This document shows, one piece after another, positions 1 to 39,192 of a DNA stretch of 39,192 nt. The notes beneath the pieces are model-generated. The model saw only the letters and a list, made by a program, of their open reading frames with translations. It did not search any database and had not been told where the DNA came from. Source of the stretch: Deltaproteobacteria bacterium. Its GTDB lineage: Bacteria > Desulfobacterota > Desulfarculia > JACQYL01. Positions within the stretch are counted from its first letter, which is position 1. Each line of letters opens with the position of its first letter. The position numbers and the translations under genes are program-made. The stretch spans positions 1-39,192 of the forward strand of contig JACQYL010000084.1 of assembly GCA_016208165.1 (NCBI GenBank). Reading direction: 5' to 3'.

Positions 1-447
1 GTGTGTGACGAGGACGAAGGCTGCCATTCCTTCCCCCTGCTCGTACCGGACGAGCTGAACATCCACCGGCTGGATGAAGTGGTGGCCGACGTACTGGCCG
101 GCTTTATCTACTTCCATACCCGTCAGATCGAAAATCCCGGCACCAAACAGTGTATGATCGCCTACTGGAGAAGCGTGGTCACGGCCAATTCGGGCCTGTA
201 CAACTGCGCCACCGGTAACACCATTGCCAACTTCCTGCCCGTTAACGTAAGCTGCAATGATCAAGGGCTTCAAAACACGGTCCCCTTCGGCAACGCACTG
301 CAGATCCTGGGTTGGACCACCAACGAAGGTCTGGGTACCGCGCAAGAAAGCTGGGGAGCCATCTTCCCGCTGATCCGGAAATGCATCTTGGGCGATCCGG
401 CCACCCTGGAAGTCCTTGATTCAATGCCGATTCTTCCTCCCACTTAA
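1..447 (+). CDS. Hypothetical protein, probably the 3' part of a larger gene
   Basis: The frame is open from base 1 to a TAA at 445-447, giving 148 residues. A GTG stands at base 1, but no upstream sequence is available to show a ribosome binding site, so the gene may well begin outside the window. I do not recognise the family. The protein is soluble-looking, has five cysteines, and contains an Asn/Gly-rich middle stretch (NCATGNTIANFLPVN near residues 68-82) but no known metal or nucleotide motif. It reads in the same direction as the corrinoid cluster that starts about 500 bases downstream. I looked for similarity to the MttB-type methyltransferases that often precede corrinoid proteins and saw none. 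Coding status rests on the long open frame only. Confidence 0.45.
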   Translation: MCDEDEGCHSFPLLVPDELNIHRLDEVVADVLAGFIYFHTRQIENPGTKQCMIAYWRSVVTANSGLYNCATGNTIANFLPVNVSCNDQGLQNTVPFGNALQILGWTTNEGLGTAQESWGAIFPLIRKCILGDPATLEVLDSMPILPPT

Positions 448-942
448 TGCGTCTGCGCCCAGCGAACTTCTCTCAACGCAGATAGAGTAGGAAGCGAGCC
501 CAAAATAATCGATACCTTCGGAACTCGACAGGAAGCTTCCCAATAGGAGGCTTTCTGTTGTTTCTTTATGGGGGGATTCTACGGGCGACCGTTTTTCCGA
601 ACGGCTAACCGACCCGCCGGTAGTGCTCCAGAAGCATATTTTCCTTCGATGCCCCCTCGGTCGAAACAAATCGGCTGATCGGCCACGACATCAGCGCCCG
701 ATCGAAGCCCTCATTTCATACCAGTCTCTCCCCCTCTGCTTTCAGATGAGTTCTTTTCTTCCGGACGGGTAATAATTTACAACCAAGCCACAATCTGCTA
801 GAGTCGATCACGTTCGAGCGCTGAGGGCCTGTTTCCGGATCCTGCAGCCAACCTTGGCCCCTGGCCCGCAAATCCGGTCATCGGAAAATACACATTCTCC
901 GAAGCGACCTGTTAAGGGTGATCTGTGAAAGGAGAAACGCGC
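448..942. other. Intergenic stretch, no gene recognised
   Basis: About 495 bases separate the first ORF from the corrinoid protein gene. Short open frames on both strands have no plausible ribosome binding site and no protein-like composition. An AT-rich patch at 768-780 could hold a -10 element for the downstream gene, but I find no matching -35 at the right distance. No clear terminator or riboswitch is seen. Confidence 0.5.
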
Positions 943-1587
943 ATGCTGGAAAGCATCTACGAAGACGTGGTAAGAGGAGATCTGAAACGGGTTACGGAAC
1001 ACGTAAAAGCGGCCTTGGAAGCCGGTTTGGACGTAGATAACATCCTCAATCGCGGCATGATAGCAGCCATGGATGAGGTTGGTAGACGGTTTGAGAGCGG
1101 CAAGATTTTCGTGCCGGAAATGATCATGGCCGCCCGCGCCATGCTGGCCGGCGTCGATATCATGAAACCTCATCTGCTCAAAGGGAAAGCCGCGCCTTTG
1201 GGAAAAGTCGTGATCGGCACCGTTAAGGGCGACCTCCACGATATAGGGAAGAATCTGGTCATCATGATGCTCGAGGCCACCGGCTTCGAGGTTGTGGACC
1301 TGGGCATAGACGTACCCGAGTCCCGATTCCTGGAAGCAGTCCGGAAACATAACGCTCAACTGGTGGCCTTGAGCGGCCTGCTGACCACGGCCATGTCCGA
1401 GATGCGGGCCACCGCGCAGCTGTTGAACCGGGAACTGAAAAAGGACGGGATCCGGGAGCAAGTGACCGTTATGATAGGAGGGGCTCCGGTAACCCAGTCG
1501 TTCGCGGACGAGATCGGCGCGGACCTGTACGCGCCCGATGCCTCCAGCGCCGCCAGAAAAGCCAAGGAACGCTTGCGGAAGGCCTGA
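943..1587 (+). CDS. Corrinoid (B12-binding) protein of a methyltransferase system, MtaC/MttC/MtbC type
   Basis: This 214-residue protein has the standard two-domain build of corrinoid proteins that shuttle methyl groups: a helical cap domain (about residues 1-85) and a Rossmann-like B12-binding domain (about 86-210). The cobalt-ligating motif is intact as GDLHDIGKN, with His99 as the expected lower axial ligand, followed by SGLLTT and GGAPV, which cradle the nucleotide tail in this family. Length matches the family. An upstream in-frame GTG at 925 exists, but AAAGGAG at 928-934 lies inside that extension and is ideally spaced for ATG 943. The gene leads a cluster with a UroD-fold protein and an Fe-S reductase. 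The methyl donor cannot be told, because no recognisable substrate-specific methyltransferase lies in the window. Confidence 0.93.
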   Translation: MLESIYEDVVRGDLKRVTEHVKAALEAGLDVDNILNRGMIAAMDEVGRRFESGKIFVPEMIMAARAMLAGVDIMKPHLLKGKAAPLGKVVIGTVKGDLHDIGKNLVIMMLEATGFEVVDLGIDVPESRFLEAVRKHNAQLVALSGLLTTAMSEMRATAQLLNRELKKDGIREQVTVMIGGAPVTQSFADEIGADLYAPDASSAARKAKERLRKA

Positions 1588-1645
1588 ACTCTTCCGATTC
1601 GGACAAACAGGCAACGAAGAAACAATCCTCAGAGGAGGTTCAACT

Positions 1646-2761
1646 ATGGCTACAGCTCCCGACCGGATGATCATCGCCGCCCAATGCAACGACCATTCCG
1701 CCTATCTCGCCGGCGTGCCGTTCGACCGGTTCTATACCGATGCCCGTACCTTTGCAAAAACGCAACTTCTCGTCACCGAATACTACGGTTTCGACGCTCC
1801 GAACACCATGTGGGACGGCTACAACATCGAAGCCGAAGCTCTGGGGCAGAAGATGATGTTCAGTCCAAATAAGATGCCGGATGTGGACCGAAGAGAACAA
1901 CTGCTTGAAAATCCATCCCATCTGGATCATCTGAAGATCCCCGACCCCTACAAATCCGGCCGCATGCCCTGGGTGCACGAGGTCAACAAAACGTACATCG
2001 AGCTCACCGGAAGTCCCGCACGAGCTTACTTTTGTGCGCCGTTCAGCCTCGCCGTCAACATACGCGGATATATGAATCTCGTGATCGACATCAACACCAA
2101 TCCGGAATTTGTCCACCGTCTCTTTGCCTTCCTGTGTGATGATGTACTGGTTCCGTTCATTGAAGCCATGAGGCACGAAATCGGCCGCCCGGACTCGTTG
2201 GCCGACGGATCCGACGCCTGGGCCTCCCCTCCCAACGTGAATCTGGACATGGTGGATGAATTCGTCGTTCCCTACACCGAACGCCTCCGCGAACGACTGG
2301 GGAAGAAGGTGGTTACCAGAGGTCAGTGGGGCGATGCAAGAAGCGGCGACCCGGAGCGCTTCATGGAGCAAAAACTGAAATGCTGCCCCGGATTTCTTAG
2401 CGCGCTGGATCCCGATCTCCACGAATTGGGTCCCCGCCGCATCAAGGACTTCGCCGTGAAGCACAATGTACGTATTGACGCGGGCATCGATGCCACTTTG
2501 ATCAGAAGCGGCCCCATAGACGCCATTGTCGGGCGAATTCGGAACTATATCGATGTCATGGGGCGAGACGGGAAATGCATCATCTTCCTGAACCATATCC
2601 CTTTCGATACACCGCCCGAACACATTCACGCCGCCGTTGCCGCCGTGCACACCTACGGGCGTTTTCCCATAGCGGAAAACCTCGCTGAAGTGCCGCTGAA
2701 GATACCTCAACGGGAATCCTTTTCCGAATTCCTTCACAAGAAGGGAGAGACGATCGACTAG
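1646..2761 (+). CDS. Uroporphyrinogen-decarboxylase-fold protein (MtaA/UroD superfamily) lacking the zinc site
   Basis: A 371-residue UroD-superfamily protein starting at ATG 1646, eight bases after AGAGGAGG at 1631-1638; the frame extends upstream to 1538 but overlaps the preceding gene there. Its place 58 bases behind a corrinoid protein suggests a methyltransferase acting on the methyl-corrinoid. Canonical members (MtaA, MtbA, CmuA) bind zinc through His-x-Cys in a HxCGD segment and a later Cys. Here the equivalent segment reads GQWGD (residues 226-230), so His and Cys are replaced by Gly and Trp, and the C-terminal segment IIFLNHIPFDTPPEH has no cysteine at the usual point. Thiol activation as in CoM methyltransferases is therefore unlikely. 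It may use another acceptor such as tetrahydrofolate, or have another role. Family placement is confident; the reaction is unknown. Confidence 0.85.
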   Translation: MATAPDRMIIAAQCNDHSAYLAGVPFDRFYTDARTFAKTQLLVTEYYGFDAPNTMWDGYNIEAEALGQKMMFSPNKMPDVDRREQLLENPSHLDHLKIPDPYKSGRMPWVHEVNKTYIELTGSPARAYFCAPFSLAVNIRGYMNLVIDINTNPEFVHRLFAFLCDDVLVPFIEAMRHEIGRPDSLADGSDAWASPPNVNLDMVDEFVVPYTERLRERLGKKVVTRGQWGDARSGDPERFMEQKLKCCPGFLSALDPDLHELGPRRIKDFAVKHNVRIDAGIDATLIRSGPIDAIVGRIRNYIDVMGRDGKCIIFLNHIPFDTPPEHIHAAVAAVHTYGRFPIAENLAEVPLKIPQRESFSEFLHKKGETID

Positions 2762-2778
2762 GCGGATATGTCGCATCT

Positions 2779-2812
2779 GTTGGGCTGCACTCGCAGCGCT
2801 CGATAACCCAAT
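2779..2812. repeat. Palindromic intergenic repeat, copy 1
   Basis: GTTGGG at the left and CCCAAT at the right bracket a CTCGCAGCGCTCG-like core, forming an imperfect hairpin just after the UroD-fold gene. The 34-base unit matches 28 of 34 positions with the unit at 39059-39092 at the far end of the window, so it belongs to a dispersed family and is not a one-off terminator. Confidence 0.7.
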
Positions 2813-2865
2813 TTGCCGATGACCTACCTAGCGTCACTATTCACATTCAGTCAGCGGGGAATCCT

Positions 2866-4116
2866 ATGATCGACTTTGCTCACGAGAAAAACCGTTTTGA
2901 AAGCGATTGCACGGCCTGCGGGCAATGTGTAACCGTGTGTCCCATCATCCCCTTCACCGGCATCAAGGACGACGATCCGGGGCGCATCATGGCTGCGGTG
3001 CTCGACGTATTCCGTCACGGAAGATCGAACGATGTTGCCAATATGCGCATTTACTCGTGCATGAGCTGCCTGACTTGCCGGCCCGAGTGCCCTGAAGATC
3101 TCGATCCCAGTCTCGGCTTGAGTCTCGCGAGAGGCATACTCCGTGAAGCCGGCGAACCTATGCCCAGAGGCCTTTCCTTTCTGCTGCCCGAAACCGGGTT
3201 CAACCTGATGAAAGCCATTGAAGCGATCCAAATCAAACCGGAAGAGCGCCCCTGGATCACGGACGTAAGGAGCGATGATGTCACCGAAACCGATACGGTG
3301 ATCTTTACCGGCTGCACCGGCATCATGCAGCCCGATTTGGTGATGACCGCGAGGGATCTCGTTCGACGCGCCGACCCGACGGTCCAGGTTCTGGGAGGGG
3401 TGGATTACTGCTGCGGCGACACCAACCTCCGGGCCGGAAATCCGGAAGCCGCCAAAGATCACTTCTATCGCCTCGTGGATGCGTTAGATCGCTTTTCTCC
3501 AAAAAACGTCCTGCTTCTGTGTCCCACCTGCAAAGCGTTTTTTGACCTGTATCAGCCTGACACGGATTGGTCCTGGCGTTTCATCACCGAGTTTCTGGCC
3601 GAACACCTGGACAAACTCGGGCGCCCCGAAGAAACAGTCGCCACGGTTACCATTCACGACGCCTGCCATCTCACCCGCGGAAAGCATCCCGACCTGGAAT
3701 CTCCCAGGAAGCTCCTTGAGGCCATACCCGGCATCGAGATCATCGAAATGAAGAACAGCCGCGAAACCACTCTTTGCTGTGGCGGGTCCGCTATGGCGGC
3801 CGTTGGAAAGCCCGGACTGGATTTCCGCTCTAAACGTCTCGAAGAGGCGCAGGAAACCGGAGCTGAAATCATGGCGGTCTACTGCCCGGGCTGCCAGTCG
3901 GTCTTCGTCCCGGAAATGGCGAAACTTCCCATACGGATCGAGTCCATCATCAAACTGCTTGGACGCTCGGTGGGCGTTTTTCACGAAGACAAACTCCTGA
4001 GGTTCATGAGCTATCGCGACGCCGGGAAAGTCCTTTCAGAGGCTGGAGGATGCATCGAAATGAGCGAGCTTCCGAAAGAGAAACTGACGGGGTTTGCTTC
4101 CAAGTACTTCAAGTAG
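2866..4116 (+). CDS. HdrD/GlpC-like Fe-S oxidoreductase with two CCG domains
   Basis: 416 residues starting at ATG 2866 behind GGGGA at 2856-2860. The N-terminus has two [4Fe-4S] motifs, CTACGQCVTVCP (residues 17-28) and CMSCLTCRPECP (about 65-76), as in ferredoxin-like electron-entry domains. Two cysteine-rich CCG domains follow: first GCTG, then YCCGD and LCPTC, then DACHL, LCCGGS and YCPGC. This is the arrangement of HdrD, GlpC and related subunits that reduce disulfides or pass electrons between ferredoxin-like carriers and quinones; no haem or FAD domain is present. In corrinoid clusters such a protein could reductively reactivate Co(II)-corrinoid or link methyl transfer to electron flow. 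That role is inferred from position only. It is the third gene in the block, 104 bases behind the UroD-fold gene, with a repeat in the gap. Confidence 0.88.
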   Translation: MIDFAHEKNRFESDCTACGQCVTVCPIIPFTGIKDDDPGRIMAAVLDVFRHGRSNDVANMRIYSCMSCLTCRPECPEDLDPSLGLSLARGILREAGEPMPRGLSFLLPETGFNLMKAIEAIQIKPEERPWITDVRSDDVTETDTVIFTGCTGIMQPDLVMTARDLVRRADPTVQVLGGVDYCCGDTNLRAGNPEAAKDHFYRLVDALDRFSPKNVLLLCPTCKAFFDLYQPDTDWSWRFITEFLAEHLDKLGRPEETVATVTIHDACHLTRGKHPDLESPRKLLEAIPGIEIIEMKNSRETTLCCGGSAMAAVGKPGLDFRSKRLEEAQETGAEIMAVYCPGCQSVFVPEMAKLPIRIESIIKLLGRSVGVFHEDKLLRFMSYRDAGKVLSEAGGCIEMSELPKEKLTGFASKYFK

Positions 4117-4294
4117 ACCGTCCATAAACAAGTTGAAACAGCGGCATGGAACATATATATTCTCAGGCCGTTTAGGAGATTATTCAAATACGAATGTATG
4201 GACGCCGAATCGTGTGGAAGTTCTTCTGTACCATGACATGGGGAAGTTCCACGCGGACCGGCCTCCGCAGCTCACACGGAAAGGACAAACAGTC

Positions 4295-4765
4295 ATGACA
4301 CCCCAACAGATGGAACAGGAAGCCCGTGACCTCATGCTGCGAGGGCACCACTGAAGCCAGGCCGTTCTGACGGTCGGTCTGAAAAAACTGGGACTACAGG
4401 ATGAAGGAAATCTGATTCGAGCCATGGCGGCACTGGGAGGCGGAATCGCATCCTCGGGAGGGCCTTGCGGAGCCCTGACCGGGGGCATAGCTCTTTTAGG
4501 TCGACTATTCGGCAAAATCGACCCCGAAGAAAAAGACGATCCGAGGATGTGGAAGGCGGCTTTTAAATTCTACAAGATGTTTCAGAGCGAGATCTGCGGT
4601 GAGAAGGGCAGCGTCGACTGCCGGGACATAGCATGCGTGGACTGGCGAGACCGCGAGGCCGCCGCCGGCTTTTACGGCGGCGAAGGTCGTCTGGTGTGCG
4701 GAGGCAATACCGGAAGGGCCGCTGGAATCCTGGGAGAGGTCATCGACAGGTATCTGGAAGGATAA
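4295..4765 (+). CDS. C-GCAxxG-C-C family protein read through an in-frame UGA, probable selenoprotein
   Basis: ATG 4295 follows AAAGGA at 4280-4285. The frame runs 19 codons, meets TGA at 4352-4354, then continues open in the same frame to TAA at 4763-4765. Both sides belong to one family: before and at the UGA the text is RGHH-U-SQAVL, where family members have a Cys followed by xQAVL, and after it come GGGIASSGGPCGALTGG (Cys58) and a C-terminal cysteine cluster (Cys101, Cys109, Cys114, Cys135). The UGA therefore replaces the first conserved cysteine, as expected for selenocysteine. A hairpin starts four bases after the UGA. The total of 156 residues fits the family. Its function is not established; neighbours suggest redox work beside the HdrD-like protein. 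The alternative is a nonsense mutation, with the downstream part starting at ATG 4424. Confidence 0.8.
4358..4381 (+). promoter_or_regulatory. SECIS-like hairpin directly after the in-frame UGA
   Basis: CAGGCCG at 4358-4364 pairs with CGGTCTG at 4375-4381 over seven base pairs (one G-U), leaving a ten-base loop. An alternative inner stem pairs GCCGT at 4361-4365 with ACGGT at 4370-4374 around a TCTG loop. Bacterial SECIS elements sit just behind the Sec UGA within the coding region. The loop here begins about 11 bases after the UGA, somewhat closer than in the E. coli fdhF example, so the match is suggestive only. Confidence 0.55.
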
Positions 4766-4778
4766 CGCCTAGAAATGT

Positions 4779-4812
4779 GGGGCGGGGGTGAAACCCGCCC
4801 CTTGTATCTTTA
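4779..4812. terminator. Rho-independent terminator behind the selenoprotein gene
   Basis: GGGGCGGG at 4779-4786 and CCCGCCCC at 4794-4801 form a perfect eight-pair GC stem with a seven-base loop, followed by TTGTATCTTT. It lies between convergent genes ending at 4765 and 4832 and fits termination of the + strand cluster. Confidence 0.85.
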
Positions 4813-4831
4813 AGATATGGACTGGTTTCCC

Positions 4832-5848
4832 CTATTTCGAATCCGGCTCATTGTGAAAAAATCGATTCCACGCTTCCGTCTGCTCGCGTCCGATGATCTG
4901 GTTGAATCCTCCGAACCAGCGGGATTCACTTTCATCCGCCCCTTGTAATACCTGTCTTCCCTGACCGAGAATGTGATAATAACGCTGCTGGGCCGCGCGG
5001 CCCGCCAACAACGATCCGATGCAATACAGTGCGATGTCAAAGCCCATGTCGTGGAGTTCTTTCGGGCTTTTGTACGGCGTCTTGGGACTTCGCTCGATCA
5101 TATTGGCCAACACGCCGCTGGGGCTGTTCTTGAATTCAGCCGCCACCCGGCGCAGTTGGTCTTCGTCTTCCGGAGCTTCCACAAATAGAATATCGGCTCC
5201 AGCCTCGGCATAGGCAAAGGCGCGGTCCATGGCCGCTCTGAATCCCTCGACGGCGATGGCGTCGGTGCGGGCCATCACCGAGAAATCTTCCTGCTCTCTG
5301 GCGTATGCCACAGCGGGACGGACGCGGAGCCGGATCATTTCTTCGGCCGATATCAGCTGCTTGCCCGTTCCACCCGCCCCTTCCATATGTCCGCAACTTT
5401 TGTTCACATTCTGCTGATCTTCCAACTGGATATACTGCCCCCCCTGTTTGTGGATCTGTCTACAAGTCAGGAGAATGGAAGAAGGCTCTACTCCGTACCC
5501 CGTGTCGGCATCCACTCCAATGGGAAGCGCCGGATTTCCGGTCTGTAGGGCGGCCATCCACGTAGCCTGCTCGATAATGTCCGTCTGCCGAACGATTTCA
5601 GTGCGCAGGATGTACCCCATGTCCGGTAGACCATGCATGGCGGCGCACAGGTAACCGGAGACAAAGGTGACAAACCCGCCTATGAAGTCCGGCACGGCCT
5701 CCTGTTCATACAGGCTGTAAACCGAGTGGTGCAGTTGGCGGGCTTCGGCTCCGTTGGCCACTCCGATGGCCACCAGAATACGTTCCCCTTTTTCTCTCAT
5801 CAGTTTTTTGAAACCGATGCGTTCCAAGCCGAATGAGGGTGTTTCCAT
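4832..5848 (-). CDS. Isocitrate lyase/PEP mutase family enzyme
   Basis: 338 residues of the PEP-mutase/isocitrate-lyase (alpha/beta barrel) superfamily, which makes or breaks C-C or C-P bonds of 2-oxo acids through an Mg-bound enolate. The metal-binding motif is present as VDADTGYG, then QLEDQ and the active-site loop NKSCGHMEG, which keeps the catalytic Cys-Gly-His of isocitrate and methylisocitrate lyases. The first lysine of the usual KKCGH is replaced, giving NKSCGH. The N-terminus (IGVANGAEARQLHH) and about 60 C-terminal residues differ from typical 2-methylisocitrate lyase, so the substrate is uncertain. ATG 5848 is preferred over TTG 5851 because AGGAT is well placed before it. It follows the ACT-domain gene by nine bases, so the two are probably co-transcribed. 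Confidence 0.85.
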   Translation of the reverse strand: METPSFGLERIGFKKLMREKGERILVAIGVANGAEARQLHHSVYSLYEQEAVPDFIGGFVTFVSGYLCAAMHGLPDMGYILRTEIVRQTDIIEQATWMAALQTGNPALPIGVDADTGYGVEPSSILLTCRQIHKQGGQYIQLEDQQNVNKSCGHMEGAGGTGKQLISAEEMIRLRVRPAVAYAREQEDFSVMARTDAIAVEGFRAAMDRAFAYAEAGADILFVEAPEDEDQLRRVAAEFKNSPSGVLANMIERSPKTPYKSPKELHDMGFDIALYCIGSLLAGRAAQQRYYHILGQGRQVLQGADESESRWFGGFNQIIGREQTEAWNRFFHNEPDSK

Positions 5849-5857
5849 CAAGATATC

Positions 5858-6298
5858 CTACGTGTCTTCAGAATGAGCGTTCACAACTTCCAGGGCCCGT
5901 TCGAGGTCCTGCAAACGGAAAATACAAATCGCCCTATCCATTTGAGGGTGTGCGGACGCGTAGAGGTAGTCGATATTGATCCCGTTCTGACTCAACAAGG
6001 CGGCTACCCTGCCGGTGGCTCCGGGATTATTGTCCAATTCCACCACGAGCACTTCTGTGTCAATAACCCGAAAGCCTTGTTTTTCCAGAACCGATTTGGT
6101 TTCTTCCTGTCTCTCCGCCACGATTCGCAGCACCGCTTCCTCCACGGTATCGATGGCGCAGATGGCCAAAAGGTTGATGGATTCCTGGGCCACCACCGCG
6201 CACAATTCGGCAAGGGCGCCTACACGGTTTTCCAGTGATACGGAATACTGCCGCATGACCTGGGCTTTCTGCTTCAATTCCACGGGCCTGTTCTCCAT
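5858..6298 (-). CDS. Small protein with two tandem ACT domains
   Basis: 146 residues forming two ACT-like ligand-binding domains, about 16-80 (YSVSLENRVGALAELCAVVA) and 85-140 (LVVELDNNPGATGRVAALLS). Each has the hydrophobic strand, NR/NPG turn and following helix typical of amino-acid-sensing ACT modules. No enzyme domain is attached, so a regulatory role is likely. Its stop is nine bases before the start of the isocitrate-lyase/PEP-mutase-family gene, so it may sense an amino acid tied to that enzyme. The start at ATG 6298 has no good ribosome binding site; ATG 6256, directly before the first ACT strand, is an alternative. The pairing with the enzyme is inferred from operon structure alone. 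Confidence 0.85.
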   Translation of the reverse strand: MENRPVELKQKAQVMRQYSVSLENRVGALAELCAVVAQESINLLAICAIDTVEEAVLRIVAERQEETKSVLEKQGFRVIDTEVLVVELDNNPGATGRVAALLSQNGINIDYLYASAHPQMDRAICIFRLQDLERALEVVNAHSEDT

Positions 6299-6468
6299 TT
6301 TTACAGGTTTGCCTCATTAAGAGGCAGGGTCCCTTTGATGTCAAGCAGGATCTTAGAGGAAACGAGAAGAAGTCGGTTCAGGCTGCATCGCAACCCCGAC
6401 CACGCTGGAAGGAAATGAATAAACAAGGAGTTATGCGTTTCAACGGGATGTGATAGGGCCGATAGTTC

Positions 6469-6497
6469 TTGACGTTTGGCGGATGAAAGGGTATGGT
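6469..6497 (+). promoter_or_regulatory. Sigma-70-type promoter for the thiC transcript
   Basis: TTGACG at 6469-6474 and TATGGT at 6492-6497 are separated by 17 bases. The predicted start falls near 6504, directly at the 5' edge of the TPP aptamer, which supports the assignment. Confidence 0.75.
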
Positions 6498-6504
6498 CAT
6501 AGTT

Positions 6505-6587
6505 GCTTGGGAGTGCATAGGCTGAGAGCCGATTCTTCGGCAACCCCTAGAACCTGATCCGGGTAATACCGGCGTAGGGAAAGCATA
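6505..6587 (+). promoter_or_regulatory. TPP riboswitch (THI element)
   Basis: The conserved thi-box parts occur in order: GGCTGAGAG near 6520, CAACCCCTAGAACCTGATC at 6541-6559, and GGTAATACCGGCGTAGGGAA near 6562-6581. GAACCTGATC...GGTAAT...GCGTAGGGAA is diagnostic for the thiamine pyrophosphate aptamer. High TPP should shut off thiC. The variable P3 arm is a short GCCGATTCTTCGGC-type hairpin. Confidence 0.96.
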
Positions 6588-6918
6588 GATAGCGTCCCCA
6601 TCGAACGTGCTTTCGACTAACCGCCTTCGGATTTCCCTTCCTGGAGTCCCGCAAACGCGGGGTGCGGCAGTTCAGCCACACGATATGCCCGGCAACTCAA
6701 GCTGTACCGAATGTATGCGTGCTTTGCACCATGCGAAATCGGTCGTTTACCAGAGGACCGTCCGTCCGGTCTCATGGTATACGAGGCACTCTGTTTGCGA
6801 CCCCGAGGGGCGGATGTTCGCCCTGTAACTCTAACCGGAAAGGCCGGGGCAGGACTCTGTTCCGCCCACGGCTCGATGTCGGCCGGAAGGCTGTACATCC
6901 CTTTCACCCGGAGGAAGC
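6588..6918 (+). promoter_or_regulatory. Long leader between TPP aptamer and thiC
   Basis: About 330 bases lie between the aptamer and the thiC start, much longer than a simple expression platform needs. Small hairpins are visible (CCCGC-AAAC-GCGGG near 6649-6662 and CCCCGAGGGG near 6800), but no hairpin with a U tract, so the mode of control cannot be read. Short open frames here lack convincing start signals. Confidence 0.5.
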
Positions 6919-8226
6919 ATGACACAGATCGAAATGGCGAGAAAAGGCGTATTGACGGATGAAATGAGAAGCGTGGCCATATCGGAGGGTAAGGACCCCG
7001 ACGAAATCATGTCTCTCGTCGCGCAAGGCCTGATAGCGATTCCTGCCAACCGGAATCTCAAAAAGCCGCAAATCAAAGGTGTCGGTAAAGACCTATCCAT
7101 TAAGGTCAATGCCAACATCGGCACTTCATCCGATCAGGTGGACCTGGACATGGAACTGAGCAAACTCAAAGCCAGTGTGGAAGCCGGGGCGGATACGGTT
7201 ATGGATTTGAGTACGGGCGGGGACATCGGCTGGATCCGAAAACGAATCACGGAGGCGACTCCCATTCCTCTGGGCACGGTCCCCATTTACCAGGCTGCTG
7301 TTCAAACGACCCGGGACGACCGGGGGATTATTCACATGGATCCGGATGAAATTTTCGATGTCATCGAACAGCAGGCTCGGGAAGGCGTGGACTTCGTCAC
7401 GGTGCATTGCGGAATCACCACCTTGGCCTTGGAAAGACTTCGAGCCCAGGGGCGCATTACGGATATCGTCAGCCGGGGCGGCGCCTTTTTGGCCACATGG
7501 ATGTTGTACAACAAGGAGCAAAATCCTCTCTACGCTCAATTCGACCGGTTGCTGGACATCGCCTACGAACACGATGTGACGTTGAGCCTCGGCGACAGCC
7601 TTCGACCCGGCTGCCTGGCCGACGCCACCGATCATGCGCAGATTGAAGAACTCATTGTGCTGGGGCAACTGACCAAGCGCGCTTGGGGCCACAATGTGCA
7701 AGTCATGATCGAAGGGCCCGGACATGTGCCGTTGAACCAGGTCGAGATGAACATTCAGTTGCAGAAACGTCTCTGCCACGGCGCCCCGTTTTATGTGCTG
7801 GGACCTCTCGTAACGGATATTGCATCAGGGCACGACCACATTGCGTGCGCTATCGGCGGAGCCGTGGCCGGAATGGCGGGAGCGGACTTTCTCTGCTATG
7901 TGACTCCGGCCGAGCATCTGGCCCTGCCCGGTGTTGAAGATGTGCGGGAAGGTGTCATTGCATCCAAGATAGCGGCCCACGCGGCGGATCTGGCTCGAGG
8001 CAACAAACTGGCCTGGGAGAAAGACCTTGCCATGGCCCACGCGCGCAAGACGTTGGACTGGGATAAGCAGATTGCCCTGTCGCTGGACCCACGGAAAGCC
8101 CGCGCCTACAGGGAGAACAGCAAACCGAAGTCCGAGGAAGAAGCGTGCACCATGTGCGGTCCCTTCTGTGCGATCAAGCTCGTTCGGGAGTATTTCAACG
8201 ATTCGGAAGCCTCCGGATGCGCATAG
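6919..8226 (+). CDS. thiC: Phosphomethylpyrimidine synthase
   Basis: 435-residue ThiC, the radical-SAM enzyme that turns aminoimidazole ribotide into the hydroxymethylpyrimidine phosphate of thiamine. ATG 6919 follows GGAGGAAGC. Family motifs are clear: STGGDIGWIRKRI, TVHCGIT, SRGGAFLATWML, LSLGDSLRPGC, IEGPGHVPLNQ, and a C-terminal cluster motif CTMCGPFC that binds the [4Fe-4S] centre. The spacing there is C-x2-C-x3-C, one residue shorter than the CX2CX4C of E. coli ThiC. The protein also lacks the long N-terminal region of the E. coli enzyme, matching the short form common in anaerobes and archaea. It stands alone behind a TPP riboswitch; no other thi gene is present in the window. Confidence 0.97.
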   Translation: MTQIEMARKGVLTDEMRSVAISEGKDPDEIMSLVAQGLIAIPANRNLKKPQIKGVGKDLSIKVNANIGTSSDQVDLDMELSKLKASVEAGADTVMDLSTGGDIGWIRKRITEATPIPLGTVPIYQAAVQTTRDDRGIIHMDPDEIFDVIEQQAREGVDFVTVHCGITTLALERLRAQGRITDIVSRGGAFLATWMLYNKEQNPLYAQFDRLLDIAYEHDVTLSLGDSLRPGCLADATDHAQIEELIVLGQLTKRAWGHNVQVMIEGPGHVPLNQVEMNIQLQKRLCHGAPFYVLGPLVTDIASGHDHIACAIGGAVAGMAGADFLCYVTPAEHLALPGVEDVREGVIASKIAAHAADLARGNKLAWEKDLAMAHARKTLDWDKQIALSLDPRKARAYRENSKPKSEEEACTMCGPFCAIKLVREYFNDSEASGCA

Positions 8227-8292
8227 ACATAGGCTGAATCCGTTGACATCGTTTCCTCGGTGTACGGAAGATCCTCCCTGTATCAAAAAGGA

Positions 8293-8319
8293 AGCCGCAC
8301 CGTCTTAGACCGTGCGGCT
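8293..8319 (-). terminator. Hairpin terminator, mainly for the minus strand
   Basis: AGCCGCAC at 8293-8300 pairs with GTGCGGCT at 8312-8319, and an inner GTC/GAC pair follows a C-C mismatch. The A-rich bases just before it (8284-8289) become a U tract on the minus strand, so it would end transcripts of the DUF362 gene, although it is about 180 bases past that stop. It may also serve thiC from the other side. Confidence 0.65.
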
Positions 8320-8496
8320 CATGTTTAAGCAACCGGACGGGTGTCTGCGGGAAACTCTCTTGATTTCCCCCGGTCGAGCATAGAGAATCGGGGCAAGGAA
8401 CGGAACCGTCGAAACCCAATGTGTCTCCCTGCGTTCACTAAATCAGCCTGCGCCTCGTTCCAATAGGCCGGACAGAGATACCTCTGTGTATGTCCT

Positions 8497-9687
8497 TCAT
8501 TTTTGGGCGTCGCCGATCAGGGCCTTGGTCATAATCTCCGACATTTTGGCCGGATCGTGGGGACAACCGGCGATCTTTATCGCGTTTTCAACATCCTTGT
8601 TCGCTTTAATTGCACATTTGCCGATGAGAACGACACGCTCCGAATCGCCGCTGGGCTTGACATCCACGCCCATAATCAATTCCGCCCCGCCGATGGCGGC
8701 GCCTTTGTTGGACCTGCAAAAATTCATCGCTCCGGCCCAGGCGTTGAAACCGCATGCCGAGCAGACGCCGTCCCCATAATAGGGCATCGACATGCCCGTT
8801 ACTGCGAATCGTTCCATAAGATCGTCCAGCCAAGCGGTTATGTAATCCAGCTCCATGCGGTAATCGGCCGGATTTTCGCCCACGATGGTGATATCTTCGA
8901 GGTTCAGGGATTGACCCGTTAACTTGGCATAGTGAGCAATGTGCGGTACATTGTCTGCTTTGTATCCGAGTAAATGGCTGCCCACCACATCGCACTCCAG
9001 CCGATTCGTGCTCGCCAGAATCAGTCCCATTTCCCTGACCTGGTCCGGTTTCCCTGTGGGGGTCGGGCCTATTTCGGTTGCGGTCAACGCGTCGACCACG
9101 TTCAAATGACAGGGAATCAATCGATTGAATTCGGCAATGGCCATGGTGAGACCCGCTTCTATATGGCATTTCTTCTTGGACTCCATAGCCAGGCAGCCCT
9201 TCAAATTCTTCAGGCACACGGTCGTAATCGTCTGATTGTGCGTCTTGAGCAGGGGCGCATTGATGACGAAATCCGCCGCGAACACAGCCTCTGCAATCTC
9301 GATCTCCGTACCGTTGCTCAACGTAAACGTCCGGTAGGGGCCTTTATTCATATCGATAAGCGGAACGTTCTCTTTCTCGGCCAGAGCCTGCAGTCCGCTC
9401 CAGAGAAACGCTGCGTTGGTATCCAGCTTCAAGGTGGGAAGCTCGACGGAACCTTCCGCGATAACAACCGATTTAGCTCCCTTTTCTCTCACCAGCCGAA
9501 CGATCTCGCCCACAATTTCGGGAGAAGTGGTAATTCCCCGGCATGACACCTTTGGGGAACCGCCCATAACCACGTTGGGTTTGATCAAGACGTTCATCCC
9601 CGGTTTGAAGGATTGCCAACCGTCTATGGCATCGATAGCCTCCGCTATAGCGCTCGGACCCGTCCACTTGGTTACTGCAACACTCAT
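8497..9687 (-). CDS. DUF362 domain protein
   Basis: 396 residues that match the DUF362 family by the opening NVLIKPNVV, TSPEIVGEIVRLVREKGAKS, VINAPLLKTH and LKNLKGCLA motifs. The C-terminal third carries cysteines in GVCSACGFNAW and FCRSNKG, followed by GKCAIKAN and AGCPHDPAKM, which could hold a metal or Fe-S centre; it is not a standard ferredoxin CxxCxxCxxxCP motif. Members of the family are common in anaerobes, often near Fe-S enzymes, and have no settled reaction. ATG 9687 follows GGGAGAGGAAC. The activase gene lies 239 bases upstream on the same strand, so the two may be functionally linked, though co-transcription is not certain. Confidence 0.85.
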   Translation of the reverse strand: MSVAVTKWTGPSAIAEAIDAIDGWQSFKPGMNVLIKPNVVMGGSPKVSCRGITTSPEIVGEIVRLVREKGAKSVVIAEGSVELPTLKLDTNAAFLWSGLQALAEKENVPLIDMNKGPYRTFTLSNGTEIEIAEAVFAADFVINAPLLKTHNQTITTVCLKNLKGCLAMESKKKCHIEAGLTMAIAEFNRLIPCHLNVVDALTATEIGPTPTGKPDQVREMGLILASTNRLECDVVGSHLLGYKADNVPHIAHYAKLTGQSLNLEDITIVGENPADYRMELDYITAWLDDLMERFAVTGMSMPYYGDGVCSACGFNAWAGAMNFCRSNKGAAIGGAELIMGVDVKPSGDSERVVLIGKCAIKANKDVENAIKIAGCPHDPAKMSEIMTKALIGDAQK

Positions 9688-9926
9688 GTTCCTCTCCCTG
9701 TATCTAAGAAAAAAATCAAAACGCCACCGGTCGATATCTATCCATCCGCGACCGACCCGGCCGTTTGGTCCGGCATATGTCGTTGGAAAGCGCCCGAACT
9801 GCCGGAACCCGATGCTCAGGAACCATCCGCTTTACGACCGAATCCTTAACCGCCTCCCCGCAAGACCGACACAACAAGTGACAAAGTGCTTTCCCGGAGC
9901 CCCCGCTGGGAGCACGCTTCGGAAGA

Positions 9927-10727
9927 TCAGGCGATCTTGCGAACCTCGCACAATTCCGAAGAAATCAGCGCAGCGCCTAAAGCGCCAATGATCTGCGGCT
10001 CCGGAGGCACCAGGATAGGCCGCCCCACCTTATCGGAAAGCTGTGACACAACCCCCACATTCTTGGCCACCCCACCGCTCATCACAATCACTTCTTCCCC
10101 GACGGCGCCACGGATTTTGGACTTCAGCAGCGAGTAAACCCGATCCACGATTCCGGCGTGAATGCCGGCGAGCAGGGCCTTAAGCGGAGTCCCCTTCGAT
10201 ATTTGGGATATCACTTCGCTTTCAGCAAACACGGTGCAGGTTGAGGACGTTTCCGCAATGAAGGGCGCTTCAAGAGACAAAGGACCCATGTCAGACAAGT
10301 CTACCTCCAGGGCGTGGGCCATCACCTCGAGAAATCGGCCCGACCCCGCCGCACACTTGTCATTCATGGCAAAGTCCGTCAATTTCCCGTTTTCGTCGAT
10401 CCGGATCACTTTCGAATCCTGGCCCCCGATATCCACAATTACCCTGGCCTCGGGAATCACATGATGGACTCCCCGACCGTGGCACGTGATTTCAGTCACC
10501 TGCTTGTCGCTGAACGGTACGTTCATTCTTCCATAGCCCGTGGATGTCAGAAAACAGATATCTTCACTCGTAAGACCGGCCTTTTCCAATGCCTTATTAT
10601 ACACCCGTTCTGCGATACCTTGCGCAGCTCCTGTCGGAATCACCACGTAGCCGACGATATCTTTTCCATCTTTAACGATGACGCATTTCGCGGTTAGGGA
10701 TCCAATATCAATGCCTGCTGTGTACAA
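9927..10727 (-). CDS. BadF/BcrA/HgdC-type ATPase, CoA-substrate-specific enzyme activase
   Basis: An ASKHA-fold ATPase that drives low-potential electrons into a dehydratase or reductase by ATP hydrolysis. Visible motifs are GIDIGSLTAKCV (phosphate 1), STGYGR, IVDIGGQDSKVI (phosphate 2), MNDKCAAGSGRFLE with the cysteine that binds the bridging [4Fe-4S] cluster in the homodimer, ESEVIS, and the adenosine motif MSGGVAKN. TTG 10727 is chosen because AAGGAG lies five bases before it and it gives MYTAGIDIGS, matching family starts; ATG 10745 would place the binding site inside the gene. About 266 residues, normal for archerases. The HgdA/B-type dehydratase or BcrB/C-type reductase it should activate is not in the window; the only nearby partner is the DUF362 gene. 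Confidence 0.92.
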   Translation of the reverse strand: MYTAGIDIGSLTAKCVIVKDGKDIVGYVVIPTGAAQGIAERVYNKALEKAGLTSEDICFLTSTGYGRMNVPFSDKQVTEITCHGRGVHHVIPEARVIVDIGGQDSKVIRIDENGKLTDFAMNDKCAAGSGRFLEVMAHALEVDLSDMGPLSLEAPFIAETSSTCTVFAESEVISQISKGTPLKALLAGIHAGIVDRVYSLLKSKIRGAVGEEVIVMSGGVAKNVGVVSQLSDKVGRPILVPPEPQIIGALGAALISSELCEVRKIA

Positions 10728-11079
10728 CTTGTCTCCTTCTCGCATGACGCGATCTTGCTGATTTCGTTCGAGTCCTTTCGTCCGTCCGACGACTCGACTC
10801 CATGCGTTGAACGAATTGAAGTTAGCAATGGGGCTCCGGGTTGTCAATAAAAAGCGTTTCCTCGGAAAGCATGAGAGTGTAAGATGAACGTTAAGCGATT
10901 TCGGATACGGAGAACCCCCCGTTGATGTCTGTTTCCACGTTTCAGGAAACGATGAAGGATGATTTCTTCCCTCAACGGATGAACGTCTTTATGGGGGAGC
11001 GATCCAGGGCACGGCCGTTTTCGATGTGCCCTGGGGAGCCCTTTTCCCCCTCACCAACACCCTGACAGGAGTCCGACAA
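10728..11079 (+). promoter_or_regulatory. Structured leader candidate upstream of the 11080 gene
   Basis: This 350-base gap between divergent genes is rich in perfect stems. CCGTTGA (10919-10925) pairs with TCAACGG (10972-10978) and encloses the palindrome CGTTTC-AG-GAAACG near 10938-10951, which competes with GTTTCC/GGAAAC. Further on, CCAGGGCAC (11004-11012) pairs with GTGCCCTGG (11026-11034), and its last bases can instead join GGGGA...TCCCC (about 11033-11049). Mutually exclusive stems just before a gene suggest attenuation. No known riboswitch class is recognised. Confidence 0.45.
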
Positions 11080-11370
11080 ATGATGGAGTTCTACGATTTT
11101 TTTCAGATCTATTCCGATGAGGATATGGCCCGGCGCCTTAAGATGGACCTTGAAGACCTGAAAAAGTGCCTGGTAAGCGGAAGAACGCCTTGGGAATACC
11201 TCATCCCCGCCCTGGTGGAAGCCGGAGCAGCAGTAGAGGTTGTCATAGGCACCATGCAACTGGGTATGGTAAGGGACCGGAGCAAGACCGATCAGAAATC
11301 GTGTTTCCGTGTAAAAGCAAAGGTTGACTACAACCAGATGTTGGAACTTCGTAGAAGGAAGATTATTTGA
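11080..11370 (+). CDS. Small protein of unknown function (96 residues)
   Basis: The start ATG 11080 (or the next codon, ATG 11083) is set by CAGGAG at 11066-11071. The product is a soluble, charged protein with a helical N-terminus (DFFQIYSDEDMARRLKMD) that could form a helix-turn-helix-like unit, and a basic C-terminus ending LELRRRKII. No known motif or membrane segment is seen and I do not recognise the family. It precedes the PLP decarboxylase-like gene by 95 bases on the same strand, and a structured leader lies directly upstream. Confidence 0.65.
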   Translation: MMEFYDFFQIYSDEDMARRLKMDLEDLKKCLVSGRTPWEYLIPALVEAGAAVEVVIGTMQLGMVRDRSKTDQKSCFRVKAKVDYNQMLELRRRKII

Positions 11371-11465
11371 TCATAACATTGCCTTTTCAATTTACGGACT
11401 GTGGGCTGTGCACGGCATGACAACCAGAAATCCTGTATGAGGTAAGGGAGAATTAGGAGGTTTCA

Positions 11466-12821
11466 GTGCCAAATAGGGATATAACGGAATACATACATGT
11501 AAAAGATAACGATCTATGGATCGAGGATAGGAGTATCCCTGGACTGATCGAACAATACGGCTCCCCGTTATTTGCGACCTCCGAGAAGGCGATCCGCAGT
11601 AATGTAAGAAAGTTCTATCAGGCCTTCAAAGACCGTTATCCGGGCAACATCATCGTTTGTGTAGGGATGAAAGCCAATTGGCGCCTCGCTACCCGCAAGA
11701 TTATCGTCCAGGAGGGGGGCGGGGGAGACGCGTTCGGACTTGGTGAACTGCACCTGGCCCTGTTGGCGGGCACGGACCCTGAAAAAGTCGTGGTCAACGG
11801 GCCAAACAAATCGGAGGACGTGTTGCTCGCGGCACTCCACTCCGGCGTCCACATCAATGTGGATGATCTCGAGGAATTGGAGCGGATCACCCTCCTGGCT
11901 CGGACGATGGAGAAGACCGCCCGTGTCAGCTTGCGTATTCGCATGCCGCTGCAGTCCCTGAACGGTCGCCGCTTCGTGGATCCGAGATACAAGCCGCCTG
12001 GAATCGATGTGTCCAAGTGGGAACGGGAATTCAAGTTCGGAATGGAGCCGGAAGTCCTCATGGAAGCGGTCGGGCGAGCCTTAAACGAAGAGCGCGTTCA
12101 ACTCGAAGGCATCCACTACCATGGAGGTATTCCTCGACGGGCCGGTTATTCCCGCGAGGAAACGATCGAGTTGATGGATTGGATAGCCGAAATCAAAACG
12201 AGATTCGGATGGCAGCCGGCCAGGCTCAACTTGGGTGGCGGCTATCCCAAAGACCGTTACGGTGTCTTCAACCCTCATCCGATCGAGGAACACGCGGAAG
12301 CCATTACCTCCACCATCCGGCAAAAAGCCGAGGAATCAGGGCTGAGACTTCCCGACCTGATCCTCGAGCCCGGTCGGTGGTGTCTGGAAGACGCCACGGT
12401 ATATGTTACTCGCGTGGGCAGCATCAAAGAGGACCGAACACTGACAAACAAGAAATGGGTCTACGTGGACGGCAGCATCAATGAAATGGGCGATCCGTTC
12501 GATCCCTTTCAGGGATATCACCCCGTCGTCATCGCCAACCGGGCGGACGCCTCCAACGAACACGTGGTGGATATCTGCGGGCCTTTGTGCAATGCGGCCG
12601 ATATCCTGGCCTCCGAAAGGCCCATTCCAAGAGTGCAACGTGGTGACTTGATCGCCTTCCTGAGCATGGGCGCCTATAACGAAGCATTCTCGAATCAGGC
12701 GAACGCCATGCCGCGGTCCGCTTCGGTATTGGTCAACGTCGCCCGTTCAGATCTGATCCGGCGCAGAGAAACCGTCCAGGATCTGTTCAGTCGGGATTTG
12801 GTGCCTTTCTGGCTGCTGTAG
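11466..12821 (+). CDS. Diaminopimelate decarboxylase-like PLP enzyme (fold type III)
   Basis: 451 residues of the alanine-racemase-like PLP family that contains LysA and ornithine/arginine decarboxylases. The PLP lysine is in CVGMKANWRL, followed by GGGGDAFGLGEL, NVDDLEEL, IHYHGG, NLGGGYP and EPGRWCLEDA, and the C-terminal substrate motifs CGPLCNAADIL and GAYNEAFSNQ. Several of these depart from true LysA (for example GLHCHIGS and GPxCxSxD), so the substrate may be another basic amino acid or a related compound. GTG 11466 lies five bases behind AGGAGG at 11455-11460. The next gene is an MFS transporter, but 261 bases and a possible promoter separate them, so a shared pathway is only a guess. 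No other lysine genes are nearby. Confidence 0.85.
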   Translation: MPNRDITEYIHVKDNDLWIEDRSIPGLIEQYGSPLFATSEKAIRSNVRKFYQAFKDRYPGNIIVCVGMKANWRLATRKIIVQEGGGGDAFGLGELHLALLAGTDPEKVVVNGPNKSEDVLLAALHSGVHINVDDLEELERITLLARTMEKTARVSLRIRMPLQSLNGRRFVDPRYKPPGIDVSKWEREFKFGMEPEVLMEAVGRALNEERVQLEGIHYHGGIPRRAGYSREETIELMDWIAEIKTRFGWQPARLNLGGGYPKDRYGVFNPHPIEEHAEAITSTIRQKAEESGLRLPDLILEPGRWCLEDATVYVTRVGSIKEDRTLTNKKWVYVDGSINEMGDPFDPFQGYHPVVIANRADASNEHVVDICGPLCNAADILASERPIPRVQRGDLIAFLSMGAYNEAFSNQANAMPRSASVLVNVARSDLIRRRETVQDLFSRDLVPFWLL

Positions 12822-12988
12822 GTTCCGAGCCGGATCGAATCGCTGACACGTTCATGGATCCTCCACCGGGGACCCTCTCGAGCGCAGTCTTACAGGTAAG
12901 AACCGGGCGCGCCGTAAACTCCCTGTTTGGATTTCGGACCCCACCTCGAAGTCCATGGGCGGGCGCGAGGTTTTTCCGGCGTTTTGAC

Positions 12989-13018
12989 TTGACACCTCCG
13001 GGTCCGGCAAGGAATATG
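12989..13018 (+). promoter_or_regulatory. Possible promoter for the MFS transporter gene
   Basis: A perfect TTGACA at 12989-12994 is followed by the AT-rich GAATATGG at 13012-13019, a weak -10 at 17-18 bases. A TCTTAC-AG-GTAAGA palindrome at 12888-12901 lies upstream and could be an operator. Only the -35 is strong. Confidence 0.35.
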
Positions 13019-13082
13019 GCTTGGCTGTAAATCGGCTGCCTGATGGTTAGAAACAGCATTTCACTTCCAGACGAGGAGAGTC

Positions 13083-14294
13083 TTGAGCAAACCGAATACG
13101 AAACTTCTGCCCATCTTTTCTTTGTGTTTTTGCGCCAACATCATCTGCTTTCTGGATCGCGTCAATATTTCCATAGCCGCGCCGTTCATCATGAAAAGTT
13201 ACGGATGGAACGAAACCCAAATGGGAGTGGTTTTTTCTTCTTTTTTTGCCGGTTACGTTCTTTTCATGATCCCGGGAGGGATTCTTGCGGACCGGCTGGG
13301 AGCCAGAAAGGCCTTAGCCGCCGGCATTGCAATGTGGTCATTTTTTACACTACTGACCCCGTTTTTCAGCCGGATCTGGTCCTTGTCTCTCTGCCGCTAC
13401 ATGGTCGGGACGGGCCAGGGAGTAAATTTTCCCTGCATCAACAATCTGATTGCCAACAGCGTGCCCCTGATTCATCGAGCCAAGGCCCAAGGTTTCACTC
13501 TTTCGGGCATCACTCTCGGCACGGTCATAGGCTTCCCCCTCGGATCCTGGATCATCGGGATGTGGGGATGGCCCGCCGTTTTTTACGTGTTCGGCGGCTT
13601 CGGTTTCATTTGGATCTTTTTCTGGCTGCGAATCGTACATCGAGAGATCCGGGACCTTTCCGACGCCTCTTTCCCTTCACGGACTCCGATCCCATGGAAA
13701 CGCCTGCTCGGTCACCCCTCGAGCGTGGGCCTGGCGCTTTCCTATTTCTGTCATAACTATTCGGGATACCTTTTCATGGTCTGGATGCCCACGTATCTGA
13801 TGAAGGTCCACGGCTTCTCGATCACGGGCACCGGAATCGGCGCGGCGGTTCCGGCCCTCGCCTCCGGCGTATGTATGAACCTGTCCGGCTGGTTCTCCGA
13901 CTACTTGATCAAAAAAGGATGGTCCCGGGAATTCAGCCGCAGACTCCTGTTGTATACCGGAATGGGATTTTCTGGAGTACTCTTGCTGGGGCTGATCTGG
14001 ATCCGGGATCCTTACCTGGCGGTAGGAGCCATGACGCTGTCATCCGCGTTCAAAGCCCTCTCCACACCCGTATACTGGACCCTGGCGGTGGATATGGCGC
14101 CGCGGCACGCAGGGATTCTATCTTCCATCATGAATACCTCCGGCAATGTCGCGGGCATTGCGGCTTCCATGCTGACCGGTTGGATGTTATCGTACTTCTC
14201 GAGTTGGGATCCGGTGCTTCTGACTGCATCCGGCATCACCTTATCCGGCGTGGCCATAGCCATTCCCACGATTCGGTCTAAAGAAGTCACCTGA
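13083..14294 (+). CDS. MFS transporter, anion:cation symporter (ACS) type
   Basis: 403 residues with about twelve hydrophobic segments, an inner-membrane carrier of the major facilitator superfamily. The first helix carries FLDRVNISIAAPF, matching the DRxN pattern of ACS-family uptake systems for organic anions such as hexuronates, phthalate and sialic acid. The loop after helix 2 has the MFS signature GGILADRLGARK. Helix 4 has CRYMVGTGQGVNFPC. TTG 13083 is used as start because GAGGAGAG stands directly in front; there is no better ATG before helix 1. The substrate is not predictable from sequence, but a carboxylate is the usual cargo of this family. Confidence 0.9.
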   Translation: MSKPNTKLLPIFSLCFCANIICFLDRVNISIAAPFIMKSYGWNETQMGVVFSSFFAGYVLFMIPGGILADRLGARKALAAGIAMWSFFTLLTPFFSRIWSLSLCRYMVGTGQGVNFPCINNLIANSVPLIHRAKAQGFTLSGITLGTVIGFPLGSWIIGMWGWPAVFYVFGGFGFIWIFFWLRIVHREIRDLSDASFPSRTPIPWKRLLGHPSSVGLALSYFCHNYSGYLFMVWMPTYLMKVHGFSITGTGIGAAVPALASGVCMNLSGWFSDYLIKKGWSREFSRRLLLYTGMGFSGVLLLGLIWIRDPYLAVGAMTLSSAFKALSTPVYWTLAVDMAPRHAGILSSIMNTSGNVAGIAASMLTGWMLSYFSSWDPVLLTASGITLSGVAIAIPTIRSKEVT

Positions 14295-14440
14295 ACAAGA
14301 ACGTGAAACGTCGTTCGGAGGAAAAAACCCGAGCAGAGGGGTCTTGTGTGGAGAATTCAGTCCGGGCCTTCAGGATCGAAACCTCGCCGGCCGGTCCGTT
14401 AACCTCGAGCAGGCCTCGAAGCCCTGAATAGGTGGGGATC

Positions 14441-14467
14441 GGGGCTTCGCCTTCCGAGCCAAGCCCC
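14441..14467. terminator. Hairpin between convergent genes
   Basis: GGGGCTT at 14441-14447 pairs with AAGCCCC at 14461-14467 over seven base pairs with a 13-base loop. It lies between genes ending at 14294 (+) and 14476 (-) and could act on both. No U tract is seen, so confidence is moderate. Confidence 0.5.
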
Positions 14468-14475
14468 ATCGCGTG

Positions 14476-14889
14476 TTATGGATTCATCCGCACTCTCCGG
14501 CCTTCTATTTCCAGGACGGTCTTCGAATAGGTCAGTTTTTGGACGATCTTGCCGTCTTTAAAATGCAGCACATCCACGCCGCGCCTTCGTTCAGCCTGAC
14601 CTTCGAATCCCTTTTCCATCGAGGGCCACTCCAGGGTCCAACGGTAGAGCGCTTTCTGTCCCCGTTCGTCAACAAAGGTGTCTTCTTCCGTAAAACGGAA
14701 GTTCCCGTGGTTCCGGAACCAATCCGACCAGGCGTTTCTCAGGTTTTCCTTGCCCCTGGCGTTTCCACCCGTCCAGTTTTCGAAATAGATGTCATCGTGA
14801 AACAGCGCCATGACTCCTTCCAGATCATGACGGTCCCACGCCCGGTTCCATTCCGCCAGTCTTCCGAGGATCTCTTCTCTTCCAAGCAC
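14476..14889 (-). CDS. NTF2/SnoaL-like ketosteroid-isomerase-fold protein
   Basis: 137 residues with the small cone-shaped NTF2-like fold pattern: an N-terminal helix pair (EILGRLAEWNRAWDRHDLEGVMALF), HDDIYFENW, then helices and strands ending in VDVLHFKDGKIVQKLTY, a common signature of SnoaL-type proteins. Such proteins are often isomerases, cyclases or hydrolases of small hydrophobic molecules, or simply ligand binders; no specific catalytic residue can be assigned. The start is GTG 14889, seven bases behind AAGGAG; the longer upstream frame has no protein-like character. It lies about 320 bases downstream of the epimerase-like gene on the same strand. Confidence 0.75.
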   Translation of the reverse strand: MLGREEILGRLAEWNRAWDRHDLEGVMALFHDDIYFENWTGGNARGKENLRNAWSDWFRNHGNFRFTEEDTFVDERGQKALYRWTLEWPSMEKGFEGQAERRRGVDVLHFKDGKIVQKLTYSKTVLEIEGRRVRMNP

Positions 14890-15208
14890 GACATCACTCC
14901 TTCCGAACGTCAAACAGCCTTGCCGACATAAACAACACGTTCCATCGCTTTCGGGCGAATCGCTAAAACAGCCGAACATCGTCCGGTCCCTCGCCGAGCC
15001 TCCAAATCCGGCTCCAGCCAAACTCTTCCTTCCGGCAAGACGATTCTCCCTCCGGCGGCCCCGCCGCAAGAAGATCAACCAACCGGCGGATTTGTCTGCA
15101 CACCGTCCGTCGTGTATCGGTTTATGGTCCATCCGATGGGTCTGAGACCCCGTCCCCGAAACGGCGCGGTTGCTCCGCCGGCGTGCAACGTCCACGCTAG
15201 GACGATCC

Positions 15209-15631
15209 CTAGTCCGGAAGGGGGCAAGAAGCTCCGCTCACCAGCTCGATCAAGACGCCTCCCGTGTCTTTCGGATGAAAGAACAGGGCCTTCTCGAAGC
15301 ACGGGGTGTATTGGGGCGCTCCTGTGACCGCTCTAAGCCCTTTCTCTTGCGTGAAGAAACGGTAGGCCTCTTCCATATCGTCCACTATGTAGCAGATGTG
15401 ATGAAGCGTGCCCGATCCGCGTTCTTTCAGGAATTTTCCGAGGCCGTCATCTTCCAAAGGTCTGACCAGTTCCACGTACGTGTTGTTGAACGGGTAGAAG
15501 CTGACTTCCGCTTTGAAAGCATCCACCACGTAGCGTGCGCTTTCACTCGAGCCAAAAGTGTTCTCGTAGACCTTTTTCGCCTTGTCGATATCGTCGACCA
15601 CCACTCCGATATGGTGCACTTGAAGCTTCAT
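15209..15631 (-). CDS. Methylmalonyl-CoA epimerase-like VOC (glyoxalase fold) protein
   Basis: 140 residues made of two vicinal-oxygen-chelate modules. The metal ligands of methylmalonyl-CoA epimerase are in place: VHHIGVVV near residue 6, LHHICYIV near residue 81 and the C-terminal GGVLIELV, and the length matches the epimerase. Epimerases convert (S)- to (R)-methylmalonyl-CoA in propionate metabolism. No methylmalonyl-CoA mutase is nearby, so another VOC activity remains possible. ATG 15631 follows AAAGGAT; the frame extends upstream to 15856 but that part runs through a basic, low-quality sequence. The adenosyltransferase cobO at 19580 could supply the cofactor for a mutase elsewhere, which is inference only. 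Confidence 0.8.
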   Translation of the reverse strand: MKLQVHHIGVVVDDIDKAKKVYENTFGSSESARYVVDAFKAEVSFYPFNNTYVELVRPLEDDGLGKFLKERGSGTLHHICYIVDDMEEAYRFFTQEKGLRAVTGAPQYTPCFEKALFFHPKDTGGVLIELVSGASCPLPD

Positions 15632-15843
15632 GTTCAAATCCTTTGCTGGTATTTCAATGCGGTTAATATCCATACGGATAAGAATCTCTATTAATCGTAT
15701 AAATTCCGAACCGTTTTCTGTCAAGGTATACCGGGTTGAACGCCGCCTTTTGGGAAGACGGCAACGACCCTCCTTTTCGCGTGTAACCGGCGCCGAATCG
15801 AGTGTGGAACCTCGGACATTCTCCAACGTCCCTCCCATTGCCA

Positions 15844-15948
15844 CGATGCTCCCCAAGAGACCGAGGATCGATCCCCTGGGAACGCCGAGCCCCAGCTCGG
15901 CCTACCGGTCTTGCCTCGATGCTCGCCAAGAGACCGAAGTTTGATCCC
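15844..15948. repeat. Pair of 32-base direct repeats with a hairpin between
   Basis: Units at 15844-15875 and 15917-15948 both read CGATGCTC(C/G)CCAAGAGACCGA and end GATCCC; 28 of 32 positions agree. Between them, GCCGAG at 15884-15889 pairs with CTCGGC at 15896-15901. The 73-base period suggests duplication of a unit that includes the hairpin. Confidence 0.75.
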
Positions 15949-15968
15949 TTCGTAGAAAGCCTCCACGC

Positions 15969-16040
15969 CGTCATGCCGGACTTGCTCCGGCATCCAGAAC
16001 TATTTGAAATCGCTGGATTCCGGCTTTCGCCGGAACGACG
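15969..16040. repeat. REP/MITE-like inverted repeat
   Basis: The left arm CGTCATGCCGG...CATCCAG and right arm CTGGATTCCGG...CCGGAACGACG are near-perfect reverse complements, and each arm contains its own small palindrome (CCGGA...TCCGG and CCGGC...GCCGG). This matches a type of dispersed intergenic palindrome well known in many Gram-negative genomes. It carries no gene. Confidence 0.8.
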
Positions 16041-16406
16041 TAAAATGGCCGTTTTCGACTTTTTACGAAATCATCAAGATTCATGATATTCAGTCACTTG
16101 CTATTCGGAGACAGCGCGGGCGGGAACGGAATTCCGACGGCCTTCGAGGTGTAAGATAGACTTGATTTTCTATACAATAGGTGGTATCCGGACTTTGGAT
16201 GATAGCGACATATGGTATTCCCCTTGCTATCGGCGGTAACCGACGGTAGGGTGTCAGAAGTCATCCACAGTTTTTTCAGAGGGTTACGTCGTTTCCGCGC
16301 CGCAACCCGGGGGGCGGAACCGGTGAACGGCTTACAGGCCACGTAAGACCGTGATGTTCAAAGTGGATGTTTTAACCTAATTCAATTAAGAGGAATCGAG
16401 GAGGCA

Positions 16407-18380
16407 ATGATGATTGGAAGGCGCAGTTTGCTTTTCGCGGCTTTGCTGGTTCTTTTCGCTTCACTGTTTTTTGTAGGCCCGTCTCAAGCTCAATATCAAG
16501 GCATTTGGAAGGACGACAATCCGACGCCAAGCTATACCTTTTATGTCCAGCATTATTCTTCAGGCGCCACGCTGATCATCTATGCCACGGATGCAAACGC
16601 CATGTACGCGTTTTTGGCCGATCTCACGGACACCACGTTTGAAGCCGATTCAATAGAACCAGCCGCATCGAGAAAGCTGCGTATTACGTTCATCAACGAG
16701 AGCCACGCGGCAGCCGGTATAATGGATAATACCTCAAACCCGCCGACGTCCATCGTCCCGGCCATCCCCATTCACAGGGAATTCACCGCCATTCGAACCA
16801 TGCATTCGGGATTGTGGAAAAATACGGCCGGAACGCTCACTATGTACGTCCAGGACTACGAAACCGGGTCTTCTATCATTGTATACTCGATGGACGGGAC
16901 TGAATTTCACGTTTTCCTGGACGAGATCGATGGCTTTGTGTTCGATTCCTCGAATCTGTGGGATCAGTCTGAAGAACTGAGCATGGTGTTTTCCAGCGAG
17001 ACCACTGGAACCGTATCGGTGCAACCCCTTTCGGGTATCACCCAAACCAACGCCGACAATTTCACCTACACCGTTACTAAAACGTTCTATCCCGGAAATC
17101 TGGACGTGAACTTCCAAGCCGCCCCTCGAGCCGGATCGGCTCCTCTCGAGGTACAGTTCACCGACCTTTCCACCATTGCCTTCTCGGAGTGGAGCTGGGA
17201 GTTCGAGTCGGGCCAGACCAGCGACGAGCAGTACCCGATTCACACGTACACCACACCGGGCACGTACGACGTCATCGTGACCATGAGCGATGGTTTTTTC
17301 AGCACCACCGTACTGGCGAAGGATTGCATCCAGGTTAACACCCAAACCAATCGAACGATTTCCGGCTATGTCCGACTGGATGGCGTTGGATTGAGCGGGG
17401 TAGAAATCAGTCAAAGCCTTGGCAGTCCCGCAACCACGGACGGGACCGGATTCTATTCACTCGACGTGCCTCACGGATGGAGCGGAACTATTACCCCGTC
17501 CAAGGTCGGATACTCGTTCACACCGCAGGAAGCAGCTTATGCCGATCTCACGCAGGATATGACTCAGGATTTTGCCGCCACGGCGGACTTGCTGACCGTC
17601 GCCGGAAAAGTGCAGGTGCCCCGTTTGACCGAACTTTACGGGGTATCGGGGGTCACGTTAGCCTTCAGCGGTCTGTCGGGCGCCGCAACCACCGACAACG
17701 AAGGAACCTATTCCATGCAGGTTCCCTACGGGTGGACGGGCGCCGTAACTCCCACCAAACCCGGCTTCACATTTCTCCCCGAATACAAAGAATACCCTCA
17801 GGGAGTGACTCAGGCCCTTTCGGAGGAGAATTTTGCAGCCACTGAACCTGTTATCATCCTATCCGGGCATGTTTACGAGGGTGCGGGTTCCGAGACCGGG
17901 CTGGCGGACGTCACCCTGGTGTTCAGCGGTCTGACCGGCAGCGCCAAGACGGACGCCGACGGCTACTATTCCAAACAGATGCCTTACGGATGGAGCGGAA
18001 CAATCGTACCGTCAAAAGACGATTACCTCTTTGATCCGACGCAGATCGACTATCCGAACGGAATTACGTCAAGCCGGACGGACCAGGATTTTACCGGAAT
18101 ATATTACTCGCCTGGGAAGATAACGATTTCCGGAAACGTATTCCTCGGTGGAGGAGTCGTTCCCATGAGCGGCGTTACCGTGGTGTTTACCACTACGGGA
18201 AGCATCACCACGACCACGACGGACGCTTCCGGGCATTATTCCAAAGAGGTCTTGTACGGTTGGTCGGGGATAGTGCAACCCGAAATGGAGGGCTACCATT
18301 TCACACCCACCAGCGAGTGGCCGGTTCACCTGATTACCGACACCACCTATAACTTCCAGGGCTGGATGGACTATAACTGA
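16407..18380 (+). CDS. Secreted multidomain protein with PKD domain and four carboxypeptidase-regulatory-like repeats
   Basis: 657 residues. Residues 1-28 are a clear Sec signal peptide (RR near the start, hydrophobic core, cleavage after PSQA). Next come two related beta modules, about 30-130 (YQGIWKDDNPTPSYTFYVQ) and 134-225 (HSGLWKNTAGTLTMYVQ), then a PKD domain at about 230-310 with VQFTDLS and TYTTPGTYDVIVT. The rest is four Ig-like beta repeats of 70-90 residues, each opening with a (I/V/L)SGxV strand and containing a TTDxxGxYS turn and a YGWSGxxxP segment. There is no C-terminal anchor, so it is probably exported and bound to surface or matrix material. GAGGAGG at 16398-16404 fits the second codon (ATG 16410) slightly better. 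A strong hairpin ends the single-gene transcript. Confidence 0.88.
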   Translation: MMIGRRSLLFAALLVLFASLFFVGPSQAQYQGIWKDDNPTPSYTFYVQHYSSGATLIIYATDANAMYAFLADLTDTTFEADSIEPAASRKLRITFINESHAAAGIMDNTSNPPTSIVPAIPIHREFTAIRTMHSGLWKNTAGTLTMYVQDYETGSSIIVYSMDGTEFHVFLDEIDGFVFDSSNLWDQSEELSMVFSSETTGTVSVQPLSGITQTNADNFTYTVTKTFYPGNLDVNFQAAPRAGSAPLEVQFTDLSTIAFSEWSWEFESGQTSDEQYPIHTYTTPGTYDVIVTMSDGFFSTTVLAKDCIQVNTQTNRTISGYVRLDGVGLSGVEISQSLGSPATTDGTGFYSLDVPHGWSGTITPSKVGYSFTPQEAAYADLTQDMTQDFAATADLLTVAGKVQVPRLTELYGVSGVTLAFSGLSGAATTDNEGTYSMQVPYGWTGAVTPTKPGFTFLPEYKEYPQGVTQALSEENFAATEPVIILSGHVYEGAGSETGLADVTLVFSGLTGSAKTDADGYYSKQMPYGWSGTIVPSKDDYLFDPTQIDYPNGITSSRTDQDFTGIYYSPGKITISGNVFLGGGVVPMSGVTVVFTTTGSITTTTTDASGHYSKEVLYGWSGIVQPEMEGYHFTPTSEWPVHLITDTTYNFQGWMDYN

Positions 18381-18414
18381 TCCGGTACGAATAAATCGCC
18401 CACGCAGCTTGGGA

Positions 18415-18448
18415 CGGGTGGAGGGAATGCGCGATTCCTCTCCACCCG
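18415..18448. terminator. Strong hairpin behind the secreted-protein gene
   Basis: CGGGTGGAG-GGAAT pairs with ATTCC-CTCCACCCG over 14 base pairs, with one bulged T at 18439 and a GCGCG loop. It starts 35 bases after the stop. It lacks a U tract, so it may be a processing or stabilising structure as well as a terminator. Confidence 0.7.
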
Positions 18449-18630
18449 CCGGCCGGGTGGCTGTCGGGGGACTCTGCCCGGCGGCGCCGTAAGCACCAAC
18501 TTCCCCAAGCCAACCGCCAAACCGCACTGGACGTGTTTTCGAAACCCCTACGCTTTCCGTGATCCGGCTGTCAGACTGAAACCATTCTGGAAGGAATCTG
18601 TGGAAGGGTTTGCAACGGCCTGTCCCGGCT

Positions 18631-19098
18631 CTAACGAACCGATATGACCTCTAACTTTTGTACCCCTCCCGGCGATCGAAACTCGACCAGGTCGCCTGCG
18701 GCTTTACCCAGAAGGGCCCGGCCCAAGGGAGAACTGTAGGAGATACTGCCGTTGCCTGCATCCGCGTCGTACGGACCCAAAACGAGGTAGCTCTTTTCTT
18801 CGCCCGATTGAATATCCTCGAGGATCACTCTGGCTCCAAATACCACCCGATCCTTGGGTGTCGATTCGGGGTCCACTACTTCACAGGTGGCCAATTTGTT
18901 TTTTAGTTCATTGAGACGCGCGCGCAGCAAGGCATTAGTCTCCTGTGCCGCGTGATACTCGGCGTTCTCCGAAAGGTCTCCGTGGCCTCTGGCGGTTTCA
19001 ATGTCTTTGATGTTCTGTGGAATAAGCACTTTGGTAACGTGATCGAATTCTTCCTTTAGTTTTTTGCATCCATCGGGGCTGATGGGTACTCGGTCCAT
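18631..19098 (-). CDS. greA: Transcription elongation factor GreA
   Basis: 155 residues, the usual GreA length. It rescues backtracked RNA polymerase by stimulating transcript cleavage. The N-terminal coiled coil carries the catalytic acidic tip in GDLSENAEYHAAQE, and the C-terminal FKBP-like domain has VFGARVILED, SYSSPLGRALLGKAAGD and the final VEFRSPGG strand. ATG 19098 is set by GGGAGGAGG directly upstream; the longer frame to 19263 is not protein-like. It stands alone on its strand between the secreted-protein gene and the cobO transcript. Confidence 0.96.
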   Translation of the reverse strand: MDRVPISPDGCKKLKEEFDHVTKVLIPQNIKDIETARGHGDLSENAEYHAAQETNALLRARLNELKNKLATCEVVDPESTPKDRVVFGARVILEDIQSGEEKSYLVLGPYDADAGNGSISYSSPLGRALLGKAAGDLVEFRSPGGVQKLEVISVR

Positions 19099-19579
19099 AA
19101 CGCCTCCTCCCAAACTGATCGACATGCGCGCCGTCTGCGGAGCCGGCCTCGATAACACGTCCGTGTATTTCGCCGGCGCCGAATCTGAATAGAAGATAAA
19201 ACGCGAAGCGCCGCGCTGAACGCGGCACAAGAAAAAGCATCTTCCGTTCGATGCGAGAGACAATATACGGCACGCCCTTAATGTATCAAAATTGTATGGC
19301 CTGCAAAAGGAAAATGCGTACGGCGGGTCCGAAAACTTTTGGGCCGGCCGGGATGCCTTAATTTCCGGCTTTTCCGTTGCGCCGTTTTTCGAATAACCAA
19401 GATGGCCGGCTAAGGGGATCCTGTGGTATAACTAATCGGGTTCCGAGTAAAGAGAAAGAGCGATAGTCGGCCCACACCCATCAGGTGGGGAGCTGAAACG
19501 ACCATGGCCCCTTCACTGGGGACGAAACGTCGAACACTTCGCACAGGGTATCCCCCCTTTCAATTGGCAGGATTCGAAA
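19099..19579 (+). other. Intergenic region with possible structured leader of cobO
   Basis: About 480 bases between greA (-) and cobO (+). The last 130 bases contain short GC stems, CCCAC...GTGGG near 19471-19491 and CCCC-TTCACT-GGGG near 19508-19521, directly ahead of the adenosyltransferase gene. I looked for the cobalamin riboswitch core and B12 box and did not find them. No gene is supported here. Confidence 0.4.
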
Positions 19580-20113
19580 ATGGCGCAGCACGAGAAAACA
19601 AGAGGTTTGATCATAGTAAACACGGGTACGGGCAAGGGAAAAACCACGGCGGCCCTCGGAGCCGCATTACGGGCTTCCGGAAACGGCATGCGCGTGATGA
19701 TCATCCAGTTTATCAAAGGCGCGTGGAAATACGGCGAGTTGGAAGCGATCAAGCATCTACCGAACGCAGAGATCCATCCCCTGGGTCTCGGAATGACCAA
19801 ACGACATGAAAGCACCGAGCGTGACGCAGCCAAGGCCACGGAAGCCTGGCAACGAGTTCGAACAGAGGTATTCTCGGATAGATACGATCTGATCGTGCTG
19901 GATGAAATCAATCTGGCGCTGCACTTTGGCTTCGTTCCCGTCCAGGACGTTCTGGAATTGCTGCGAACTAAGCCGGAGCGCTTACACATCATTCTTACGG
20001 GACGTTACGCTCCCGAAGAGATCATGGATATCGCGGACACGGTGACGGAGATGACCGAAATCAAGCACCACTACAAAAAAGGTGTAGCCGCGCAAAAAGG
20101 AATCGAATTCTGA
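19580..20113 (+). CDS. cobO: Cob(I)alamin adenosyltransferase, CobO/BtuR type
   Basis: 177 residues with the P-loop GTGKGKTTAALG (about residues 16-27), which in this family binds ATP in the reversed orientation used to move the adenosyl group to cobalt. VLDEINLALHFG supplies the Walker-B-like acid, and TGRYAPEEI plus the C-terminal MTEIKHHY segment are typical. It makes adenosylcobalamin for corrinoid salvage and synthesis. ATG 19580 follows an AGGA eight to ten bases upstream. The next gene, cbiK, starts two bases after the stop, so both are one transcript. It fits a genome that also carries a corrinoid methyl-transfer cluster in this window. Confidence 0.95.
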   Translation: MAQHEKTRGLIIVNTGTGKGKTTAALGAALRASGNGMRVMIIQFIKGAWKYGELEAIKHLPNAEIHPLGLGMTKRHESTERDAAKATEAWQRVRTEVFSDRYDLIVLDEINLALHFGFVPVQDVLELLRTKPERLHIILTGRYAPEEIMDIADTVTEMTEIKHHYKKGVAAQKGIEF

Positions 20114-20114
20114 T

Positions 20115-20972
20115 TTGGCATTCAATGATCCCGCCATCATACTCGCCGCCTACGGAACCGGCACTCGAGGCATAGACACCTATCGGTCCATGGACCGGTG
20201 GTTCGTGCGGCGCTTCGAGGAGCACAGGATAGTTTGGGCGTTCACGTCCGGATATCTGCTGAAATCAACGCAACCGCGGATCCGGGACCAGGTGCTCCCC
20301 CTCGAGGATACCGTTCGAAAAGTGCAGGAGTCGGGAGGAAGGTCCTGCGTGGTTCAGTCCCTGCACGTCTGGCCGGCCGAAGAATACCACGGAATCATAG
20401 AAACGCTGTCCAACGCGCGGCTTCCACTGGGGATTTCCGTGGGCGCGCCCCTGATCATGGGTCATTCGGATTTCGATCCGGTATTGGACATGTTGGCTCC
20501 TGATTTGACGTTTGGGATCAGGGAAGCCGTGGTCCTCGTCGCCCACGGAACCGGTCATTCGGGTATAGCGCTTTACCACGCCTTCGGAAACAGAGTTCGG
20601 GAACGTTTCGGTGAAAAGGTTTGGCTGGAGTTGGTGCGGGAACCCGAGAGCGCGGTTGGGCTGCGGGACCGGGCAATTCGATTAGGCGTCAAGCGGATAC
20701 GTTTCGTGCCCTTCATGATGGTAGCGGGACGGCACGTGCTGAAGGACGTCATGGGAGATCAAGCCGCTTCCTGGCGATCGCAACTTCGGTCCGCGGGCGT
20801 GGAAAGCGTCTGTGAAGCCCCTGCCCTCGGATCGCGTCCGGACGTGTTCGAGAAATTCTGCACACGCATCGAGGACGCCGTTTTAAGCTTGACCTCGGAA
20901 GGAAATCCCCGTGCCGACGGCCATGTGATCCTGCCCAAAGGACCGATCTCCGCCAACGACACCTCGCGTTGA
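20115..20972 (+). CDS. cbiK: Sirohydrochlorin cobaltochelatase
   Basis: 285 residues of the two-domain class II chelatase CbiK, which inserts Co2+ into sirohydrochlorin in the anaerobic (early cobalt) B12 route. The C-terminal half has the metal-binding histidine in VLVAHGTGHSG and the family signature VPFMMVAGRHVLKDVMGD, where the second histidine sits. The N-terminal half has ILAAYGTG in place of a histidine motif, as usual for CbiK, and VVQSLHVWPAEEYHG. The start is TTG 20115, two bases after the cobO stop, with AAAAGGA inside cobO. No signal peptide is seen, so it is the cytoplasmic form. No further B12 synthesis gene lies nearby. Confidence 0.92.
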   Translation: MAFNDPAIILAAYGTGTRGIDTYRSMDRWFVRRFEEHRIVWAFTSGYLLKSTQPRIRDQVLPLEDTVRKVQESGGRSCVVQSLHVWPAEEYHGIIETLSNARLPLGISVGAPLIMGHSDFDPVLDMLAPDLTFGIREAVVLVAHGTGHSGIALYHAFGNRVRERFGEKVWLELVREPESAVGLRDRAIRLGVKRIRFVPFMMVAGRHVLKDVMGDQAASWRSQLRSAGVESVCEAPALGSRPDVFEKFCTRIEDAVLSLTSEGNPRADGHVILPKGPISANDTSR

Positions 20973-21023
20973 GAAACTGCACCGGGATCGAGCTTTCGTC
21001 CATGTCGGAGGGGCAAGGACCCG

Positions 21024-21674
21024 TCAGAGCCCGCCCCGCAGGACAGCCCCTTTCTCTTTCATTTCCCGGATCGCCGCTTCCGTGGTGTCCGGCGCCACGC
21101 CCCGGCAGAGATCCAGTCGGACCTCGACCGAATACCCCAAGTTTATTGCATCCACAGCCGTGAACTTGACGCAATAATCCGTAGTCAGGCCGAAAAGGAC
21201 CACTTCCCGGATGCGATCGTTGCGGAGCACTTCGTCCAGCTCCGTCTTTCGTCCTCCGTCGTCGGCAAATCCTGAATATGAATCGTACTCCGGATCCATG
21301 CCTTTGCGAACCATCTTCTTGATCCAGATGTCGGGGATCAGGATCTCGGCGCCCGGAGATCCCTGAACGCAGTGGGGCGGCCACAAGATCTGGCTCCTGC
21401 CTTTCAGGTCGAGAACCTCGAACGGCTTGGCGCCTGGATGGTTGGTATAGAAACTCACATGATCCGCGGGATGCCAATCCTGCGTGGCGTACACCGGGAG
21501 CCCTTCCTGCCACAGCGCTTGAACGGCCCTTTTTACGGAGTCCAAATAACGGGCGTCGGCGCCTGGAACGGCCAGCGAACCGGTTTTGAGTTCCGTGAAG
21601 TCTCCCTGCACGTCCACCACCAGAACGCCTTTACCCCCTCGCGCATCGGTATCGCCTGGTTTCGACACAGTCAT
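21024..21674 (-). CDS. pncA: Nicotinamidase/isochorismatase-family hydrolase, PncA-like
   Basis: 216 residues. It carries the Asp-Lys-Cys triad of nicotinamidases: Asp in VLVVDVQGDF, Lys near IWIKKMVRKG and Cys in LTTDYCVKFTA, with the metal site DWHPADHVSFY. Length and order fit PncA, which deamidates nicotinamide to nicotinate for NAD salvage. It lies 112 bases after the last subunit of the ferredoxin oxidoreductase on the same strand and may be the last gene of that run. Functional connection with the oxidoreductase is not evident. A related isochorismatase-family amidase is the alternative, but the WHPxDHVSF site favours PncA. Confidence 0.87.
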   Translation of the reverse strand: MTVSKPGDTDARGGKGVLVVDVQGDFTELKTGSLAVPGADARYLDSVKRAVQALWQEGLPVYATQDWHPADHVSFYTNHPGAKPFEVLDLKGRSQILWPPHCVQGSPGAEILIPDIWIKKMVRKGMDPEYDSYSGFADDGGRKTELDEVLRNDRIREVVLFGLTTDYCVKFTAVDAINLGYSVEVRLDLCRGVAPDTTEAAIREMKEKGAVLRGGL

Positions 21675-21786
21675 CCTCCTTTGCTTTGGATCCAGCGACC
21701 TGACGGTTCGAAGCCGGCCGGCTCCGCAACCACAAGGCCCACAGGTCCTTCCGGAATTCGATTTCCCTGCCCGCCGCCCGGAAACG

Positions 21787-22332
21787 CTAGGCGGAAAGGC
21801 CCTTCCCCAACTCCAGACCGATTTCGAAGGCCTTCTGATTCAGTTCCAAAAAGCCGGCCGGCGCCCGCTCTTCGATTACTTTCGCTACGGATTCGGGTCT
21901 GACAATCTTCGTCACTTCCACAAGGGTCCCAAGGACACACACGTTGAACGCGACGGTGTTGCCAAGTTTGTCCTTAACCGAATCGTACATGGGTGGAGCT
22001 ATGTGCCTGGCGTCCACCCGAACGTCCCTCTGCACGAAATGGGGGTCCGTGATCAGAAGGCCGCCCGGTCGAATGGTTCCGACATACTTATCGTAAGCCC
22101 TTTGACTCAAGCAGACCAGCACCCTGGGTTGCAGTACTTTGGGAAAACGAATCTCCGTATTTGCTATGATCACATCGGCTCTGGCCGATCCACCACGGGC
22201 TTCAGGGCCGTAGGTCTGCGTCTGTACGGCGTTGAGGCCTTCGTAGAGAACAGCGGTCTCGGCCAGCATAACGGCCGCGGTGATAACACCCTGGCCACCC
22301 GATCCTGAAAAGACAATGGTGAACCGTTCCAT
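21787..22332 (-). CDS. korC: 2-oxoacid:ferredoxin oxidoreductase, gamma subunit
   Basis: 181 residues with the gamma-subunit opening FTIVFSGSGGQGVITAAVML, then TQTYGPEARGGSARADVII, the pairing that defines 2-oxoglutarate/2-oxoacid:ferredoxin oxidoreductase gamma subunits (KorC/VorC). It completes a four-subunit enzyme that oxidatively decarboxylates a 2-oxo acid to acyl-CoA and CO2 while reducing ferredoxin. ATG 22332 lies four bases past the beta-subunit stop, so translation is coupled; the longer frame to 22410 is inside the beta gene. The name assumes 2-oxoglutarate as substrate; branched-chain 2-oxo acids or pyruvate cannot be excluded. Confidence 0.92.
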   Translation of the reverse strand: MERFTIVFSGSGGQGVITAAVMLAETAVLYEGLNAVQTQTYGPEARGGSARADVIIANTEIRFPKVLQPRVLVCLSQRAYDKYVGTIRPGGLLITDPHFVQRDVRVDARHIAPPMYDSVKDKLGNTVAFNVCVLGTLVEVTKIVRPESVAKVIEERAPAGFLELNQKAFEIGLELGKGLSA

Positions 22333-22336
22333 GGAT

Positions 22337-23140
22337 TCACCGCCCTTCCCTGGCTGCTTGAATGAGGCCCTCGTACGCTGTGCAAAATTCCGTGCGTTCC
22401 TCCTGCACAAAGATGCCTCGTTCGATCAAATCGGGGTTCTTCTGTTTGGCTTCAGATCCCACCGGAACAGTGTTATCCCTGTAGGATCGCAACATGTCCG
22501 CGGCCGTGCCCGCTTTCGTCTTGCGGCCGAAATACGTGGGACACTGAGACAGGATTTCCACCACCGAAAACCCTTTGTGCCGGATGGCCTGGGTCAGCAG
22601 TTTCTGAAGAGAGCGGACATGATAGGTGGTCCCTCGGGCCGCGAATGAAGCCCCGGCCGCCTTGGCCAGCTCCATGGTATCAAACACTTGCTCGATGTTC
22701 CCCAGCGGAGCCGTAGTCGACTTCGTTCCAAAACCGGTAAGAGGCGAATGTTGACCGCCCGTCATGCCGTACGTGCGATTGTTCATGATCAGAGCCGTAA
22801 TGTCGATATTGCGCCGAGCCGCGTGGATGAAATGGTTGCCTCCGATGGCCAGAGCGTCTCCGTCTCCCATGGCGACCAACAACGTCAGCTCCGGCCGGGC
22901 CAGTTTGACGCCCGTGGCGAACGCCAGCGCCCTCCCATGAATGGTGTGCAACGTATGAAAGTCCACATAACCGGAAATCCGTGCGGAACAACCGATACCC
23001 GTAACCAGCACCAGGTCGTTCTTGTTGAGTCCCAGCTTGTCTATGGACTGCACCAGGTTGTTCAAGACAATCCCGTGCCCGCATCCGGGACACCAGATAT
23101 GGGGCATGAACCGTTCTCGAAGGTAATCCTTTGCGGCCAA
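22337..23140 (-). CDS. korB: 2-oxoacid:ferredoxin oxidoreductase, beta subunit (TPP-binding)
   Basis: 267 residues. The start of the domain has HIWCPGCGHG, then the TPP/Mg motif GDGDALAIGGNHFIHAARRN followed by ALIMNNRTYGMTGGQ, the hallmarks of beta subunits of KorAB-type enzymes. It holds thiamine diphosphate and, through cysteines including WCPGC and GIGCSAR, a [4Fe-4S] cluster. The start is TTG 23140; GGAGGGGGG stands directly upstream at good distance, and the next ATG would cut into the WCPGC segment. It is two bases behind the alpha subunit stop. The need for thiamine diphosphate links it to the riboswitch-controlled thiC gene of this window. Confidence 0.94.
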   Translation of the reverse strand: MAAKDYLRERFMPHIWCPGCGHGIVLNNLVQSIDKLGLNKNDLVLVTGIGCSARISGYVDFHTLHTIHGRALAFATGVKLARPELTLLVAMGDGDALAIGGNHFIHAARRNIDITALIMNNRTYGMTGGQHSPLTGFGTKSTTAPLGNIEQVFDTMELAKAAGASFAARGTTYHVRSLQKLLTQAIRHKGFSVVEILSQCPTYFGRKTKAGTAADMLRSYRDNTVPVGSEAKQKNPDLIERGIFVQEERTEFCTAYEGLIQAAREGR

Positions 23141-23142
23141 AG

Positions 23143-24309
23143 CTACATCCCCCCTCCCCGGATCACGCGCAAGACGTTCTTGATGTCCCTGTGCGTGATC
23201 AGGTTTCCGTCGAACCGGTTGGCCAGGAACACCCTTTCAGGATCGCTTACAGCTTTCTTTACCTCCTGGGTGATCTGCCCCATATTCATTTCCGCCACCA
23301 GAATGTGCTTTGCATGTTCGCATCGGTCTCTCACTATGGCGGCCGGAAAGGGCCAGAGTGTCTGCAACTCGAGCAAACCCAACCGTTCCCCAACCGCTCT
23401 CCGGCTCTCGACCAGGTGCAGGGCGGATCGGGCCGAGGATCCGTACGAAATCAGTACACACTCGGCGTCATCCAGAAAAAATTCATTGTATCGCGCGATG
23501 CGTTGGCCGGCGCCTTCGATCTTATCCACCAGGTGATGCAGCAGTTCATGAGCCGTGGCCGGATCCGTGGTGGGAAACCCCCACATGTCATGGAACAGAC
23601 CGGTAACATTATACCTGTGCACACCTCCGAAATCGGACATGGGCAGCCGGCCGTCCTCTCTGGGCAGGTACGGATGGTAATTCGTGCCTTCCTTCACGGA
23701 CGTTTTGAGCCTCTCCACCAGAGGAATCTCACCAGGCTCGGGCAGCACCAGCTTTTCCCGCATGTGACCGATCACTTCGTCGAACAGCAGGACCACAGGG
23801 GTCCGGAACGTTTCGGAAAGGTTGAATGCTTCCACCGTTACGGCAAACACGTCCTGGTGGTTCGAAGCGGTCAACACGATCATCGCGTGATCGCCGTGAG
23901 TTCCCCATCTGGACTGCATCACGTCTCCCTGGCCCACACCGGTGGGCAGGCCGGTAGAAGGCCCTGTTCGCTGGACGTTCACGATGACGCAGGGGATCTC
24001 GGCCATAACCGCGTATCCGATGGCCTCCTGCTTCAGGGAAAAACCGGGACCGCTGGTGGCCGTCATAGCTTTGAGTCCGGTAAGCGAAGCGCCTATGATC
24101 GCGCACATCGATGCAATTTCATCTTCCATTTGAATGAACTTGCCGCCCAGCATTGGAAGACGCTTCGACAACTGCTCGCTGATTTCCGTAGACGGCGTAA
24201 TCGGGTATCCCGCAAAAAAGCCCAGACCCGCATATAAAGCCGCCTCGACGCACACCTCGTTCCCTTGAAGGAAAAGAAGCCGTTTGTCTCTGCTATTGTC
24301 GCGTTTCAT
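23143..24309 (-). CDS. korA: 2-oxoacid:ferredoxin oxidoreductase, alpha subunit
   Basis: 388 residues, the pyrimidine-binding alpha subunit. Motifs in order: LQGNEVCVEAALYAGLGFFA, GYPITPSTEI, FIQMEDEIASMCAIIGAS, ATSGPGFSLKQE, and the LLFDEVIGHMREK segment of the central domain, all typical of KorA. ATG 24309 overlaps the delta subunit stop in an ATGA arrangement, showing tight coupling; an earlier frame opening at 24366 lies inside the delta gene. It forms the active centre with the beta subunit. The order delta-alpha-beta-gamma is common in Desulfobacterota and archaea. Confidence 0.94.
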   Translation of the reverse strand: MKRDNSRDKRLLFLQGNEVCVEAALYAGLGFFAGYPITPSTEISEQLSKRLPMLGGKFIQMEDEIASMCAIIGASLTGLKAMTATSGPGFSLKQEAIGYAVMAEIPCVIVNVQRTGPSTGLPTGVGQGDVMQSRWGTHGDHAMIVLTASNHQDVFAVTVEAFNLSETFRTPVVLLFDEVIGHMREKLVLPEPGEIPLVERLKTSVKEGTNYHPYLPREDGRLPMSDFGGVHRYNVTGLFHDMWGFPTTDPATAHELLHHLVDKIEGAGQRIARYNEFFLDDAECVLISYGSSARSALHLVESRRAVGERLGLLELQTLWPFPAAIVRDRCEHAKHILVAEMNMGQITQEVKKAVSDPERVFLANRFDGNLITHRDIKNVLRVIRGGGM

Positions 24310-24578
24310 TTCAGTTCGATGGCCAGATCCGGGCAGCGAAGCCGGCAAATACCGCAGCGGTCGCACTGGTCCGGATGTTTGACGACGGCCTTCTCCTCTC
24401 TATCTAACTCCAACACCTTGCGGGGACAGAATTCCACACAGATCCCGCATCCTTTACACCAATCACGATTAACGACGATCCGGCTTGATTGATCCTTCGA
24501 TTCGCCCCTTCCGGCCGATGAGTCTTTCCTCTTGGGCTTTTTCGGGACACCCTGCGGCCCCTTGGCATCCGTATTCAT
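24306..24578 (-). CDS. korD: Ferredoxin-like delta subunit of the 2-oxoacid:ferredoxin oxidoreductase
   Basis: 90 residues. A lysine-rich, probably disordered N-terminus of about 35 residues is followed by two [4Fe-4S] motifs, CKGCGICVEFCP and CDRCGICRLRCP, each with the C-x2-C-x2-C-x3-CP spacing. It relays electrons from the TPP centre to external ferredoxin. ATG 24578 follows AGGAAGAAG. It is the first subunit gene of the set and overlaps korA by four bases. The 244 bases upstream have no gene; there is a run of seven T on its coding strand near 24649, without a clear hairpin before it. Confidence 0.93.
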   Translation of the reverse strand: MNTDAKGPQGVPKKPKRKDSSAGRGESKDQSSRIVVNRDWCKGCGICVEFCPRKVLELDREEKAVVKHPDQCDRCGICRLRCPDLAIELK

Positions 24579-24822
24579 GTTGCTTCTTCCTGATCACGGC
24601 GTTTGCGGCCCCTGGGGACCTTCTGTTCCCGGCTCCATTTTAAAAAAACCGGCGCGTCTCGTTGGGGAATGAACCTCCGAACCAGCCGACACGGTCCTCG
24701 TTCGAGGATATATCAACAGCGCCCGTCGGATCAATGGTCAACTGCCTATGAAACCAAGCGGTCTGAGCGGCAACGATCCGGTTACGCCTGCCGAGCGCGC
24801 AAGCCCGGCGTACCGCGGCTTC

Positions 24823-26310
24823 TTATGCCCTCGCCGTCCCCCTCCGCTCGGATGCTTCCTGCTCCAGGGCCTCGCGCATTCTGGAATAACGGTACAGCGC
24901 CCCCATGGCCCTGGCCGATCTTTCCGGGCTTGGAATTATGGGTATGCCGAGATCCTCGAGCTCCCGAATGAACGGCTCGTCTCTCATCAAAAAGGAAGAA
25001 CCGATCAGGGGTTTGTTCCGGGACCGAACCAGATCGACAAAGCGACGACAGAGCCCCAGCATGTATTCCCGAAACGCCTCCATCGTCTGGAAGAATGGAG
25101 AATCGGCCTTGCCCACCAGACGCCCGAGATTCTCCATGGACATCAGAAAATACATCAACACGCCGTCAAAATCCGGATCCTCGAAAAGAATACGGGGTAT
25201 CTCCTGATACAAGTCCTCGAAGTTTCTTGTAAACGTCAGATCGATGGGATTATTCAAGGAACCGGTCTGTGGCACCGCCTCCCGGAGCTTCGCTCGAGTC
25301 TTTTCGGACAGGGGCGGCAAGTGCAGGCCCGATCTTTCCGCAGCGTCGGCCGCAGCGGCGCCCGGCCCCCCGGAATGGGTGAGGACCACCGTCCGATTCC
25401 CCGTCATCAGCGGCTGAGTCCCCAGGGCCCAACAGAAATCAAACAACTCTTCAATGGAAGATGCGCGCACGATGCCGCACTGCCGGAACGCTCCGTCATA
25501 GATCGCGTCCGATGCCGACAAGGCCCCGGTGTGGGACCGCCCGGCCCGGCTTCCACTTTCCGTACCTCCCACGTACACGGCTATGATGGGCTTCTTCCTG
25601 GACACCTCTCGCGCCACGCGCATCAACTTGTCCGGCCGGGTGAGCCCCTCGATGTACAGCCCGATCACCTTGGTGCGTTTACATTCTCCCAGATATTCGA
25701 CGCAGTCCGCCATATCGAGGTCCGCCTGATTGCCGATACTCAGCCCCTGGCTGAATCCAAGGCCGAACTTCTTCAAATGATAGAACATCTGGGTAATGAA
25801 GCTGCCGCTTTGAGACACCATCCCGATAAAGCCGTCCATAGACGCCGTGTAATGAAAAATGGTGGTGTTCCATCGATGGTAGGGATGAACGACACCGATA
25901 CAATTGGGTCCTATGAAGCGTATGCCGTATTTCTTGGCAATTTCCGAAATCTCCTTCTCGAGAGCCATTCCCTCTTGACCCAGTTCCCTGAAACCGCCGG
26001 AAACGATGATGGCGCTGGGTATGCCTTTTTTCCCACAATCCATGAGGACTTTCGGGACGACGCGGGCCGGAACCACAATAAGAGCCGTATCGGGGACCCG
26101 AGCTATCTCATCCAGACTCCGATACGCTTTCAGGCCTTGCACTTCCTCCAGTTCCCGATGAATGGGAAAGATCTCTCCCTTGTAGCCGAGTTCCATCATG
26201 TTGATAAGCAGCGAGGTACCCATGGTCAGCATACTGTTCGAAGCCCCGAATATCGCTACGCTCTCCGGGTTCATGATATGGTACAATGGACTCCTGCCGG
26301 TATTTCCCAT
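24823..26310 (-). CDS. Acyl-CoA synthetase (NDP/ADP-forming) alpha-subunit-like protein, CoA-binding
   Basis: About 495 residues. The N-terminal CoA-binding Rossmann domain opens with NPESVAIFGAS and is followed by IFPIHRELEEVQG and RFIGPNCIGVVHP. The succinyl-CoA-synthetase-like domains contain MVSQSGSFI, and the phospho-histidine lies in GRSHTGALSASD. Together these match the alpha half of ADP-forming acetyl/acyl-CoA synthetases, which conserve the energy of an acyl-CoA as ATP. The ATP-grasp beta half is absent here and is not adjacent, so it must be elsewhere or the protein acts otherwise. ATG 26310 is preferred (GGAGAAGAG before it); the frame extends to GTG 26382, which would overlap the upstream gene. 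It lies upstream of korDABC, an apt supplier of acyl-CoA. Confidence 0.88.
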   Translation of the reverse strand: MGNTGRSPLYHIMNPESVAIFGASNSMLTMGTSLLINMMELGYKGEIFPIHRELEEVQGLKAYRSLDEIARVPDTALIVVPARVVPKVLMDCGKKGIPSAIIVSGGFRELGQEGMALEKEISEIAKKYGIRFIGPNCIGVVHPYHRWNTTIFHYTASMDGFIGMVSQSGSFITQMFYHLKKFGLGFSQGLSIGNQADLDMADCVEYLGECKRTKVIGLYIEGLTRPDKLMRVAREVSRKKPIIAVYVGGTESGSRAGRSHTGALSASDAIYDGAFRQCGIVRASSIEELFDFCWALGTQPLMTGNRTVVLTHSGGPGAAAADAAERSGLHLPPLSEKTRAKLREAVPQTGSLNNPIDLTFTRNFEDLYQEIPRILFEDPDFDGVLMYFLMSMENLGRLVGKADSPFFQTMEAFREYMLGLCRRFVDLVRSRNKPLIGSSFLMRDEPFIRELEDLGIPIIPSPERSARAMGALYRYSRMREALEQEASERRGTARA

Positions 26311-26356
26311 AGACTTCTCTTCTCCGCTTCGTCCCCGCAAATCCATCAGGAAAGGC

Positions 26357-26803
26357 TCAGGCCCCATCCACGGAATCCTCACGTAGGTCGAAAGTATCCA
26401 AACGATGGATGTAGTTCAAATAGAAATCAGGTTCGCACATAAGTGGATCAAACAAAGTAGGCAAAAGCAAGAACCGTGTCTCAAATGATTTTCGGTCAAT
26501 GATAGGACTTCTGAAACTTCGCAGTCTGCGAAACTGGGTATAAGTCATATCATACACATAGCGTTCATCATACGCCACAACATGCACTTGGGCTCCGCGC
26601 GGACCCCTCTCGACGGGCGTAACGCACGTTCGAACGATACGGTGACTGAAGTGCCGCATGGTTCCTTGAAGCACTGCGGACGAACCGGCGCACGTGTAGG
26701 GCAGGAAATCGTCCACAGCGACGATCCTGTGGTATATGGCCATGGCTATTTTTCTGCGTTCCCGGTAAACAGCCTCGTCCGGATGGGTATTCTCTCGGCG
26801 CAT
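26357..26803 (-). CDS. Conserved-looking protein of unknown function (148 residues)
   Basis: An open frame of 148 residues between the AOR remnant and the acyl-CoA synthetase-like gene, on the same strand. It is rich in Arg and aromatic residues (YDERYVYDMTYTQFRRLRSF) and has the segment DDFLPYTCAGSSAVLQGTMRHFSHRIVRTC. No family is recognised and no membrane segment is present. ATG 26803 has only a weak ribosome binding site (ACGGA); ATG 26740 is an alternative. I count it as a gene because the opposite strand has no better candidate and it fits the gene run. Confidence 0.6.
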   Translation of the reverse strand: MRRENTHPDEAVYRERRKIAMAIYHRIVAVDDFLPYTCAGSSAVLQGTMRHFSHRIVRTCVTPVERGPRGAQVHVVAYDERYVYDMTYTQFRRLRSFRSPIIDRKSFETRFLLLPTLFDPLMCEPDFYLNYIHRLDTFDLREDSVDGA

Positions 26804-26877
26804 TCCGTTTACTTATGGCATTTTTTAGCAGTTGGAAAGAAAATGAATACCGTTTAATAAACGCAGGCAGCTCTGGG

Positions 26878-28537
26878 CTAATCCGACATGCCGATCCCGG
26901 CCAGTTTCGCTGAAGGGGGGGCGCCTGTTTCCGGATCCCATCCCCGCTCGTCGTAATAGGCGCGCACCAGTTCGCGAAAATGAGGCTCGTCCAAAGGCTC
27001 CAATTGCCTCGATCCGACGGATACCGGTTCCTTGAAAAAACGGTCGGGGCATGTGTCATCCAAACAAGAAGCCCCTTCTCGAAGATTATAGGCGCGCCGC
27101 ACGTGCCACATGTTTTCCGCCGCTGAAATAAGGTCTTCCCTGGTGGTCTCCAGCCCCGTGGCGGCAGAGTAGACTTCCGCCCAGAGGTCCAGCGACAACC
27201 GCTGGTATGGAGGAAACATGCAGATCCCCAACACGCGGATCGTACAGCACGCCCAGGCCTTTGGTATGCATGGCATAGGGCTCTGTTTCCGGACCCAATG
27301 TCTTGGCGGCCTCTTCCAGTCCATCCGCCAGCACTTCGCCCAACCCCTCCCGCAGGGCGATCTTTCGAATCAAATCCCGGATCGCTTCGCCGTCGCCCCA
27401 ATGGAGCGATTTCCCCCCCGTTTCCTTATCCGTAATAAGACCCCGATCATACAACTCGAGAACGAACGAAACGAGATTCCCCACACTCATGAAATCCAGG
27501 CCCATGCGAGCCGCGGTCTCGGCGCAACGGATCACCTCCTTCCATCCGTTCACCAGGCAGAAGGTCCCAAAGCCCTGCATCACCGAGTTCATGCAGGACA
27601 CGGCCATCCGCGTCCGGGGTTCCCCGACGCCGCCGAAATTCAGATGGTGCTTGCATCCCACTGGGCAGGCCTGACAGGCCACGTCTCCTTCCTTGCACTC
27701 ATCCACGAACGCTTCCAGGGGAAAGCGGTCGAGGAGATCCTCGTGAAAGGCGGATTGATAGTTCTTGCCGGCGTACAAGCCCAGGCGGCTGAAAGTTTCC
27801 AGACTGATGAGGGTTCCGTACTTGCGCCAATTCAGCAGATTCGGGTCCGCCCGAAGCACCTGGAATACCTTCTTTACAGCTTTCAGAAAACGGTTCCGGT
27901 CCGCTACGGTAACGCCTCCCGAACCGTAGATCGCCAGGGCCTTCAGATTCTTGGATCCCATTACGGCTCCGACGCCGGTTCGCGCGAAGGTCGCGTATTT
28001 ATTCGTGACCATGGATGAATCTCGAACCAGATTCTCTCCGGCAGGGCCGATACAGGTAACGTGAAACCGTTCGCCCAGGCGATCCCAAACCCGATCCGTG
28101 GTGTCGAACACATCCTGTCCCCAGAGCGCGTCCGCTTCTAGAAAAGAAATCCGGTCGTCCTCGATTTTCAGTATCGTCGGAGTGTCCGCGCGACCGCTGA
28201 TCACGAGATGATCAAACCCCGCGAATTTCAGCATCCCGAACAGGCCGTGCCCTGAAATTCCAATGAATTTACGATGAGGGGATCGGGTCGTGAGATTTCC
28301 CTTTCCAGCGCCGGGAGCCATCGTACCGATAAGAGGCCCAAGGCCGAAAATCATTTTGTTTTCGGGAGAATAAGGATCTCCGAACCGCTCCAGTTCCTTG
28401 TACGCCAGGGCCGCGTCGATCCCGGCCCCTCCCCGGAAGTCGCGGATCAAATCCGGGGACAAAGGCTGTATTTCCGATGTCTTCCGGGTCAAATCAATTC
28501 TCAGGATCTTGCCTGTATAGCCGCCCCGAATCTTCAT
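26878..28537 (-). pseudogene. Aldehyde:ferredoxin oxidoreductase, disrupted by internal deletion and frameshift
   Basis: ATG 28537 follows AAGGGAG. The first frame encodes a good AOR: GYTGKILRIDL, the glycine-rich pterin region, and the cluster cysteines CQACPVGCKHH. After KGLGVLYDPR (around 27235-27245) this frame loses similarity and ends at TAA 27086. The neighbouring frame resumes AOR similarity at once with LGICMFPP, which holds the fourth cluster cysteine, and runs to the C-terminus at 26878. Compared with Pyrococcus AOR from memory, about 60 residues between the YDPRG and DSAGLC motifs are missing, including the conserved histidine near the pterin. An out-of-frame deletion of roughly 180 bases explains both the gap and the shift. 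Intact, it would oxidise aldehydes to acids with a tungsten or molybdenum pterin. Assembly error is possible. Confidence 0.82.
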
Positions 28538-28548
28538 ATTCACTCCCT

Positions 28549-28779
28549 TCAAGCTCTCTCCAGCACTCCGTATTCACAGTACGAGACGCACGCCCCGCAA
28601 TGGACGCAGTCGGACAGGATTTCCACGTTGAACCGGTTCGTCCTGTCGATTCGATAGGGCCGGATGAACGATTTAGAAGGTTGAAATTTCTTTTCCGGCG
28701 ACTGAAAAAACGAACAGACAAGCTGGCAAAGAAGGCAGCCGGAACAATTTTCCGGGTGAGCGACTTTGGTCTGCTTCAT
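28549..28779 (-). CDS. AOR-associated ferredoxin with two [4Fe-4S] motifs
   Basis: 76 residues with CSGCLLCQLVC at about residues 12-22 and CVHCGACVSYC at about 57-67, each C-x2-C-x2-C-x3-C, so two [4Fe-4S] clusters. The gap of over 30 residues between them contains a basic patch. ATG 28779 is chosen over ATG 28788 because the only ribosome binding site, AAAGGA, touches the latter but is eight bases before the former. The gene ends 11 bases ahead of the AOR start, a common pairing in which the ferredoxin-like subunit carries electrons from AOR. Since the AOR is disrupted, the ferredoxin may now be unused or serve another partner. Confidence 0.88.
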   Translation of the reverse strand: MKQTKVAHPENCSGCLLCQLVCSFFQSPEKKFQPSKSFIRPYRIDRTNRFNVEILSDCVHCGACVSYCEYGVLERA

Positions 28780-29255
28780 GGTAGCCATCCTTTGGTTATA
28801 GTATCGAAGCACTCTACGAAGCGCCTTTGTATCGTCCCGGGGATTCGATTGTCCTTCACCAGACAGTACCGTCCGCATCCACCATGATCCGGACGGCCGC
28901 AATGTGTTTTGATCCAGGTTCCGGAACTAGACATCGTGATCCCCTGTGCGGTATTCGCGGTTGCGGAAGAACACGCTCAAAGTAACACGAACGATCGCCT
29001 TCTTCAATTTTGATTATCGGAAACGGCAAGGTTCATACCGGCGAAAACGTCTCTTTAGTGGGAAGGTTGTGGAACGCGAGGCATACAACCGAGCGGAAGG
29101 TTCCTTCCTTGAAACGGCTCCGACGCATCTCCTTGATCTTTCTGAACAGGCGGACGGAAGCATCCTTCACGTTTATCCTCGCGAATCAACACCACGCCGA
29201 TGATCGGGGAGGAAGATACCGTCGAACTTGGAAATCCGTTTTTTCGACCTTAAGC
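28780..29255. other. Intergenic stretch, no gene recognised
   Basis: About 475 bases between the ferredoxin gene (-) and the HAD gene (-). A stem of CCGTCCG (28869-28875) and CGGACGG (28890-28896) is visible. Open frames here have no start signals or protein character. The region presumably holds the promoter of the ferredoxin/AOR run, but I could not identify it. Confidence 0.5.
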
Positions 29256-29906
29256 TCAAATCCACGGCAGGAGATCGAATGGAGTCCTGAGAATCATACG
29301 CGCACCCTCACGGAGCAATTCTTCCGCCGTTCGGAACCCCCATAACGCCCCCACGGCATACATGCCGGCGGAAACAGCGGTCCGCATGTCCGTTCCCGTA
29401 TCGCCCACGTACAATACCTCCCCGGGCGAAACGCTCAACCGTTCAGCGAGTTCGAACGCGCCCGAGGGGTCCGGTTTTTTGGGCGCATCCGGACGCGCGC
29501 CAAGTATCGCGTCAAAACGCCATCGGGACAAGAGCTGAACGACGCATTTTCGGGTAAACTCGTCCACCTTGTTGGATAAAACGGCCATCTTAAGGCCGCT
29601 GTGGGACAAGGAATCCAAAAGATCGGGTATGCCGTCGTAAGGCTTTGTCTTCGCCATCCAACGTTTCCCATATTCCGTTCTCATGGCTTCCACGCTGCGT
29701 CCGACGGTTTGCTCGTCTCGCAGATTTTCCGGTAACGCTCTCCGGCAGAGATTCTCCACACCGTCTCCCACCATATATTTGTACGCTTCCACATCGTGCC
29801 GACCCGCGCCCATCCCGTTGAGAACAGCGTTCATGGAATCCGCCAAATCTTCAATGGTATCCAGCAACGTTCCGTCCAGGTCGAAGATCACGGCTTTGAA
29901 ATTCAT
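29256..29906 (-). CDS. HAD-family phosphatase, phosphoglycolate phosphatase-like
   Basis: 216 residues with all four HAD motifs: VIFDLDGTLLDT at the N-terminus (nucleophile Asp), LSNK (motif II), KKPDPSG (motif III lysine) and VGDTGTDM (motif IV). The helical cap between motifs I and II is of the C1 type found in Gph and PGMB groups. Length fits phosphoglycolate phosphatase (about 220 residues), which removes 2-phosphoglycolate from DNA repair, but other sugar phosphates are common substrates of such proteins. ATG 29906 lies eight bases behind AGGAG. It is divergent from the isocitrate-lyase/PEP-mutase-family gene. Confidence 0.88.
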   Translation of the reverse strand: MNFKAVIFDLDGTLLDTIEDLADSMNAVLNGMGAGRHDVEAYKYMVGDGVENLCRRALPENLRDEQTVGRSVEAMRTEYGKRWMAKTKPYDGIPDLLDSLSHSGLKMAVLSNKVDEFTRKCVVQLLSRWRFDAILGARPDAPKKPDPSGAFELAERLSVSPGEVLYVGDTGTDMRTAVSAGMYAVGALWGFRTAEELLREGARMILRTPFDLLPWI

Positions 29907-30147
29907 CCCTCATTCTCCTGATATGCCGGCAGGTAACGCCTGGCCGGGCTTCTGAACTCACATGATATTTCCTTGATGTCTCTATTCCAATGGTCTATGA
30001 ATCGGTCTGGTCGGGGGACGCATATCCTCCGGTCCATGGTAACCCCGTGATGCTTGGAAGGGAACCCGCCGACACGTGACGCACCCGAGTAAGCCATCAC
30101 AGAAACGCCTGTCCACCGGCGGCGCCGGTTTAAGCGAGGGAGAAAGA

Positions 30148-31026
30148 ATGAGACCCACCGAACGGCTGCGAACGTTATTGGCGCAGGACTCGATTACGAT
30201 GGCCCCCGGCTGTCACGATGCATTGGGCGCCTTTTTCATTCAGCGGGCCGGTTTTGATTTGGCATACATGACCGGTTACGGTGTGGCCTGTTCCCTTCTC
30301 GGGCGCCCCGACGTCGGGGAACTGACCATGACGGAAATGGTTTCTCATGCTCGCCGAATCGCTTCCGCCATTGACATTCCGCTCATCTGTGATGCCGATA
30401 CGGGATACGGCGGGCCGTTGAACGTTCAACGCACGGTTCGGGAGTTCGAGAAGGCCGGCGTAGCAGGCATCCACATCGAAGACCAGGTCGAGCCTAAGCG
30501 CTGCGCGGCAATGGAGGGATTCCAGGTTACGGACCTCGATACGGCCGTCACCAAGATCCGGGCTGCGGTAGCCGCCAAGGAAAACCCCGACTTCGTGATT
30601 ATCGCCCGTACGGACTGCAGGCCGATTTTAGGCTTGGACCACGCCATCGAACGCGCTCGAGCCTTTGCCGAGGCCGGTGCGGACATGGTCTACGTCGAAC
30701 TGCTGGGGAGCCGCAAGGAAGTGGAAATCGTCGGCCGGCGGGTCCGCGAAGCCCCTTTGTTGTTCGACATGTTCGACCACCCTCTAGTGCCGGTGTTGAA
30801 CGCTACGGAACTCGAGAGCATGGGGTACAAGATCGTCACGTTTCCGTTTACGTCCACTCTGGGCTACGCGAAACTGCTCGATACGCTCTATCCTTCCATC
30901 CTCGAAAACCGAGGGACCGCTCAAGTTCCCATCGAAAAAATGGAACTCCACGATTTCGAGGGAGCCATGGGACTCGATCGGATCTGGGACGAAGTACTCA
31001 AGCTTAAAGCGCCGGCCGGAAAATGA
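30148..31026 (+). CDS. Isocitrate lyase/PEP mutase family enzyme, second copy, with altered active-site loop
   Basis: 292 residues, the size of 2-methylisocitrate lyase, oxaloacetate decarboxylase and carboxyvinyl-phosphonate mutase. Family marks are LICDADTGYGG (metal site), GIHIEDQVEPK and VIIARTDCRP. The active-site loop reads KRCAAMEGF where methylisocitrate lyases have KRCGHLxG, so the Gly-His after the catalytic Cys is replaced by Ala-Ala. The cysteine stays. Such a change should affect the general acid/base of lyases, so a different substrate or decarboxylase/mutase role is likely. ATG 30148 follows GAGGGAG at 30136-30142. It is a distant relative of the enzyme at 4832-5848, which keeps Cys-Gly-His. 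A compact hairpin follows the gene. Confidence 0.86.
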   Translation: MRPTERLRTLLAQDSITMAPGCHDALGAFFIQRAGFDLAYMTGYGVACSLLGRPDVGELTMTEMVSHARRIASAIDIPLICDADTGYGGPLNVQRTVREFEKAGVAGIHIEDQVEPKRCAAMEGFQVTDLDTAVTKIRAAVAAKENPDFVIIARTDCRPILGLDHAIERARAFAEAGADMVYVELLGSRKEVEIVGRRVREAPLLFDMFDHPLVPVLNATELESMGYKIVTFPFTSTLGYAKLLDTLYPSILENRGTAQVPIEKMELHDFEGAMGLDRIWDEVLKLKAPAGK

Positions 31027-31035
31027 TGCCGGATA

Positions 31036-31054
31036 GAGCCCGTTAGACGGGTTC
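31036..31054. terminator. Compact hairpin between convergent genes
   Basis: GAGCCCGT at 31036-31043 pairs with ACGGGTTC at 31047-31054 (one G-T) around a TAG loop, eight pairs in 19 bases. It sits after the stop at 31026 and overlaps the stop of the minus-strand gene at 31043. Bidirectional termination is likely, though no U tract follows. Confidence 0.55.
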
Positions 31055-31462
31055 CACCCTCACTTTGAATTTCACTTTTCCCAGTCCCCCGGCCTCCAAG
31101 CCGGGATCGAGGCACTCTGCGGTCATGAACACCCGATCGTTGGGATCTTCTCCGGCCACGACCATTTCCAGTATGGTATTTACGAACCCGGTCAACGGGC
31201 CTAGGGCTCTCATGCAAAGGGGAGCCGTCGATTTGTCGGGTACCAGCGCGCCGCCTCGGATGACGATTTGCTGGCCCACTTTAAGCCCGGCGGCGCAATA
31301 CTTGGATTCGACCACTTCAGCCACAATCTGTTTGTTCGCCACGTCCCCAATTCGGGTCCAAAACTTGTACACTCCAGGACTGCCGACCTTGAATGTTTCC
31401 CAATCCTCGTCGGTGATATTCACCACCTGCTTCAAGATTTGCTTTACGCTGTCCTCTTTCAC
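31043..31462 (-). CDS. Small cysteine-containing protein, possibly TIGR04076-like
   Basis: 139 residues. The C-terminal 95 residues (VVESKYCAAGLKVGQQIVIRG, LCMRALGPLTGFVNTI, TAECLDPG, VKFKVRVEP) show the spaced cysteines, the central helix and final strand seen in the uncharacterised TIGR04076 family, but I place it there with only moderate trust. The N-terminus is a helical extension (KQILKQVVNITDEDWETFK). The start is GTG 31462, six bases behind AAGGAGGG. It follows the TPR/SEC-C gene by 29 bases and should share its transcript, so the two may act together. Confidence 0.65.
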   Translation of the reverse strand: MKEDSVKQILKQVVNITDEDWETFKVGSPGVYKFWTRIGDVANKQIVAEVVESKYCAAGLKVGQQIVIRGGALVPDKSTAPLCMRALGPLTGFVNTILEMVVAGEDPNDRVFMTAECLDPGLEAGGLGKVKFKVRVEPV

Positions 31463-31491
31463 GATACCCTCCTTGATGGCAACGACCTTTC

Positions 31492-34365
31492 TCAGCTAGC
31501 GCCACAGCATTTCTTGTACTTTTTCCCGCTGCCGCAGGGGCAGGGATCATTTCGACCCACCTTGCTGTCGCCGGCTTGAGATCCGGCGTCTGACCCGTGC
31601 AATCCTGGAAACAATTCCTTTCGCAATCCGTCCAGGGCCTTTCCTGCCTGCTCTTCCAGCGTAACCATCCGCTGCTCGACCGTCTCCATCTCTTTGGCCA
31701 TTTGGAGATGTTCGTATATTTCCCGCGCCTCCTTCAAACTGGCGGTTGCCTCACTGAACTTCTGCTGCTTTTCATAAATGTAACTCAAATTCTGCAGGAC
31801 TCCCGCTATGCCCAGAGGATGGTTCATATTGCGGAGCACGGTGAGCGCCTTCTGGTACTCCTCGAAGGCCTTGTCCGTCTGATCGGTTTCATAATACAAC
31901 GTACCCAGATTGGACAGCAGGTTGGCCGTTCCTTCCAGATCTTCCTTTTTTTCGAAGTCTTTCAAGGCTTCCCGATACAGCTTTTCGGCCTCATCAAACT
32001 TTTTCAGCTCGAAGTACAGCAGCCCTGTCTGGGAGACTACATTCGCGATTCCAAGGGAGTTCTCCGATTTCTTGTACAGCTTCAATGCGCCATCTAGTGA
32101 ATTCAACGCTTCGTCGACCTGGCCCCGGTTGCGCTCCGCGTTCCCCAACATCGCCAGCGAAAGCGCCTCCTGTTCCAGATGTCCCATCTTCTTATAACTG
32201 GTCCTTGCTCGTTTGAAACACCCGATCGCTTTGCCCCATTCCTTCTTGTCCGTATAAAGCTGGCCCAGCTGCAGTTCGGTATTGGCCTCCCCCATGAAAT
32301 ATCCCAACGAATGAAACCGGTTCACCGCTTCCTTGTACTGTTTCTCCGCCTCCTGGTACTGCTTTTGTGAACGTCGCACATGGCCGATGCGAATGATCTG
32401 GTTCACTTCATTAACAGCGTCGCCCAGTTCTCTGTAGATGCCTGCGGACTGTTCAAACAACGACACGGCCTCGTCGGATTCGCTCTGATCGCCCTTCACG
32501 AGCCCTAGATTCGAAAGCTGGGCGGCTTCCCCCTCCGCATCGTGAAGTTCACGGTATTTTTCCAGCGCCTTTTGAAAAGAACGGATCGCTCGTTTGGGCT
32601 TTCGCTGAGCGTAGAGGGTGTGCCCGATACTTGCATAGCGTTGCGCCGCCTTCAGGGGTTCGCCCATCTCTTCTTCGATTTTTCCGGCCCGTTCGTAGGC
32701 CTCGATGGCTTCATCGAAATCCTTGGCGGCAAAAAACGTGTGTCCGAGATAGCCCCACTCCCTGGCCTGCGCGTCCCTGTTTCCGATGGATTCGAAGATC
32801 TCGAGCGCCTTTCGGTGGCTTTCCTCCGCCCGGCTGAAATCGCCCTGAGCATACAATACATGACCCAGATTGGCCCACTGGGCGGCCTGGCCTATTCGTC
32901 CCTCCCTCTCATGGGTCTTGGACATGATTTCGTACAGGTCTCGTGATTCACGATAGTACTTCCCGGCTTCTTCGAGGTCCCTTACGGAATAGTGCACGTA
33001 CGCCAACTGACTGAGCACGTCCGCTATCAAGCTCTCCTTACCTATTTCCCGCGCAAGCCGGACGGATTCCTCGAGCGCCGATTTGGCGGAATCGATGTCT
33101 CGAATGGAAAAAGCGGCTCTGCCTTTCAGCTCGTAAGCCATCTGGAGATCGGAAGGATTATTGAGGTCCGCGAGTATCTTGATGGCCGTTTCCAAAATCT
33201 CCATCGCCTCGGGAAAACGATTCCGGGATTCCCGGATCTCGCCCATCTTCAAGCACAATCGGGCCTTAAGGGCATCGTTTCCTTCGCCCAGAAGTCTCAG
33301 GGCGCGACCCATCTCCTCGTCGGAGATCTCGCTCCACCCCAAACCGGTCTTTATGTCGCAGGATTCCAGCGCTTTTAGCGCTATGAATTCCGGATCGCCG
33401 ATCCTGAACAACGCCATGGAATGGTACAGAGCTTCCGGATACGGCTCGGCCCCGGCCGACCAGTGCTCCTCGAAAAACTCGACCGCCAGGGTGTCCACGT
33501 TCGATGCGTCCGGCCCGCCGGTTTCCACCGAAGCACAGGCGCGGGGATAGGCCGGACGGAACCGGTTCTCCGGAAGCTGCTCCAGTAGCTCCTCGAGCCC
33601 CTCGGATGTCGCTGCTTCGAGCAGCCGGTCCGCGCTTTCCCCGGTTATTTTAGAGACCAAATCGAGTCCCGCCGGATGAGCCAGGTGAATCAGTGTCCGA
33701 AACATCGTCCCTTGGATATCCTTGGCCTGGGAACAAGTGTCGATACGGTCTCTTATGCCGGCGTCTTCTGCCGCCACGGGTGCTTCGAGGGTGAGCCGGT
33801 TCGAGGGGGAGAAATCGGACTTTGTCGCCAGCACGTCCTGTTCTCCTTGAAAAATGAGCAGTTTCACTCGTGGAGGTATCAGGCGCAGCAGTTCCCTGAA
33901 GAAATCGACGAGCGCTTTGTCCCGCAGATCCGTCCGAGGCGACACCCCCAGAATCATGCGCTGTTCGGGCTTCAACATCTGCGACACAAATCGGACGGCT
34001 TCCAGAAATCGGATCTCGAGAGGCCGAATGTCCTGTTCGACCAACAGCCGGAACCGATCCGCCAACTTGGGATCGGCGTCCAAAACGTCGTTCCATGAAC
34101 CGAATCCCTGAAACGCCTGTCCAAACACCGTTTCTCGCAGCCACCGGTAGAGAAAATGTTTGGAATGCTCCCCCTCCCATATCTCGTAGAGAAACACCAG
34201 GTTGTTCTTGTCCCGTTTCGCCACGGCCAGGCTCTCGCTCGCCATACGGTAAAGACCGGCCGTCTCCCGACCGAGGACCAGGTAGATTTTTTCCGTGTCC
34301 GATTTGAAAAAGTCAGACAGGATTTTTTGCTCCGATTCCCAATTTTGGTTGCCCATATTCCGCAT
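31492..34365 (-). CDS. Large TPR protein with C-terminal SEC-C zinc motif
   Basis: 957 residues. The N-terminal 300 residues ([49 protein letters not shown]) look like an alpha/beta domain of the kind preceding TPRs in STAND-type proteins, but no Walker A glycine-lysine loop is visible, so ATP binding is unlikely. From about 345 to 905 there are some thirteen TPR units with a 40-residue period (for example [20 protein letters not shown]), close to the kinesin-light-chain type used to hold peptides. The last 20 residues are [18 protein letters not shown], the SEC-C zinc motif of SecA and related proteins, which binds SecB or ribosomes in SecA. It is soluble with no signal peptide. ATG 34365 follows GAGGTG. 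Role unknown; scaffold or chaperone function is inferred. Confidence 0.85.
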
Positions 34366-34884
34366 GAATTCACCTCAAAAATGGTCTGCGTTTGGTTTCT
34401 CTAAAAAACAGCGAGAGTTTCCAACGGGAATGAAATGCCCACTGTTGGACGGCGTATTCTTCGAGGAGAGGGAAGGTCTACCGACGCAACAATTCAATAG
34501 GATCATAGACCTACAAGCTGGGGACTATAGGAAAGATGCTCGGGGCATGTCAAGAGATTAAACAGGGCACTGGAAAGGGAATTCGTCGAACCGAGGCCCG
34601 CCGGCAAAGGGGCCTCCAATGGCTGAAGACCTTTTCACTTGTGTTGCTTTTGGACCCCGGATATAATCTCGCCGTTTCAGCGCGGAACATGACTCGTCCG
34701 ATGTGCGTAAAGGCCTTTCCAACTCGCTCGAAGAACGGCAAACAAGAAATTCTTGTACATAGCGAGTCCGACGATCCGGCTTTTGCAGATCACGAAATAC
34801 CGAGAACCAAAGATCTACAAAAACGCCGGATAAACAACCACGTCGAGACGAGTAAACCGGTTCTTTAGACAGGAAGGAGACGTT
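34366..34884. other. Divergent intergenic region
   Basis: About 520 bases between the TPR/SEC-C gene (-) and the nitroreductase (+). A good promoter toward the nitroreductase is listed separately. A long minus-strand open frame enters from 35511, but it is antisense to the nitroreductase and is rejected. No gene is supported here. Confidence 0.55.
34639..34667 (+). promoter_or_regulatory. Probable promoter of the nitroreductase gene
   Basis: TTGTGT at 34639-34644 and a perfect TATAAT at 34662-34667 are 17 bases apart. The predicted start near 34674 leaves a leader of about 210 bases before ATG 34885. The -35 matches only in its first three bases. Confidence 0.5.
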
Positions 34885-35550
34885 ATGAAGTTCGTGGACG
34901 TATTCAAAGGCAGACGCAGCATTCGCAAATACAAGCCGGATCCGGTGCCCCGCATGCTCATCGAAGAGATCCTGTCGGAAGCTCGCTGGTGCCCCTCGTG
35001 GGCCAACACCCAACCGTGGGAAGTGATGGTGGTCCAGGGAGAAGCACTGGAAAAATTCAGGCAGGCTCAGCGCGAAAAAGTGGCCGCCCAGGCGCCCCAC
35101 AACCCCGACGTGGCCACACCTGACAAGTTTCCCAAAAAGTGGCATGACCGGGTGGTACAGATAGGCGCGTGCTGTCTCGACGCTCTCTGCATCCAGCGGG
35201 AAGACCGCGAAGCCAGACAACAGTATTATTCCGACATGTTCAGTCTGTTCGGCGCCCCCGCCATGGTCCTGTTTCTGTTGGACGACCAGCTCAACGTGCC
35301 TTACGGCATGATGGACATCGGAATCTACATGCACGGGGTGTGTCTCGTGGCCAGAAGTAAGGGCCTGGGTACGTTGGTTCTCTCGACCGTCATTCGATAT
35401 CCGGACGTCTTCCGCTCGTTGCTGCCCATCCCGCAAAACAAGCGCCTGGTGATGGGGATAGCGATGGGTTATCCCGACGAGTCCGCCCCCATAAACAATT
35501 TCGAGCGGCAACGCGTACCGATCGAAGATTTTACCATGTGGGTCGAATAG
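34885..35550 (+). CDS. Nitroreductase-family FMN oxidoreductase
   Basis: 221 residues with the nitroreductase-fold FMN contacts: FKGRRSIRKYKPDPVP at the N-terminus (Arg-Arg-Ser-x-Arg), ARWCPSWANTQPWEV, and the C-terminal glycine-rich VMGIAMGYPDE. The MDIGIYMHGVCLVARSKGLGT helix forms part of the dimer core. Such enzymes reduce nitro, quinone or enone groups using NAD(P)H and work as homodimers. Two cysteines (ACCLDALC) in the middle are unusual for the family but not clearly a metal site. ATG 34885 follows GGAAGGAG. It converges with the molybdoenzyme gene with only 11 bases between stops. The physiological substrate is not predictable. Confidence 0.92.
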   Translation: MKFVDVFKGRRSIRKYKPDPVPRMLIEEILSEARWCPSWANTQPWEVMVVQGEALEKFRQAQREKVAAQAPHNPDVATPDKFPKKWHDRVVQIGACCLDALCIQREDREARQQYYSDMFSLFGAPAMVLFLLDDQLNVPYGMMDIGIYMHGVCLVARSKGLGTLVLSTVIRYPDVFRSLLPIPQNKRLVMGIAMGYPDESAPINNFERQRVPIEDFTMWVE

Positions 35551-35561
35551 GAACCGGCGTC

Positions 35562-37517
35562 TCAGCGTTTGCTGATTTTGACCAGGGTTTCGTTTACCGC
35601 CGCCGTCGGCCCCAGGTCACTGATCACGGCTTCCCGTAAACGATTGACGCCGCCGCGATCGTTTTTCCACATGGAGGGCCCGAGTTCAACCACATCGGAC
35701 CGGGTCTTCTCGGAGGTGTTGGCTACAGCCTCGATCCGGTCCAGGCTGCTTTGCACCCAGATGCGATCTCCATCGTTCAAACCGAGATCCGACATGACGG
35801 ACGGGTGAAGACTCACCGTGGGAATCGTCTCCGCGTCCTCCTCGAGCAACTGCGAGTTGAGAAACGATGGCTTCTTGACCATTAGAAGCGTAAGGCCGTG
35901 CTTCCGCTCCGGTCTTCCTTCGTATTCCGTGATGAAGTGGAACTTGCCGTCGGAAGTGCGGAAGATTCCATTCTCATACGGAACGACCGGTTGCGTCCTT
36001 TTGACCGGGCCTTTTTTCACCTCTTCCATGGAGACGCCCTGATCGGCCAGGGGACCCCAACAGCGAGAAATCCAGTCCCAGGGTGAACCTGCCAATGCGT
36101 CTCCAAACCCCATCTTTTCAGCAAGTTTCTGCAAAATCCAGAAGTTGCTTCTGGTCTCGCCCCTGGGCGGCACGGCCGCGGTCACCGGTCCCACGCAAAG
36201 ATGTCCATGGCTGTGGATCACATCGTCCTCTTCCAGGTAGGTAGTCACAGGCAAAATCAGGTCCGCGCACTCGGCCGTCGCGGTCATGAACTGCTCCGTC
36301 ACGATTACGAAATCGCGCTCACGAAGGACCTTCCTCAAATGGTTCGAGTCCGGCGCTGTGGCCACGGGATTGAACATGGCAATCCACGCCACCCGGATGG
36401 GCGGGGCCTCGCATTTTGCAATTTCGTCGGCCAGTCGGGGAAGTAGAATTCTCCGGGGTTTCACGAGTTGAACGCCTCTTTCTTTGGCCTTGTTCATCTC
36501 CTCGCGGAATATTTCCGTTCCAAATGGAAACTCCATATTGTAGAGGTTCGCCCCGCCTCCCCGGACCCCAATGTTACCGCTCATGAACGCCAGCGCATGG
36601 ACCAGTCGCGAATGAGCGCCTCCCTGTTTCCACCAGCTGAGCCCCAAACCCATATACGTCGAGCAGGGACCGTCATCCCAGTAAGCGGAAGCCAGATGCG
36701 AAACCGCTTCTTTGGTCACGTCGGCTTTATCCAGCAGGTCTTCGTCTTTATAACGATCGAGAAGCGCCGAATACCCTTCCCAGTCATGGCCCCGTTCACG
36801 TGCAAAATCCGGTGCCTCGTCTTGTCGCCGGCGAATCTCCCGCGCCACGGCTATGGCAAGATACCCGTCTCCGCCGGGCCGCAGTGCAATATGCCGATCC
36901 GCGATCATGGCTGTTTCAGTATAACGGGGATCGACGACGGTCAGCTTGGCGCCGTTTTTTTGGGCCTCTTTGATGTATGGAATGAGATGCACATTGGTGA
37001 CCGAGGGATTTCTTCCCCAGAACACGATGTTCTTCGAATGGAGCATGTCCTCGGGCGCGTGCAGTAGACACGCCCCAAAATCGTTTATCTGAGCCGCCTG
37101 GAGCGCATCGATGGAAATGCCCCCGGCGGTGACGGTGCTCCCTCCAAGCTGAATCCAGAACACCCGGGGCATAACGAGGTTGAGCAGAGAGAGCGAACCG
37201 GAGTATTGGGCCCACAGTGTTGAAAGCGGCCCGCTTTCCTCTCGCGTCGATCTCAACTTGTCCGCCGCAAGATCGAGGGCCTCATCCCAGGAGATACGCT
37301 CGAAATCGTCTCCCTTACGCACTAAGGGCGTTTGAAGTCGATCGGGACTCGCATACCGCTTCACATAGGCGTTCCCTTTTGCGCAAAGAAATTTTCGGGT
37401 ATACGGGTTGCGTGGGTCGGCCTTCTGGGACACGATCTCCCCGTCTTTGACCTGGACCAGAATACTGCATGTACACGGACAGTCGCGTGTGCAAGTAGTG
37501 GGTACCTGTTTCTCCAT
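35562..37517 (-). CDS. Molybdopterin oxidoreductase, DMSO-reductase family
   Basis: 651 residues. The N-terminal [4Fe-4S] domain has CTRDCPCTCSILV and the fourth ligand in FLCAKG, a C-x3-C-x3-C spacing. Pterin-binding and domain motifs follow: ISWDEALDLAADKL, NIVFWGRNPSVTN, KLTVVDPRYTETA, LALRPGGDG-like ALRPGGDGYLA, and the C-terminal cap with VSLHPSVMSDLGLNDGDRIWV. Where many relatives have Cys or Sec as metal ligand (GGIC), this protein reads AGGISID, so a serine (or other) ligand is likely. There is no Tat signal, so it is cytoplasmic. No electron-transfer or membrane subunit is adjacent. ATG 37517 follows GGGAGGAC. Substrate unknown; acetylene-hydratase-like and thiosulfate-reductase-like groups are alternatives. 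Confidence 0.9.
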   Translation of the reverse strand: MEKQVPTTCTRDCPCTCSILVQVKDGEIVSQKADPRNPYTRKFLCAKGNAYVKRYASPDRLQTPLVRKGDDFERISWDEALDLAADKLRSTREESGPLSTLWAQYSGSLSLLNLVMPRVFWIQLGGSTVTAGGISIDALQAAQINDFGACLLHAPEDMLHSKNIVFWGRNPSVTNVHLIPYIKEAQKNGAKLTVVDPRYTETAMIADRHIALRPGGDGYLAIAVAREIRRRQDEAPDFARERGHDWEGYSALLDRYKDEDLLDKADVTKEAVSHLASAYWDDGPCSTYMGLGLSWWKQGGAHSRLVHALAFMSGNIGVRGGGANLYNMEFPFGTEIFREEMNKAKERGVQLVKPRRILLPRLADEIAKCEAPPIRVAWIAMFNPVATAPDSNHLRKVLRERDFVIVTEQFMTATAECADLILPVTTYLEEDDVIHSHGHLCVGPVTAAVPPRGETRSNFWILQKLAEKMGFGDALAGSPWDWISRCWGPLADQGVSMEEVKKGPVKRTQPVVPYENGIFRTSDGKFHFITEYEGRPERKHGLTLLMVKKPSFLNSQLLEEDAETIPTVSLHPSVMSDLGLNDGDRIWVQSSLDRIEAVANTSEKTRSDVVELGPSMWKNDRGGVNRLREAVISDLGPTAAVNETLVKISKR

Positions 37518-38208
37518 CTCATCGTCCTCCCGGATCTTTGCATTAGCGTGAACGGAGTCTACCATGATGAGTCCTCGAGCATCGGCAAGCCTTTCAATTC
37601 AGAGCGTATTACATTATAATTACACCCGGCGTATACCCTTTGTCCAATACCCTTTCGTGTACAACCCGCCGTTCCCGACGCCGGCCTCGGGCAATCCACG
37701 AACTCTCGATAGCTCCGATTTCAGGCCCGCCTCAACTGTCACGAAACTTCCCCGTGGACGGTGTAGGCGTTTCCACCCCACGCGTCAGACAACACGTGTT
37801 CGAGGAAACGAGATTCCTCCGCAACCGTCTTCCAGCTGATTCGCCCGAAAGTTTCCGGTTAAAGATAGTCCAATCCGCACATTGACAATCCCGAAGTTTT
37901 GGGATAAAGAAAGCCTCCTTATTAAACACAAATCCTGTATTAACCTAAGTTCTGAGTCATGTGGAACCGGATCTGCTTTTTGTCGTGCTATGTGGACACG
38001 GGACAGAAACAAGCTACATCCCGGGAAACGGTTTTTTTCTCCGGATTCTTTGACCGTGCGGCGGGAAAGTTCACCTTTTCCCGAATTGTCCGAACCGGAA
38101 GGATCGGGCGTGGCGCAATGAACACCGGCAAATGAGCGGCAAAGCGCACGCCGATCCAAAATAACTGAATCATAGACTCGATGCTGAGTCTCCTTCGAGA
38201 GGATCAAG
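37518..38208. other. Divergent intergenic region with promoter-like and structured elements
   Basis: About 690 bases between the molybdoenzyme (-) and coaD (+). On the minus strand TATAAT at 37613-37618 could serve the molybdoenzyme gene, about 95 bases before its start, but no good -35 is seen. On the plus strand TTGACA at 37882-37887 precedes an AT-rich GATAAAGA, and ATCCC...GGGAT brackets the spacer; it could drive coaD with a leader of about 290 bases. A large hairpin near coaD is listed separately. Open frames on both strands here are not supported as genes. Confidence 0.45.
38101..38157 (+). promoter_or_regulatory. Long hairpin in the coaD leader
   Basis: GGATCGGGCGTGGCGC at 38101-38116 pairs with GCGCACGCCGATCC at 38144-38157: fourteen base pairs with two single-base bulges and a 27-base loop. 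It lies 51 bases before the coaD start and, being between divergent genes, has no transcript to terminate unless one starts upstream of it. Confidence 0.5.
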
Positions 38209-38727
38209 ATGCCAGAAGAACGAATTGCAGTGTATCCCGGCACATTCGACCTATTTACAAATGGACACCTGTCCCTCGTAAAACGAGCCTTGACGTTGTT
38301 CGATAAGGTCATTGTGGCCGTCGCGGTCAATCCGGACAAAACACCGCTTTTCACACTCGAGGAGCGGCTTGAAATGATCAGGAAGTCCGTTGAAAGCCTG
38401 AACCGGGTCGAGGTGGACGCTTTCGAAGGTTTGACCGTTGAATACGCCAAGAATAAGAACTCGAAGGCCATATTGAGAGGCATTCGAGGCGCGTCCGACT
38501 TCGAATACGAGTTCCAGTTGGCGCTTATGAACCGAAGGTTGAGCCGGGAGATCCAGTCGATTTTCTTGATGACGGACTACAAATGGTTCTATATCAGCTC
38601 TTCCATGATCAAGGACGCAGCGTTGCTTGGAGGAGATGTTTCCGGCCTGATTCCTGCCTATGTTCACCAGAAACTCAAGGAAAAGATCGTACAGTATAAG
38701 GACGCCAAAAAACTTCATCACCAGTAG
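38209..38727 (+). CDS. coaD: Phosphopantetheine adenylyltransferase
   Basis: 172 residues. CoaD joins ATP and 4'-phosphopantetheine to give dephospho-CoA, the penultimate step of CoA synthesis. The nucleotidyltransferase motif YPGTFDLFTNGH (T/HxGH type) is at the N-terminus, followed by KAILRGIRGASDFEYE and the C-terminal ISSSMIKD that closes on ATP. Length is slightly above the usual 160, with a lysine-rich tail. ATG 38209 follows AGAGGA. It is alone on its strand and stands apart from other CoA genes. The nearby leader hairpin could affect its expression. Confidence 0.97.
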   Translation: MPEERIAVYPGTFDLFTNGHLSLVKRALTLFDKVIVAVAVNPDKTPLFTLEERLEMIRKSVESLNRVEVDAFEGLTVEYAKNKNSKAILRGIRGASDFEYEFQLALMNRRLSREIQSIFLMTDYKWFYISSSMIKDAALLGGDVSGLIPAYVHQKLKEKIVQYKDAKKLHHQ

Positions 38728-38934
38728 CGCCTCACGTGAACCCATATAGAGAGTGCCCCCCTCCCCTGACGGCGGCGCCGGAACCGACTTCGACCGGCGC
38801 TGCACCGTTCAACGACCCTCTTGACGCAACGGTCCGATGCAGAAGGAAAGTCGCATCCACTCACGAGGTACCAGGAAAGACCTTTTGGAATCCGCCTCTA
38901 ATTGTGTCGGATGGCGGTATCTTGGGCGGGGTAG

Positions 38935-38956
38935 CGCGGACAACTCGTTGTCCGCG
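38935..38956. repeat. Perfect palindrome
   Basis: CGCGGACAAC at 38935-38944 and GTTGTCCGCG at 38947-38956 are exact reverse complements with a two-base spacer. It is a GC-rich cruciform or dispersed-repeat unit; without a U tract it is not a good terminator for coaD. Confidence 0.7.
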
Positions 38957-39017
38957 TTGCGCAGCAACAAGAGGCCCCACCCCTGTCGTGGAAGCATGCA
39001 CTCTGTCGATTCAAGGG

Positions 39018-39044
39018 GTTGGGTTGAGCATAGCGAAACCCAAC
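39018..39044. repeat. Hairpin repeat with GTTGGGTT/AACCCAAC arms
   Basis: GTTGGGTT (39018-39025) and AACCCAAC (39037-39044) bracket an 11-base loop. It shares its arms with the next unit and with the copy at 2779-2812 but has a different core. Confidence 0.7.
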
Positions 39045-39058
39045 AACATGGGGCATCC

Positions 39059-39092
39059 GTTGGGTTACGCTCGCTGCGCTCGCTAACCCAAC
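39059..39092. repeat. Palindromic intergenic repeat, copy 2
   Basis: GTTGGGTTA and TAACCCAAC arms of nine pairs surround the core CGCTCGCTGCGCTCGC. The 34-base unit agrees with 2779-2812 at 28 positions. Its placement in two gene-free spots some 36 kb apart marks a dispersed family. Confidence 0.75.
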
Positions 39093-39192
39093 CTTGTATA
39101 TTATATTTAAACCATCCGGATTAGCTACCCGGGTGGGGAGGCTTGTGAGACTGTACCCAACCTTCTGCCTTTGAGTACGTGGCGTAGATAAG

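Follow-up and report, generated by a model that had tools for sequence, protein, structure and literature searches.

The analysed stretch of DNA, 39,192 nucleotides long and referred to below as the window, carries at 4295-4765 of the forward strand a gene of the C-GCAxxG-C-C family (PF09719), which is very probably a true selenoprotein gene. The gene is a single frame of 156 codons, the lone internal stop of which is the TGA at 4352-4354 (+). With this codon read as selenocysteine (Sec), the product has 156 residues, MTPQQMEQEARDLMLRGHHU20SQAVL...RYLEG*, with Sec at residue 20. When U is read as C, the protein matches PF09719 over residues 19-148 with an E-value of 1.1e-19 (71.1 bits), and the alignment of its relatives to it is unbroken from residue 1 to about residue 152. 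The two sides of the TGA thus lie in one frame and belong to one family, as the preliminary description of this DNA had stated. Among 15 close homologues, the invariant positions include C20, C58, C109, and C135 (Cys/Sec).

The ribosome-binding-like element GGAAAGGA at 4278-4285 (+), read from the sequence, is located 9 bases 5' of the ATG at 4295, a position in favour of translation starting ahead of the UGA. In the alignment with the homologues, residues 1-19 are conserved from M1 onward, which likewise argues that the translation start precedes the UGA. An ATG-started frame of 113 amino acids is also present from 4424, and an ordinary gene caller would report this truncated frame, which lacks the active residue. 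The same frame would be available for a restart if the UGA had arisen recently by nonsense mutation of a Cys gene, or were a sequencing error in one, with translation either stopping after 19 residues or resuming at ATG 4424; such a restart, however, leaves the conservation of residues 1-19 unexplained. A terminator-like stem-loop follows the gene at 4779-4801 (+), as found by a consensus scan only, with 2 sites versus 1.0 expected in shuffles.

Upstream and on the same strand are genes for an MtgC-like corrinoid protein (925-1587), a URO-D-like methyltransferase (1538-2761), and an HdrD-like iron-sulfur protein (2866-4116), on the basis of which a redox role within this cluster had been suggested. 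The Sec-containing protein could accordingly be a redox partner dedicated to the corrinoid/methyltransferase/HdrD-like operon, a proposal that is compatible with the Sec assignment and agrees with the shared strand, but which we consider distinctly unlikely. A gap of 178 bases, with a weak sigma-70-like site at 4133-4161, separates the selenoprotein gene from these genes. When the neighbours within 9 kb of 59 homologue loci were clustered, none of the other families was present at more than 12 of them. For the HdrD-like protein, a relative was found within this distance at only one other locus, about 6 kb away. Because the neighbourhood is not conserved in the homologous loci, there is no support for a functional tie of the selenoprotein gene to the HdrD-like and corrinoid genes.

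Residue 20 and the hairpin downstream of the UGA

The homologues were collected from 98 genomes, namely that of the window and 97 relatives, 65 of which gave a match; a scan of genome contigs gave 70 loci, some of which are the same places. Many of the rows from the 98-genome search contain exactly one internal TGA. At residue 20, the 68 distinct copies have either U (45) or C (23) and no third residue, a count for which two search patterns were used, one of them containing Cys-Ser-Gln, so that third-residue forms are possibly under-sampled, and the other unbiased. The UGA thus falls at a conserved Cys position of the family, in agreement with the preliminary description. On the tree, residue 20 switches between U and C about five times; the branch of the window protein in it is long (1.24) and its placement unsure.

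One TGA, at locus L037, was considered as a residue-20 Sec codon and rejected, since it sits at the C-terminal end and is probably a normal stop. Tandem pairs of the gene are present in some of the relatives (L122 7085-8067, L123 7102-8097, L126 6532-7509, L127, L128, L130, and L131), consisting of a Cys and a Sec copy or of two adjacent Sec copies; the window has a single copy.

In the UGA copies (44 distinct), bases 13-31 after the U of the UGA are paired in 89.5% of cells, versus 73.7 ± 2.0% in a null in which synonymous codons were re-drawn from the same genes (z 7.8). The folding energy of the same bases exceeds that of the codon-preserving null with a z of -8.0. In the 24 Cys copies, the corresponding values are 43.8% and 46.8% (null), and the hairpin is absent. 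The excess of pairing in the UGA copies and its absence from the Cys copies indicate that the hairpin is tied to the UGA and not just to the protein sequence. The covariation of the pairs is modest, with A-U replacing G-C at one pair in five copies; its score is matched by 2 of 500 shuffles, and a slide of -1 column scores similarly with far fewer paired cells.

In the window, the SECIS-like hairpin in register with the one conserved in the UGA homologues lies at 4365-4383 (+) and consists of UUC-U-GAC, the loop GGUCG, and GUC-U-GAA. It forms 6 of the 8 pairs, has an energy of -4.5 kcal/mol (P 0.066 by itself, not significant), and is weaker than those of the relatives. When the window is folded freely, it is beaten by a competing minimum-energy hairpin slightly upstream, GGCCGU-UCUG-ACGGUC at 4360-4375 (+). 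If some twelve bases directly 3' of the UGA are occupied by the ribosome, the hairpin at 4365-4383 would be favoured; when the fold is calculated from base 12 after the UGA onward, the hairpin in the conserved register is the predicted structure. The earlier observation of a hairpin after the UGA stands, but the one then noted was probably the free-fold structure at 4360-4375, while the conserved one is that at 4365-4383. The formate dehydrogenase of the same genome has the hairpin GTGGCA-GGTCT-TGCCAC after its UGA, and the loop of the window hairpin likewise begins with GGUC. An Rfam search of 4200-4800 gave no match.

Selenium machinery and the reading of UGA in the genome

The genome encodes tRNA-Sec (selC, with a TCA anticodon), selB (384 bits), selD (362 bits), and selA (536 bits). 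A search for the four genes had been proposed as a check, and while selB, selC, and selD support Sec insertion, selA was found with its frame disrupted in the assembly. The single copy of selA found (L016 1337-2571, corresponding to 84608-85842 of contig C48 of genome G000) is split over two frames, with about 49 codons (HMM 51-99) missing and no run of N.

Two further genes contain TGA at Sec sites. In SelD (L018, about 1370-1507, contig C58 of G000), it occupies the known Sec/Cys position, KAAG*ASKIPPG (KAAGUASKIPPG), and is followed by an NNNNN gap beyond which the frame changes. In the formate dehydrogenase-like FdhA (L142, contig C66 of G000, 34838-36103), it is at the canonical Sec site, CARLUHSSTVAGL, with a GGUC-type hairpin downstream. 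The FdhA and SelD codons show that UGA has been kept at other Sec sites of this genome. The HesB/Fe-S_biosyn family, the Sec form of which was to serve as an extra control, was looked for in the genome and not found.

The state of selA raises the alternative that Sec was inserted until recently and that selA has since been lost, so that the UGA genes (FdhA, SelD, and the window gene) now end early. The missing HMM positions 51-99 of the only selA, and the frame change there, are what such a loss would leave behind. However, the assembly is composed of 142 contigs and contains a second short defect, the NNNNN inside selD, so that an assembly collapse is the simpler explanation, and neither FdhA nor the window gene shows any further damage. 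We therefore consider an assembly fault more likely than a true loss of selA, and early termination of all these genes extremely unlikely.

The nonsense mutation or sequencing error introduced above can be weighed on the same evidence. The long branch of the window protein, the weakness of its own SECIS-like hairpin, and the broken selA would all be consistent with it, in addition to the frame available from 4424. It would, on the other hand, have to coincide with 44 other distinct copies, in many genomes, that have UGA at the same column, in a genome where FdhA and SelD keep UGA at Sec sites and in a gene the frame of which is otherwise intact. Such an event is thus very unlikely.

The assignment of Sec to residue 20, already made in the preliminary description, is strengthened by the U/C exchange at this position, the UGA-specific hairpin at the level of the family, the Sec genes, and the UGA at the Sec sites of FdhA and SelD. 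In the mechanism that we propose, tRNA-Sec and SelB would decode the UGA at 4352-4354 as selenocysteine, aided by the hairpin just downstream; it is from the above observations that we infer Sec insertion in vivo.

Family, fold, and the putative redox site

The score of 71.1 bits exceeds the PF09719 gathering cut-off of 27 bits, while those for TIGR01909 (41.5 bits) and NF045669, the DVU_1555 family (80.4 bits), are under the respective cut-offs of 47.4 and 103. On these scores, the protein is a member of the Pfam family and of no named NCBIfam subfamily. Sec forms of the C-GCAxxG-C-C family are already known, as had been noted from the outset: they are among the selenoproteins listed in two reviews (PMC9312934, PMC13188914), and the NCBIfam name of TIGR01909 contains "(seleno)protein". 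The window gene is thus real but ordinary in kind, and it extends this selenoprotein family by a divergent member.

The AlphaFold model of the protein, calculated with 54 sequences, has a mean pLDDT of 91.7. Its only clear match among solved structures is the split-Soret cytochrome c (1h21), with a Foldseek probability of 1.00 and an E-value of 0.074; VIA-align gives a Z of 14.3 and an rmsd of 2.7 over 139 residues, the next best Z being 4.1. The relation is also visible in the sequences, as a sequence profile match to split-Soret cytochrome c has an E-value of 9e-4 and a split-Soret cytochrome c matches PF09719 with an E-value of 2.4e-15. No relevant PDB entry was retrieved by sequence with L010, a further PF09719 protein encoded by the genome. 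The cysteines of split-Soret homologues, fetched by fragment search, align directly at residues 20, 58, and 135, while that at residue 109 is shifted by one, beside the C of VLCHIS.

The title of the 1h21 structure entry mentions a novel iron centre. The structural work on split-Soret cytochrome c reportedly proposed an iron-sulfur centre on cysteines of the protein, missing from the aerobically purified crystal. By analogy, we lean toward U20, C58, C109, and C135 forming a shared redox site of one Sec and three Cys. The product of the window gene would then have the split-Soret cytochrome c fold without the haems, with Sec20 and the three Cys at the four cysteine positions of the family, and its site would carry out redox work. 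This site is likely either a selenenylsulfide/selenol pair of Sec and Cys or an iron-sulfur centre containing Sec. The more specific proposal that Sec20 and the three Cys directly ligate an iron-sulfur centre like that of split-Soret, which would make it a natural Sec-ligated iron-sulfur redox protein, is rather unlikely. The link to split-Soret nevertheless provides a testable idea of the function of the one-Sec, three-Cys site, and of whether a selenolate can naturally ligate an iron-sulfur centre.

Three known systems can be compared with the window protein. With the C-GCAxxG-C-C family (PF09719/TIGR01909), it shares residues 19-148, the four Cys/Sec positions, and the CGAxxG motif (CGALTG, 58-63). 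The N-terminal part of the HUGP/GUXX-star fusion selenoprotein (NF045501) matches residues 5-122 with an E-value of 5.8e-10, and, to judge by its name and the coordinates of the profile, residue 20 is where the Sec of its H-U motif would be placed. The second Sec domain fused in NF045501 is, however, missing from the window protein, the score of which is far under the 325-bit cut-off. Split-Soret cytochrome c (1h21, NF047622) has the same fold as the window protein, gives a match to PF09719, and retains the four family cysteines. Two CxxCH haem sites and an N-terminus resembling a signal distinguish the split-Soret cytochromes from the window protein, which has neither and starts with MTPQQMEQEARDL; the latter is small and all-helical, and, since it has no signal peptide, probably cytoplasmic. 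At residue 20, the first Cys of split-Soret cytochrome c is replaced by Sec in the window protein.
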